Below, piece after piece: positions 1 to 53,260 of a stretch of DNA of 53,260 bases; positions within the stretch are counted from its first letter, which is position 1, and every line of letters starts with the position of its first letter. The stretch covers positions 1-53,260 of the forward strand of contig JAHIUN010000014.1 of the NCBI GenBank assembly GCA_018817125.1. Direction: 5' to 3'. Source of the DNA: Patescibacteria group bacterium (GTDB taxonomy: Bacteria; Patescibacteriota; Gracilibacteria; UM-FILTER-43-11). The translations under genes and the position numbers were made by a program. The notes beneath the pieces were generated by a model. It was not told the origin of the DNA. It saw only the letters and a list, made by a program, of their open reading frames with translations, and searched no databases.

Positions 1-16
1 CTGATATAAGGAGACC

Positions 17-211
17 ATGACGGGAGTTACGGTTCATGATCCCCCGGGGCTTTTGCTACTCCGAAGTTACATCGGAGTAGAAAGAGAAATGAGATCACAG
101 AAAAAGGACGCTGCCGGCGCCGTCAGGCGACCGGAAAGAACGGCAGGAAGATATAAGCTGAAGGGGTCAGGGTCTGCTTTGTGCCGGAGATTGGTTATTG
201 TACGAATCTAA
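17..211 (+). CDS. possible small hypothetical protein (64 codons)
   Basis: A 64-codon frame starts just after an AAGGAGA site at 8-14, but the gap to the ATG is only about 2-3 bases, shorter than usual. The product is Arg/Gly rich with no domain I recognise. Positions 56-64 and 72-80 form a 9-bp inverted repeat inside the frame, so this stretch could instead be the structured end of a transcript entering from the left. The stop lies immediately before the -35 box of the next gene. Real coding status is doubtful. Confidence 0.25.
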   Translation: MTGVTVHDPPGLLLLRSYIGVEREMRSQKKDAAGAVRRPERTAGRYKLKGSGSALCRRLVIVRI

Positions 212-240
212 TTGACAAAAATCATTTTTTATTATAAAAT
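212..240 (+). promoter_or_regulatory. sigma-70 promoter of the high-GC lipoprotein gene
   Basis: TTGACA (212-217) is followed after 17 bases by TAAAAT (235-240), close to consensus. The predicted start near 247 leaves a leader of about 84 nt before the ATG at 331. The leader holds a small GTC-T-rich loop-GAC hairpin at 260-273. Confidence 0.7.
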
Positions 241-330
241 AATGCACTTTCATGCGAGCGTCGTTTTTTTGACTGCCGTATGGAGTAAGCTGCTTGTTCT
301 TAAACCTTTTCGGTTACCAAGGAGGTTCCG

Positions 331-687
331 ATGAAACGCTTTTCCCTGCTTCTGGCGGTCCTGCTGACCGCCATCATGGCCGGAGGGTGTCAGGAAGGTC
401 CTCAGATCTTCATGGAGACAACGCATCACGACTTCGGAGAGGAGGGCGACTTCCTCGGCGGGGTGATCTGCGTCGACAGCAATGTGGCCGGTTGCCCGTT
501 CACCATCGAGGATCGTCTCTACACCTACTCCGTGAAGGATGCCACGTTCAAGTGCAACCTTCTGCCATCGGAAGGGTATACAGTCACCTTCGAGGAAGTG
601 CCGGGCTACGAGAGTCCCGGCGCCATCGAGTTCGAGCTGAAGGCCGGACAGGAAACATTTGTCCGCGCCGTGTATCGTCCGAACTGA
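331..687 (+). CDS. small high-GC lipoprotein
   Basis: 118 residues with a basic start (MKR), a hydrophobic stretch at 5-17 and a lipobox-like AGGC ending at Cys20. It is therefore probably exported and lipid-anchored. The mature part has three further cysteines (47, 55, 75) and no family I recognise. The start is fixed by AAGGAGG at 319-325, five bases before ATG. That strong site is unlike almost every other gene here. GC content and codon choice are clearly higher than in neighbouring ftsK. The gene has its own consensus promoter and a terminator-like hairpin, so it forms a one-gene unit that could be recently acquired. It stops at TGA. Confidence 0.8.
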   Translation: MKRFSLLLAVLLTAIMAGGCQEGPQIFMETTHHDFGEEGDFLGGVICVDSNVAGCPFTIEDRLYTYSVKDATFKCNLLPSEGYTVTFEEVPGYESPGAIEFELKAGQETFVRAVYRPN

Positions 688-704
688 CGTCAGGCAGCTT
701 CATC

Positions 705-750
705 AGCCCCCCGGAGCTTCGCATTGCGAAGCGAAGGGGGGCTCTTCGTC
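705..750 (+). terminator. terminator-like hairpin after the lipoprotein gene
   Basis: AGCCCCCC (705-712) pairs with GGGGGGCT (736-743). An inner stem pairs GCTTCGC (716-722) with GCGAAGC (726-732). The tail is only moderately T-rich (CTTCGTCTTCCC), so termination strength is uncertain. Confidence 0.65.
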
Positions 751-803
751 TTCCCTTGTAACTCTCTGGAAAAACCAGTACAATGAAATCCAGTTTTTAG
801 CTC

Positions 804-809
804 TATAAT
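804..809 (+). promoter_or_regulatory. -10 box of ftsK
   Basis: TATAAT lies 11 bases before the ftsK ATG, so transcription would start about 5 nt before translation. No Shine-Dalgarno site and no convincing -35 box are visible. Confidence 0.5.
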
Positions 810-820
810 AAGAAAGATCC

Positions 821-2989
821 ATGGCTACAAAACGACGCGTTATTTCCAGGCGGACGACATCACGGCTTCGCAAGAAAGATTTTAAAATTGAATTGGAATC
901 CGGTATTGCCCGCGAGGTCAGCGCGGTGATCTACCTTGGTCTGGCAGTTATTTTTTATCTGGTCATTGCCGGGAAGGCCGGTATGGTGGGTAATTTTTTA
1001 AATGAATATCTGAGTTTGATTTTTGGAATCGGTATTTATGGTTTGCCCGTCCTCTTTTTGCTATTAGGAGCCACCCTTTTTATTTCTCATCGGATTCGTT
1101 TTGATACCACTCGCTATTTGGGAATCACTTTATTAATATTTTCCAGTTTGGGATTGATTCACATGCGAACGACCATGGACGGCATGCTCGACACAGTAGA
1201 GGCCCATGGCGGTTATGTAGGCTTCCTGTCGTCTGCCTTACTCCGCATCTTTATATCCGACACGGGCGCAAAAGTAGTGCTGGGTGCTGTTTTGATCATT
1301 GCGATTTTAATCACATTCGAGATCTCACTACGGAAGATCCTCACCCTTTTTATTCCATCAAGAGGGGTTAAAATCAGCACCAAAAATTCTGTTAAAGACC
1401 GGGCGCGTTTGCAAAAAGAAGGAGAGCTGAATATCGTGAAGCCCAACATCAAACCAGAGACGGAAGCTGCCACAGTGCCTCAGGCAGAAAAACGGCCGGA
1501 ACCCCCCGAGGTTAAAGTGATGATTCAAAGGCCCGATGCGGTTAAAAAAACAGCCGATCCCAAGCCCAAGCAAGAAGTTGACTACAGTGATTGGGAACTC
1601 CCTTCATTAAATCTTTTAAGCAATGCCACTTCACAGGTTTACGTAAGCGATAAGGTATTAAAGTCTAACGCAGAGAAAATTAAAGAAAAATTGGGTCAGT
1701 TTAATATTGATGTGGCCATGAAAGACGTCAATATCGGCCCTTCAGTGATGCAGTACACACTCCAGCCATACGAAGGGATCAAGCTGACCAAGATCACCGC
1801 CTTAAAAAATGACATTGCTTTGGCACTCGCAGCTAAATCCATCCGTATTGAAGCGCCGATTCCCGGCAAGGCTCTGGTCGGCATCGAGGTGCCGAATGAA
1901 AAACGCATGGTCGTCCGCCTTCGTGAGTTATTAGAAAGCCAAGAGTTCAACAGTGTTGGGTCCAAACTGACACTTGCTATTGGCCGCGATGTAAGTGGGT
2001 CACCCGTTGTGGATGATCTGGCCTCAATGCCCCACCTGCTCATCGCCGGAGCCACAGGATCCGGTAAATCGGTTGGAATGAACACATTCCTTTTATCTCT
2101 CCTATACCAAAATTCCCCGGAAGACCTGAAATTCATCATGATCGATCCGAAGCGGGTCGAACTTACCGCCTATAATGGTATTCCGCATCTCCTTACGCCG
2201 GTTATCACTCAGGCTGATAAAGCTCATTCGTCTTTGAAATGGGCAGTGTCTGAAATGCAGCGTCGGTATCAGCTGTTTGCCGAAAAGGGCTATCGGAATA
2301 TTAATGAATACAATGCAGGCGAGCCGAAACGGATGTATAAAATCGTCATCGTCATCGATGAACTAGCCGATTTGATGATGCAGGCAACCAAGAAAGAAAC
2401 GGAGATGGTGATCTGCCGTATCGCGCAGATGGCGCGTGCGGTTGGAATACATCTGATCATCGCCACCCAAAGACCGAGCGTGAACGTCATTACCGGTGTG
2501 ATCAAAGCTAATATTCCGGCACGTATCGCTTTCACTGTCACTACCGGCGTTGATTCGCGCACCATCATCGACGGCATCGGTGCTGAAGATTTATTGGGCA
2601 TGGGAGACATGCTTTATTTACCCGGTAACATGAGCCGTCCGGTTCGTGTGCAGGGGGTGTATGTGTCGAGTAAAGAGATTGAGCGTGTTACCAATCGTAT
2701 CAAGCTCACCACCGAACCGTCTTACGACGAAACGATCACATCTCCTCCATCATCCGGTGTAGACACCGGTATGGTGGGAACGGGCGGTGATGGCGTGAGT
2801 CAGGATGACCTCTACAACGACGCCATGCGGGTGATTAAAGAAACCGGCAAAGCGTCTGCCTCCTTACTTCAGCGCCGCCTGAGTATCGGATACGCCCGTG
2901 CCGCCCGCATCCTCGACATTCTCGAAGAAAACGGTGCCATCGGACCAACAAACGGAGCAAAACCGAGGGAGATTTATATTAATGAATAG
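821..2989 (+). CDS. ftsK: FtsK/SpoIIIE DNA translocase
   Basis: 722 residues. This septum-located ATPase pumps chromosomal DNA during division. The N-terminal third has about four membrane segments (roughly residues 35-175), followed by a charged linker (about 190-265). The motor carries Walker A GATGSGKS near residue 410 and Walker B IVIVIDELAD near 510. The C-terminal gamma winged-helix domain (about 655-722, with SASLLQRRLSIGYARAARI) would read KOPS-type DNA sites. The length is typical of compact FtsK proteins. A TATAAT 11 bases upstream of the ATG suggests an almost leaderless mRNA. A repeat hairpin follows the stop before rsmE. Confidence 0.97.
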   Translation: MATKRRVISRRTTSRLRKKDFKIELESGIAREVSAVIYLGLAVIFYLVIAGKAGMVGNFLNEYLSLIFGIGIYGLPVLFLLLGATLFISHRIRFDTTRYLGITLLIFSSLGLIHMRTTMDGMLDTVEAHGGYVGFLSSALLRIFISDTGAKVVLGAVLIIAILITFEISLRKILTLFIPSRGVKISTKNSVKDRARLQKEGELNIVKPNIKPETEAATVPQAEKRPEPPEVKVMIQRPDAVKKTADPKPKQEVDYSDWELPSLNLLSNATSQVYVSDKVLKSNAEKIKEKLGQFNIDVAMKDVNIGPSVMQYTLQPYEGIKLTKITALKNDIALALAAKSIRIEAPIPGKALVGIEVPNEKRMVVRLRELLESQEFNSVGSKLTLAIGRDVSGSPVVDDLASMPHLLIAGATGSGKSVGMNTFLLSLLYQNSPEDLKFIMIDPKRVELTAYNGIPHLLTPVITQADKAHSSLKWAVSEMQRRYQLFAEKGYRNINEYNAGEPKRMYKIVIVIDELADLMMQATKKETEMVICRIAQMARAVGIHLIIATQRPSVNVITGVIKANIPARIAFTVTTGVDSRTIIDGIGAEDLLGMGDMLYLPGNMSRPVRVQGVYVSSKEIERVTNRIKLTTEPSYDETITSPPSSGVDTGMVGTGGDGVSQDDLYNDAMRVIKETGKASASLLQRRLSIGYARAARILDILEENGAIGPTNGAKPREIYINE

Positions 2990-3002
2990 ATAAGAATTGA
3001 CC

Positions 3003-3058
3003 AAGAATAGCTAAAAGAATTGCAGAAGCTATCCTTAGGCAATTCTTAGGCTATACTT
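3003..3058. repeat. repeat-armed hairpin between ftsK and rsmE
   Basis: The left arm is AAGAATAGC plus TAAAAGAATTGC (3003-3023). The right arm is GCAATTCTTAGGCTATACTT (3039-3058). They pair over about 20 bp with few mismatches. The TATACT at the end of the right arm (3052-3057) is well placed as the -10 box of rsmE, so the repeat may serve as both ftsK terminator and rsmE promoter. Confidence 0.7.
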
Positions 3059-3072
3059 AATCTATATTAATC

Positions 3073-3777
3073 ATGCAAAGATTCTACATCCCTTCACCGG
3101 ACATCCAGAAAAACGTCATCGAGATCCATGAACCGCGGATTGTTTTTCAGGCTGTTAAAGTTTTGCGCATGCGAACCGGAAGCAAATTCAGTATTTTTGA
3201 TGAAAAAGGAAAAGAAGTTGTGGTGGAGATTTTAGAAATCAACCGCAGAAAAATCATCGGCAATGTTTTGGAGATCATTGAGAGGAACGCGGAATCAAAA
3301 CTCGACATCCACCTTTATCAGGCGATCCCCAAAAAACCCGCCTTGTTTGAAATGGTTGTCCAGAAAGCCACGGAAATCGGCGTGAATCATATCTACCCTT
3401 TAATAACAGATCGTACGGAAAAGAAGCGACTGAGCAAATTTGAACGTTTACAGGCGATTGTCATCGAAGCCGCGGAGCAAAGCCGGCGAACTCATATACC
3501 GGTTCTCCATCATCCGGTAAATTTTACCGAAGCCATCAAAAAAACTAAACACGCTTATCTGGCATATGAATATGAAGACAAAAAGACGCTAAACGACTAT
3601 TTGCCAAACATCAAAAAAGACAATGAGGCCCATATTTTCATCGGCCCCGAGGGGGGATTTGACCAAAAGGAAATCGATTTAGCCATCAAAAACAAGGTCG
3701 ATTGTTTCACCTTTGGCCCCCGCATTCTGCGCACCGAAACCGCCGCCATCGCGGCGTTAAGCATCGTTTTGCTATAG
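3073..3777 (+). CDS. rsmE: 16S rRNA m3U1498 methyltransferase RsmE
   Basis: 234 residues. This SPOUT-class enzyme methylates U1498 of 16S rRNA. Visible hallmarks are the N-terminal PUA-like part (AVKVLRMRTG), the mid-protein KATEIGV motif, IGPEGGF near residue 189, and the knot signature FGPRILRTETAAIAAL at the C-terminus. The length is normal. Its leader is only about 8 nt from the putative -10 TATACT. Its TAG stop is one base from the stop of the convergent gene at 3779. Confidence 0.95.
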   Translation: MQRFYIPSPDIQKNVIEIHEPRIVFQAVKVLRMRTGSKFSIFDEKGKEVVVEILEINRRKIIGNVLEIIERNAESKLDIHLYQAIPKKPALFEMVVQKATEIGVNHIYPLITDRTEKKRLSKFERLQAIVIEAAEQSRRTHIPVLHHPVNFTEAIKKTKHAYLAYEYEDKKTLNDYLPNIKKDNEAHIFIGPEGGFDQKEIDLAIKNKVDCFTFGPRILRTETAAIAALSIVLL

Positions 3778-3778
3778 G

Positions 3779-4162
3779 TTATTCCTCTGTTTCACCGTCA
3801 TCAGCAGAAGGTGTTTCCTGGTCATCCGCTTTGGGCTCCGGAACGGTTTCGCCTTCTTCACCGTTCAGCATCTTATCTACGGTGCCCCCGGCTTCATTGA
3901 TAGACGTCCAGACCCCTTCGGCCGCCTCGGTTGTATCTTTGACCTTATTGGTGATATTGGTAACGGTTTCTTTGGTCTGATCGATTTTTTCTTTAGCGGT
4001 GTCGATCTTACCCTTAACACGGGTTACCTCTTCACCGACATTGGCTGCCTTTTCGTTAAAAGCGACACGAATCTGACCGATCAGATCCTTATAAAAGGCC
4101 ATCTGCAGAAGCAGATAAAACCCAATCACTACAAAAGCTAATTTAAGCAGAAATTTTATCAT
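3779..4162 (-). CDS. single-pass membrane protein with coiled coil
   Basis: A hydrophobic N-terminal segment (MIKFLLKLAFVVIGFYLLL) is followed by a long Lys/Glu/Thr-rich heptad-like region (about residues 35-95) and an acidic tail. The protein is probably anchored in the cytoplasmic membrane with an extended coiled coil outside. No family recognised. I prefer the ATG at 4162. A GTG at 4180 would add six residues but overlaps the only SD-like sequence (AGGTGG). A GATAAAAT-type -10 lies just upstream. The gene is convergent with rsmE, with stops one base apart. Confidence 0.7.
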   Translation of the reverse strand: MIKFLLKLAFVVIGFYLLLQMAFYKDLIGQIRVAFNEKAANVGEEVTRVKGKIDTAKEKIDQTKETVTNITNKVKDTTEAAEGVWTSINEAGGTVDKMLNGEEGETVPEPKADDQETPSADDGETEE

Positions 4163-4295
4163 GGTACCATTGGTTACCACCTAAAGATTTTATCAAATTC
4201 TTTTCATACTTTACAACACGTTCCGCTTGCCTAAAGACAATCTTGTCATTTTAAATTAAGTCCTTTAGAGTAAAGAAAAATAAAACAAGATTCTT

Positions 4296-5096
4296 ATGGA
4301 GCCGGCATTCTACAACGAGTTAATTCCTCTTTTTATTTTTTTTCTCGTTTTTCTCGCCACCCTCTCTCTGATGGAGCTGATTGTGATTTTTTTGCTGAAT
4401 CGGATCGGGCAGGCGAATTGGCAATTCATGATCGACATCGTCATCCGAGCCAAAGTCTATCACGGTCGGCTGATCCGGTGGCTGGTCATCATCGCCCTGA
4501 TGATTTTTGTCATCTGCATGCTTTTCTGTACGCCCTTGCTCGAACTTTTGATGACCGCTTCAAATGAAATGAGACTATTCGCCGCCTTGCTCGCTTTGGT
4601 GATGGTACTCATCGGCCTGATCAATATCCGAAAAAACGCACATGTCGCCATCGAACGGAAGATCTATCAGATTATTTTCTTTGTCATATCATTTTTTATT
4701 TATATTTTTATCCTGACGGCCGCTCAGGAAAGTTATCAGAGTTATGCCAATTATATTCAAACCCAATTGATCGATCCGACCGTTAAAACGATGGAACTTG
4801 CGAAAGAGGAGCGTAAAGAAGACCGCCTTCTTAAAAAATTTCACAAACAATACCAGGAAGGAAAATGTATAGACGCGGATTATACGGAGCTTTCAGGCAG
4901 GCAAGTCGTTGTTAAAAGTTTTGTGTTAATCGCCAGCGAGCCAATACTCGCCTTTTCCGACGCGCCGATTAACCTTGAAGATCCGAAGGCCAACCTGAAA
5001 GGTAAAAAGTGTACCGACGGTGAAAACACATTCCTTCTCACGGAGCACGGAAATTGGTATTGGATCACGGAAGAGGCTTTGGAATATGCGGATTAG
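4296..5096 (+). CDS. four-pass membrane protein of unknown function
   Basis: 266 residues. Hydrophobic segments lie at about 8-34, 60-82, 90-108 and 124-143, followed by a soluble C-terminal part of about 120 residues with two cysteines (CIDADYTEL and KKCTDGENTF). I recognise no family. A weak promoter (TTGTCA 4243-4248, TAGAGT 4266-4271) and an SD-free leader precede it. Its TAG interlocks with the TAA of the opposite gene at 5093-5096. Confidence 0.75.
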   Translation: MEPAFYNELIPLFIFFLVFLATLSLMELIVIFLLNRIGQANWQFMIDIVIRAKVYHGRLIRWLVIIALMIFVICMLFCTPLLELLMTASNEMRLFAALLALVMVLIGLINIRKNAHVAIERKIYQIIFFVISFFIYIFILTAAQESYQSYANYIQTQLIDPTVKTMELAKEERKEDRLLKKFHKQYQEGKCIDADYTELSGRQVVVKSFVLIASEPILAFSDAPINLEDPKANLKGKKCTDGENTFLLTEHGNWYWITEEALEYAD

Positions 5097-6277
5097 AAAC
5101 TGAATTCAATCGTCTCTTCTTTCAGAAGGCTTTTCAGGCTGTAAGCCCGCACCGTCAGCTTAAGGGCTTTTCCTTTACGATGCGAACGTTTTAGAATGCG
5201 CATATTTTGTTTGGTCAGGTCGGTCATGGCGAATTCCCGCTCTCCATCGTTTTCCAGAATCACGGTGTAGCGATTGATGTCCGGCACTGGATCCCAGCGG
5301 ATCAGGAAAGAACGGCTAGTCTCTTCATAAATCCTTAGATTCAAATTTGTATCTCCATCCGAAAACATATCATCCGAAAGGACCGAAGCCTTAGGAGTGG
5401 ATCGGACCTCTGTGCTCCAGTCATCACTCACGTTTCCGCTCGTGTCTATTGCCAGCACCCAGAAAAAATAGACCTCATTATTCTCCAGTTCGCTGATGGT
5501 CAAAGAGGTGTTTTTGGTTTCGGTCTGGTTCGGCATATTCTGCCAGGGGATGTCTTTGGTGGTCAGATGGGCATTGTTGTAACTCACAACATAATGATCG
5601 ATTCCCACATTATCTTTCGCCGCTCGCCAGGTTAAACCCACTTTCTTATTCCCCGGAGAGGCTTGTACATTGGTAACAGTTGTCGGAATCTGAATATCTT
5701 CTTCATCAGCATCCTTTTTAGGAGCTTCATCGGCTTTGAAATGAGGGGGTCGGCGAACATAATCCACCGAACACTGTCCGTCTTTATTCGGTAAATAGAT
5801 CTTATCCCCTTTGGCTAAACCACCAGAGCCCTGAAGAATATAAATATTGTCTTTTGAATACCGTGGCATGGCCTGGCAGAAGGGAAGATATTCCATAAAA
5901 TATTCTTCACCCGATTCATCGATCACCCAGGCCTCCGTGTTGCCGGCAAAAACAAATTTCACATAATATTTTTGGGTGTAACGTTCCGCCTGGTCAATGG
6001 CACACTGGTGCGTGGCGTCCACTTTTAAAATATCCCCATTAGAATTCAGGGCTCCACGGATGGAAACCGACACATTTTGCCCATCGGTCAATTCTCCGCA
6101 CCCTGTCTGCAGGTGTAACAAATACGGCTCATCGGTTTTCGGATGAAGAATGGTGATGCTCCGCCGGCTGATGACTTCATCGATCTGAACCCGGTACAGG
6201 GTATCCGCCTGAACGGAATGAATAGTCGGGATGAAGAGGAGGCCGATGAGGAGACTTAAAACAAATAGTTTTTTCAT
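5093..6277 (-). CDS. secreted protein with fibronectin type III domain
   Basis: Starting at the ATG at 6277, the protein has 394 residues with a clear signal peptide (KK, then LFVLSLLIGLLFIP, cleavage near HSVQA-DT). Two beta-rich segments with paired cysteines follow. Next come an acidic linker and an FN3 domain (roughly residues 200-300: VTNVQASPGNKKVGLTWRA, then YFFWVLAIDTSGNVS). A second FN3-like repeat ends the protein (SFLIRWDPVPDINRYTV). FN3 modules usually mediate protein or glycan contact, so a cell-surface role is likely. An upstream in-frame ATG at 6322 would add 15 residues encoded by the spacer repeat and hide the signal peptide; I reject it. Confidence 0.8.
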   Translation of the reverse strand: MKKLFVLSLLIGLLFIPTIHSVQADTLYRVQIDEVISRRSITILHPKTDEPYLLHLQTGCGELTDGQNVSVSIRGALNSNGDILKVDATHQCAIDQAERYTQKYYVKFVFAGNTEAWVIDESGEEYFMEYLPFCQAMPRYSKDNIYILQGSGGLAKGDKIYLPNKDGQCSVDYVRRPPHFKADEAPKKDADEEDIQIPTTVTNVQASPGNKKVGLTWRAAKDNVGIDHYVVSYNNAHLTTKDIPWQNMPNQTETKNTSLTISELENNEVYFFWVLAIDTSGNVSDDWSTEVRSTPKASVLSDDMFSDGDTNLNLRIYEETSRSFLIRWDPVPDINRYTVILENDGEREFAMTDLTKQNMRILKRSHRKGKALKLTVRAYSLKSLLKEETIEFSF

Positions 6278-6282
6278 AATTT

Positions 6283-6383
6283 CGCATGGGTCAATTGTGG
6301 AGCCGCTTCGCTGTGGGGCCATTTCATTGTGGGGCGATTGTGGTTACAATTCAACTATCGCTCCACCACCGCTCCACCATTCG
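6283..6383. repeat. spacer repeat with TGTGGGGC/GCTCCACC units
   Basis: Between tilS and the FN3 gene, copies of a unit like ATTGTGGGGCGATTGTGG on one side face CGCTCCACCACCGCTCCACC on the other. They form an imperfect hairpin with internally repeated arms. On the minus strand it follows tilS and precedes the FN3 gene. Confidence 0.55.
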
Positions 6384-6384
6384 A

Positions 6385-7608
6385 TTATATTTTATTAATC
6401 CTTAAACATTGTTTCAAATGAGTGGCGTTTTCCGCAACCCTAAAATTCGCGATGCTTAAAATACGGTCTTTCCCATCCACAATGATGGGGAGCTGGTGCC
6501 GTTCGGATTTGGGAATTTTTTGGTCGACAAAAAAATCCTGTAACTTTTTACTTCCCCCCATGCCAGCGGGTTTAAATCGGTCGCCTTTTTGCCAGGCTCG
6601 GACGAATAAAGTCTCTTTACCTTTATGTTTTAAGACCCATTTTCCCCACCGGACTTCCCGCACAGTCAGCTTCACCCGCCCCGGGTTTTCAGGCGCCTTA
6701 AAACCTTTATAAAAAGAGACGCGGTCATATTGTGTATAAAATGTTACAGGGCCGATTTGTTTTTGCTTCCCGGTAACTCCTTTCTTGATCAAAGCCTTAA
6801 TCTTCTCAAGTGATTGACGGTACACATCCCGGTAACCGATGAGCTGAAACAGGATTTCGGCCTGTAACACGTCAGAAAGTTTTAAAAACTCCAAACGTCC
6901 GAATTCAGAATCCATTACATTAGTCCTAATCCAGTCTGCCGATTGTTTCTCGATTTCCTGAAGACGTTTCTGGGCAACCGCCGACATTTGCAGTAATTGC
7001 CGATCGAGGTCTTTATGCTTCTTTTTCAGCTCAGGAATAATCTGATGGCGGAACAAATTGCGTCGGAAGCGCCTATCAAAATTACTGGAATCTGTACGGA
7101 AATCGATCTTTTCTTTTTTTAAATAAGCTTCCAGATCCTTTTTCTTTACTCCTAAAAGCGGTCGGATGATCAAACCGTTCTGGTTTTTCATCCCGCACAA
7201 TCCTCGCAAACCCGCCCCTCTTTGCATATGCATCAGAATCGTCTCGATTTGGTCGTCCTGATGATGGGCGACCGCAATAAATTCCGCTTTTTCAGCCTGT
7301 CTCACCTTTTCCAAAAATGCGTAACGCACCAGGCGCGCGCTGTTTTCCGTATTCCCTTTGTCCGACAACTGGATTTTATGGGTAACGCATGGCCTCTTCC
7401 ACTTTTTCGACAAGTCTTTCACAAATTTTTCATCCGTATCACTTTCTTTCTCGCGCAGTCCGTGGTTCAGGTGGGCGATGGTGACGTCGTATTTCAGTTG
7501 AATCAGAATATGGGCCAGCGCCACACTGTCCGCCCCACCGGACACCCCAACAATCACCTTTTTAAAGGGGGGAAAGGCTGCCAATGTTTTTTGGACGGTT
7601 TTTAGCAT
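6385..7608 (-). CDS. tilS: tRNA(Ile)-lysidine synthase TilS
   Basis: 407 residues. It converts C34 of tRNA-Ile(CAU) to lysidine with ATP, which is needed to read AUA codons. The PP-loop SGGADS is at residues 23-28, followed by HLNHGLR and HHQDDQIETILM. The C-terminal substrate domain (roughly 320-407: RAWQKGDRFKPAGMGGSKKLQDFF) is present. The extended -10 box TGGTATAAT on the minus strand (7616-7624) ends 7 bases before the ATG, so the mRNA should be leaderless. Confidence 0.95.
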   Translation of the reverse strand: MLKTVQKTLAAFPPFKKVIVGVSGGADSVALAHILIQLKYDVTIAHLNHGLREKESDTDEKFVKDLSKKWKRPCVTHKIQLSDKGNTENSARLVRYAFLEKVRQAEKAEFIAVAHHQDDQIETILMHMQRGAGLRGLCGMKNQNGLIIRPLLGVKKKDLEAYLKKEKIDFRTDSSNFDRRFRRNLFRHQIIPELKKKHKDLDRQLLQMSAVAQKRLQEIEKQSADWIRTNVMDSEFGRLEFLKLSDVLQAEILFQLIGYRDVYRQSLEKIKALIKKGVTGKQKQIGPVTFYTQYDRVSFYKGFKAPENPGRVKLTVREVRWGKWVLKHKGKETLFVRAWQKGDRFKPAGMGGSKKLQDFFVDQKIPKSERHQLPIIVDGKDRILSIANFRVAENATHLKQCLRINKI

Positions 7609-7615
7609 CGTTTCT

Positions 7616-7624
7616 ATTATACCA
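7616..7624 (-). promoter_or_regulatory. extended -10 promoter of tilS
   Basis: Reverse complement reads TGGTATAAT. The initiating A of tilS would be at or within a base or two of the transcription start. No -35 box is seen; upstream lies the G-rich arm of the 7625-7763 repeat. Confidence 0.55.
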
Positions 7625-7753
7625 TTTGCACTAGACCCCCCCGCCGAAGGCGGGACTCCCCCTCGTTTGAGGGAGAGATTTTTATTATACCAAATACAAA
7701 AGTCTCCCCCCTTGTATAAGGGGGAGTATCTCCGCGGAGCGGAGAGGGGGGGT

Positions 7754-7763
<10 letters not shown>
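7625..7763. repeat. 139-bp element with 18-bp perfect terminal inverted repeats
   Basis: TTTGCACTAGACCCCCCC (7625-7642) is exactly complementary to 7746-7763. Inside are further smaller palindromes (CGCCGAAGGCG; CTCCCCCTCG with CGAGGG-like partners; CTCCGCGGAGCGGAG) and a TGGTATAAT-like box on the minus strand. The right terminus contains the TAG stop of purH, and the last two purH codons lie in the repeat. It looks like a MITE/REP-like element or a very large terminator. Confidence 0.7.
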
Positions 7764-9274
<1,511 letters not shown>

Positions 9275-9331
9275 GATTCAGAAAATTAAGAATATAGACA
9301 GTATAGCGAAGTTCTTAAAGATAGTGAAATG

Positions 9332-9360
9332 TTGCATATTATTTAAAAATATGTTATAAT
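9332..9360 (+). promoter_or_regulatory. promoter of the 99-residue hypothetical gene
   Basis: TTGCAT (9332-9337), a 17-base spacer, TATAAT (9355-9360), with an extended TGT before the -10 box. The leader is about 18 nt, A/T-rich and SD-free. The promoter diverges from the probable purH promoter. Confidence 0.7.
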
Positions 9361-9384
9361 TTCCTAGTCTTTTAATAAAAAAAA

Positions 9385-9684
9385 ATGCCCAAACAATTCG
9401 AACTTAATTTTGAAAAGAACGCAAATGTTCCTATTCGTTACGATTTTCCTCAAGCTTATTTAAAGGGGATTGTTCGCAAGGAAATCGCAAAAATCGCAGG
9501 AAATCCGGATTTACTTCCAGATGATCTTAATATTCCGGATGTCCGCAAGGAGATCCAGGAGGTGCTTGAAGAGAGGGGGCTTAAGGCTGATTTTCGGGAA
9601 GACGGGGTTGTTATTAGACCGGGCGAAAAAGATAATACTGGTGAATATTATGAGGAATATGAAGAAGGACGACAGGTGGGTTAA
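9385..9684 (+). CDS. conserved-looking hypothetical protein, 99 aa
   Basis: A small soluble charged protein. The middle (PDDLNIPDVRKEIQEVLEER) is helical and the C-terminus is acidic with Glu/Tyr repeats. I recognise no family. Good -35/-10 boxes and a clean intrinsic terminator bracket it, so it is an independent, probably well expressed one-gene unit. Confidence 0.75.
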   Translation: MPKQFELNFEKNANVPIRYDFPQAYLKGIVRKEIAKIAGNPDLLPDDLNIPDVRKEIQEVLEERGLKADFREDGVVIRPGEKDNTGEYYEEYEEGRQVG

Positions 9685-9706
9685 AGAATTTTTATGAAAC
9701 AAAAAA

Positions 9707-9734
9707 CACTATCAGAATTGATAGTGCCTTTTTG
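9707..9734 (+). terminator. intrinsic terminator
   Basis: CACTATCA (9707-9714), loop GAAT, TGATAGTG (9719-9726), then CCTTTTTG. It ends the 9385-9684 transcript. Confidence 0.85.
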
Positions 9735-9823
9735 ACTTGGCAGACCTTCGCTGAAGCTTCGGCCTACCGCACTTCGCTGACTACTCGCTTGGGCTTGCCA
9801 GCCGTAGCTCGTAGAGCGAAGGC
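9735..9823. repeat. palindrome-rich spacer downstream of tRNA-Glu
   Basis: This stretch contains CCTTCGCTGAAGCTTCGG and a hairpin of GCCAGCC with GGCTGG around a CGTAGCTCGTAGAGCG loop region. Such TTCGCTCTACGAGCTACGGC-type sequences recur in CPR genomes. It would form the 3' trailer of the tRNA transcript on the minus strand. Confidence 0.5.
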
Positions 9824-9898
9824 TGGTAGGGCCAAGGGGAATTGAACCCCTGTTACCAGGATGAAAACCTGGCGTCCTAACCACTAGACGATGGCCCC
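9824..9898 (-). tRNA. tRNA-Glu (anticodon TTC), CCA encoded
   Basis: On the minus strand the 5' acceptor GGGGCCA pairs with TGGCCCT (one G-U pair), followed by discriminator A and an encoded CCA. The D arm is CGTCTAGTGGTTAGGACG. The anticodon stem CCAGG/CCTGG encloses loop TTTTCAT, giving anticodon TTC. The T arm is AGGGG-TTCAATT-CCCCT. All arms fold, and the sequence closely follows bacterial tRNA-Glu. Confidence 0.95.
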
Positions 9899-9971
9899 GC
9901 GTCAGAATTGTTCTCCAGCTTACGCTTCGATGTTACCATCAGAGCTTCAGCTTTCGCAAATCCTTCCTCTT

Positions 9972-10007
9972 CCCCACAAAATTCGCTTCGCTTCGCATTT
10001 TGTGGGG
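9972..10007. repeat. perfect 11-bp hairpin with CGCTT-repeat loop
   Basis: CCCCACAAAAT (9972-9982) is complementary to ATTTTGTGGGG (9997-10007). The loop is TCGCTTCGCTTCGC, a repeated CGCTT unit. It lies in the predicted leader of the tRNA-Glu transcript (minus strand), so it may guide 5' processing or be a mobile palindrome. Confidence 0.6.
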
Positions 10008-10042
10008 GCCCCATCTCTGAGGCTTGCATAGTATGCAGAGAA

Positions 10043-10070
10043 ATTATACTTACAGAGAACTAAATGTCAA
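10043..10070 (-). promoter_or_regulatory. consensus promoter reading toward tRNA-Glu
   Basis: On the minus strand TTGACA (10070-10065), 16 bases, TATAAT (10048-10043). The start would be near 10036, about 138 nt before the tRNA. The -35 box overlaps that of the divergent plus-strand promoter. Confidence 0.65.
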
Positions 10071-10091
10071 AATTATTTTATATGGTAAAAT
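10064..10091 (+). promoter_or_regulatory. promoter of the C39-like lipoprotein
   Basis: ATGTCA (10064-10069), 16 bases, TAAAAT (10086-10091), with an extended TGG. The leader of about 155 nt contains two copies of a CATTACATT(T/C)GG-like unit (around 10197-10235). Confidence 0.5.
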
Positions 10092-10252
10092 ATTTTCCAC
10101 TACTGAGGAGCTTTCCCGTACTGTCTCAATAGGGAAGCGTTTGAATCACTTGAAAAGTTTTCCGCCTTGCTCCACACTTTCCTACGTAATTCATCCTCAT
10201 TACATTTGGCCATTCGGCCTGCATTACATTCGGACCACGTTTCTCGCTACTT

Positions 10253-10993
10253 ATGAAAAAACTCCTCATCCTATCATTGCTCATCTTAACCGCCTGCGCA
10301 CCTAACGAGGCGGACTTTAAATCGAATGTACCAATAGGTCTTCCAATTGAGGACCCGGTCGAAGACCTAATGGATCGTATAACTGATGATCAGTCAATTG
10401 GGACCTCAACGGGCCTTCCATCGGAAATCAATCTAAACGTTCCTTTCTTCTCCCAGGCTCCAGACGCGGATTGGGGAATGCCGTGGCAGGAAGCGTGTGA
10501 AGAAGCCGCCAGCACACTCGCTTATTACTACGCCGTCGGTCAGCCGCTCACGAAAGAAAAGTTTAAGCAGGAGGTGTTAGCGCTGGTGGAATGGCAGGAA
10601 GAGCATTTTGGGGGGTATGAACATTCCGACATCAAACAGACAGCCATGATGATAAAGGGTCACTTTTTAGACACGTCGTCCAACAAGGTCGAAATGGCCA
10701 TCATCGAAGAACCGACCGTCGATGAACTGAAAGAATTTATCGCGGAGGGTTATGTAGTCATTGCCCCGTTTGCCGGCCGGCAGCTCGGCAATCCGTTTTA
10801 TTCCGGCGAGGGCCCGCTTTATCACATGCTCGTTATAAAGGGTTACGACGAAAAACACTTCATCACCAATGATGTGGGCACCAAGCGGGGTGAGAATTTT
10901 ATTTACCCTTACCAAACCATGATGTCCGCGATGCACGAATGGCATGATACCGATATCAACTTGGGCATGCGAAAAGTGATTGTATTAAAATAA
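10253..10993 (+). CDS. lipoprotein with C39-like cysteine peptidase domain
   Basis: 246 residues. Signal peptide MKKLLILSLLILTAC has a lipobox with Cys15. After a linker (about 20-60) comes a papain-like peptidase C39 family fold: INLNVPFFSQAPDADWG, catalytic Cys82 in QEACEEAAS, His191 in LYHMLVIKGY, and Asp207 in ITNDVG. It would act outside the membrane, on peptides or cell-wall peptides. The linker DNA (about 10328-10422) carries the 12-mer AATTGAGGACCC and the 11-mer GGGCCTTCCAT, both found in the spacer repeat at 40809-40913. The linker therefore appears to be built from a repeat insertion. No SD site precedes the ATG. Confidence 0.8.
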   Translation: MKKLLILSLLILTACAPNEADFKSNVPIGLPIEDPVEDLMDRITDDQSIGTSTGLPSEINLNVPFFSQAPDADWGMPWQEACEEAASTLAYYYAVGQPLTKEKFKQEVLALVEWQEEHFGGYEHSDIKQTAMMIKGHFLDTSSNKVEMAIIEEPTVDELKEFIAEGYVVIAPFAGRQLGNPFYSGEGPLYHMLVIKGYDEKHFITNDVGTKRGENFIYPYQTMMSAMHEWHDTDINLGMRKVIVLK

Positions 10994-11000
10994 TAACGCT

Positions 11001-11231
11001 ATGGCCGGAATATCCAAAGAACAGATTGAAGTGACCGTTGAGTCAAAGTTACACCCATACAATGCAATTAAATTTGGATCGGTTTTAGCCAATGTAAGGG
11101 AAAAAATCATATTTTTAATCCAGAAGGAGGCGGGAAAGAAATGAACAATCCAGCTAGTTAGAGGAACAAAAGAGGATTTATTAAAGGCGATTAAGATGGC
11201 CACAGGGGTGACTATGCCAAATGAGGATTAG
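11001..11231 (+). pseudogene. hypothetical ORF interrupted by an in-frame TGA
   Basis: From ATG 11001, 47 codons read well (ending KEAGKK), then TGA at 11142-11144. The same frame continues for 28 codons (TIQLVRGTKEDLLKAIKMATG and on) to TAG at 11229-11231. Composition on both sides is protein-like. The 3' end overlaps the stop of convergent murJ. I do not recognise the product. Explanations are a nonsense-mutated gene, a sequencing error, or readthrough. TGA is a true stop at several neighbouring genes, so global recoding is unlikely. Confidence 0.5.
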
Positions 11232-12579
11232 TCCTTTCTCTTTTTTTCAGAAGTGAAGGAAAGACAAACGCCAATAACGAGATTTGGATGGTTTTACCTA
11301 TGCCAAAACTAATGGGGATGGCGTACACGCCGATCACAGGAGCCAGCCGGGTGACTATCATAATCACGAGTGAAATAACTCCCACATGAATGATGGACGG
11401 GATGAGTGTATTCCGCAAAGAGTAAAATGCGCGATGGTAACAATGCATCAGGCTTTCCAGCGGAATCGTGAAGCAGTACAGGATCAGCGTCATAGAAACT
11501 AAATGAATAGCCTCCCCGTCAAATGCTCCACCACCCAATAACAAGCTCACCACAAAACGACTCAAAACACCCAGTGCAATAGCCGCCAGTACCGTGTAAA
11601 CAATTAGCTTAAAGCGGTTCCGCCTAAAATCATTTCGGAATTTTTTATAATTTCCCTTACCGGCATCATGCGACAGTACGGGATACATCGCCATCGAAAT
11701 CGCTATTCCGAGCAAGCTCACCGGCAGGCTCTGAAAGTTACGGGCGTAATTGTAGGCGGCAATACTCCCCTCCGGCAGTTTTGAAGCGACATTGGTAAAA
11801 ACCATCAGCAGAATAAACCACATGCTGTACTGGAAGATTTTAGGCAGCATCAATCCGATTGTTTCCTTTATCTCAGGCGCGAAGGTAAAGTCGATTTTGT
11901 TTTTAAAGCCATATTTCTTCCGTTTAAGCGGGGCAAAACGGTTGGCGAGATGCAAAATTACACCGATTAACGTTCCCATCACCAATCCCAGCATTCCAAA
12001 GCGTGGCACGAGGAATAAAACGCCGATTATTATTCCTAAATTATAAAGTGCTGGCGAAAGCCCCCACCAGAAAAATTCCTTCACACTAATAAGTATCCGG
12101 CCATACGAATTGCTGAGGGTAAATAAAATCGGCGACAGCAGCATCGCGCGCGTCAGTAAAATATACTGCTTCAAATCCTCCCCCTCAAAACCGGGTACCA
12201 GCAGATGAGCGAAATAGGGGAGAAAGATCGCCACTATAATTCCGACGGTAACAATTAATGTTACGCCCCAGGTGATCATCTGATGGGCGTACGCGTATCC
12301 GAGCGACCTTTTTTCGTCGTACAGTTTTGTAAAGATCGGCACGAACGCAGCTGACAGCGCTGTTCCCACCAATACTCCTAACATCATATCCGGAATCACA
12401 AACGCGGCATTATAAATATCCAGTGTCCGCGACAGGCCAAACGTCTGCGCGAAAATCCGGTCTCTCAGCATCCCCATTCCATAACTCAGCCCCGCGGTCA
12501 GCGTTAGCGACCACGAAGAATGGAAAAGAAGGGTTTTCCAGTCACCGGATTCTTTGAGGGCTTTTAAAAATTTGATCAT
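11212..12579 (-). CDS. murJ: lipid II flippase MurJ (MviN)
   Basis: 455 residues, somewhat shorter than the usual 500 or so. It moves lipid II across the membrane for peptidoglycan synthesis. Many hydrophobic helices are visible. N-terminal family signatures include GLSYGMGMLRDRIFAQTFG and the DIYNAAFVIPDMM...ALSAAFVPIF region, with cytoplasmic loop FTKLYDEKRS. The C-terminus stops after about 12-13 helices, so the last helix pair of longer homologues may be missing. Its ATG abuts the TAA of the acetyltransferase gene (TAAATG), so the two are co-transcribed and probably coupled. Confidence 0.92.
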   Translation of the reverse strand: MIKFLKALKESGDWKTLLFHSSWSLTLTAGLSYGMGMLRDRIFAQTFGLSRTLDIYNAAFVIPDMMLGVLVGTALSAAFVPIFTKLYDEKRSLGYAYAHQMITWGVTLIVTVGIIVAIFLPYFAHLLVPGFEGEDLKQYILLTRAMLLSPILFTLSNSYGRILISVKEFFWWGLSPALYNLGIIIGVLFLVPRFGMLGLVMGTLIGVILHLANRFAPLKRKKYGFKNKIDFTFAPEIKETIGLMLPKIFQYSMWFILLMVFTNVASKLPEGSIAAYNYARNFQSLPVSLLGIAISMAMYPVLSHDAGKGNYKKFRNDFRRNRFKLIVYTVLAAIALGVLSRFVVSLLLGGGAFDGEAIHLVSMTLILYCFTIPLESLMHCYHRAFYSLRNTLIPSIIHVGVISLVIMIVTRLAPVIGVYAIPISFGIGKTIQISLLAFVFPSLLKKRERTNPHLA

Positions 12580-13047
12580 TTATAACGATCGGTACATTTG
12601 CTTAAAATATTCCTTAAATTTAAACGTTTTCCACACTTCCTGCGCCACTGCGTTATCCGACGCCACATATAAATCCACCGTTTTCACCCCCTTTTCTTTA
12701 AACCATTTAAACGCTTCTTTCACCATATCCTTTGCCAGCTCCTGTTTCCGATAGCTTTCACTCACATACAGGTCCACGATCTCGCCCCAGTCTATTTCTT
12801 TATAAATCGCCGGCCGTTTCCAGAGCTTCGCCCACAAGTACCCCACCACTTTTCCGTCCGCCTCCGCCACCCACATTTTATTATTCCGCCGCCGGGGCAC
12901 TTTTGTAAACCAATCCTCCGCGATCTGTCTGGATTTTGAATTAATCGCGAACATCTCCCCGAACTGCCGGTGCATACGCATCATCTCTAAATGCAGGGCG
13001 GCGACCGCTTTGCCGTCTTTGATTTTAGCGGGGCGGATGGTGACCAT
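12580..13047 (-). CDS. GNAT family N-acetyltransferase
   Basis: 155 residues. Acetyl-CoA dependent N-acetyltransferase fold: N-terminal IRPAKIKDGKAVAALH, central beta strands VAEADGKVVGYLWAK, motif A region VDLYVSESYRKQELAKDMVKEA (a degenerate Q/R-x-x-G-x-G/A) and C-terminal VDLYVASDNAVAQEVWKTFKF. The substrate is unknown. It is the first gene of an operon with murJ. An extended -10 (TGCTATAAT on the minus strand, 13073-13081) gives a leader of about 20 nt. Confidence 0.85.
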   Translation of the reverse strand: MVTIRPAKIKDGKAVAALHLEMMRMHRQFGEMFAINSKSRQIAEDWFTKVPRRRNNKMWVAEADGKVVGYLWAKLWKRPAIYKEIDWGEIVDLYVSESYRKQELAKDMVKEAFKWFKEKGVKTVDLYVASDNAVAQEVWKTFKFKEYFKQMYRSL

Positions 13048-13072
13048 TAAAAAGCTTAATAATACGGAGGGT

Positions 13073-13081
13073 ATTATAGCA
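13073..13081 (-). promoter_or_regulatory. extended -10 promoter of the acetyltransferase-murJ operon
   Basis: Reverse complement reads TGCTATAAT, with predicted start near 13067 and ATG at 13047. No clear -35 box. Confidence 0.55.
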
Positions 13082-13174
13082 CTTTAGGGCAAAAACTACG
13101 TATAAACAGGGGGAGTTGTACGATGTACTACGCATTTTTACTCAATATGAGCTAGAACACTTTTAACCTAATTA

Positions 13175-13213
13175 TTGATAGATACTCTATCAATACTCTA
13201 TCAATACTCTATC
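13175..13213. repeat. AATACTCTATC tandem repeat with palindrome
   Basis: TTGATAGA (13175-13182) pairs with TCTATCAA (13186-13193). The 11-base unit ATACTCTATCA then repeats about three times. The same unit appears in the spacers at 45460 and 46065. Confidence 0.65.
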
Positions 13214-13231
13214 TAATTAACATTTTTTACT

Positions 13232-13292
13232 AATATAGAGAAAATGGCTTTATACTGCTATTTTATTAACAAAATCTATCATTCTCTATATT
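13232..13292. repeat. 11-bp perfect inverted repeat at the 3' end of the AlbA_2 gene
   Basis: AATATAGAGAA (13232-13242) is complementary to TTCTCTATATT (13282-13292). The right arm overlaps the stop codon region of the minus-strand gene. It may act as its terminator. Confidence 0.55.
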
Positions 13293-14916
13293 ATGTTGTA
13301 TCTTTTATTTTCCAAAAAGCTTTCTGTGATCTTTGCGGTCCCTCGAAATAGACTTTTCCTTCAGCTCTAAGCTCATTTAATAATAAATTAATTTGTTGAT
13401 TACTTAACTTGCTCTCAAAAAGTCCCTCACGAAATTCACTCATTCGTCCTTTTTTGTGTTGTCGTAAAAATTTCAACAAAATTACTTTTTGCTCTTCTTT
13501 TGAGAGCCATTTTTTTCTAGTATATTCAGCTTTTTTTCCTAAAAAGTTATATAACTTATGGCTTAAAAAGTATTTCGTCCCCCTACCTTTTCCTGTTTTT
13601 TCAATAATATCTAATTGCATAAATTTATTTCTTCTTTCCATGTCAGTGGAGTTTTGATGCTCACGTATTTCATCTAGAAAAACCAAATCCTTAGCAAAAT
13701 CAAATATTATTTGTTTTTCTTTTGCAGCTCGCTCTAGAAATACAATAAATTTTTTGTCTTTCACTTGTGCGGGGATTGTAAGATTTACAAATCCCGTTGG
13801 GAGTTCTGCTATAACAGGCGTTCCCTTCCCCTCTTCAATAGATTTTCGGAAAATACGATCAAGACCATGACCATATCGCTCTACTAGTCCAATTTTCCCA
13901 AGTGTTTCCATAAGTAGCCTGTTTCTCCATTTTCCTTGTATGTCGAGGATATTTTGTGCCGAGACTCCCGGTAGAAATTTTCCAGGACTTTTAATGTTGA
14001 AGTTAGCTGAATTCGCTTCTATAAAAATTGAACCACGCTCTTGGTAATCGCGGTGAACAAAGGCATTTAATACTGCTTCACGTATACTAATTTGATCAAA
14101 TGCCCAGATATCGCCTTCAATAAAGCCTTGCTCGAAAGGGAATCGAGTATTTCTTGCATTTATTACTTCCCAAATTTCATTAAATACATTGAGAAATGGC
14201 GCTTTCCAATCTTTTGTAAAATCAAAATCGAGCTTATTGGCATTACTTCGCCAGCCAAAACGGATTTCTGCCTCTGGTAAATATTCAGCAATTTTTTCTG
14301 CCTTCCCACATAAAACTAAAGCAGCGTAAGTAAATTTATTTCCTCGTACGAGAAGTAATTTTTGAAGAACCTCTCGGTGTGAGAAGTCTAAATATTCTTT
14401 TTTTTGCTCTTTTGTTGCCCACCTTTTTTGCAATGACTCCAATGCTACCATATCCAAATCTTCAAAACGAAGCTGCTTGCATATCTCGGCAGAAAAATCA
14501 AAAGTGGCATTTTGAAATTCAACCAAGCGCTTTGTGTATTCAGCTTGATCCATTTTCCTATTACTTGAGCCCACTCTGATATATGAAACACCTTTAAATG
14601 TATGGTACGGCGTCCCGCTTTTCTTTACTCCAACTTTAATGACTGGCTTGCCTTCAATAGTTTCAAGGGCTATTTCAGCATATAGTTTGGGTTCAGTGTT
14701 ATCGGTATAGAGTTGTGCTAAGTCGCGGAGGGTTTTTTCAGAAACTCCAGTTAATCCAATTATATCTCCGTTATTTTTAACTCCAAAATAAATTACCCCA
14801 CCGCTTTTGTTAGCAAAGGCAACAAGATCTTTACCTGCCTCTTGTTTTTCATTAAGACTTTCCTTAAATTCGATATTTTCAGTTTCTTGCCAATCTGGTG
14901 AGTGGACAGTATTCAT
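13291..14916 (-). CDS. AlbA_2-domain / RecG-like putative DNA-binding protein
   Basis: 541 residues. The N-terminal Schlafen AlbA_2 domain (about 10-130) shows NIEFKESLNEKQEAGKDLVAFANKSGGVIYFGVKNNGDIIG, ending with SYIRVGSSNRKM. The central region (about 250-360) matches the GHKL-like HATPase_c_4 segment: REAVLNAFVHRDYQERGSIFI, KSPGKFLPG, NRLLMETLGKIGLVERYGHGLDRIF. The C-terminus has winged-helix-like repeats. Such proteins are annotated as transcriptional regulators or ATP-binding proteins and often travel in accessory or defence regions. The gene is markedly more A/T-rich than its neighbours and has palindromes at its 3' end, consistent with horizontal transfer. Confidence 0.85.
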   Translation of the reverse strand: MNTVHSPDWQETENIEFKESLNEKQEAGKDLVAFANKSGGVIYFGVKNNGDIIGLTGVSEKTLRDLAQLYTDNTEPKLYAEIALETIEGKPVIKVGVKKSGTPYHTFKGVSYIRVGSSNRKMDQAEYTKRLVEFQNATFDFSAEICKQLRFEDLDMVALESLQKRWATKEQKKEYLDFSHREVLQKLLLVRGNKFTYAALVLCGKAEKIAEYLPEAEIRFGWRSNANKLDFDFTKDWKAPFLNVFNEIWEVINARNTRFPFEQGFIEGDIWAFDQISIREAVLNAFVHRDYQERGSIFIEANSANFNIKSPGKFLPGVSAQNILDIQGKWRNRLLMETLGKIGLVERYGHGLDRIFRKSIEEGKGTPVIAELPTGFVNLTIPAQVKDKKFIVFLERAAKEKQIIFDFAKDLVFLDEIREHQNSTDMERRNKFMQLDIIEKTGKGRGTKYFLSHKLYNFLGKKAEYTRKKWLSKEEQKVILLKFLRQHKKGRMSEFREGLFESKLSNQQINLLLNELRAEGKVYFEGPQRSQKAFWKIKDTT

Positions 14917-15137
14917 ATTTTTTAATATAAAAGCTTTGGCTTTATTCTACTATATTTTTGATTGAATTAGTAATTGTTAAAAGTGTTCTAAGGGTTTCCT
15001 TTAAAATAAAAGGATACCAAAAAATGCGCAGTATTTCGTACAACTACTGTTCATACATAAATGCTTGCCAACAAATGTCAGGATCCGGTAGGTTATCGGA
15101 ACCATTTTTGGAAATTGGGCATTGGACATTTCAAAAA
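14917..15137. other. A/T-rich spacer upstream of the AlbA_2 gene and downstream of ribBA
   Basis: No gene seen. AAATGTC near 15069 and GACATTT near 15124 could form a weak stem beyond the ribBA stop. A TAGAAT-like -10 for the AlbA_2 gene (minus strand, about 14944-14949) is weak. Confidence 0.4.
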
Positions 15138-16328
15138 TCACAAATTTTTAAGTATATGCCCCATCTTCGTCTTCTTCGTCCTCAAATATTTAATATTGAT
15201 GTCGTTCGGTTTCACTTCAATAGGAATCCGTTTGGTGATTTTTAAGCCGTAACCTTCCAGCCCCACTAATTTTTTCGGATTATTCGTTAAAATCTCGATT
15301 TCTTTTAATCCAAGGTCCGCTAAGATCTGCGCGCCGATACCGTAATCACGGAGGTCGGATTTAAAGCCGAGTTGATGATTGGCTTCTACGGTGTCTAAAC
15401 CTTTTCTCTGCAATTTATACGCTTTGATTTTATTCGCCAGCCCAATACCACGGCCTTCTTGTCGCATATACAAAAGTACCCCACATCCCCGCTGGCTGAT
15501 GAGCTTAAGCGATTGGTCGAGTTGCTGGCCACAGTCACAGTGTTTAGAGTGGAACAGGTCGCCGGTGAGGCATTCGGAATGCACGCGTACGAGAACGTTT
15601 TTGGCTTTTTTAATGCCTCCCATCACAAACGCCACATGCTCCCTTAGGTCGATCTGGCTGCGGTAAACATGGATGCGGAACGTGCCGTATTCCGTTTGCA
15701 GATCGGTTTCCACCTCTTTGGTCACCAGTTTCTCGTGCTGATTGCGGTAGTGGATAAGATCCTGAATGGTGATGATCTTCAGGTCATGTTTTTTCGCGAA
15801 TTCTTTCAGGTCCGGCAGGCGCGCCATGGTACCGTCGTCTTTCATTACTTCGCAGATCACCCCCGCGGGCGTCAGTTCAGCCAGTCGCATCAAATCCACG
15901 GCCGCTTCGGTATGGCCGGCACGTACCAATACTCCGCCGGGTTTGGCGATAAGCGGAAACATATGGCCTGGGCGGATGAAATCTTTTGCCGAAGAGCTTG
16001 GGTTCAGCATGGTCTGAATGGTTTTTGCCCGGTCGGCCGCGGAAATGCCGGTGGTAGTGCCTTTTTTGGCATCGACGGACACGGTGAAGTTGCAGTTGCC
16101 GTCCGGATTGGCCACCATGGGGTGAAAGTTGAGCCGGTAGGCCATCTCCTGTTCCATGGCCACACAAACAAGCCCCCGGCCTTCTTTGGCCATAAAGTTG
16201 ATGGTGGCGGGTGTAATCGTCTCGGCCGCGGCGATCAGATCACCTTCGTTCTCACGGTCTTCGTCATCGGTGACGATGATCATTTTTCCGGCCTGCAGGT
16301 CTTTGAGTGCGGATTGGATGGTATTCAT
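15138..16328 (-). CDS. ribBA: bifunctional DHBP synthase / GTP cyclohydrolase II RibBA
   Basis: 396 residues. It supplies both precursors of riboflavin. The N-terminal RibB domain (1 to about 200) has [18 protein letters not shown] and GHTEAAVDL. The C-terminal RibA domain has the zinc cysteines in [19 protein letters not shown] and the catalytic RQEGRGIGL segment. No ribD, ribE or ribH lies nearby. It stops at TGA. Possible promoter on the minus strand: TTAGCA, 17 bases, TATAAT (16355-16350), with the -35 box inside the spacer repeat and a leader of about 15 nt. Confidence 0.97.
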
Positions 16329-16366
16329 TACGTCATTTTAGTGGTATGCATTATAACCTAGAAAGT

Positions 16367-16423
16367 AAGAATTGCTAAAAGAATTGCCCAAGAATGGCCT
16401 AAGCAATCCTTTAAGCAATTCTT
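16367..16423. repeat. repeat-armed hairpin between ribBA and the PP2C-like gene
   Basis: The left arm is AAGAATTGC followed by TAAAAGAATTGC (16367-16387). The right arm is GCAATCCTTTAAGCAATTCTT minus its last base through 16423. There are about two mismatches in 21. It lies 4 bases past the stop of the 16427-18268 gene, so it probably acts as its terminator, and it supplies part of the ribBA promoter. Confidence 0.75.
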
Positions 16424-16426
16424 AAA

Positions 16427-18268
16427 TTAGATATCAATTTTATAAACCTCCTTATCCGTCAGCACATACATAACACTTTCATTCTGTTCCACATAGATCT
16501 GGCGGATGTTGTTAAGCTCTTCAAAGACCACCTGACCGTAGTAACGGGAGTTCCCGCTATCGCTCTTGCTCAGGATAACTACTCGTTTATTGACCGGGTC
16601 GAGGAGGTAAAGATTGTCGATTTCAGGCCGTGTAAAGATCTGAGTTGAAGCAGAAATATCCACTGCCAGATCCTCGATTTTAAACGGCTGTTGTTTGGAT
16701 TTATAGATCCGCACGATCCGTCCACCGTCTTTCAGCACATAAATATCTCCGTCAATCGTTATAGAGATCGCCCCCGAAAGGTCCGCGTCACCATTGTAAT
16801 CGGTGCGGGCGGAATACTTATCACGCAATCGGGAATATTTGTAGATCTGATTATCGGTGGGGTTCAGTATATAGATATATTTGCCGTAAGCGGCCACATC
16901 AATACCTGACTTCCAGGCCTGGTCATCGGTGTTGGCAAAGCGGATCAGTCCATTCGAATATTCCATCACACGACCGGATTGAGTTAAGAATACAAGCGCG
17001 TCCTGATCTTCCATCGCTGTGCCGGCGATGACCACTTCCGTGTCATCGATCTGACGCGGATCGAGTACCTGATCCAGAATTACTTCGTAAAGCTTGTTGT
17101 ATTCATAAATAAAGAAATTGCTATCTAGGTTCATCAGGCCAAGGGCTTTTACATTATCCCCCTTGGTCGACAGGTCGATATATGGTGCCAACTCCTTTAA
17201 GCGATCGGTATTATTGATGCTGTCGCGGGTGTCCTGGATTTTGTCGAGCAGGGCTAGTGTTTCAGCGCGAAAATAACTGGATTCGAGAATTTCACGGGAT
17301 TCTTTTTCCACTTTTTCCAGAATCGCGTTGGCCGTTTCTTTATCATTGGCATACCCTTTGGTATTAGCGACATGAAGATCCTGATTTAACTGTTCGATTC
17401 TGGTGCGGTACTCCTCACGAATCGCATTGTCGCGCCGACTGCTCATCAAAAACGAAACACTTACCGTCAAAACAATCACGACAGCCAGTAGGGATAAAAG
17501 GACATTTCGTTTGCTCATGTGGGTTTTTCTGCCGGTTTTTTCAGTTAAAAAGTTCGTCGCGGATCTGAGAACCTTTTTTAGCTGAATCCAGAGCGGATTC
17601 GGAGAGCGGTCTGAGGCATCGTTCGATGCTTTTTGCAGAAGTTTAACATGCATACAGATCACACCAAGGCTCAGATCTTCATCATTCATGGTGAGCTCAC
17701 GAGTTGATTCGATTGCTTCAGCCACACCATCAGCAAACAGTTGGACGATCTGCGAATGAGTGGCCAGGCGAAGCAGCCGGCCGGTAGAGAAGATGAGTTT
17801 GTCATCAGTCGCCAGTTCACCGCTCGCGATATTCACAAAAAGATCTTTCGATTTACTGCTAAGCCCCTCGCTGATCATGGAGAATTTGTTGTTGCGGATG
17901 AGATACGCTTCACTGTCACCCGCTTGGGTCAGATGCATTTCCTGACCCACAAAAACCGACATGATCGCGTTGATTTTTCCAAACGTTTTTTTGCGCCTCT
18001 CTTTCAGGTTATTAATAATCAGGTTTACCTCCTTAAGCGCTTGTTCAAAACGTTCGTACGGGCTCAGTTTAAATTGGTCAAAATAGACCTCCTCAATCGT
18101 ATCGATAATACTTTGGGCTGTGGAGCGGGCATATTTACTATCCCCGACGATCTCAATTGCCAGCCAGACCTGATCCTCTACATTGGGTTTTTTTAAAGTT
18201 TTAAGCTGAATAAAGTGATCGGAATCACGCGCTACGGAAAAGATGTCAGCGATGAGTTTAAAAAACAT
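16427..18268 (-). CDS. membrane protein: cytoplasmic PP2C-like domain, one TM, external beta-propeller
   Basis: 613 residues. Residues about 30-215 resemble a PPM/PP2C phosphatase core: AIMSVFVGQEMHLTQAGDSEAYLIRN contains the GDSxAYL strand signature, and a DEDLSLGVIC end piece is present. The first metal-binding Asp motif (DGxGG) is not visible, so activity is doubtful. One hydrophobic segment spans 255-277. A coiled coil (about 280-350) leads to a beta-propeller-like C-terminus (about 370-613) with repeated blade motifs such as DVAAYGKYIYILNPTDNQIYKY. The layout suggests an outside sensor coupled to an inside regulatory domain. The function is unknown. Confidence 0.75.
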   Translation of the reverse strand: MFFKLIADIFSVARDSDHFIQLKTLKKPNVEDQVWLAIEIVGDSKYARSTAQSIIDTIEEVYFDQFKLSPYERFEQALKEVNLIINNLKERRKKTFGKINAIMSVFVGQEMHLTQAGDSEAYLIRNNKFSMISEGLSSKSKDLFVNIASGELATDDKLIFSTGRLLRLATHSQIVQLFADGVAEAIESTRELTMNDEDLSLGVICMHVKLLQKASNDASDRSPNPLWIQLKKVLRSATNFLTEKTGRKTHMSKRNVLLSLLAVVIVLTVSVSFLMSSRRDNAIREEYRTRIEQLNQDLHVANTKGYANDKETANAILEKVEKESREILESSYFRAETLALLDKIQDTRDSINNTDRLKELAPYIDLSTKGDNVKALGLMNLDSNFFIYEYNKLYEVILDQVLDPRQIDDTEVVIAGTAMEDQDALVFLTQSGRVMEYSNGLIRFANTDDQAWKSGIDVAAYGKYIYILNPTDNQIYKYSRLRDKYSARTDYNGDADLSGAISITIDGDIYVLKDGGRIVRIYKSKQQPFKIEDLAVDISASTQIFTRPEIDNLYLLDPVNKRVVILSKSDSGNSRYYGQVVFEELNNIRQIYVEQNESVMYVLTDKEVYKIDI

Positions 18269-18393
18269 TTTTATTTTGGTTAGATGTGGGTTCTCCCTCC
18301 GTAATCTCCCTCCGTGTCTCCAAGCTTATCATGTTTCCCCGACTGGTTCAAGAGAGCAAAATAATTTTTGTTTTTTATTTTTCCCCGACAATT

Positions 18394-18402
18394 TGCTAAT
18401 AT
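18394..18402 (+). promoter_or_regulatory. extended -10 promoter of hpf
   Basis: TGCTAATAT gives a predicted start near 18409 and a leader of about 29 nt. AAGTTAC and GTAACTT in the leader (about 18403-18429) could form a 7-bp stem just before the ATG. Confidence 0.4.
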
Positions 18403-18437
18403 CAAGTTACCTTATCATTTTTGTAACTTAAGAAAAT

Positions 18438-19007
18438 ATGCAAATCAAAATCAAGTCACAAAACCTTAATTTGAATGATGAACAAAAAGCGCTGATCGAA
18501 TCCAAAGTCGAAAAACTAAAAAATCTGGCTGACCGTCTGGACGATGAATCGGCTGAGTTCAGAGTAGAGGTAAGGCATGAAAAAGCCCGCAAAGCGGAAG
18601 ATGCGTACGTCTGTCAGTTAACGATTTTTGTCCCGAACGCGGTTCTTCGGGCCGAATCCCGGGAGGAGAGTATCGAAAACGCCGTGGATGATTGTCTGGA
18701 TAAAATCTACAAACCCATCGAACGCTATAAAGCCAAAATGCACCGGTCAGATAAAAAGGGCTTAGGCGCTAAAGGATTGGAAGATATAGAAAAGCCATCC
18801 GATGAATTTGAAATTCCTAAGATCCTCAGGCGAAAACGATTTTCCGCGAAGGCACCGATGACAGAAGAAGAGGCCATTGAGCGGATGGAAATGATCGGTC
18901 ACGGTTTTTTTCTCTTCAATAATATGGATACCAACCGCTTCAGCATCGTTTATAAACGGGATGACGGGTACTACGGCATTATTGAACCGAAGATGAATAA
19001 CGACTAA
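18438..19007 (+). CDS. hpf: long-form ribosome hibernation factor HPF
   Basis: 189 residues. The N-terminal S30AE/RaiA domain (1 to about 105: QIKIKSQNLNLNDEQKALIESKVEKL, VRHEKARKAEDAYVCQLTIFVPN, SIENAVDDCLDKI) binds the ribosome. The C-terminal dimerisation domain (about 125-185: KAPMTEEEAIERMEMIGHGFFLF, FSIVYKRDDGYYGIIEP) pairs two 70S particles into 100S. It is the long form, as in Gram-positives. The gene has its own extended -10 and ends in a repeat-type hairpin with a short T-run. Confidence 0.93.
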   Translation: MQIKIKSQNLNLNDEQKALIESKVEKLKNLADRLDDESAEFRVEVRHEKARKAEDAYVCQLTIFVPNAVLRAESREESIENAVDDCLDKIYKPIERYKAKMHRSDKKGLGAKGLEDIEKPSDEFEIPKILRRKRFSAKAPMTEEEAIERMEMIGHGFFLFNNMDTNRFSIVYKRDDGYYGIIEPKMNND

Positions 19008-19023
19008 TCAGTCTTAAATCATC

Positions 19024-19087
19024 AGTCTTAAGTCCTAAGCAGGCCACAGTCCTGAGGCTTAAGACTTACTGCTTAAGACTTAAGACT
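19024..19087 (+). terminator. repeat-armed hairpin terminator after hpf
   Basis: AGTCTTAAGTCCTAAGCAG (19024-19042) pairs with 19069-19087 over 19 bp with one mismatch, followed by TTTTATTG. Each arm is two copies of a CTTAAG-centred unit. A third copy stands upstream (19009-19020) and others in the loop. Confidence 0.75.
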
Positions 19088-19095
19088 TTTATTGA

Positions 19096-20376
19096 ATGAG
19101 ACCACCCTTCTCACAATTCGTCCGAAAACTAGTGTTTATTTCGCCATTTGTATTTCCGGCTTATTTACTGCGCTTTCAGGTGGTCGGAATCCCGTTTACT
19201 GCTGCTGAAATCTTTATTTATCTGCTTTTTGGTCTGTGGATTCTGAGTTTGTTTCAGGCGCATCGTCAGGTAGACTGGGATGTAAAGACGCGCTGGTATT
19301 GGTATGTGGTTTTTTTAATTTTAACCGGAGCCACGCTGGGTGCCCTGACGGCGCCGGATTTTTTGAGTCTGCCGAGCGGTGAGATCCTTAACGCGAAACG
19401 CGCCACTCTGGGGGTCTGGAAAGGGTGGGCTATGGCGCCTATTCTGTATTTTGCGGTGCTGACTCAGGTTTTGAAAACGGAAGCAGATGCTGAAAAGATC
19501 CTCCGCTCCCTTATCTACTCTGCCACACTTGTCTGTCTGCTTGCGTACTTTTTTGGTCTTTTTGGCGCTGGCATAACCATCGACCTCCGGCTGAGAGGGT
19601 TTTATGAATCCGCTAATTACCTGGCGCTTTACATCGTGCCGGCTGTCCTCATCAACATCTATTTCCTTCTCCGCTGCGGAACCGCCCCTCCTTCCCATCA
19701 GGATTATATCGATTTATCCACCTTGGTGGTATTGCTGTACAGTTTGTTTTTTACACAATCTTACGCGGGAGTGATTGGTGTGTTTGGTGCGCTAGGGCTG
19801 TACGCGCTTTATTTTTTATTCAAAAACCCAAAGCAACGAAAGAAGATTGGAGTCTCTTTGCTGATCCTGACTGCCACGTTTGTCGTGATTATTGTGAGCC
19901 AGCTGAATACCCCGAAATTCAGGCAGTTTTTAGATTTTAAAAACCGTTCCAGCACCACCGTGCGCTTAGAAATCTATCAAACATCCTACCATCTGGTAAA
20001 AAACAACATTTTTACAGGAATAGGCCCCGGTCTTTTTCAGGCCAACTATCAGATCAGCGCTCCGGAAGTACTTGAGCGCGCCCCCCTGGAATGGAACATG
20101 CCCCATTCCCACAATATTTTTATCGGGTTCTGGCTCAACGCGGGTCTGATCGGCTTAATAGCTTTCCTGATTCTCATCGTCTTATGCCATACGTCTTTCA
20201 CCTTCCCATTGATTGCCCTGTGGGGCATTTTGGTTCACGGATTGTTTGATATGCCGTTCTGGAAAAATGACTTGGCTATGATATTTTGGTTAATCGTTGC
20301 CTCTGTTTTGGTTTTGCAAAAACTAAGTCTTAAAAAAGCTCAAAATCCTAAACTCGAAACCCGAAAAAAATCTTAA
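19096..20376 (+). CDS. O-antigen ligase / Wzy-like membrane protein
   Basis: 426 residues with about ten to twelve hydrophobic helices. The C-terminal half carries the Wzy_C/WaaL family region: TTVRLEIYQTSYHLVKNN, GIGPGLFQANY, and PHSHNIFIGFWLNAGLIGLIAFL with a conserved His in the external loop. This family joins or polymerises lipid-linked glycans at the outer face of the membrane, so it may build a surface polysaccharide or glycosylate surface proteins. The last 11 residues and the stop are encoded by the left arm of the 20341-20468 repeat, so the C-terminal tail was created by that element. Confidence 0.87.
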   Translation: MRPPFSQFVRKLVFISPFVFPAYLLRFQVVGIPFTAAEIFIYLLFGLWILSLFQAHRQVDWDVKTRWYWYVVFLILTGATLGALTAPDFLSLPSGEILNAKRATLGVWKGWAMAPILYFAVLTQVLKTEADAEKILRSLIYSATLVCLLAYFFGLFGAGITIDLRLRGFYESANYLALYIVPAVLINIYFLLRCGTAPPSHQDYIDLSTLVVLLYSLFFTQSYAGVIGVFGALGLYALYFLFKNPKQRKKIGVSLLILTATFVVIIVSQLNTPKFRQFLDFKNRSSTTVRLEIYQTSYHLVKNNIFTGIGPGLFQANYQISAPEVLERAPLEWNMPHSHNIFIGFWLNAGLIGLIAFLILIVLCHTSFTFPLIALWGILVHGLFDMPFWKNDLAMIFWLIVASVLVLQKLSLKKAQNPKLETRKKS

Positions 20377-20468
20377 ATTCAAATATCAAATGCTCCAAAT
20401 ATTTTAACATTAGCATTTTGAAAATTTGAAAATTGTTTCGAATTTCGAGATTCGAATTTCGTATTTTG
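20341..20468. repeat. large imperfect palindrome spanning the wzy-like 3' end and the spacer
   Basis: The left arm (20341-20393) and right arm (20413-20468) are imperfect reverse complements, with shared pieces such as CAAAAT, TCGAAA, TTCAAAT and AAATGC. The right arm repeats the unit TTCGAATTTCGA. The left arm is partly coding. Confidence 0.65.
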
Positions 20469-20475
20469 TTTCAGT

Positions 20476-21195
20476 ATGGAACTCATCTCGCTAAAAAGCC
20501 GGCGCCTGAAACCCAACGACGATCTCCTCGCGGCGCTCAAAAAAGCGTTCGGAAAAAGAAAGCTTAAAGAAGGCGATATCCTCGTGATCGCGTCCAAAGC
20601 CGTGGCGTACAGCCAGGGCCGTTTAGTGCTAGTTAAAAGTAAAAAAGAATTCAGAAAGCTGATTGAAAAAGAAGCCGATGCGGTTCTGGATGAAGGTGAA
20701 ATGGTCATCACACTTAAAAATCACATCCTCATTCCCAACGCCGGGATCGACAATAGTAACACACCAAAAAATACCGTCGTCCTATGGCCGGATAAACCTT
20801 TTAAGGCGGCCCAGAAAATCCGTCAGAAATTGATTAAAAATTACAAAATTAAAAATTTAGGAATTGTTATAAGTGATTCTCATTGTCAGCCCCTTCGCGC
20901 AGGAACATCGGGCATCGCGATTGGCTGGGCAGGTTTTATGGGCGTTCAGGATGAGCGGGGTAATAAGGATCTGTTCGGAAAAAAAATGGAATACACGCAG
21001 ATCGCGGTGGCCGACGACCTTGCCTCATCCGCTAATCTGCTGATGGGCGAGACCAACGCCTCCATTCCCTTTGTCATCGCGCGCGGATTAAAAGTAAAAT
21101 GGTCAGAAAAAAAGTTTTCGGAAAAAGATTATTTCATCCACCCGAAAGAATGTATTTATAAGCATTTTTACAGCAAAAAACTTTTGAATACCTAA
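20476..21195 (+). CDS. CofE-like F420-0:glutamate ligase family protein
   Basis: 239 residues. Family signatures are KEGDILVIASKAVAYSQGR, NAGIDNSN, ISDSHCQPLRAGTSGIAIGWAG and DDLASSANLLMGE. In F420-producing organisms CofE adds gamma-linked glutamates to coenzyme F420-0. Homologues occur widely in CPR bacteria that lack the rest of the pathway, so the true substrate is uncertain, and no cofC, cofD or fbiC is visible here. The gene starts 7 bases past a repeat hairpin, with no SD site. Confidence 0.88.
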   Translation: MELISLKSRRLKPNDDLLAALKKAFGKRKLKEGDILVIASKAVAYSQGRLVLVKSKKEFRKLIEKEADAVLDEGEMVITLKNHILIPNAGIDNSNTPKNTVVLWPDKPFKAAQKIRQKLIKNYKIKNLGIVISDSHCQPLRAGTSGIAIGWAGFMGVQDERGNKDLFGKKMEYTQIAVADDLASSANLLMGETNASIPFVIARGLKVKWSEKKFSEKDYFIHPKECIYKHFYSKKLLNT

Positions 21196-21223
21196 AAAAA
21201 TGGGACGCCCTTTCGAGCGTCCC
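21194..21223 (-). terminator. intrinsic terminator of the 69-residue gene
   Basis: On the minus strand GGGACGC, loop, GCGTCCC, then ATTTTTTT: a strong intrinsic terminator. On the plus strand the same hairpin lies just after cofE-like but lacks a T-run. Confidence 0.85.
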
Positions 21224-21268
21224 AAATGGGTGCATGCAAACCAGTTCGAACCGCTCTAGGTCAGGATG

Positions 21269-21478
21269 TTACAGGATCTGGTGTCCGGTGTATGCATCAC
21301 ACACCTTGGTTTCGGTGACGCAGGCACGGATGCGCACTGTCCCACCTCTTACCGACGGGACCCTGAGGGTGATGTCCGTCGGATAACTTTCAATCCCATT
21401 TCGCCGCTTGCGTGCGGCGTTTTTCAACTTCCGCTGATCAGCTGGGTGTAGAGTAGAAAAGCAGCCTTTTTGTGCCAT
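21269..21478 (-). CDS. small high-GC basic protein, 69 aa
   Basis: 69 residues starting MAQKGCFSTLHPADQ, with a basic patch (RKLKNAARKRRNG) and a beta-rich end (ITLRVPSVRGGTVRIRACV). No family recognised. The ATG at 21478 is chosen because an AAGGAGGAG site lies 6 bases upstream on the minus strand, the strongest Shine-Dalgarno site in the window. It has its own TTGACA/TAAAAT promoter, a leader of about 120 nt and an intrinsic terminator. Together with 331-687 it forms a distinct class of small, high-GC, self-contained units. A function cannot be assigned. Confidence 0.7.
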   Translation of the reverse strand: MAQKGCFSTLHPADQRKLKNAARKRRNGIESYPTDITLRVPSVRGGTVRIRACVTETKVCDAYTGHQIL

Positions 21479-21600
21479 GTACACTCCTCCTTGAGGTAGG
21501 TTTTCAGTACTACGCTTACAGGTTTGCGGTTTGCGATGCTCCCTTTGGTCTTAAGATCAGCCACACCGAATAGGGTGGGCAAGAGTCTAAAAACAGACCG
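21479..21600 (-). promoter_or_regulatory. long structured leader of the 69-residue gene
   Basis: About 120 nt of untranslated RNA. It begins with a GTCT-GTTTTT-AGAC hairpin (21585-21598), followed by a CACC...GGTG pairing region, and ends with the SD site. No known riboswitch class is recognised. An attenuator or RNA-binding site is possible. Confidence 0.45.
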
Positions 21601-21605
21601 CCCCT

Positions 21606-21633
21606 ATTTTATCCGTAAAATTTTATATGTCAA
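21606..21633 (-). promoter_or_regulatory. consensus promoter of the 69-residue gene
   Basis: On the minus strand TTGACA (21633-21628), 16 bases, TAAAAT (21611-21606). Confidence 0.7.
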
Positions 21634-21638
21634 TTGCA

Positions 21639-21727
21639 AACGAAATGACGATATAACGAAATGACATAAGATTGTTAATTCGGTCTGTTTTGTTGTATGG
21701 TCATATCGTCATTTCGTCACTTCGTTA
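21639..21727. repeat. repeat-armed hairpin directly before purN
   Basis: The left arm holds AACGAAATGACG twice in altered form (21639-21665). The right arm is TCGTCATTTCGTCACTTCG and flanking bases (21702-21727). About 22 of 26 positions pair. The purN ATG at 21730 follows at once. Confidence 0.7.
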
Positions 21728-21729
21728 TT

Positions 21730-22344
21730 ATGTACAAAGTAGCCGTTCTCGCCTCTACCAATGGCACCAATTTCCAGTCCCTCATCGACGCCAAAAAGTC
21801 AGGGGTTTTAAAAGACAATGTCGAACTTTGCTGTTTGGTGACTAATAAAGAGTGCGGCGCCATCGAAAAAGCCATATCAGCCGGCATTCCCTATTATATA
21901 GTCGATCAAAAGGGAGAAAGCCGTGAGGAATTTGATGATAAGGTTATGACCATTCTGGATGAATACCAGCCCGACCTCCTTGTCCTCGGCGGTTATATGC
22001 GGATTGTCAGCAATGGTATGGTCGATAAATACCGCAACCGCATCATTAACATTCACCCCAGCTTACTCCCCAAATATGGCGGAGGAATAGATGTGTCTGT
22101 GCATCAGGCTGTTATCGACGCTGGTGAAGAAGAAACTGGCATGACCATCCATCTTCTCGATGAAGGGGTGGACACGGGCCCGATTGTCCTCCAGAAATCC
22201 TGCCCCGTCGATTCGTCCGACACACCGGAAATCCTGAAAGAAAAAGTGCAGGCGCTGGAAAAAGAGTGGTATCCCAAAGTCGTCCAGCTGTTCGCGGATG
22301 GGAAAGTTACCGTTCAAGATAACCACGTTGTGATCCATGAATAA
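21730..22344 (+). CDS. purN: phosphoribosylglycinamide formyltransferase PurN
   Basis: 204 residues. It transfers a formyl group from 10-formyl-THF to GAR in purine synthesis. Motifs are VAVLASTNGTNFQSLIDA (GxGSN region with S/T change), PDLLVLGGYMRIV, NIHPSLLP (catalytic Asn/His) and the GxTIHxLDEGVDTGPI loop with its Asp. The in-frame upstream start at 21697 would be encoded by the repeat arm, so the ATG at 21730 is preferred. The stop overlaps the next start in ATGAATAA (22337-22344), suggesting translational coupling. Confidence 0.94.
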   Translation: MYKVAVLASTNGTNFQSLIDAKKSGVLKDNVELCCLVTNKECGAIEKAISAGIPYYIVDQKGESREEFDDKVMTILDEYQPDLLVLGGYMRIVSNGMVDKYRNRIINIHPSLLPKYGGGIDVSVHQAVIDAGEEETGMTIHLLDEGVDTGPIVLQKSCPVDSSDTPEILKEKVQALEKEWYPKVVQLFADGKVTVQDNHVVIHE

Positions 22345-23281
22345 TTATCTGGCTTTCTGGAAGACAAACAAACGGCGTAATTTATGGCAGCATCCGGTTT
22401 GGGCGGCTTTTCAGAGCGCGGTTCATCGGAAGGTTTTTTTAGCTGAGGCAGAAGGAGCTTCAGCATTACTCATAAAACACAATCTCACTCTTGGTTTTTG
22501 CTGGCTGGAATGCCCGAGGGGTCCGCTTTTTAAGGACGAAAAAAGTTTGTTACAGGTTCTGATGGACATCCGTAAAACCGCCAAAAGGGAAAAAGCGATT
22601 TTTGTCCGCCTGTCTCCCTTTGAACAATTGGACATCGGACACCTGCCTGCCGGTAGGCAAGGTTGGAAATTAGACATTGCGAAGCATGACCATCAGCCGC
22701 AAACCAGCCTCATCCTCGATTTAGACCAAAGTGAAGAAGATATTCTGAAACAGATGAAGCCGAAGGGGCGTTACAACATCAAAGTAGCGGAAAAACACGA
22801 AGTAACCGTTGAGCCCAGTCTGGATGTCGACACGTTTCACCATTTGCTTTCTACCACTGGTTTTCGAGATAAATTCGGCATTCATCCAGAGTCTTATTAT
22901 CGAAAAATGTTACAATCAATGCCCAAAAATGCTCAATTGCTCCTCGCCAAATGCAATGGACAGGTGATTGCGGGCGGGTTATTCGTTTATTTGGATGAGT
23001 GGGGGATCTATTATTACGGCGCGTCCGCTGAAACCTATCGGAACGTCATGGCACCGTACCTCATTCAATGGGAAGCGATAAAAGAAGCCAAAAAACGCGG
23101 CTGTAAGCATTATGATTTTTTAGGCATTTCACCCGAAGGCGCCAAAGGGCACGCGTGGGCGGGTGTGACGGGATTTAAACAAAAATTCGGCGGCCGCACC
23201 GTCAGTTACCCGCAGGCAAAAGAGATGGTGCTCAGGCCATTCTGGTATTTTATTTATCAATGTTACAAAAGATTCCGATGA
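22337..23281 (+). CDS. FemAB/FemX-like peptidoglycan bridge aminoacyltransferase
   Basis: 314 residues. The GNAT-fold transferase family adds amino acids from aminoacyl-tRNA to lipid II peptide side chains. Visible pieces are LWQHPVWAAFQSAV, IFVRLSPFEQ, SLILDLDQSEEDILKQMKPKGRYNIKVAEK, YYYGASAETYRNVMAPYLIQWEAIKEAKKRGCKHYDFLGI and GVTGFKQKFGG. Around residues 102-108 an LPAGRQG insertion is encoded by a palindromic element. It overlaps purN by 8 bases and yjbQ by 4 (ATGA, stop TGA), so the three form an operon. Confidence 0.88.
   Translation: MNNYLAFWKTNKRRNLWQHPVWAAFQSAVHRKVFLAEAEGASALLIKHNLTLGFCWLECPRGPLFKDEKSLLQVLMDIRKTAKREKAIFVRLSPFEQLDIGHLPAGRQGWKLDIAKHDHQPQTSLILDLDQSEEDILKQMKPKGRYNIKVAEKHEVTVEPSLDVDTFHHLLSTTGFRDKFGIHPESYYRKMLQSMPKNAQLLLAKCNGQVIAGGLFVYLDEWGIYYYGASAETYRNVMAPYLIQWEAIKEAKKRGCKHYDFLGISPEGAKGHAWAGVTGFKQKFGGRTVSYPQAKEMVLRPFWYFIYQCYKRFR
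22642..22662. repeat. intragenic CCTGCCTGCCGG-type palindrome (LPAGRQG element)
   Basis: CCTGCCTGCC followed by GGTAGGCAAGG, a near-palindrome translated as LPAGRQG inside the FemX-like protein. This element recurs in CPR proteins and is probably tolerated in a surface loop. Confidence 0.8.
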
Positions 23282-23667
23282 AAACCTTCAAAATTTCAAC
23301 CAAAGGCAGAACCGTGATAAATAATATTACAGATGATGTCCGCAAAGTCGTCACGGACATGAAAATCGATGACGGCATTGTTACGGTTTACTGCCCGCAT
23401 ACTACGGCAGGCATTCTGATTAACGAAAGCGATGATCCGGCGGTCCAGCGCGACATCCTTCGCCGGCTGAACGATCTGGTTCCGCTCAATCTGGAATACG
23501 ACCACGAGGAGGGCAATTCCGACGCCCATATCAAATCTTCTCTCATCGGCTCCTCCGTTCAGGTATTTGCGGAAGGAGGAAAGTTAAAATTGGGTCAATG
23601 GCAGGCCATCTACTTTTGTGAGTTCGATGGTCCGCGTGATAGAGAGGTGTGGATTAAGGAGTCATAA
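23278..23667 (+). CDS. YjbQ / UPF0047 family protein
   Basis: 129 residues. Family hallmarks are KTFKISTKGRTVINNIT, the CPHTTAGILINE motif, EEGNSDAHIKSSLIGSS with putative metal or phosphate ligands, and LGQWQAIYFCEFDGPRDR. YjbQ proteins show weak thiamin-phosphate-synthase-like activity, and the physiological role is unclear. The ATG at 23278 overlaps the femX-like TGA. The longer in-frame start at 23260 is rejected. Confidence 0.92.
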   Translation: MKTFKISTKGRTVINNITDDVRKVVTDMKIDDGIVTVYCPHTTAGILINESDDPAVQRDILRRLNDLVPLNLEYDHEEGNSDAHIKSSLIGSSVQVFAEGGKLKLGQWQAIYFCEFDGPRDREVWIKES

Positions 23668-23717
23668 TTTTTGTCATTTCGGTCCTGAATTTGATTCAGG
23701 AAGCGGAGAAATCCCTT
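23668..23717. repeat. REP-like element: GTCATTTCG ... GGAGAAATCCC with inner palindrome
   Basis: TTTTTGTCATTTCG (23668-23681), palindrome CCTGAATTTGATTCAGG (23684-23700), GGAGAAATCCCTT (23705-23717). The outer parts match the left half of the 47154-47259 element. The inner palindrome recurs with one change inside the nucleotidyltransferase gene (40331-40347). Confidence 0.75.
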
Positions 23718-23725
23718 CAAAAAGC

Positions 23726-23754
23726 TTGCCATAAATATTTAAATATGGTATAAT
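23726..23754 (+). promoter_or_regulatory. promoter of the 337-residue hypothetical gene
   Basis: TTGCCA (23726-23731), 17 bases, extended TGG plus TATAAT (23749-23754). Leader about 25 nt without SD. Confidence 0.75.
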
Positions 23755-23785
23755 TTTATGATAATAAAATTTAATCCAAATTATC

Positions 23786-24799
23786 ATGCCTGAAAAAGAA
23801 TCCCCTTATAAAATCAGCCCGCCCGCCAAAAAGGAGCTGAAGACAGACCCTCTGAAAAAAGAGATCAGTAAACCGGAAGAACCCCGTGAAGATATCCAAA
23901 AAAAAGCTTCCGAATTGGTCAAAAAGGCGGATTTGAGTCTTCCTTATGAAGAAACGTATGCTGCGACGCTCGAGGCTCGGGAAAGATTGGCCAGGGAGAA
24001 AGAAAAAGCTGAAAAAGGAAAAGAAGTTTTGAGCAAAAAAGAAAAGCTCCGGAATCAACTTGTGGAAAAGGGGCTTAAAGACGAAGCCTTATTGGCCTTT
24101 GAAAGCGCTTATAACCCGAAAATATCCCCAAAAATCAAACAGATCTTAACAGATAAAAAATTGGACATCCGAAAGCCGCAGACATGGGATACAGTCCATA
24201 AACTTCTCACAACTCCCGCGAAAGACAAACCCTATTTCTGCGAAGCGTATGTGGATGAATACAAGAATTTTATTCCTTTGGTTCCTTTGGTTTCCCCGGA
24301 AGAAAAGCCGGTTTATGTGGCGGATTTTGAAAAAATGGATTTAGAAGGTGAAAATATAATTAAAGGAGATGCGGGTGAGACAGTCGCAGAAGGGCCTGAA
24401 AAAAGAAAAATGGAATTTAATAAGCAGGTGCTGGCGGTTGAGAATCCTGTTAAATCCGTGGACGATGTTTACGCGTATGTGGAAAAACTGCCCAGTGAAT
24501 TGCAGGATGATGTGGCCGTGATGCTGGATGAAAGTGATCTAAAAAACATGAATCTTTTTAAGCTCAGGCAGGTTGCTCAATATATCAATGGCATTGCGGA
24601 AGGCAAGGATAAAAAAGAGCCTCTCCGCAAACTCCGTGTCGCTTTAGGCAGGGAAGCGCTGAGCGAGAAAGATGTCAGAATGGCTGAAAAAGTCGAGGGG
24701 AAAGGGATTTTGGGAATCGATAAGAAAGACCTGCCCCAAAATGTATTTGGCGAAGAAAAGCCACAGGTCAGCGGTATATCCACCCGAAAACCACGATAG
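23786..24799 (+). CDS. hypothetical charged cytoplasmic protein, 337 aa
   Basis: No signal peptide or membrane segment. Residues 1-110 are Lys/Glu-rich and coiled-coil-like (EARERLAREKEKAEKGKEVLSKKEKLRNQL). The middle has a globular stretch (TWDTVHKLLTTPAKDKPYFCEAY). The C-terminal part has helical segments (SVDDVYAYVEKLPSELQDDVAVML). I recognise no family. It has a good promoter and an SD-free leader. Its TAG is one base from the asnS stop, so there is no room for a terminator between the convergent genes. Confidence 0.75.
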   Translation: MPEKESPYKISPPAKKELKTDPLKKEISKPEEPREDIQKKASELVKKADLSLPYEETYAATLEARERLAREKEKAEKGKEVLSKKEKLRNQLVEKGLKDEALLAFESAYNPKISPKIKQILTDKKLDIRKPQTWDTVHKLLTTPAKDKPYFCEAYVDEYKNFIPLVPLVSPEEKPVYVADFEKMDLEGENIIKGDAGETVAEGPEKRKMEFNKQVLAVENPVKSVDDVYAYVEKLPSELQDDVAVMLDESDLKNMNLFKLRQVAQYINGIAEGKDKKEPLRKLRVALGREALSEKDVRMAEKVEGKGILGIDKKDLPQNVFGEEKPQVSGISTRKPR

Positions 24800-24800
24800 G

Positions 24801-26096
24801 CTAAGGCTTTATTCGGTTGATCATTCGTGGGAATGGAATCGTCTCGCGGATATGCTGTGTTCCGCAGATCCAGCCTGTGATCCGTTCCAGCCCATACCCA
24901 AACCCACTGTGCGGCATGGAACCGTATTTCCGCAGATCCAGATACCACTCAAACACTTTCGGGTCGAGTTTGTGTTCTTTGATGCGCCCTATCAGTACGT
25001 CGTAATCGTCTTCACGCTGAGAACCGCCGATGATCTCACCATACCCTTCCGGCGCCAGCAGGTCCGCGCAAAGCGCCCGGCTGTCATCCTCCGGATCACG
25101 CTTCATGTAAAACGCTTTCACTTCAGCGGGGTATTTTTCCACAAAGATCGGCTGGTCATATTTTTTGGTAAGAATTGTCTCATCATCTCCGCCTAAGTCA
25201 TGGTCTGGCTGGATATCCGAACCCATTCCCCTCAGTTCCTCCACCACGTCCGCGTGGGTTTTGCGGATAAAGGGCGCTTTGATCTTTTTCAGCGGTTCGG
25301 TGTCTCGCTCCAGGATCGTCAGCTCTTTCTGATTTACCTCCAGTACCTTTTTTATAATGTGGCAGATGAGTTCTTCCTGGATTTTCAGGTTTTCCTCATG
25401 GTCGCACAGCATTTCCGCATCCATCATCCAGAATTCCGTTAAATGCCGTCTCGTTTTGCTTTTTTCCGCGCGAAAAACAGGGCCAAAATCAAACACGCGC
25501 CCATGGCTCATCACCGCGGCTTCCAGGTAAAGCTGTCCGGATTGTGAAAGGTACGCGCTGCCTTCATCAAAATACTCGATCTCAAACAATTCCGTGGTCC
25601 CTTCGCATGCATTGGGCGTCAGAATAGGGGAGTCGATTTTAATAAATCCGTTCTGATTAAAATAATCATACGTCGCGTTGATGACGGTGTTCCGCACCCG
25701 CTGGATAGCCCATTGCTTACTGCTCCTCAGCCATAAATGCCGATTGTCGAGCAGGAATTCCGGCCCGTGTTCCTTCTTGCTGATGGGATATTCGTCCGTC
25801 GGCTGATGGATGATTTCAATACCCGATATCTGCATCTCAAACACATCGTCATGCTTGGGGTGCTGGGTGATCTTTCCCGTTACTTTAACGGAGGATTCGG
25901 CCGTCAGTTTATCAGCGGTTTCCATCACATCATCAGGCGTATCGCCCTTAAAAGCCACGGCCTGCATCAGTCCGCTGCCGTCCCGCAATTGAAGGAAATA
26001 GATCTTCCCGCTGCCACGCTTGTTATACATCCAGCCTTGGATGGTGGCTTCTTTATCAACATGGTTTTTGGCGTCTGAAATTCGGATAACACTCAT
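24801..26096 (-). CDS. asnS: asparaginyl-tRNA synthetase
   Basis: 431 residues, class II aaRS of the AspRS/AsnRS group. The N-terminal OB fold (ATIQGWMYNKRGSGKIYFLQLRDGSG) binds the anticodon. Motif 2 lies around FRAEKSKTRRHLTEFWMMDAEM and motif 3 is GFGYGLERITGWICG, ending RETIPFPRMINRI. The HLTEFWM form and the FPR(M)INRI tail favour AsnRS over AspRS. Possible promoter on the minus strand: TTGTAT (26150-26145), 17 bases, TAATCT (26127-26122), leader about 20 nt. Confidence 0.95.
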   Translation of the reverse strand: MSVIRISDAKNHVDKEATIQGWMYNKRGSGKIYFLQLRDGSGLMQAVAFKGDTPDDVMETADKLTAESSVKVTGKITQHPKHDDVFEMQISGIEIIHQPTDEYPISKKEHGPEFLLDNRHLWLRSSKQWAIQRVRNTVINATYDYFNQNGFIKIDSPILTPNACEGTTELFEIEYFDEGSAYLSQSGQLYLEAAVMSHGRVFDFGPVFRAEKSKTRRHLTEFWMMDAEMLCDHEENLKIQEELICHIIKKVLEVNQKELTILERDTEPLKKIKAPFIRKTHADVVEELRGMGSDIQPDHDLGGDDETILTKKYDQPIFVEKYPAEVKAFYMKRDPEDDSRALCADLLAPEGYGEIIGGSQREDDYDVLIGRIKEHKLDPKVFEWYLDLRKYGSMPHSGFGYGLERITGWICGTQHIRETIPFPRMINRIKP

Positions 26097-26153
26097 ATTT
26101 TTAGATTAAAAGACGCCTCATAGATTATCAATTTTTGTGTCTAAATACAATCA

Positions 26154-26789
26154 TCAATCAAATCTTGATATTCTGGGTTGGTGTAGATATTCTGGGTTGG
26201 TGTAAATGTATGGCCAATCCGAAGGCAAACCGTGTTTTATCTGATTGTGTTCGATGTATTCCATATGATAATCAAAATCATTTTCATTTCGGATATAATG
26301 GTCGTGGAATTTGTCCTGCCATTTAAATTTTGGATACGGATTTTGGTTTTTGTGTTTTTGGATGAATTGTTGTTGGTATTTATCCAACATCCCCCGAAAC
26401 CGAAGGCCGGGATAATTATCCCGGCCTTCCGAGGGATTGATTATTCCATTAATAATATTGGCATTATGTGAAAAATTCCGTTTCAAACAATGCATTATCT
26501 CCGATACATTCCATTCATCCCCCGGTTGCACCAATAAATGAAAATGATCATAAGCCAATACCCATCCGAACAACAAAAATCCTTTGAATCGTTTACAAAA
26601 CCGTAAATTCTCCACAAACAAATCGCAAAAAATCCGCTCCCGGAAAAACGGGACATTTCCCTGCGTTTTGCATGTAACAAAATAACACGCATCGGGGAAA
26701 ATGATGTGCTTTTGAGAATTCCGATGCAATAACCGATAAGTTTTTATAAATTCTAAATATCGCCCCATACAAAAAATTCTTTTAAACAC
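26154..26789 (-). CDS. RAYT-type Y1 (HUH) transposase
   Basis: 211 residues (or 204 from the next ATG, at Met8). IS200/Y1-like fold of the REP-associated tyrosine transposases: YFVTCKTQGN, the HUH motif in DHFHLLVQP, FHDHYIRNENDFDYHMEYIEHNQIKHGL with the likely nucleophilic Tyr. No inverted-repeat insertion sequence surrounds it, as expected for a domesticated RAYT. A perfect 28-base palindrome (26402-26429) lies inside the gene, and a 19-bp tandem duplication (26167-26204) forms its 3' end. It is a candidate agent for spreading the palindromic repeats seen in this window. Confidence 0.88.
   Translation of the reverse strand: MFKRIFCMGRYLEFIKTYRLLHRNSQKHIIFPDACYFVTCKTQGNVPFFRERIFCDLFVENLRFCKRFKGFLLFGWVLAYDHFHLLVQPGDEWNVSEIMHCLKRNFSHNANIINGIINPSEGRDNYPGLRFRGMLDKYQQQFIQKHKNQNPYPKFKWQDKFHDHYIRNENDFDYHMEYIEHNQIKHGLPSDWPYIYTNPEYLHQPRISRFD
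26167..26204. repeat. 19-bp perfect tandem duplication
   Basis: GATATTCTGGGTTGGTGTA occurs twice head to tail at the 3' end of the transposase gene, read in two different frames, extending its C-terminus. Confidence 0.9.
26402..26429. repeat. 28-base perfect palindrome inside the transposase gene
   Basis: GAAGGCCGGGATAA is followed directly by its reverse complement. It encodes EGRDNYPGL-like residues in an insertion between the conserved RAYT core segments. Confidence 0.9.
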
Positions 26790-26836
26790 AAAATAAGAGA
26801 TTAACTTATATCAAATTAATCAAAGAAAAGTCAAAT

Positions 26837-27214
26837 TTACAAATTTTTATACATCCATTTGGTCAGCGTCCATCCTTCCGAAAAACGGATAGCGCGGTTA
26901 AGCATTATATCAGAAATGCATTCATCTAATCCACAGTTTTCTCTTTCCTCCAGTTCATATAAAAACGGCAGGGATTCTTCCTGCCCCAGCTGGCTGAGCG
27001 CCCACAGTGCGTCATTTTTTTCTTTAATCGATGTTTCAATCGAATTGATGGATGACATCAGTGATTGAGCACAGCTTTCGCCCCCAAAACGCCCCCGATA
27101 TTCATCACAGATGGTTTTGACACCGTTGTAAATCCCGCGTAAAGAAAAAGCGAAAAAGATCAAAAAAGCAATAAGGGTAGTCACTCCGATGATAGCGAGG
27201 CGCTTAAGATTCAT
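26837..27214 (-). CDS. membrane-anchored small helical protein
   Basis: 125 residues: an N-terminal TM (about 7-26, LAIIGVTTLIAFLIFFAFSL), then a soluble helical part with four cysteines. The stretch NDALWALSQLGQEESLPFLYEL resembles a HEAT-type repeat. No family assigned. Its ATG overlaps the TGA of the upstream M23-like gene (ATGA), so the pair is probably translated together. Confidence 0.7.
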   Translation of the reverse strand: MNLKRLAIIGVTTLIAFLIFFAFSLRGIYNGVKTICDEYRGRFGGESCAQSLMSSINSIETSIKEKNDALWALSQLGQEESLPFLYELEERENCGLDECISDIMLNRAIRFSEGWTLTKWMYKNL

Positions 27215-27837
27215 TTGAGCAGGGTTAAAGGGTCAATCCATTCTTGCAGACGTTCCGGTTCCTGAACGTATCCAAGTAAGACAGTTGAAAAGCCTTTGTG
27301 GATGCCTAAATGCAGATGCTTCCTTTCTCCATCCGTTTCATTGCTGTATCCCTGCCCCAGAATGCCGATCCGCTGGCCTTTTAACAGCTTTTCATTCAAC
27401 TCCATCGGGATACTGCTTAACCGAAGATGGCCATACAAAACCGTTATATCCTCGCCCTCCAGTATACACCGCTGTATCAGCACACCGCCATATCCCGTGG
27501 CCGTCCTTTTTAAAACCACCGGCCCTTCACAAATAGCGTAAACGCTCACATCAGACTCCTGCTCCTCCGGAAATGTCTCAAAGTCTACGCCGGTGTGATA
27601 TCCGGAGAACCTTTCAGTGTCAACGGGCGAATCGTTTGAGGAAATTTTTAGGCCAAATGGCTTTTTGGTAACTCGTTTTAAGGCGTCAGTAATCGGCTCC
27701 GCAATAAGCCCCCCTTCCACCTCATTAAACACTTCCACCGGAACATTCGTCGGCAAAGATGGGACGACCGGAACCGTCGGAGAACAAGCGGTAAGGATGA
27801 GGGCAGATAGGATGATAAAAGGAATCATTATACGCAT
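27211..27837 (-). CDS. lipoprotein with M23 (LytM-like) peptidase domain
   Basis: 208 residues. Signal peptide with lipobox ILTAC (Cys18). The M23 fold shows the zinc-ligand motif GYHTGVDFET (HxxxD), YGHL, and the HLHLGIH motif (HxH). These endopeptidases cut peptidoglycan peptide bridges. Since the three metal ligands are present, it may be active. Coupled to the downstream anchored protein by a 4-base overlap. It stops at TGA. Confidence 0.82.
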   Translation of the reverse strand: MRIMIPFIILSALILTACSPTVPVVPSLPTNVPVEVFNEVEGGLIAEPITDALKRVTKKPFGLKISSNDSPVDTERFSGYHTGVDFETFPEEQESDVSVYAICEGPVVLKRTATGYGGVLIQRCILEGEDITVLYGHLRLSSIPMELNEKLLKGQRIGILGQGYSNETDGERKHLHLGIHKGFSTVLLGYVQEPERLQEWIDPLTLLK

Positions 27838-28313
27838 ACCTAAATGGTAGCATTATGGGTTTATAAAGTCATCGTGAAGATGGGTGGGTTGCAGTTAGTA
27901 AAGAATGTTAGCGGACGTAACAATAAATTGACCCTTAATTCAGAATTATTTTAGACTAGATTTTAAAAGTGAAGCATAAACTCTATTTTTAAATGCCCAG
28001 AGAAGCTATTTTGGATCAATCTCATAGATATTCCAGGAAATGTACAATAATCTGCATCAATTACCCGATTATTAGAATCATATATACACACTTATATATA
28101 CCTCCAAGAATTATTAGTGAAAAAATTTTTACCTGAGGAAAAACATTACCCATCAAATTTGCCACATTATTACTACCCTCTTTTCCTGCCATTACTGAAC
28201 AAGAGTGCAAAATAATAGCTGATTTTTCGGCGAGATAATCAGAAAGACCCGGCATCTCCTCTTTGCCACCTTCGTCAATAGAAAACTTTTCATGGTCAAT
28301 TTCACACCCCCTA
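27838..28313 (-). pseudogene. decayed remnant of a caspase-like/clan CD-type protein
   Basis: In about 470 bases without an intact gene, the minus strand keeps a readable piece: residues like LSDYLAEKSAIILHSCSVMAG and GSNNVANLMGNVFPQVKIFS (about 28255-28130). Its frame runs upstream past the ATG into the end of the neighbouring lipoprotein gene. A frame change then gives DSNNRVIDADYCTFPGISMR and a stop near 27963. The HSC...G...NVANLMG...V.IFS pattern resembles the end of a caspase-like fold, but that is tentative. The 5' part is missing. The rest (27838-27962) shows nothing clear. Confidence 0.45.
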
Positions 28314-28865
28314 AGGTGTATAAACGGGCAAACTCATAACAACAAATTTATCGCCAATTTTTTTCACCCTAAAAGTAAAATCAGTCCGCATGGGGAAGTT
28401 TTCTTCATTTTCAACTTCTCCACAGCATGGACCTGACTCAAATACATCCCCATTCCTACCTAGAAACTGAATGCTAAATTCAAATTCTGTAGGAGAAATT
28501 TCTTTTTTATTCACTATATTTTTAACCTTTAGACAATTTAAACCGCTGTATCGACACGCTTTTAAAAATAATTCGCTATGGTCATCCGGATCGACAGATG
28601 GATTAAAACCTCTAAGTGTTTCATAATCACCACCATAATATTGAGCCGCTTCATTAAATTTTTCTTCATTCAATAATGAAAAATATTTGATAAGAGCTTC
28701 TTCAGCGTAATTCATATTTTCTTCATGGGCGTTATTTCCATTTGTTACCAAGCCTTGATTATTTTCCTCTTGTTTTTTGTCTGATAAATTCTGCAATGAA
28801 TAGACATCGCATCCCGATAAAATAAACATAGATCCAATAATTATAATCAAAAATATTTTTTTCAT
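28311..28865 (-). CDS. hypothetical lipoprotein, 184 aa
   Basis: Signal peptide MKKIFLIIIIGSMFILSGC with lipobox Cys19, an Asn/Glu-rich linker, and a small alpha/beta domain (YAEEALIKYFSLLNEEKFNEAAQYYGGDYETL) like an NTF2/DUF4878-type fold, with a CC pair (GPCCGEV). The stop overlaps the frame of the adjacent decayed gene. The gene is A/T-rich. Confidence 0.72.
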   Translation of the reverse strand: MKKIFLIIIIGSMFILSGCDVYSLQNLSDKKQEENNQGLVTNGNNAHEENMNYAEEALIKYFSLLNEEKFNEAAQYYGGDYETLRGFNPSVDPDDHSELFLKACRYSGLNCLKVKNIVNKKEISPTEFEFSIQFLGRNGDVFESGPCCGEVENEENFPMRTDFTFRVKKIGDKFVVMSLPVYTP

Positions 28866-28934
28866 AAGATTATGTTAGATTAACTAGTTACTAACCACAA
28901 TTCATTTCCACCTAACGGACAGGCGTTTTAGGTT

Positions 28935-30640
<1,706 letters not shown>

Positions 30641-30648
<8 letters not shown>

Positions 30649-31000
30649 GTTGTTTGGCCAGTGCGTTTTCTAGTCCAAATAACATTTTCGAACAATCTTC
30701 ATAGTCAGTAAGGAAATTATTTAATTGGTGTTCAGGTAAGTAATTTTTATTATGAGCGATTTTTAAATGATGTCTTGTTTCCCTCAGCTCTCCTTTTGCC
30801 CGGCTAATACATTCAAGATAAATGTTAGTATGTTTATTGCCAAAGCCTTCTGCAAGATTAGCCGGAACTGAATTGGAGCTTCTACGCAATTGAGATCCTA
30901 GTTCATATAATTCAAACTTTGGAAAGGAGAGAGTTAATTGATGAATTTCAAGAGCTAATTTGAATAATTTCTTATAAACTCGTAAGTCTTCTACATACAT
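30641..31000 (-). CDS. four-helix-bundle protein (S23/IVP-like) inside the groES-groL operon
   Basis: 119 residues. Family features are VYVEDLRVYKKLFKLALEIHQLT-type start, QLRRSSNSVPANLAEGFGNK, and RAKGELRETRHHLKIAHN. The same fold is encoded by 23S rRNA intervening sequences and by the Avd proteins of diversity-generating retroelements, though neither an rRNA nor an RT is here. Its molecular function is unknown. It is flanked by perfect 18-bp inverted repeats that absorb its own stop and the groES stop, which suggests insertion as a cassette. Confidence 0.88.
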
Positions 31001-31030
31001 ATTTGATTCAATTTAAATTCTACATTTTAA

Positions 31031-31068
31031 CCGGTGGTCGGTAATCGGTAATCGGAAATCGGATTACG
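31031..31068. repeat. right inverted repeat of the four-helix-bundle cassette
   Basis: Tandem TCGGTAATCGG units, with TCGGTAATCGGAAATCGG (31045-31062) matching the left repeat in reverse complement. It overlaps the stop codon of groES. Confidence 0.85.
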
Positions 31069-31354
31069 CAACGATGGCGCGTACTGAGGTCATTTCAACA
31101 ATTTTATATTCCACTCCGTCCACTTTCACATCCTCGCCTGAATAACGGCCATAAAGCACTTTATCACCCACTTTCATTTCAATGGGGAGCTCGGTACCGC
31201 TCGAGCTGATGTTTTTGCTGGCAATAGCCATTACTTCGCCTTCCTGAGGCTTTTCTTTATTCGCGGTGTCGGGAATAACAATTCCACTAGCCGTCATTTC
31301 TTCTGCCTCAAGGGGCTTAATAACAACATAACCATTAAGAGGTTTGATGTTCAT
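31064..31354 (-). CDS. groES: co-chaperonin GroES
   Basis: 96 residues. Caps the GroEL chamber. Features are IKPLNGYVVIKPLEAEE, the mobile-loop region TASGIVIPDTANKEKPQEGEV and the C-terminal KVLYGRYSGEDVKVDGVEY. First gene of the heat-shock operon, just downstream of CIRCE and a TTGACT/TAAAAT promoter. Its stop lies in the inverted repeat of the following cassette. Confidence 0.97.
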   Translation of the reverse strand: MNIKPLNGYVVIKPLEAEEMTASGIVIPDTANKEKPQEGEVMAIASKNISSSGTELPIEMKVGDKVLYGRYSGEDVKVDGVEYKIVEMTSVRAIVA

Positions 31355-31369
31355 ACTTTTTTAATTAAA

Positions 31370-31432
31370 AAATTAAAAGATTCAAAATTGAAAATTAATC
31401 TTAGAATTTTTAATCTTCAATCTTCAATAAGA
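31370..31432. repeat. A/T-rich repeat leader of groES
   Basis: AATCTTCAATCTTCAATAAG with mirrored TTGAAAATTAATCTT-type pieces forms imperfect stems between CIRCE and the groES start. Confidence 0.4.
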
Positions 31433-31459
31433 TTAGCACTTTAAATAACTGAGTGCTAA
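31433..31459 (-). promoter_or_regulatory. CIRCE operator (HrcA binding site)
   Basis: TTAGCACTT-N9-GAGTGCTAA, one base from the consensus TTAGCACTC-N9-GAGTGCTAA. It overlaps the predicted start of groES transcription, so HrcA should repress the operon until heat shock. hrcA itself is not in the window. Confidence 0.95.
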
Positions 31460-31462
31460 ATC

Positions 31463-31490
31463 ATTTTAGCAATCATAGACACTAAGTCAA
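31463..31490 (-). promoter_or_regulatory. groES-groL promoter
   Basis: On the minus strand TTGACT (31490-31485), 16 bases, TAAAAT (31468-31463), followed immediately by CIRCE. Confidence 0.85.
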
Positions 31491-31504
31491 TTATTTTTTC
31501 TTCT

Positions 31505-31536
31505 AGATCAGAAATCACAAATCAGAAATCACAAAT
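31505..31536. repeat. ATCAGAAATCACAA tandem repeat
   Basis: ATCAGAAATCACAA is present twice in tandem downstream of the DUF3352-like gene. A related ATCAGAAATCAGAAAT repeat in the same orientation lies upstream of that gene (33258-33285). Confidence 0.6.
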
Positions 31537-31540
31537 CCTT

Positions 31541-33220
31541 TTACTTCAGTAAAAGGTAACCTTCCGTACTCACTCCGTCATTAAAATAATGTTTTATCCA
31601 CGTGACGGCCTCAAAAGACTTGAGGAGGTTTTGGCTGTAAACGCCCAGCGGTGTGTTAATAAGAAGCGGGTGAAGGTTTTTCAGTTCAATAAAAGTGATC
31701 TCATCGCTGACCGCGCTCAAGTTGCTCAGCGCCTGACGGAACGATTGGGATTGCGACAAAACAAAACGCGGAGAAGCGCTCAGGTCAATCGTCTCTTTAA
31801 TCGATTCAGGATGATTGCTCATAATGATGAGCTCATCGGTGATCGCGTAGCAAAATCCGTAGGCGGAATCAGAAACGTCGAGACAACTGATTTCATAATC
31901 TTTATAGGTCTCCGTTATTTCTTTCAGGCGTGAAGGGTCCACTACCAATTCACGACTTTCCGTTCCATCCGGTAACGTAAATTCTTTCAGACGGGGGGCA
32001 AACTGGGAAGCAAGGGTCTGAAAACCTTCCAATAACTTCTTTAATTTGATTTCGGCGAAAGACCGGTCATCGTGCTTTAAGATCAGCCTGATTCCAAGTT
32101 GGCCGTTTTCAAGATAGTCAAAAGCCAAGGCATATTCTCCTGAAAATAAAGGGTAAATATCATTCCGAAGACTGACATCTTCTCCGAACACACGGCTCAC
32201 CTGCGCCCGGACCACTCCTTCCAGAATAATCCCGTAGGCGGGGTTAAGCTGACTGATGGTTTCGAGCGTGTTCTGCCATTCATCGCTTAAATTGGCGCCG
32301 CCAATATAGGCAGCCAGATTTTGGGAGCCTAAAAAGTCTGCCAGACTATAGGCGAAACGGGTCGAATCCGTATAACCTTTTTTCAGCGCCAGTAATTTGG
32401 GATCAAGCGACAGAAGGGTATTGAAATGGAAGCCATTGTATTCTTTCTGAATAGTCAGAACCAGATGATCGGTAATGCTTTTAAGGGGCTCGATGAGCTG
32501 GTTAAGGGCATTGTTTTCTCCGAAATAAAGTGCCTGAACATTAAGATATCCGTATCCCCAGGCTTGCCGGGGGAGGTTGGCCAGTGACTTCCGGTAATCC
32601 GGATCAGCGTTAAGATTGGCATCTTCACCGCGGTAAACCGCCTGGATCATTTCCAGCGTAGAGGGTTTTTCCGTGATAAACAGGTAAGGCCCGATAAAGC
32701 TGAAAGAAAAATGTTTGCTTTGAGAATAAGAATAAATCGGTAATTTTTTATCGCCACTAACAATCAGCTTTTCGCCTTCCAATCCCAACTCTTCGAAAAA
32801 GGCCAATGCCTGTTTTTGGCTTCGGACACGGAAAAACAAGACGAGCTTATTTTTATTGTCACCGTTTTTAAGCAGGGCTAGGCCCAGTCGGCCTTGCGAC
32901 AATTGCTCTTGTAAATCCTCCACGTCAAGCTGGAAGGCTTGTTCCAGCACAGTGCTTAAGCCCATCAGATCCAAAACCGTTTCCTGATTCAGACGAGGAG
33001 GGAGTGTTAAGTCCTCCAGCTCAAAATAAGCAACGGTCTTTTCTGCCGGCAATGTATAGGTAGCGCTTCGGTTGGTAAACATGAACCAGACCAGATAGAC
33101 GAAAAAGGCAACCATCATCAAAAGCCCAATTCCAAGGATGCCAAAAAGCAGACGATCCAGAAAAGTCGCCTTGCTCTTTCTTCGCTCCAGTAATTTTTTG
33201 AGAAGCAGATTTTTACTCAT
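31541..33220 (-). CDS. DUF3352-like membrane-anchored protein
   Basis: 559 residues. A basic N-terminus (KKLLERRKSK) precedes one TM (about 26-51). The large external part has the DUF3352-type pattern: an ELEDLTLPP start, repeated FF.V.S...AL.FFEELGLEGEKL segments, SFIGPYLFITEKPSTLEMI, and LFSGEYALAF. The function is unknown. The protein is common in CPR genomes next to housekeeping genes. It is flanked by direct copies of an ATCAGAAATC repeat. Confidence 0.75.
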   Translation of the reverse strand: MSKNLLLKKLLERRKSKATFLDRLLFGILGIGLLMMVAFFVYLVWFMFTNRSATYTLPAEKTVAYFELEDLTLPPRLNQETVLDLMGLSTVLEQAFQLDVEDLQEQLSQGRLGLALLKNGDNKNKLVLFFRVRSQKQALAFFEELGLEGEKLIVSGDKKLPIYSYSQSKHFSFSFIGPYLFITEKPSTLEMIQAVYRGEDANLNADPDYRKSLANLPRQAWGYGYLNVQALYFGENNALNQLIEPLKSITDHLVLTIQKEYNGFHFNTLLSLDPKLLALKKGYTDSTRFAYSLADFLGSQNLAAYIGGANLSDEWQNTLETISQLNPAYGIILEGVVRAQVSRVFGEDVSLRNDIYPLFSGEYALAFDYLENGQLGIRLILKHDDRSFAEIKLKKLLEGFQTLASQFAPRLKEFTLPDGTESRELVVDPSRLKEITETYKDYEISCLDVSDSAYGFCYAITDELIIMSNHPESIKETIDLSASPRFVLSQSQSFRQALSNLSAVSDEITFIELKNLHPLLINTPLGVYSQNLLKSFEAVTWIKHYFNDGVSTEGYLLLK

Positions 33221-33224
33221 TTAA

Positions 33225-33287
33225 CATAACGAAATGACGAAATAACGATACAACAAAAATCAGAAATCAGAAATGCGAAATCTGAAA
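33225..33287. repeat. AACGAAATGACG and ATCAGAAATC repeat spacer
   Basis: AACGAAATGACGAAATAACG resembles the left arm before purN (21639). ATCAGAAATCAGAAAT resembles the spacer at 31505. The topA stop follows in a CTGAAATT/AATTTCAG palindrome (33282-33298). Confidence 0.55.
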
Positions 33288-35516
33288 TTAAATTTCAGTC
33301 TCTTTGCCACATTTCTCACATTTGATTAGATTCCTTTTCGCCTGTACCTGAAGCCCTTTGCAGACAGGGCAGGGGTCTTCAATCGGTTTGCTCCAGGTGG
33401 CAAAGTCGCATTTAGGGTAGTTCCCGCAGCCATAAAATACCTTTCCCCGCTTTGTCCGTTTTTCTACAAGCTTACTGCCGCATTTAGGACATTCCACATC
33501 AATGGCGTGAGCCAGTGGACGGGTCGTTTTACATTTGGGGTAAGCAGAACAGGCCAGGAAATCACCGAATTTTCCGGTTTTAATCACCATGGCTGAGCCG
33601 CATTTATCACATTTCTCATCTTTAAACTCTTTTTGCAGTGCTGCTTCTTTTTTCCGGTCTTCTTTCATCGGTTTGGCGTTTTTACACTCAGGATATTTTG
33701 AGCAGCTGAGGAATTTGCCGTTCCGGCCCAATTTTACAACCATGTCAGCACCGCAGACATCACATTTCTCATCTGTCTTTTCCTTAACTACATCCGCTTT
33801 TTTAATCGTCTTCTTCTTCTCTTCCAATACTTTTTCAAAAGGTTTATAAAAATCCTCTATTACAGGTTCCCATTCCACCTTGCCTTCCGCGATATCATCC
33901 AGTTTTTCCTCCATGTCCGCTGTAAAATGGTAGCTGACAATATCTTTAAAGTGCTCCATTAAAAAATCATTTACAATCACGCCGATTTCCAGCGGGTAAA
34001 GTTTTTTATCCGGTTTTTTTTCTACATAACCCCGCTGAATAATCGTAGAAATAGTCGGTGCGTAAGTAGAAGGACGGCCGATCCCTTCGGATTCCAGTTT
34101 TTTAACCAAAGTCGCTTCTGTGTAGCGGGGAGGGGGTTGAGTAAATTTTTGCTCGTCGTTGACCTTTTCCAATTTACACACTTCGTCTTTTGTGATTTTC
34201 GGAAGGATTCGTTCTTTATTTGCCAACGCTTCATCAGGATGATCAGTTCCCTCAACATAGACTTTCATAAAACCCGCTGATTTGATCACCTGCCCCTTAG
34301 TAATAAGGGTGTAGCCGTTATTTGTTTCCACGGTTACCGTCGTCACATCCAGTTGCGCGTCAGGCATCTGGCAGGCGATAGTGCGCTCCCAGATTAATTT
34401 ATACAATTTATATTGAGAGGGATCCAAATGAGGCTTTAAACTTTCGGGTGTTTTGCTCGGATCCGTGGGGCGTATGGCTTCATGAGCCTCCTGAGCCCCT
34501 TTGGTTTTTTTGGTAAAAAAGCGGGGTTTTGAGAGGGCGTATTCCTCTCCGTATATTTTCTTGATGACCTTAGGCACCACTTTCAGGAATTCCATAGAAA
34601 TGTTGAACGAGTCTGTTCTCATATAGGTAATAAGACCGGTATGGTGCTGGCCATGTTCTATTCCCTCATAAAGTTGTTGTGCTACTACCATGGTCTGTTT
34701 TACCGAGAAGCCAAGTTTGCGGGAAGCTTCCTGCTGAAGGGTGCTGGTGATGAATGGGGGGGCAGGACTGCGTTTGGCCGCTTTGGTAACGAGATCCGCC
34801 ACTTTATAATCAGCTTTCTTAAGATCTTTCACAATCGTCGCGGCTGTTTTTCCATTTGTCACTTCTGCTTTTTTGGTCTTGATCTGAGCGAGTTCTGCAT
34901 TGAACTTCCCATTTTTCGCCTTCAGGTCAACATCGATCTTCCAGTATTCTTCCGGTTTAAAATCCTCGATTTCCCGCTCTCGTTCAACCACCAGGCGGAC
35001 CGCAACACTTTGCACACGTCCGGCGCTCAGACCTCCTCTGATTTTGACCCACAATAAAGGAGAAAGTTTATAGCCCACTAAGCGATCCAGTACACGACGG
35101 GCTTGCTGAGCGTAGACGAGGTTAATATCAATATTCCGGGGATTTTCCAGGGCGTTCAGGATGGCTGATTTGGTGATTTCATGAAAGGCAATTCGCTTAT
35201 AGTGTCCCTTTTTTAAATCCAGCGCGTGTATCAGATGCCAGGCAATACTCTCTCCTTCGCGGTCCTCATCAGATGCCAGCCAAACCATCGTATCCTTATA
35301 TTTATGGACAAGTCCCTTGAGTTCTTTAACAATTTTTGTCTTGTCCGGGCTGACTTCATATTTTGGCTCAAATCCTTTTTTAACGTCGATACCCAATTCT
35401 TTTTTTGGAAGATCCCGAATATGCCCCATAGAAGCTTTAATATTATATTTAGCCCCTAGAAATTTTTTGAGAGTCCTAGCCTTAGCGGGAGACTCGACGA
35501 TAATGATATGATTCAT
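33288..35516 (-). CDS. topA: DNA topoisomerase I
   Basis: 742 residues from the ATG at 35516; the longer start at 35546 would only add spacer. It relaxes negative supercoils. The Toprim start is NHIIIVESPAKARTLKKFLG, with the DEDREGE metal motif. The active Tyr is in GLITYMRTDS near residue 297. The C-terminus has four zinc-ribbon-like units (CDVCGADMV...CSKYPEC, CDKCGSAMV...CSAYPKC, CPKCGSKLV...CGNYPKC, and CPVCKGL...CEKCGKE). On the minus strand TTGACA (35581-35576), 17 bases, TAAATC (35558-35553) give a leader of about 31 nt. Confidence 0.97.
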   Translation of the reverse strand: MNHIIIVESPAKARTLKKFLGAKYNIKASMGHIRDLPKKELGIDVKKGFEPKYEVSPDKTKIVKELKGLVHKYKDTMVWLASDEDREGESIAWHLIHALDLKKGHYKRIAFHEITKSAILNALENPRNIDINLVYAQQARRVLDRLVGYKLSPLLWVKIRGGLSAGRVQSVAVRLVVEREREIEDFKPEEYWKIDVDLKAKNGKFNAELAQIKTKKAEVTNGKTAATIVKDLKKADYKVADLVTKAAKRSPAPPFITSTLQQEASRKLGFSVKQTMVVAQQLYEGIEHGQHHTGLITYMRTDSFNISMEFLKVVPKVIKKIYGEEYALSKPRFFTKKTKGAQEAHEAIRPTDPSKTPESLKPHLDPSQYKLYKLIWERTIACQMPDAQLDVTTVTVETNNGYTLITKGQVIKSAGFMKVYVEGTDHPDEALANKERILPKITKDEVCKLEKVNDEQKFTQPPPRYTEATLVKKLESEGIGRPSTYAPTISTIIQRGYVEKKPDKKLYPLEIGVIVNDFLMEHFKDIVSYHFTADMEEKLDDIAEGKVEWEPVIEDFYKPFEKVLEEKKKTIKKADVVKEKTDEKCDVCGADMVVKLGRNGKFLSCSKYPECKNAKPMKEDRKKEAALQKEFKDEKCDKCGSAMVIKTGKFGDFLACSAYPKCKTTRPLAHAIDVECPKCGSKLVEKRTKRGKVFYGCGNYPKCDFATWSKPIEDPCPVCKGLQVQAKRNLIKCEKCGKETEI

Positions 35517-35853
35517 GGATTCGTTGGTAACGCTAGTGATTAACAACTGAAAGATTTACAGGTAAGAAGGTCACTTGTCAAATAATTTGGGCAAATGAAT
35601 TGATGTTCAGGATTTAAAGACATTAAAATTATTAAAATGTCAATTTTTGCTTTAAATAAGCCAAAAAGAACATTATTTTTACTGGTAAATTTCCTTTTTC
35701 GTCAAATCTTCGATTTTTGGCTTAAATACTGAATTAAATGTGAATACAAAATTGTATCAATCGACTTTTTCGCTAGCTAAAGCGAAAAACCCCTTGTCAT
35801 GCTGATTTTCGCTGATTATACTGCCTTTGTTTTAATTCCTAATATTTTTTATT
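35517..35853. promoter_or_regulatory. divergent control region between topA and hup
   Basis: 337 bases, A/T-rich, without a gene. It contains the topA promoter (35553-35581, minus) and the hup promoter (35794-35822, plus). AAGCCAAAAA (35658-35667) is complementary to TTTTTGGCTT (35714-35723), a spaced pair that could be an operator or loop site. A TTTTTCGCT/AGCGAAAAA hairpin (about 35766-35788) just upstream of the hup -35 box looks like a bidirectional terminator or binding site. Confidence 0.55.
35794..35822 (+). promoter_or_regulatory. hup promoter
   Basis: TTGTCA (35794-35799), 17 bases, TATACT (35817-35822). Leader about 25 nt without SD. Confidence 0.75.
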
Positions 35854-36129
35854 ATGACTAAGCAAGATTTAGTTACGGCGATTGCGTCCAGCGCTGGCGT
35901 GACCAAAAAAACAGCTGGTGTCTCTTTAGACGCTCTCCTTGAATCCATTACTAAAGAACTTAAAAAAGGAAAAAACGTGACCATCACTGGTTTCGGCACC
36001 TTCCGCATCAGCAAACGTGCTGCCCGCACGGGTGTAAATCCTCGCAATCCATCTCAAAAAATCAAAATTCCTGCAATGAACATCCCTGCTTTTAAAGCTG
36101 GCAAAAGCCTTAAAGACGCTGTTCGCTAA
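35854..36129 (+). CDS. hup: HU-family nucleoid protein
   Basis: 91 residues, the usual length. Features are MTKQDLVTAIASSAGVTKK, the dimer core KKGKNVTITGFGTF, and the DNA-binding beta-arm RTGVNPRNPSQKIKIPAMNIPAFKAGK with the intercalating Pro. It bends and compacts DNA. It stands alone with its own promoter and strong terminator, diverging from topA, so supercoiling control of both is plausible. Confidence 0.96.
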   Translation: MTKQDLVTAIASSAGVTKKTAGVSLDALLESITKELKKGKNVTITGFGTFRISKRAARTGVNPRNPSQKIKIPAMNIPAFKAGKSLKDAVR

Positions 36130-36159
36130 GTCATAGTAAACACAAATAAAAAATTTGAT

Positions 36160-36195
36160 CCCCTCCTTGGCTCTGTGCGAAGGAGGGGGTTTTTG
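36160..36195 (+). terminator. hup terminator
   Basis: CCCCTCCTT (36160-36168) pairs with AAGGAGGGG (36180-36188), followed by GTTTTTG. Confidence 0.9.
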
Positions 36196-36227
36196 TTATC
36201 AAGGGATATTCAAAGCAATCTGTGAAC

Positions 36228-36256
36228 TTGAAAAAGTCATTGGTTTTTTGTATCCT
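36228..36256 (+). promoter_or_regulatory. trxA promoter
   Basis: TTGAAA (36228-36233), 17 bases, TATCCT (36251-36256). Leader about 29 nt, no SD. Confidence 0.55.
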
Positions 36257-36291
36257 CTTTGTACAAAATTTAATTTTTTAAATGCTTTATT

Positions 36292-36615
36292 ATGCCAGCA
36301 CAAGAAACAAGCGGTGATACCTTTCAGACAGATGTATTAGACGTTAAAGATATTCCTGTTTTGGTGGACTTTTGGGCTCCCTGGTGCGGTCCGTGTCAGA
36401 TGCAGGGGCCGATTTTAGATGATTTATCCGGTGAAGTGGAGGGGAAGGCGAAGATTATGAAAGTCAATGTGGACGAAAATACGGAACTAGCCAGCCAATA
36501 TGGCATTATGAGTATTCCAGCTCTAAAAGTTTTTAAAAACGGTGAAGTGGCGGAGGAAATGGTCGGCGTACATCAAAAAGACCAGCTGATGGAAGTGATC
36601 GAAAAGAATAGCTAA
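36292..36615 (+). CDS. trxA: thioredoxin
   Basis: 107 residues. Reduces protein disulfides. The active site WCGPC lies in FWAPWCGPCQM, and the cis-Pro loop is in YGIMSIPALKVFKNGE. The N-terminus (PAQETSGDTFQTDVLD) is slightly unusual but the domain is complete. The last codons (KNS) and the stop are in the left arm of the following repeat hairpin, so the C-terminal end derives from the repeat. Confidence 0.95.
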   Translation: MPAQETSGDTFQTDVLDVKDIPVLVDFWAPWCGPCQMQGPILDDLSGEVEGKAKIMKVNVDENTELASQYGIMSIPALKVFKNGEVAEEMVGVHQKDQLMEVIEKNS

Positions 36616-36671
36616 AGGATTGCTAAAAAGGATTGCGTAAGCCATTCTTAAGCAATTCTTAGGCTATTCTT
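36604..36671. repeat. three-unit repeat-armed hairpin between trxA and the RNase H gene
   Basis: The left arm is AAGAATAGC, TAAAGGATTGC, TAAAAAGGATTGC. The loop is GTAA. The right arm is GCCATTCTTAA, GCAATTCTTAG, GCTATTCTT. The units pair in order (1 with 6, 2 with 5, 3 with 4), and 1/6 is perfect. It serves both convergent genes as a likely bidirectional terminator. Confidence 0.85.
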
Positions 36672-36674
36672 GTT

Positions 36675-37193
36675 TTAAGAAGCTCGGTCCATCGCCTCAT
36701 TCGCCAGTTCATCAGCCAGGCTGTTTTGGGCGCGTTCGATATGTTCGATGGTAAACGTTTTGAACTGCCCCACAATTCGCTGAACTTCGTCAAATAACGG
36801 GCGGACATTTGCACTTTTCACTTTATAATTTCCGTTCATCTGTTCCACTACGAGCTGGCTGTCCATAAAACAATGGATTTTCAAATCAGGGAAACGGCTG
36901 TAAACCTCCCGAAGCGCCGTGCGCAAAGCCAGATACTCAGACTGGTTATTGGTTTTTTCGCCGTAAAATTCTGACCCCTGTAAAACATTTTCTCCGCCAC
37001 GGAACACCACAAAACCTCCGCCAGCCAGCCCTGGATTGCCACGGGAGCCACCATCCACATAGACCTCAATAGTTTCCGCGTTCATGGCTATATGTTTATG
37101 AATGTGGGTTTTAACTGCCAGTTCAACGAATGCCTGCTGTTCGCGTTTGGGGATATGTTTGTCTAATTGTTTCTGAATACTTTTTGAAATCAT
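36675..37193 (-). CDS. ribonuclease HI-family protein
   Basis: 172 residues. Cleaves RNA in RNA-DNA hybrids. The four acidic residues are visible in VYVDGGSRGNPG (Asp), NNQSEYLAL (Glu), CFMDSQLVVEQMNG (Asp) and SLADELANEAM (Asp). The N-terminal 38 residues are a helical extension with no known domain. The family form (YVDGGSRGNPG, QSEYLAL) is the plant/archaea-like RNase HI type. The gene is bracketed on both sides by AAGAATTG-type repeat hairpins. Confidence 0.9.
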   Translation of the reverse strand: MISKSIQKQLDKHIPKREQQAFVELAVKTHIHKHIAMNAETIEVYVDGGSRGNPGLAGGGFVVFRGGENVLQGSEFYGEKTNNQSEYLALRTALREVYSRFPDLKIHCFMDSQLVVEQMNGNYKVKSANVRPLFDEVQRIVGQFKTFTIEHIERAQNSLADELANEAMDRAS

Positions 37194-37259
37194 AAGAATT
37201 GCTCAAGGATTGCTTCAGAATAGCTTAGACAATTCTTTAGCTATTCTTAGACAATTCTT
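37194..37259. repeat. three-unit repeat-armed hairpin between secD and the RNase H gene
   Basis: The left arm is AAGAATTGC, TCAAGGATTGC, TTCAGAATAGC. The right arm is GACAATTCTTTA, GCTATTCTTA, GACAATTCTT. It starts one base from the RNase H start codon and ends just before the secD stop (minus strand), so it should terminate secD. Confidence 0.8.
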
Positions 37260-37263
37260 TGAT

Positions 37264-39609
37264 TTATCGGTTAATCGTCTCAATCTTTTTCACGCCCAGC
37301 AGAAAACGATTTTTGGACAATCGGGTTCCTGTTAAGGTTTTAAGGAATTGGCGCGTCACGGTGATGGCAGTGAACATGGAAATCAGGATACCGATAGCCA
37401 GCATCAGGGCGAAACCGCGGATGATAGAATTCCCGAAGAACCATAAGATCGCGCAGGTAATCAGAGAAGAAACATTAGAATCCCGAATGGAAGACCAGGC
37501 GCGTTCAAAGCCGGTTATAACCGCTGCCTGAAAACCTTTGCCGGAGTTCAGCTCTTCTCTCGTACGTTCAAAAATCAGGATGTTCGCGTCGACCGCCATG
37601 CCGATAGAAAGGATAATACCGGCGATGCCCGCGAGCGTCATAACAATACCCGTGGTTTTAAGAATGAACAGGATAATAATCGAATAGATGATGAGTGCCA
37701 AAACGGCGAAAACACCCATTAATCGGTAGCAGGCAATCATATAAAGGGCCAGAACAATTAATCCGAGCAAGCCAGCCAGGAGCGAGACACGAAGGGCGCC
37801 TTTCCCGAGAGTGGCGCTGATGGTGTATTGGCCAGACAGGATAACAGGGGCGTCGATGGCTCCCGTATTTAAGTCGTTGGCCAGCTGAAGAGCTTCAGTG
37901 ATGGAATAATTACCGGTAATAACGGCCGCGCCACCACTGATCTTTTCGTTTACATTCGGTGCAGAGATCAATTCGCCGCCCACAAAAATCGCCAACGGCT
38001 TATTCACTAACCGCTCTGTAATGTCCGCAAACATATCCGCCCCTTCACTATCGAATTCAATACTTACCTGAGGTGAGCCAATCTGATTGTAAGTAACAGT
38101 CGCGTATTTAAAATGCGCGCCATCCAGCCCTGTGGATTTCCACGGATCCGGTGTCAGGTCGAAAAAAAGTTCATGATAATTGTATTCTTCTTCGTCTACT
38201 GTCACTTCATATGGAACAGTCAGTTTCAGTTCCTCCTCCAGTTTTTGCCGGTTGGCTTCGTTGTTCGGCAGAGTCAGTACGGCTACCGAAATTGTCTCCT
38301 CTTCCCCTTTTTTATCGGTAGTTTTGATGATGTGATAACCGAATTCCGTTTCGACGACATCTGAAATTTCACCCACCTCCAGTCCGAAAGCAGTGTCTTC
38401 AAAAGCAGGGGCCATTTGGCCGGTTCCAAAGAAGCCAAGGTCTCCTCCGCTGGGGGCTGAGGTGCAATCGGAATGTTCTTTAGCCAATTCTGCGAAACGA
38501 TCCGGATCTGCCTGAACTTCTTTAAGTAATTGTTTCGCCTCTTTTTCTGCTTCGGCTTTGGTGCGGGTCACTTCGGCAGCTGCCCGTTCCGCTCCCTGAT
38601 AGGAAATCAGGATATGGCTGGCTTTCACTTCTCCTAGTCCCTCATCTTTTGCCAGCACTTCATAGACTCTTAATTCATTATCCACTTCAATAATACCGGT
38701 CAGTTCATTCACGGGCGTCAGCCACAGAATATCAGCCACGTTTTCCGGAAAATCAGCACGTTTTTTAAGGTTTTCCGTGTCACGTAGTTTATTAAAAGCT
38801 TCGGCTACTTCACGGAATTCTTTCACCTCTTCTTTAGTGCGCTCCTTCGTCTCTTTACCAAGGAACTGAACAATATAAAGCCCATGCCGTTCAGAAATCT
38901 GTCCATCACCGCTTACCACATAGCCATCCGACCCTTCAATCAGGGTTCTGCTGATAGCATTGGGCTGCATGGTTGGAAGCAGATCTTTGTAGCGGGCCGG
39001 CAGTTCAGAAACCCATTTGGTTTCATTCTCACGGAAATCAATTTTCTTGTCGCTGGTTTGGGAATTGAAAGCAAGAGCTTTGAAGTCCGCATCGGGCTTA
39101 AGCGCCTCAGCTAGGACTGCATTGGCTTCTGCTTCGACTTTCCCCTTTTCATCCGCTTCCATTTCCGTTTTTTGCTCTTTAAATTCCAGCTGGATGGTTT
39201 TACCCACTGTTTTTTTAGCTTCATTAATGTCCTTAATACCCGCTAATTCCACAATAATGTGCTCTTCGCCTGCCACATTCGAGAGGTAGATCTGCGGTTC
39301 TGAAACCCCCAGGCCATTCACACGACGTTCAATCGTGGTACGCACCCCTTCAATGACATCGTTAATACGCACATCATTGTTTTTATCATCGTCTTCGTTT
39401 TTAGCGTAAGCATTGCGCAGGTCAATGCGGTAATCCAGCTGAGTTCCGCCTTGTAGGTCTAAACCAAGGGTGATCTTAGGATTTTTGAAAAAGTTTACAA
39501 ACGCATTGTCCGGCCACGTCGATTTGACCGAATAGGGAAGCGCCACGACACCCATAAAAAGGGAGGCGACGATAATAGTGACAAGTCCTTTTGAAAATCT
39601 GGAAAACAT
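37264..39609 (-). CDS. secD: SecD translocase subunit with inserted parvulin (PPIC) domain
   Basis: 781 residues, against about 400-620 for usual SecD. TM1 lies at about 9-28. The P1 head begins with ITLGLDLQGGTQLDYRIDL and GLGVSEPQIYL...IIVELAGI (to about 145). An insertion of about 330 residues follows. Its part 328-432 is a parvulin-type peptidyl-prolyl isomerase: VKASHILISYQ, FAELAKEHSDC, GGDLGFFGTGQMAPAFEDTAFGLEVGEISDVVETEFGYHII. Residues about 170-252 look like a degenerate second copy (ending GLYIVQFLGKE). P1 resumes near 490. The C-terminal five helices contain the D-x-x-x-x-x family region GMAVDANILIFER. secF is not adjacent. An extended -10 (39697-39705) gives an 80-nt leader. Confidence 0.9.
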   Translation of the reverse strand: MFSRFSKGLVTIIVASLFMGVVALPYSVKSTWPDNAFVNFFKNPKITLGLDLQGGTQLDYRIDLRNAYAKNEDDDKNNDVRINDVIEGVRTTIERRVNGLGVSEPQIYLSNVAGEEHIIVELAGIKDINEAKKTVGKTIQLEFKEQKTEMEADEKGKVEAEANAVLAEALKPDADFKALAFNSQTSDKKIDFRENETKWVSELPARYKDLLPTMQPNAISRTLIEGSDGYVVSGDGQISERHGLYIVQFLGKETKERTKEEVKEFREVAEAFNKLRDTENLKKRADFPENVADILWLTPVNELTGIIEVDNELRVYEVLAKDEGLGEVKASHILISYQGAERAAAEVTRTKAEAEKEAKQLLKEVQADPDRFAELAKEHSDCTSAPSGGDLGFFGTGQMAPAFEDTAFGLEVGEISDVVETEFGYHIIKTTDKKGEEETISVAVLTLPNNEANRQKLEEELKLTVPYEVTVDEEEYNYHELFFDLTPDPWKSTGLDGAHFKYATVTYNQIGSPQVSIEFDSEGADMFADITERLVNKPLAIFVGGELISAPNVNEKISGGAAVITGNYSITEALQLANDLNTGAIDAPVILSGQYTISATLGKGALRVSLLAGLLGLIVLALYMIACYRLMGVFAVLALIIYSIIILFILKTTGIVMTLAGIAGIILSIGMAVDANILIFERTREELNSGKGFQAAVITGFERAWSSIRDSNVSSLITCAILWFFGNSIIRGFALMLAIGILISMFTAITVTRQFLKTLTGTRLSKNRFLLGVKKIETINR

Positions 39610-39696
39610 TTTATTAAAAATTAAGGAATAATCAGTAAGAATTAAGCCCGTAAAACGGGCGGAATCAGTTTAGCGGAAACCGCTCTGTGGTGCAAT

Positions 39697-39705
39697 ATTA
39701 TATCA
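39697..39705 (-). promoter_or_regulatory. extended -10 promoter of secD
   Basis: Reverse complement TGATATAAT. The leader of about 80 nt carries AGCGG/CCGCT and GCCCG/CGGGC hairpins (about 39645-39685). Confidence 0.55.
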
Positions 39706-39751
39706 AAGACAAACTTCTAAAAGGCAAATTTTAAATTTATATTCATTTTAC

Positions 39752-39803
39752 TGAAGGCGCGGAAATGCTTCCGCGCCGGCGCGATTGATTAATCGCGCCT
39801 TCA
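39752..39803. repeat. double hairpin (three-way-junction palindrome) before secD
   Basis: GGCGCGGAA-ATGC-TTCCGCGCC (39756-39777) directly followed by GGCGCGATT-GATT-AATCGCGCC (39778-39799), enclosed by TGAA/TTCA. Both hairpins share the GGCGCG end and differ in the tip. It lies downstream of the nucleotidyltransferase stop (minus strand). Confidence 0.85.
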
Positions 39804-39837
39804 GATATTTAAATAATAATTTGTAATTTACCTTTGT

Positions 39838-40803
39838 TTATTTTTCAATCTTACTCCCTTGCCGGATCATCTTATGGCTTAAATCGATATTCTTAAGCTC
39901 CGCCCCTTCATCCACAATACAGTTCCTCAGCACGCAGTTGATGATTTTACAGTTTTTTAAAATCACCGTGTTTTCCAGGGTCGAATCCTGAATGCTCGCG
40001 TGGTCGCCCAAATACACACCGCCTTTAAACTGTGAACCTGTTTTTTCCACCTGTCCGTTTTCAATCACCTGACCATTCAATAACTCCCGGTTCGCTTGCA
40101 GATAACCCTCAAACGAACCCACGTCAAACCATTTTTCTTTAAAAGAAAACACGTTGATCGGTACATCCTTTTTAAGCAGATATTCAAAAATACCGCCCAG
40201 GTCGTCATTCTTTTCTTTGGCATAATCTACAATGTCGTTTAAATTGGTTTTGGGGAAAATATAGCAACCCGTGCTTACCAAGGTGCTTTTTGGCTCTTGC
40301 GGTTTTTCCTGGAATTCGACAACTTGTCCTCCTGAACTTGATTCAGGATCTGTGTTTGCGATTACCACACCAAACCGTTTGGCTAAATCCAGCTCCTGAA
40401 TATCATACGCCGCCAGTAGTGGATGATTTTGGTATGAATCGATAAAATCCTTCATCTCAAAACCAAAATAGTTATCGCCGGCGATAAGTAATAAGTCTTC
40501 ATCCAGTTTTTCATGGCCGATCACCATCGCCGTGGCGCCCAGTGCTCCCTTTTTAAATTCATCCTCAAACGAATCCTCCACAAATATCTTAATCGGCCGA
40601 TCGGGATAATTTTCAGCCCATTTTTTAAATTTATCCTCAAAAACCGCGTTTGTGGAAATGATGATTTCCATATTTTCCGGCAAACCCTCGACAATATGCG
40701 AGATAATCGGCTTATCTTTCAGGTGCAGGAGAGGCTTGGCCTTATTTTCCGTCAGCGGCCAGAGCCGCGTTGCAAAACCGCCAGCGAGGATAATACATTT
40801 CAT
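39838..40803 (-). CDS. sugar-1-phosphate nucleotidyltransferase
   Basis: 321 residues. Makes NDP-sugars for surface glycans. The N-terminal Rossmann-like domain has CIILAGGFATRLWPLTENKAKPLL, ending with LVSTGCYIFPKTNL and KEKWFDVGSFEGYLQAN. The C-terminal part (about 245-321) is a left-handed beta-helix-like tail (GVYLGDHASIQDSTLENTVILKNCKI), as in archaeal-type glucose-1-phosphate thymidylyl/uridylyltransferases. Exact sugar and nucleotide are unknown. A CCTGAACTTGATTCAGG palindrome is inserted in the gene (40331-40347), encoding PESSSG-like residues in a loop. Confidence 0.9.
   Translation of the reverse strand: MKCIILAGGFATRLWPLTENKAKPLLHLKDKPIISHIVEGLPENMEIIISTNAVFEDKFKKWAENYPDRPIKIFVEDSFEDEFKKGALGATAMVIGHEKLDEDLLLIAGDNYFGFEMKDFIDSYQNHPLLAAYDIQELDLAKRFGVVIANTDPESSSGGQVVEFQEKPQEPKSTLVSTGCYIFPKTNLNDIVDYAKEKNDDLGGIFEYLLKKDVPINVFSFKEKWFDVGSFEGYLQANRELLNGQVIENGQVEKTGSQFKGGVYLGDHASIQDSTLENTVILKNCKIINCVLRNCIVDEGAELKNIDLSHKMIRQGSKIEK
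40331..40347. repeat. intragenic CCTGAAYTTGATTCAGG palindrome
   Basis: CCTGAACTTGATTCAGG differs by one base from the intergenic copy at 23684-23700. It adds a short Ser/Gly/Pro loop in the nucleotidyltransferase. Confidence 0.85.
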
Positions 40804-40808
40804 AAATT

Positions 40809-40913
40809 CCCAATTGAGGACCCAATTGAGGACCCAATTGAGGACCCAATTGATGGTAAATAACTATCAAGCTGATAATCAATCAATGGGCCTTCCATTG
40901 GGCCTTCAATGGG
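40809..40913. repeat. AATTGAGGACCC tandem-repeat hairpin
   Basis: CCCAATTGAGGA is repeated three to four times at a 12-base period (40809-40854). The opposite arm GGGCCTTCCATTGGGCCTTC (within 40883-40913) pairs imperfectly with it. Both arm units also occur inside the C39-like lipoprotein gene. Confidence 0.85.
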
Positions 40914-40922
40914 TAAATATAA

Positions 40923-41729
40923 TTACCAAATCTTATCCCACCACTTCTTTTTCCGCACCACTTTCAAAAACGGCTGTCCTTCGATTTCCTCCACATGCTG
41001 ATGGCCCTGGAAGATACCCAAAAGTTCCGGCGGCATGATGAATTTGATGTTGTTCTGCAGTGCGTAATTGATGATATTGAGAGTTTGCTCCAGGTGATCC
41101 ACTTGCAGGATATGGTCGATGTTGTGTTGGGCGATGGCTTTTTCAAACACATTCATCTTGCCAACCACAGGCACCCCCGCAATCACGCTTTTACCACTGC
41201 CGTAGGCATCAATAATAGCCACGGGTTTGATGTGGGATTTGGTCTGTAGCAGGTGTTTGATGATCTCCTCCGCGGGCCGGTTGGCACCGATCACCAGTGT
41301 TCTATAAACCCCCACCTCCCGCTCAGCACTTTTTTGCAGAATCCACTTAAAGATCCGATGCCAAAAGTAAACAAACAAAAACGTCAGCAGGAAGATGTAA
41401 ACCAGAATCAGACGCGAGAAGAAATTGCGGTACGCAAAGTAATAAAGCACCATAAACACCGCCACATTCTCAATCGCCACAAACGCGATCCGTTGCATAT
41501 GCCGAAAGCTCCGGATCTGCTGGGTCAGCTTGTAGGCGCGCGCAAAAAACATAAACCCCAGCGTAATCGGCGTGGTGATAAGCGCGATGGTCATGTATTT
41601 ATCGAACGGAAAATCCGTGGAAAAATAGAACCCGATACGCAAAAAATAAGCCGATGCGAATGCGGCCGCTAAAAGCAAACCGTCCACAATGATCTGTAAT
41701 ATTTTTAGGCGGATCAGCTGTTTATTCAT
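40923..41729 (-). CDS. truncated polyprenyl-glycosylphosphotransferase-family membrane protein
   Basis: 268 residues from the ATG at 41729 (276 from 41753). Four to five N-terminal helices are followed by a CoA_binding_3/Rossmann-like domain (YRTLVIGANRPAEEIIKHLL, VAIIDAYGSGKSVIAGVPVVGKM, HILQVD). This is the N-terminal half of WbaP/CpsE-type initiating transferases. The catalytic bacterial sugar transferase domain is absent; the protein ends RKKKWWDKIW. It may act as a regulator or partner of a separate catalytic subunit. Coupling through ATGAATAA with the upstream small gene supports the 41729 start. Confidence 0.8.
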   Translation of the reverse strand: MNKQLIRLKILQIIVDGLLLAAAFASAYFLRIGFYFSTDFPFDKYMTIALITTPITLGFMFFARAYKLTQQIRSFRHMQRIAFVAIENVAVFMVLYYFAYRNFFSRLILVYIFLLTFLFVYFWHRIFKWILQKSAEREVGVYRTLVIGANRPAEEIIKHLLQTKSHIKPVAIIDAYGSGKSVIAGVPVVGKMNVFEKAIAQHNIDHILQVDHLEQTLNIINYALQNNIKFIMPPELLGIFQGHQHVEEIEGQPFLKVVRKKKWWDKIW

Positions 41730-41901
41730 CGGTATCCGGATTATCTTTTTCATCCCCCATTATGGTAGCCAAAGCCCGCGCATGCGTCATGTTTGCCTGA
41801 CCCATGGCAATAGCCAGGTAGTGAGGATTGAGCGGGTGCCCTCTTTTCTGATTTTCGGAATCAATGACATCACGTTCTTCGTCAGGTTTTTTCTGAGTCA
41901 T
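41722..41901 (-). CDS. small hydrophilic protein, 59 aa
   Basis: Starts MTQKKPDEERDV and ends MGDEKDNPDTDE. The middle (NPHYLAIAMGQANMTHARALATIM) is helical. No family recognised. The ATG at 41901 is preferred over the upstream in-frame start at 41961, which would add 20 residues from the promoter region. Its stop overlaps the next start in an ATGAATAA arrangement, the same junction as purN/femX-like. The tight coupling suggests a partner role for the membrane protein that follows. Confidence 0.65.
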   Translation of the reverse strand: MTQKKPDEERDVIDSENQKRGHPLNPHYLAIAMGQANMTHARALATIMGDEKDNPDTDE

Positions 41902-42035
41902 GATTGATTGGTTAAATAGCAAAATTAGTTTTACCATAAAAACGCGTTCAAAAGAAGCCATAAATTAAGGAATATATTTATATATAAGCTCTTGCTGTGC
42001 TAAAATACTTTTAATTAAAAACTAAAATATTGTAA

Positions 42036-42094
42036 GTGTCTCGTGTCTAGTGTCTCGTGTCTGATAAATTCACGAGTCACGAATCACGAATCAC
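42036..42094. repeat. GTGTCTCGTGTCTA repeat-armed hairpin
   Basis: The left arm is GTGTCTCGTGTCTAGTGTC plus TCGTG (42036-42059). The right arm is CACGAGTCACGAATCACGAA plus TCAC (42071-42094). Each arm is a series of near copies of GTGTCTC or its complement. The hairpin sits 12 bases before the start of the large LamG protein. Confidence 0.85.
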
Positions 42095-42106
42095 AAAAAT
42101 AAATAA

Positions 42107-45100
42107 ATGAAAAAGGCTTTTAGCCCACAATCTCATTACTACGTTTTCGCGCTCCTGTTTGCCATAATGGCTATTATGGGGGGTGTTTTTTATGATGATA
42201 TTCAGAATATCGGATTGCGAGCGGATGATTGGGATGTTCCCACGGCCACCACGATCAGTAATGTCAGCCCGGTCTTCACCACCACGCCCGCGGATGATTC
42301 CGATAGTTCATCACCCACCAATATTGGCAGCGATGTGACCTTTACCGGCGCCGCGACTGATTTAAACGGCGACCAGTATTATCTGGCGATCTGTAAAACC
42401 GATGCGGTGTCGGTAGGCGATAATGCGGCCCCCACCTGTACGGGTGGGGAGTGGGATATCAGCGCCGTGACGAACAGCGGATCGGCGCCCACCGTATCAC
42501 CCACTTATACCGTTACCAGTAGTGAGACTAACGAAACCTATGATTGGTTTGCTTTTGTGTGCGATAAAAAAGTGTCGGCCGATAACCCTGCCTGTTACCC
42601 GGGCAATGATTCAGGCGATCAGGGTTCCGCGTTAGGAACGGTAACGTTATCTGATATTCCGGTCGATGAAGCGACGGTGACCATCGATAGCGTTGCCTAT
42701 GAATTCGACGATAACAGTTCTTACACCGGTACGCAGGTCGATGTTTCTGCTTCCCAAACTCCCGCGGAAGCGGCTGAAGAATTGGTGACGGTGGAAGCAG
42801 GCAGCAGCTCTTCCATGGTCCGTCGCGGGAATATTATTTATGTGTACGCCGATACCGAAGGGGTGGGCGGCAATTCCATCGCCATGAGCAAATCCGGCGA
42901 TACGGGCGATGACATCGCCTTGTCCGGTTCCACGCTTTCCGGCGGAAGTGATACGGGCAAGTCGCCATTTAATGTAAATCATGGGCCGACTTTTGGCAGT
43001 GTTACCGTAACCGACGCCACTGAACTTTTAACCAACGGTACTATGGAAACAGGCGATCCTCCAAGCAACTGGCCGATCACCGCTGACGCAACGGTTACCT
43101 CAGTGGCGGATGAACGGGATGGAGGAAGCGGTTCGAGTTCCATGGAGGCGACCAAAGATGTGAACACGTGGGTCGCCAGACAGGATATTACAACCGTTAT
43201 CGGAGATACGTATCGCGGAAGCGCGTGGCTGAAGAACATCGACGCGACCTACGCCCGTGTGCTTATTTCAAATTCGAACAATAGTGTCGTTTATTCAGAT
43301 ACTCCTATCACAGCCACTGTCTGGACATACACCAGCTTTACTTTTGTCGCCGAGGACACAACGACCCGGGTCTGGTATACGATCAGCGGCGATTCCGGAG
43401 GCACGGCAAGACTGGATGATATTTCCGTTGTCGGAGCCAGCATCGAACCAGGTGATAATCTTCGCTTCATACTCCCCCAGGCGGAGATCGCCGATAGCGA
43501 TACGGAAGGAGGACAGGATACCCTCAATATGCACATCTGCACGGACGCCACCACCTCTTTCAATTACTCCACCAATGCCTGCACAGGCGGCTCCCTCATC
43601 TGTTCCGTCACGTCCGTTGACCCCACTTCTCAGGATGCCGCGTGCGACGAATCCGGCAATGCGCTGGCGCCAGTGCCAACCGCTCATGGTTCGTATAATT
43701 TTAAGGTCTATGTGGAAGATAGCCACGATATGGCAGGCACCGGCACCAATCAGCAAAGTTATTCCGTGGAGGATGTACTGCCGGTACTGGTGAGCTATTC
43801 CACAATCGACACGCTCTCGATCGCGGCGGGTGGCAGCGACACGCTCACTTATTCGGTTTCGCTTACGGATGACAACGGTGATAACGACGTCACCGACCTT
43901 TCCATGACTTTCTTTGATTCCAATGAAGTGAACAGCGACTGCGATACGGATGAAAACGATTGTTATTCAGAAAATATCGCCGGCAACTGCGCATGGACCA
44001 ATAAAGGTTCCGGCACGGATAATGCGCTCGGAGCGGATTGCGATTACACCATTTACTTTAATGCCAATGCCGGCACTAACTGGGAGGTGGCGGCCACCGT
44101 TGTCGATGGGAATGGCAGTACGGATCTGGGAGCTTCCACCGCTCAGGATTTCGAGATTGCATCCCTGCAGGGGATCGATGTGGTCCAGACCACGATTGCT
44201 TATTCTACGGTTGAGATCGGCGGCACATCGGATCCGATTGAAACATCGATGGGCAATGTGGGTAATACCGATATCGATATCCTTATCCATGGCGCCGATA
44301 TGACCTGCCAGACATCGGCTACATGCGGTTCGAACACCATCGGCCAGGAACAGCAGCGATGGCATTCGGGCAGTAATTCATTTGACTGGGATGATTCTGA
44401 AACCGGCGATGGCCCTTATATATTGGATGAGACATCCGGAACAGGCGGCGGCGGTGCGGGCTGTATTGATCACGATTTAAGAAAACGGGATAGTTACAGC
44501 AGTACGTCCATCAACCAATCTGTTTACTGGAAACTTCGTATTCTCAGCTCCCAATCCTCCGGTAATTATCAAGGCAGTAATACCTTCACCTCAACTGCCG
44601 GTTGTGACGCGGAGACCTGTAACAATAGCACCGATGATGACGGGGACGGCCGGACGGATTGCGCTGACCACCACGATTGTGATTTGTCCGCTTTATGCAC
44701 AGAGCTCGATCTGCCCATGGGCACCGCTCAGCATGACAGCGGCAATAATCGCACGCTCGACACAAGTCCAAACGGTAATCATGCGATATTTGGTGACGGG
44801 GCAACGTCCACCACTTATCCAACCAAGCTAAGCCCTATGGTGGGTTATGAACTGGACGGCGGTGATTACTTTGACGCGGGCGATGTATTTACCACTAATC
44901 AAACTGAATTCACTGCCAGTGCCTGGGTATATGTAGATGCGTTTAATACACATATTTCCACCAATATAAGGACACCCTTTATATCAGATTGGAACACATG
45001 GGATGTGGGCGGTCAGGAGGGATTTAATTTGAATGCCTATTATTCTCAGGCTACTGACACGATGGGCTGGCAGTTTAATATTGCGGACGGAACGGACTAT

Positions 45101-45418
45101 TACACGACTGGTACTACTGCCACCGATGCTACAACATTTAATTCTACCTACGCGGGTCGCTGGATCCATGTCATCGGAACGTATAAGGCAGGTGAATACA
45201 TGAGGATTTATCTTGATGGAGTGCAGATGACAAATAAGACCACTGGTCTGCCAGCTCAGATGGATCCGGATACCGCGAGTACAACATGGATCGGCCGAAC
45301 CGGTGTTAATCCGGGTTATCTGGATGGCAAGATCGCGGAAATAAAGATCTTTGATTATGTGTTTGATGACACACAGGCGGAAAACCTGTATCTGGAACAT
45401 ATGAGCCGGTTTAAATAG
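42107..45418 (+). CDS. giant LamG-domain surface protein, 1103 aa
   Basis: N-terminal TM/signal anchor (about 12-29), then modules. A: about 50-180, with TPADDSD...DVTFTGAATDLNGDQYYLAICK. B: about 190-285, a TIDSVAYEF...VVYVYADTEG-type phage/surface repeat. C: about 305-444, a CBM4/9-like galactose-binding fold. D: cadherin/Ig-like stretches. E: a DDDGDG...DC acidic Cys motif (833-858) typical of calcium-binding surface repeats. F: a C-terminal LamG/concanavalin-like domain (about 869-1103: FTASAWVYVD, RWIHVIGTYKAGEYMRIYLDG). There is no LPxTG. It is probably exported and surface-held, perhaps an adhesin or carbohydrate binder. Paralogous to the protein at 50621. Confidence 0.87.
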   Translation: MKKAFSPQSHYYVFALLFAIMAIMGGVFYDDIQNIGLRADDWDVPTATTISNVSPVFTTTPADDSDSSSPTNIGSDVTFTGAATDLNGDQYYLAICKTDAVSVGDNAAPTCTGGEWDISAVTNSGSAPTVSPTYTVTSSETNETYDWFAFVCDKKVSADNPACYPGNDSGDQGSALGTVTLSDIPVDEATVTIDSVAYEFDDNSSYTGTQVDVSASQTPAEAAEELVTVEAGSSSSMVRRGNIIYVYADTEGVGGNSIAMSKSGDTGDDIALSGSTLSGGSDTGKSPFNVNHGPTFGSVTVTDATELLTNGTMETGDPPSNWPITADATVTSVADERDGGSGSSSMEATKDVNTWVARQDITTVIGDTYRGSAWLKNIDATYARVLISNSNNSVVYSDTPITATVWTYTSFTFVAEDTTTRVWYTISGDSGGTARLDDISVVGASIEPGDNLRFILPQAEIADSDTEGGQDTLNMHICTDATTSFNYSTNACTGGSLICSVTSVDPTSQDAACDESGNALAPVPTAHGSYNFKVYVEDSHDMAGTGTNQQSYSVEDVLPVLVSYSTIDTLSIAAGGSDTLTYSVSLTDDNGDNDVTDLSMTFFDSNEVNSDCDTDENDCYSENIAGNCAWTNKGSGTDNALGADCDYTIYFNANAGTNWEVAATVVDGNGSTDLGASTAQDFEIASLQGIDVVQTTIAYSTVEIGGTSDPIETSMGNVGNTDIDILIHGADMTCQTSATCGSNTIGQEQQRWHSGSNSFDWDDSETGDGPYILDETSGTGGGGAGCIDHDLRKRDSYSSTSINQSVYWKLRILSSQSSGNYQGSNTFTSTAGCDAETCNNSTDDDGDGRTDCADHHDCDLSALCTELDLPMGTAQHDSGNNRTLDTSPNGNHAIFGDGATSTTYPTKLSPMVGYELDGGDYFDAGDVFTTNQTEFTASAWVYVDAFNTHISTNIRTPFISDWNTWDVGGQEGFNLNAYYSQATDTMGWQFNIADGTDYYTTGTTATDATTFNSTYAGRWIHVIGTYKAGEYMRIYLDGVQMTNKTTGLPAQMDPDTASTTWIGRTGVNPGYLDGKIAEIKIFDYVFDDTQAENLYLEHMSRFK

Positions 45419-45420
45419 AA

Positions 45421-45518
45421 AAGAATAGCCAAAGAATTGATTGAGAATCGATTGGCAATACTCTATCAATTCTCAATCGGTGGGGTAGCCGTAGGCGAAA
45501 AGGGTGGGTTAACCAATC
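45421..45518. repeat. spacer repeat copy 1 (hairpin plus conserved block)
   Basis: AAGAATAGCC-type units and a stem GATTGAGAAT (45439-45448) with ATTCTCAATC (45469-45478). Next comes a block of about 60 bases (AATACTCTATCAATTCTCAA, then GGTGGGGT, GTAGGCGAAA, TGGGTTAACCAAT). The block is nearly identical to the spacer at 46063-46122. Confidence 0.8.
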
Positions 45519-45540
45519 CTTTATAAAATAATTTAAAAAT

Positions 45541-46047
45541 ATGAAATCAATCGCAAAAATAATCGATACCACTCAATCCAAAATCCTCCTTTTTGCGGGA
45601 TTGCTCGGTTTATCCATTGCGGTCCCCGCCTTTATCCATATTCAGTGGGTCACCGGCCCGATGGTCAATACGGCACTGATTCTGGCAACAGTTCTTATTG
45701 GCCCGATGGAGGCGGTATTGATCGGCCTGATGCCCAGCACGATTGCGCTTGTTGCGGGATTACTGCCCTTGCCTTTGGCGCCGATGGTACCGTTTATTAT
45801 GATCGGCAACGCGGTATTGGTGGCTGTTTTTCACTACCTATATAAGAAGCATTTTTTACTGGCGGTCGGAATCGCCGCATTTCTTAAATTCGCCTTTCTT
45901 CACGAATCAGTCACGCTCATCATGAGCAAACTTTTAAAGCAGGAGATCGTCGCTAAACTGGCGGTGATGATGAGCTGGCCGCAGTTTTTTACCGCGGTAA
46001 TCGGAGGAGGAGTGGCATTCTTTATTCTTAAATGGAAAAAGAATTGA
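45541..46047 (+). CDS. ECF-S-like membrane protein of the hydrogenase cluster
   Basis: 168 residues with five to six hydrophobic helices (about 17-33, 38-60, 62-80, 84-100, 106-122, 145-165). The helix pattern and size resemble ECF transporter S components. Similar small membrane proteins next to NuoF/hydrogenase genes are often annotated 'iron hydrogenase'. It may supply a cofactor or metal precursor or anchor the complex; this is inference. The last residues (KN) and the TGA stop are encoded by the following repeat. Confidence 0.65.
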   Translation: MKSIAKIIDTTQSKILLFAGLLGLSIAVPAFIHIQWVTGPMVNTALILATVLIGPMEAVLIGLMPSTIALVAGLLPLPLAPMVPFIMIGNAVLVAVFHYLYKKHFLLAVGIAAFLKFAFLHESVTLIMSKLLKQEIVAKLAVMMSWPQFFTAVIGGGVAFFILKWKKN

Positions 46048-46122
46048 TTGATAATCGATTCTCAATACTCTATCAATTCTCAATCGGTGGGGTCGGTGTA
46101 GGCGAAAGGGATGGGTTAACCA
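46037..46122. repeat. spacer repeat copy 2 (hairpin plus conserved block)
   Basis: AGAATTGATTGATAATCGATT with opposing TATCAATTCTCAATCGG, then the same block of about 60 bases as at 45455-45518 ending in TGGGTTAACCAAT. The ATG of the hydB-like gene follows within about 15 bases. The position upstream of both start codons suggests a shared control element, with GGTTAACC as a perfect 8-base palindrome. Confidence 0.8.
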
Positions 46123-46131
46123 ATGTTTTAT

Positions 46132-47133
46132 ATGAACAATTTACTCGACAAAATCAAAGCGGCAAAACTGGTCGGCCGGGGGGGCGCGGGTTACCCGACC
46201 GCGGCCAAATGGGAGATGGTCAAAAAAGCGTCTGGCCAGACGAAAGTTGTTATCTGCAATGCCAGCGAAGGAGAACTGGGTGTGTTTAAAGATTTTCACA
46301 TTCTAAAAAAATTCCCGCAGGATGTGGTAAAAGGCATGGTGCTGGCGATGGATTATCTGGGAACCAAACAGGCCTATTTTAATTTCAATAAAAAATATTA
46401 TCGTCGGATCATCTTAAAGCTCGACCCGATTTTAAAACGCTATGAAGCGAAGGGGTATCGGTTCACCGTTTACGAAGAAAAGCCCAGTTACATCGGCGGG
46501 GAAGAAACCGCGCTTTTAAATGCCATTGAAGGCAGGCGGATTGAACCGCGCCTTAAACCTCCTTATCCGTGCGATGCCGGGTTGTTCGGCAAACCGACAC
46601 TCATCCACAACGTGGAAACCTTATTCAATGTGGCACGGGTGGCAGAGGGTAAGTTTGAACCTAATCGTTTTTACTGCCTGTCCGGCCCTAAAAAACTGAA
46701 CCGCGTCTACTACCTGCCCGATAGTTGGACGATTGAACAGATTCTTAAAAAGACCAAGCGCTACCCCCGTTACGATTTTTTCGCGCAGATCGGGGGCGGG
46801 GCGAGCGGGCTTGTAATCAACCAAAAGCAAATGGAAACGCAAAAGATGACGGGCGCCGGTTCGCTTCAGGTTTTCAGATCTACCACTGACCCCCGCCAGT
46901 TACTCCTCCACTGGTTTGAATTTTACGCGAAGGAAAGCTGTGGTAAATGTACGCCCTGCCGTGAAGGGTCGTTTCAATTATACGAACTCCTTAAGCGCAA
47001 CAAACGGGTGCCCTGGAAAAAGATGATGACAATCGTCGAGATAATGGGAAAAATCTCCTTCTGCGCGTTGGGAAAATCGATTGTGATTCCGGTGAAAAGT
47101 TATATGAAAAATGTTTTGAAAAAACGCGCATAG
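46132..47133 (+). CDS. minimal NuoF/HydB-like NADH-binding subunit
   Basis: 333 residues from the ATG at 46132 (336 from 46123). The FMN/NADH fold is present: GRGGAGYPTAAKW at the very N-terminus, NASEGELGVFKD, YIGGEETALLNAIEG and PTLIHNVETL. The SLBB-like part follows, and the C-terminal [4Fe-4S] ligands SCGKCTPCREG plus FCALG are present. The N-terminal thioredoxin-like [2Fe-2S] domain and the C-terminal ferredoxin domain of typical HydB are absent, and no HydC/NuoE gene is adjacent. It probably passes electrons between NADH and the hydrogenase encoded next. Confidence 0.9.
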   Translation: MNNLLDKIKAAKLVGRGGAGYPTAAKWEMVKKASGQTKVVICNASEGELGVFKDFHILKKFPQDVVKGMVLAMDYLGTKQAYFNFNKKYYRRIILKLDPILKRYEAKGYRFTVYEEKPSYIGGEETALLNAIEGRRIEPRLKPPYPCDAGLFGKPTLIHNVETLFNVARVAEGKFEPNRFYCLSGPKKLNRVYYLPDSWTIEQILKKTKRYPRYDFFAQIGGGASGLVINQKQMETQKMTGAGSLQVFRSTTDPRQLLLHWFEFYAKESCGKCTPCREGSFQLYELLKRNKRVPWKKMMTIVEIMGKISFCALGKSIVIPVKSYMKNVLKKRA

Positions 47134-47153
47134 CATTTTGTCATTTCGACCCA

Positions 47154-47259
47154 TTTTTGTCATTTCGACCAACGCGGAGAAATCCCTTATCAAATAATCA
47201 AATAACAGGATTTTAAAAGGGATTTCTCCACTCATTTCATTCGGTCGAAATGACAAAAA
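47154..47259. repeat. REP-like element with two perfect nested stems
   Basis: TTTTTGTCATTTCGACC (47154-47170) is exactly complementary to 47243-47259. GGAGAAATCCCTT (47176-47188) is exactly complementary to 47217-47229. A loop of 28 bases remains. A partial extra copy (TTTTGTCATTTCGACCC) precedes it. Lies between hydB-like and hydA. Confidence 0.9.
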
Positions 47260-47280
47260 ATAGAAATCAGTTAAACGATT

Positions 47281-48990
47281 ATGAAAAAAATCTCCATCCA
47301 TATCGACGGCAAAAAATATCAATGCAATGAAGGCGAAAGCATTCTGCAGATTGCCATACGGAATAACATCGACATCCCGCATTTCTGTTACCACGAAGAC
47401 CTCCAGCTGGATGTCCACTGCCGTACGTGCTTGGTCGAATTCGAGGGGAATGTGACCACCTCCTGCAATCTGTTCGCCAAGCCCGGCATGAAGGTGCTCA
47501 CGAATTCTTCCAAAGTCAAAAAACTGCGCGACGAAAATCTGGAACTCCTGCTCGCCGACCACAAAAAAATCTGCCCCAAATGTCAGCAGGGGTATTTTTG
47601 CCGCACCGCGCGCCAGATGAAAAAGTACAGGATCACCGGCACTAAATACCACCGCGACGAAATCAAAGCCCCAATCCATAAATTAGGCACGGCCGCGGAA
47701 TTCGACCCGCAGGCGTGCATTTCGTGTAACAAGTGTGTGGAGATGTGTGAAAAAATCGGTATCGGCTTTCTGAAGCTGGAAGGGAAAGGCAGTAAAACTC
47801 ATCTTGGTTACAACAAAGATCCGAACGTGGATTGTATTTATTGCGGTCAGTGCACCGCCCATTGTCCGGTGGCCGCGGTCCGCGAGCAGAATCACCTGCA
47901 ACCCGTCGAGAACTTACTGAAGAACAGGAAGGGTAAGGTGCTCATTGCCCAAATGGCTCCGTCCGTCCGCGCCAGCATCGGAGAGGAATTCGGTCTTCCG
48001 CCAGGCAAAAATATGGAAGGCGAAATGATCACGGCGCTCCGAAAGTTGGGATTCGATTATGTATTCGATGTGAATATGGGCGCGGACATCACTACCTATG
48101 TGGAGGCCACGGAATTGGCCGAGCGCATCAAGGGAAACGGCGTTTTACCCATGATCACTTCCTGCTGTCCGGGATGGGTGAAGTACGCGGAATTTTATCA
48201 TCCGGAAATTCTCCCAAACCTCACACGCGCCCGCTCCCCGCAGATCCATTCCGGCGGCGCATATAAAACCTGGTGGGCCAAAAAAGCCGGCGTGGATCCG
48301 AAAAAAATCGTCATTGTTTCCCTAATGCCCTGCACTTCTAAAAAATATGAAGCGGACTTTGAAAAATTAAAAGTCAACGGTCTGTATCCGGTGGATTACG
48401 TTTTAACCACGCGTGAAACCGGCGCGCTTCTTAAAAAACATTACATCAATTTGCCGACGCTGAAAAAAGGAAAATTAGATCTGCCCGGCACCTATTCCGG
48501 CGCGGCCGCGATTTACGGCGCGTCTGGCGGGGTAATGGAATCCGCGCTCCGTTCTGCCTATCATTTCATCACCGGCAAGGAGCTGAAGAAAGTCGAGTTC
48601 AAAGAAGTCCGCGGCATGAAAGGCATTAAAAAAGCGATGGTCAAATTCGGAAACCGCACGCTTCATGTCGCGGTGGCCTACATGCCTAAAAATTCCCATA
48701 TTTTAATCGAGGAAATCAAAAAAAATCCACTGGCCTACGATTACATCGAGATGATGGCCTGCCCGGGCGGGTGTATTGGCGGCGGCGGTCAGCCGTATCC
48801 CAATTCCGAAGCCATCATCTGGGAACGCATCCAGGCTTTGTATAAGATTGACGATAAAATGACACTCCGCACCGCCCACCAGAATCCTGTGGTCATCGAT
48901 TTTTTTGAAAATTACATCGCCAAACTGCCTAAACATAAACAGGAAGAAATATTGCTGACGCGGTACTCGAGGAAGAGAAAGTTTGAATAA
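47281..48990 (+). CDS. hydA: [FeFe] hydrogenase, CpI-like (group A)
   Basis: 569 residues. Reversibly reduces protons to H2. N-terminal [2Fe-2S] ligands Cys36, 47, 50, 62. His-ligated cluster His94, Cys98, 101, 107. Two [4Fe-4S] sets Cys146/149/152/156 and 185/188/191/195. H-cluster motifs are TSCCPGW (293-299, with the proton-relay Cys295), MPCTSKKYE (349-357) and MACPGGCIGGGGQP (492-505), so the enzyme should be active. The C-terminal small-subunit domain is fused (to 569). Domain order matches Clostridium CpI. Maturases HydE, HydF and HydG must lie elsewhere. It is separated from hydB-like by a REP-like hairpin. Confidence 0.97.
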   Translation: MKKISIHIDGKKYQCNEGESILQIAIRNNIDIPHFCYHEDLQLDVHCRTCLVEFEGNVTTSCNLFAKPGMKVLTNSSKVKKLRDENLELLLADHKKICPKCQQGYFCRTARQMKKYRITGTKYHRDEIKAPIHKLGTAAEFDPQACISCNKCVEMCEKIGIGFLKLEGKGSKTHLGYNKDPNVDCIYCGQCTAHCPVAAVREQNHLQPVENLLKNRKGKVLIAQMAPSVRASIGEEFGLPPGKNMEGEMITALRKLGFDYVFDVNMGADITTYVEATELAERIKGNGVLPMITSCCPGWVKYAEFYHPEILPNLTRARSPQIHSGGAYKTWWAKKAGVDPKKIVIVSLMPCTSKKYEADFEKLKVNGLYPVDYVLTTRETGALLKKHYINLPTLKKGKLDLPGTYSGAAAIYGASGGVMESALRSAYHFITGKELKKVEFKEVRGMKGIKKAMVKFGNRTLHVAVAYMPKNSHILIEEIKKNPLAYDYIEMMACPGGCIGGGGQPYPNSEAIIWERIQALYKIDDKMTLRTAHQNPVVIDFFENYIAKLPKHKQEEILLTRYSRKRKFE

Positions 48991-49124
48991 AATGTCTGAA
49001 CTTTGATTAATCTGATTAAATGATAGCCATGATTGATTATCATGATTTTGATATGATTGTTATACCTCATGCAAAATAGAATCATGTTAAATCAGTAAAT
49101 CATAAAAATCACAGTTCAGACATT
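48991..49124. repeat. long imperfect palindrome after hydA
   Basis: AATGTCTGAACT (48991-49002) is exactly complementary to AGTTCAGACATT (49113-49124). Inside, GATTAATCTGATTAAATGAT faces ATCATGTTAAATCAG, with further ATGATT units. It probably terminates hydA. Its right end overlaps the -35 box of purD. Confidence 0.8.
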
Positions 49125-49150
49125 GGTTTTTCCTCAATCTCCGCTATAAT
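49123..49150 (+). promoter_or_regulatory. purD promoter
   Basis: TTGGTT (49123-49128), 16 bases, TATAAT (49145-49150). Leader about 27 nt, no SD. Confidence 0.6.
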
Positions 49151-49182
49151 GGGCGGGCAGTATTTTTTAAATATCAGACATT

Positions 49183-50487
49183 ATGAAAATCCTGTTAGTC
49201 GGCAACGGAGCCCGCGAACACGCGATGGCCGAAGCCCTTAAAAAATCTCCCAAATGCACTGAATTACTGGTATACGCCAGCGCGGTCAATCCCGGCATTC
49301 GGGATCTCACATCCGTTTACCATGTGGGTGATATGAAAGACATGAAAGCCATTCAGGAATTCGCACGGGAAAACAAACCTGATTTTGCCGTAATCGGTCC
49401 GGAAAATCCGCTGGCCGGCGGAGTGGTCGACGTCCTTAAACTGATCGGCATTCCTTCAGCTTCGCCCATCAAAGAACTGGCGCGGATTGAAAGTTCAAAA
49501 TCCTTTACACGCGAATTGCTGGCCAAACACAACGTATCCGGCGGTCCCAAATTCAAAACATTCACCTCCATCGACGGCATGATGGAATTCGCGAATGAAC
49601 TTGGACAAATTGTCGTTAAAGCAGATGGTTTACAGGGAGGAAAAGGCGTTCAGGTTCAGGGCGACCATTTTGAAACACTGGAAGACGGCGTGCTGTACGC
49701 CAAGGAATGTGTGGAGCGGGATGGAAAGGTGGTGATCGAAGAAAAATTTGTCGGCCAGGAATTCAGCCTGATGAGTTTTGTAGATGGTGAACATGTCGTC
49801 GATATGCCCCCAATCCAGGACCACAAGCGTGCGTATGAAGGCGACACCGGCCCCAACACCGGCGGGATGGGAACGTACAATTATCCCAAAAATCTCCCCT
49901 TTCTCACACAGAAAGATTTGGAAGACGCGCACGCTATCAACGTCGGAACGGCGAAGGCGATTAAAGAAGAAACTGGTGAAAATTATGTAGGGGTTTTGTA
50001 CGGTGGGTTCATTGCGGTGGAAGACGGTGTCCGGCTTATTGAATACAACGTTCGCCTCGGTGACCCCGAAGCCATGAACGCGTTACCGCTTCTCGAAACC
50101 GATTATGTGGACGTGTGCCAGGCGATGATCAAGGGCACTTTGGATCAGCTCGATATCCGATTTTCCAAAAAGGCCACCGTTTGCAAATACGCCGTGCCGG
50201 AAGGTTATCCGGTAAACCCGGTAAAAGGAGAACGGATCAAGATCGGTCCGCTTCCGGAAGGGCTGAAAGTCTTTTACGCGTCGGTGGATGAAGTGGAAGG
50301 CGAGCTGGTGATGACCGGTTCACGCGCGGTGGCGTTCGTTGGGATCGCCGATACTATCGAAGAAGCCGAACGACTTGCGCAACGTGGCGTTGAAAGTGTA
50401 AAAGGCCCCATTTTTTACCGAAAGGATATCGGCACCGAAGCACTGATTTCAGAAAGAATTGAGATGATGAAAAAACTGAGGGCTTAA
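49183..50487 (+). CDS. purD: phosphoribosylamine-glycine ligase PurD
   Basis: 434 residues. Joins phosphoribosylamine and glycine with ATP to give GAR, the substrate of PurN. ATP-grasp features are MKILLVGNGAREHAMAEAL, IGPENPLAGGVVD, VVKADGLQGGKGVQV, VIEEKFVGQEFSLMSF, TGPNTGGMGTYNYP, and GFIAVEDGVRLIEYNVRLGDPEA. Complete and typical. It has its own promoter downstream of the hydA terminator repeat. Confidence 0.97.
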   Translation: MKILLVGNGAREHAMAEALKKSPKCTELLVYASAVNPGIRDLTSVYHVGDMKDMKAIQEFARENKPDFAVIGPENPLAGGVVDVLKLIGIPSASPIKELARIESSKSFTRELLAKHNVSGGPKFKTFTSIDGMMEFANELGQIVVKADGLQGGKGVQVQGDHFETLEDGVLYAKECVERDGKVVIEEKFVGQEFSLMSFVDGEHVVDMPPIQDHKRAYEGDTGPNTGGMGTYNYPKNLPFLTQKDLEDAHAINVGTAKAIKEETGENYVGVLYGGFIAVEDGVRLIEYNVRLGDPEAMNALPLLETDYVDVCQAMIKGTLDQLDIRFSKKATVCKYAVPEGYPVNPVKGERIKIGPLPEGLKVFYASVDEVEGELVMTGSRAVAFVGIADTIEEAERLAQRGVESVKGPIFYRKDIGTEALISERIEMMKKLRA

Positions 50488-50561
50488 AAATGGCTTAAGG
50501 AAGCCAAAAAACATTCATAAATGATTACCACATCTTTTTGGCGTTTTTCGAGTAAATTTTT

Positions 50562-50591
50562 TTGGTTTTCTCTCTCTCGTCGTGGTACAAT
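50562..50591 (+). promoter_or_regulatory. promoter of the second LamG protein
   Basis: TTGGTT (50562-50567), 18 bases, TACAAT (50586-50591). The -35 sequence is the same as at purD. Leader about 23 nt. Confidence 0.5.
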
Positions 50592-50620
50592 AATTTTAAT
50601 TGGAATAAAAATAAAAATTA

Positions 50621-53260
50621 ATGACCACCAAAACGCGCCTTTTCCGCACTCTGCTCATGGTCCCCATCCTGCTTTTAGGGCTGGCGGTTTTTGGGCTGTA
50701 TGAAATGATTGAAGCAGATACGTTCGATACAGAAGCCGGTGTGAGCAATGCGTCTCCCGTTATCAATCAAACCCCAGCCGATGATTCCGATGCCACGACG
50801 CCCACTAATGCAGAGGATGATGTGACGTTTACCGGAAAGGGGATTGATGTCGGGAGTGAGAATTATTATATGGCTTTTTGTTCCAGCGACCAAGTGACGC
50901 ATAATGGCACGTCCGCCCCCATCTGTGAAGACGCGGACCATACCTGGGCCATCAGTTCCTCCACGGTCAGCAATACGGCTATCGGTAGCGGCTCCGGTAT
51001 TACTTATACAACCACCGGCAGTGAAAGCAGCGGCACCAATGGCTGCACCGATGATGAATCCTGCCCGTGGTATGCCTTTGTTTGTGATGCAGTTGTCGGC
51101 GGGTCCTGTTACCCGGCCAACAGTTCCGGTGATCAGGGCTTTGCGCTTGGTACCATCACTTTTTCTGATGTGCCTGAAGACGGCGATACGATTACAATCG
51201 ATAGCATTACCTACGAATTTGATACTGCGGGTGACGGAATCAGTTCAGGCACTGAGGTGGACACTGCCCTTTCTGCTTCCGAACAAGACGCAGCGTACGA
51301 ACTGGGAGCCGTCGAAGCAGGAACCAGTTCTCATATGGCCGTCCGCGGCGCCGTGGTGTACGTGTACGCAGATGCTGAAGGAACCGGCGGCAATTCTATC
51401 GGCATGACCGAACCGGATGCAAACGAAGGCGGTTCAACAAGTGAAATTGTACTTTCCGGCACTGTTCTTTCCGGCGGATCAGCCACAGGCCAGTCACCAT
51501 TTAAAATTAATCATGCATCTACATTTGGAACAGTAACAACAACAGATAATGATGACCCTTTGACAGATGGTGATATGGAAGCGGCGGATGCCAGCGCATG
51601 GACTGCAGGAAATGATGCTACCCTTACTAAGGAAACAGGAACACCACATGGAGGAAGCCGGGTATTAAGAATTGCTTATGGCAGCAGTACCAATCCTTAT
51701 GCTTATCAAAACGTAATGACATCCGGTACTAGTTATCACGTAACAGGATGGGCAAGGGGAGATGGGACAAATAGACCGAATATACAGGATGGTGCAGCGT
51801 ATATCTGGACAGGAACAACATCAACTTCCTGGCAATATTTCGACTTTGTGCGCATATGGGGAAGTTCTATCTTTTATTTACAGACACTTGCGACAGGAGC
51901 GGGTTATTCAGAATTCGATGATGTTTCCGTTGTTGGAACTGAAATAAACCCCGGCGATACACTTCGGTTTACTTTTGCACAAGCAGACATAGCTGATACT
52001 GATACTGACGATACTCAGGACACTATTAACATGTACATTTGCACAGATGCGACAACCGCTTTTGATTATTCTGGTAATTCCTGTACAAACGGTTCACTTA
52101 TCTGTTCAGATACAGGTGTTGATCCAACATCAACCGATGCCACATGTGATGAAACAGGAAATACATTAGTTCCTGCTACCGATATTCACAGCACTGAAAA
52201 CTTCAAGGTTTACGTCGAAGACAGTCATGATTTCACTGGCACTGGAACGAATGCACAAAGTTACGATATTGCCAATACCGCGCCCACTCATGATACCCCT
52301 GAACTGGATGTTCACGCACCCACATTGCCTAATTCCGTTGGTTATTGGCAGTTTGAAGACGGAACATCCGCCACAGCTTTTGATGATGAGACTTCAAATG
52401 ATTTTGATGGGGTCTGTACAAATTGTCCGGACTGGGCAGAGGAGGGTGTCATCGGAGGAGCTTATGATTTTACTACAGCTAATAGCGATATTATTGATCT
52501 TGGGAACGACCCATTATTACGACCTACAGAAGAAATAACTGTCATGGCCTGGGTAAAAAGCAATACCACGGATAATGTGGAGGTTGTTAGCTATAGGAAA
52601 GATGCTCCTGCTGGTTGTTATGCCTTGTATGAAATTATGGACAGTTCGGTTTGTGTGGACTTGGATGACGGAACTACTGATGGTGTATCGGAAGATTCCG
52701 CATTTAACTCAACATTGCCTGGCGATGGAACTTGGCATCATGTGGCAATGACTTATTCCAGGAATGACCAGATATTAAAATCTTATATGGATGGAGTGCT
52801 TCAAACTGATCAGGAAGCTACAGGAGATTACCCATTGTATACCGAACATGCCAGTTTGGATAAGTTGTTTGTAGGTGCTGCCCAGCCTACTCTTAGACAT
52901 TTTGACGGCTCTGTTGATGAACTTCACATTTACGATCGCGCCCTTACAACCGATGAGATCACAGCTATATACAATGCTTACACCACTCCCGGTACCACGG
53001 CTTATACAGATTCCAATATGGATATTTCCGCTAAGCCGATAACCATTGATGACCATGACAGCGACACCACCACCACAATTTATAACTGGGAAAAAGACGG
53101 CAGCAGTATCGCGGTTTTAAATATGCCGTTTGACAGCAATATGACCTCGACCGCCGCGGATGCTGTTAAGGATTACAGTACGTATGAAAATAATGGCACG
53201 CTGGCCGCCAGCACAGCCACTCCGACATGGACCAATGCGGCCACCTGCGGAAATTATTCC
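50621..53260 (+). CDS. giant LamG-domain surface protein, 5' part (runs off the window)
   Basis: Open for 880 codons from ATG 50621 to the window end with no stop. Signal anchor at about 7-28. Modules match the 42107 protein in order: TPADDSDATTPTNAEDDVTFTG (shorter than one module), the TIDSITYEFDT...VVYVYADAEGTGGNSIGM repeat, a CBM4/9-like fold (about 305-440), then a LamG domain (about 568-780: TVMAWVKSNTT, TWHHVAMTYSRND, SVDELHIYDRALTTDEI). A second LamG-like unit begins near the end (VLNMPFDSNMTS). It is a surface paralogue bracketing the hydrogenase genes. The later part of the gene is more A/T-rich than the first 900 bases, hinting at a mosaic origin. Confidence 0.85.
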   Translation, partial: MTTKTRLFRTLLMVPILLLGLAVFGLYEMIEADTFDTEAGVSNASPVINQTPADDSDATTPTNAEDDVTFTGKGIDVGSENYYMAFCSSDQVTHNGTSAPICEDADHTWAISSSTVSNTAIGSGSGITYTTTGSESSGTNGCTDDESCPWYAFVCDAVVGGSCYPANSSGDQGFALGTITFSDVPEDGDTITIDSITYEFDTAGDGISSGTEVDTALSASEQDAAYELGAVEAGTSSHMAVRGAVVYVYADAEGTGGNSIGMTEPDANEGGSTSEIVLSGTVLSGGSATGQSPFKINHASTFGTVTTTDNDDPLTDGDMEAADASAWTAGNDATLTKETGTPHGGSRVLRIAYGSSTNPYAYQNVMTSGTSYHVTGWARGDGTNRPNIQDGAAYIWTGTTSTSWQYFDFVRIWGSSIFYLQTLATGAGYSEFDDVSVVGTEINPGDTLRFTFAQADIADTDTDDTQDTINMYICTDATTAFDYSGNSCTNGSLICSDTGVDPTSTDATCDETGNTLVPATDIHSTENFKVYVEDSHDFTGTGTNAQSYDIANTAPTHDTPELDVHAPTLPNSVGYWQFEDGTSATAFDDETSNDFDGVCTNCPDWAEEGVIGGAYDFTTANSDIIDLGNDPLLRPTEEITVMAWVKSNTTDNVEVVSYRKDAPAGCYALYEIMDSSVCVDLDDGTTDGVSEDSAFNSTLPGDGTWHHVAMTYSRNDQILKSYMDGVLQTDQEATGDYPLYTEHASLDKLFVGAAQPTLRHFDGSVDELHIYDRALTTDEITAIYNAYTTPGTTAYTDSNMDISAKPITIDDHDSDTTTTIYNWEKDGSSIAVLNMPFDSNMTSTAADAVKDYSTYENNGTLAASTATPTWTNAATCGNYS

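Follow-up and report, generated by a model that had tools for sequence, protein, structure and literature searches.

Candidate rRNA-like mRNA format, combining a boxA-like site with a leader–trailer helix, in a family of Peregrinibacteria

A short transcription unit of an uncultivated Peregrinibacterium may be laid out in the manner of a ribosomal RNA precursor, with boxA and a leader–trailer helix arranged around a single protein gene, a reading to which we give roughly even odds. This monocistronic unit (called unit 2; 21194-21633, minus strand) lies in the window, a stretch of 53,260 nucleotides from a genome of 1.03 Mb. Its parts follow the order promoter, 5′ hairpins, boxA-like site, leader strand of the helix, Shine–Dalgarno (SD) site, small ORF, trailer strand and terminator. 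The anatomy, the conservation of the helix and the co-occurrence of such helices with boxA are established here from sequence comparisons.

The unit 2 promoter, TTGACA-N16-TAAAAT (21606..21633), has the same -10 region and spacer in the same-genus orthologue and precedes a leader of about 125 nt. The leader opens with a hairpin, GTCT-GTTTTT-AGAC (21585..21599; the hairpin itself at 21598-21585), both stems of which are invariant in the two species and so offer no test by covariation. An internal hairpin, GCCCACC-CTATTC-GGTGTGGC (21560..21580), belongs to the predicted minimum-energy fold in both species. It is followed by a boxA-like motif, TGATCTTAAGACC (21547..21559), with the core TGNTCTT and a weak 3′ half, which is invariant in the two species and adjoins the leader strand of the closing helix, CCAAAGGGAGCATCGCAAACCG (21527..21548). 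The 7-bp core of this helix has predicted pair probabilities of 0.97-1.00. Further downstream lie the SD region, ACCTCAAGGAGGAG (21484..21497), where a small CCTC/GAGG hairpin can form over the SD site AAGGAGGAG (21492-21484), an ORF of 69 codons (21269..21478), the trailer strand TGGTTTGCATGCACCCATTTGG (21222..21243) and an intrinsic terminator (21194..21224; stem 21224-21201, then a T-run), all on the minus strand. An earlier note on this DNA had described the promoter, the T-rich hairpin, the strong SD, the 69-residue ORF and the intrinsic terminator, and all of these are present as it described them.

Taken alone, the unit 2 leader is not an unusually stable fold (z +1.2). A candidate upstream leader peptide was rejected because a 1-nt indel interrupts its GTG-started 16-codon frame in the aligned orthologue. 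Within 21547-21599, GGTCT (21599-21595) has two alternative partners, AGAC (21588-21585) and AGACC (21551-21547), and these alternatives possibly constitute a two-state switch over the boxA-like motif, whose end is AGACC.

The leader is exceptionally conserved. Genome G001, of the same genus, carries unit 2 at the same place on a syntenic contig, and the same leader is carried by contig JAFGCR010000048.1 (‘Candidatus Peregrinibacteria bacterium isolate Zod_Metabat.1128’). It is 95-98% identical to that of the same-genus orthologue, and positions 21524-21623, at 98%, form the most conserved non-coding 100-nt window in the 34-kb alignment of the two genomes, exceeded only by a stretch within one coding gene. 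Upstream of the promoter, the two genomes align poorly. The 3′UTR and terminator are conserved as well, with a compensatory change of GGGACG:CGTCCC to GGGGCG:CGCCCC in the terminator stem of the orthologue. Few genes are less conserved than the ORF (67.6% nucleotide and 62% amino acid identity, compared with 77-90% nucleotide identity for most neighbours), and its dN/dS of 0.33 exceeds the 0.03-0.12 of most other genes. It is clearly coding, because it has no indels, keeps the same stop, shows changes by codon position of 16/17/35 and has a dN/dS that indicates purifying selection. The earlier note had named the lack of any conservation of leader or ORF in related genomes as evidence against its proposal; both are kept in the same-genus genome.

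Such a leader in front of a fast-evolving ORF, together with the two mutually exclusive stems at 21599-21547, is what would be expected of an ordinary gene-specific cis-regulatory leader, either a riboswitch or a protein-binding element, whose complementarity to the 3′UTR arose by chance. We consider this account quite improbable. A search of 21150-21680 against Rfam yielded nothing above chance and no match at the gathering score, a tRNA elsewhere being the only match in the window. The leader occurs at one locus per genome and in two genomes only, unit 2 being known from two species. A scan of 84,980 genomes with a 17-nt leader pattern gave 32 matches, about the number expected by chance, with none in viral contigs, and only the same-genus contig among them scores with the unit 2 leader model. 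Furthermore, a cis-regulatory leader leaves unexplained why a complementary 3′UTR is conserved and why the same design recurs in unit 1 and in other genes.

Unit 1, on the plus strand near the start of the window, agrees with its description in the earlier note. It comprises a TTGACA-N17-TAAAAT promoter (212..240), a 5′ hairpin (251..282), the leader strand of a closing helix, AAGCTGCTTG (287..296), a boxA-like motif, TGTTCTTAAACC (295..306; 10/12), an ORF for a lipoprotein-like protein of 118 aa with distant homologues in other genera (331..687) and the trailer strand CAGGCAGCTT (691..700). The suggestion that units 1 and 2 share an RNA control element, made from the T-rich hairpins with which both leaders begin, is partly supported: a common RNA-level design does exist, in the form of a helix between leader and 3′UTR beside a boxA-like motif, but it does not reside in those hairpins. 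Indeed, the likeness of the two leader starts was equalled in 254 of 1000 shuffles and is therefore not above chance, and the hairpins are unrelated by sequence. In the unit 1 orthologue, the hairpin stems show compensatory changes (CATGCG/CGTATG to TATGTG/CGCATA and GTC/GAC to GCC/GGC), and the T-rich loop is gone. A covariance search of 353 genomes with the unit 2 leader model returned two orthologues only. On these three results, the T-rich hairpin is rejected as an element common to the two units.

What the two units do share emerged from whole-transcript folding, in which each leader pairs with the 3′UTR just before the terminator, thereby enclosing the gene. The predicted pairs are GGGAGCATCGCAAACC with GGTTTGCATGCACCC in unit 2 and AAGCTGCTTG with CAGGCAGCTT in unit 1, the latter with pair probabilities of 0.77-1.00. 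A long-range leader–trailer helix of the kind found in pre-rRNA can thus be drawn for both transcripts. Each helix by itself is only moderately unusual when compared with shuffled sequences (that of unit 1 scores poorly when the tails, terminator included, are shuffled, P 0.20), and support for the helices therefore rests on conservation. For units 1 and 2, the best helix is the same in both species, which holds for no other of about 24 genes. Whole transcripts are more stable than their shuffles, with z values of -4.9 for unit 1 and -2.8 and -1.9 for unit 2. Homologues of unit 1 in two other genera, found by protein search only, carry helices of their own: 12 perfect bp of GTTGTTTGGTCT/AGACCAAACAAC in G002, and 11 perfect bp of ATGTTTGTCTG/CAGACAAACAT in G010, where the gene also lies upstream of ftsK. 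The sequences of these helices are unrelated, which amounts to covariation of an entire helix. On these comparisons, the closing helix of these units is well supported.

Two complementary strands around an ORF are by definition inverted repeats, and they could in principle flank an invertible or mobile cassette and act as DNA rather than by RNA pairing. We find this very improbable, as each locus has a repeat of its own, homologues have wholly different ones, and neither the location nor the orientation of units 1 and 2 differs between the two species. Moreover, the helices contain several G-U pairs and switch between G-U and Watson–Crick pairs. For example, in the same-genus orthologue of another enclosed gene (C1:51171, described below), U-G becomes C-G and A-U becomes G-U while the trailer stays constant, changes that fit RNA rather than DNA pairing.

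The position of the helices bears on a further possibility, that the 3′UTR strand folds back and, as in icaR, governs ribosome access or creates a site for RNase III, or else keeps the message inactive in the manner of hok. Pairing between the 5′UTR and 3′UTR of one mRNA is an anatomy that these units share with icaR of Staphylococcus aureus, whose 3′UTR covers the SD and blocks translation (PMC3868564). In the units described here, the helix instead lies upstream of the SD and involves the 3′UTR near the terminator. The partner of the trailer strand lies 20-80 nt upstream of the start and is not the SD; in unit 2, for example, the trailer pairs at 21548-21527 and the SD is at 21492-21484, so the SD is not covered as in icaR, even though it can form its small local hairpin.

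Messages of hok-type type I toxins are likewise structured RNAs of about 400 nt in which a small ORF lies between ends that pair. The basic unit 2 protein, with a predicted helix and beta strands, is not a small hydrophobic membrane toxin, and the only promoter that a sigma-70 consensus scan of 21150-21750 found is that on the minus strand, the other strand having nothing similar. The design also occurs with larger, non-toxin genes, some encoding proteins of 267 to 547 aa. Fold-back control is thus improbable, if less so than a role of the repeats in DNA.

Further enclosed genes were sought within the family. When every ORF with an SD was screened, closing helices were not in excess, although the top matches, C1:44545, C1:51171 and C1:23972, were clean transcription units. 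Among 40 units running from promoter through SD and ORF to terminator, 8 had helix scores of at least 26 compared with 1.1 expected with swapped 3′UTRs, and 4 had scores of at least 30 compared with 0.34. These screens cover less than 1 Mb of the family, use consensus matches as promoters and terminators, and include a same-genus pair that is not independent. The further units in G000, the genome of the window, are C1:44545 (44545-44742), encoding a 65-aa membrane peptide, with 15 perfect bp; C1:51171 (51171-51974), encoding a 267-aa membrane protein, with 14 bp; C1:23972 (23972-24508), encoding a 178-aa lipoprotein; C1:9759 (9759-11402); and, in the same genome, C5:5149 (5149-5697). Helix lengths in the further family units range from 14 to about 19 bp, and several homologues of C1:51171 have weak helices. 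The enclosed genes are mostly GC-rich (0.52-0.61; 0.42 for C1:23972) and encode mostly proteins of the membrane or for export, and boxA-like sites flank the helix. In G003, of another genus, the stretch of C1 from 40001 contains a 14-bp helix around a gene for an exported 353-aa protein (stretch position ~27894), a helix of about 19 bp around one for a 190-aa protein (~80508) and an 18-bp helix around one for an exported 125-aa protein (~141034). In 400 kb from two genomes of two other families of the class, no mRNA unit with boxA was found, and the E. coli control, at 3 units only, is too small to inform.

The helix usually adjoins or overlaps a boxA-like site of the TGNTCTTTAACA type. The rrn boxA consensus GYTCTTTAANA, as given in PMC5725501, is gamma-proteobacterial. 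The rrn leader of the organism itself carries boxA as TGTTCATTAACA, and that of G010 has both boxA and a leader–trailer helix. Similar sites occur in C1:51171 (TGATCTTTAACA, 12/12 if any base is allowed at position 3), its G010 homologue (TGTTCTTTAACA), C5:5149 (TGGTCTTTAACA), C1:44545 (TGGTCTTTAAAA) and C1:9759 (TGATCTTTTACA). As judged from sequence, there is good support for boxA in unit 1 and several of the others. In unit 2, boxA is not established, because the motif TGATCTTAAGAC is degenerate and matches at only 8/12, a score equalled by another stretch of the leader. Nevertheless, it has the core, is invariant in the two species and adjoins the helix.

With a boxA pattern set a priori from E. 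coli and own-family rrn sequences and a threshold of at least 10/12, all five boxA units were closed, and of the 51 others 11 were (P 0.001). The core TGNTC[TA]T, refined after some leaders had been seen, lies at most 8 nt from the helix in 9/16 closed units compared with 1/40 (P 1e-5), in a set that includes orthologues. In a later 395 kb, for which the rule was fixed beforehand, 3 such units were found compared with 0.41 expected (maximum 2 in 200 swaps); neither Fisher test by itself reached significance (P 0.15 and 0.32). This held-out set includes the 18- and ~19-bp helices of G003 and a G010 helix over a 12/12 boxA, the G010 gene having been met previously as a homologue.

It is this association that speaks against a simpler account, in which the mRNA is a panhandle whose helix only protects it from nucleases, Nus factors have no role and, in unit 2 at least, the resemblance to boxA is incidental. 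That account draws on the fact that the unit 2 helix is better supported than its boxA, and it would suit an SD outside the helix, the stability of the whole transcripts and the apparent absence of Rho described below. But boxA-like motifs and helices co-occur and adjoin one another across genes and genera, and we therefore regard a panhandle without Nus factors as possible but rather unlikely.

If the rRNA-like layout is correct, its operation can be outlined from ribosomal precedent. In rRNA operons, NusB binds boxA, looping out of the nascent RNA has been proposed, and pairing of trailer and leader takes place close to the polymerase (PMC10250234). By analogy, NusB and S10 would bind boxA of these units, and the Nus complex would keep the leader close to RNA polymerase as transcription proceeds through the gene, which loops out. 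The trailer would then pair with the leader beside boxA, closing the mRNA, and where it covers boxA it would displace the Nus complex just before the terminator. Closure may in turn affect mRNA stability. Because the SD lies outside the helix, the closed mRNA would still be translatable and would be protected at both ends.

NusB is encoded in five of the five genomes tested, above the cut-off. A search for the Rho RNA-binding domain found none in G000, G001, G002, G003 or G010, whereas the positive control matched in 9 known genomes. Unless a divergent Rho was missed, protection against Rho is thus unlikely to be the main role of these sites, and antitermination of that kind is disfavoured.

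The resemblance to known systems has limits. The pre-16S rRNA leader also has boxA near the leader strand of a long-range, transcript-closing helix (PMC10250234), but that helix has 25-40 bp and lies 18-19 nt downstream of boxA, whereas the helices of the mRNA units have 10-20 bp, enclose a translated ORF and adjoin or overlap boxA, which in unit 2 is degenerate. The suhB gene likewise has a boxA-like site in the 5′UTR of a protein gene, where the reported effect is repression, with Rho-dependent termination; the available text mentions no trailer partner (PMC5725501), in contrast to the complementary 3′UTR strand, and the lack of a detectable Rho RNA-binding domain, in the present case. A literature search, short of a full review, found no mRNA that combines boxA with a leader–trailer helix, and Rfam holds no family of such closed boxA mRNAs.

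That several genes of the family are built alike points to ribosomal RNA as the model from which an mRNA design was copied. We tentatively propose, as a broader and less secure claim, that this Peregrinibacteria family, apparently without Rho, has made boxA, Nus factors and the leader–trailer helix a general format for mRNAs of membrane, exported and orphan small proteins, in which the trailer, often complementary to boxA, would end Nus modification at the terminator and yield closed, rRNA-like messages. If so, bacteria make some of their mRNAs in the closed form typical of rRNA, a dedicated gene set joins rRNA and the few mRNAs in which boxA and Nus factors are known to function, and a role of boxA apart from antitermination against Rho is indicated. 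The proposal also gives a search rule for any genome, namely boxA next to a strand that can pair with the 3′UTR of the same gene, and, for a lineage with little experimental data, the testable prediction that mutations of the helix and of boxA should separate RNA folding from antitermination.

The unit 2 protein had no relatives beyond the two genomes among 353 genomes of the class, nor, in a less sensitive scan, among 84,980 species, IMG/VR or phage records. It matched no known protein family, solved structure or fold, and weak hits to uL29 (E 1.1) and PAS-like folds (E ~0.8) were dismissed as noise. In several family genomes, the 16S rRNA matches its model in pieces; the split, located at model position 873/874 for G003 and G000, may reflect an insertion, an intron or a contig break. 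Elsewhere in the window, non-coding positions 35644-35853, upstream of an HU-like gene (35854-36129), are up to 96% identical per 100 nt between the two species and may represent another regulatory leader.
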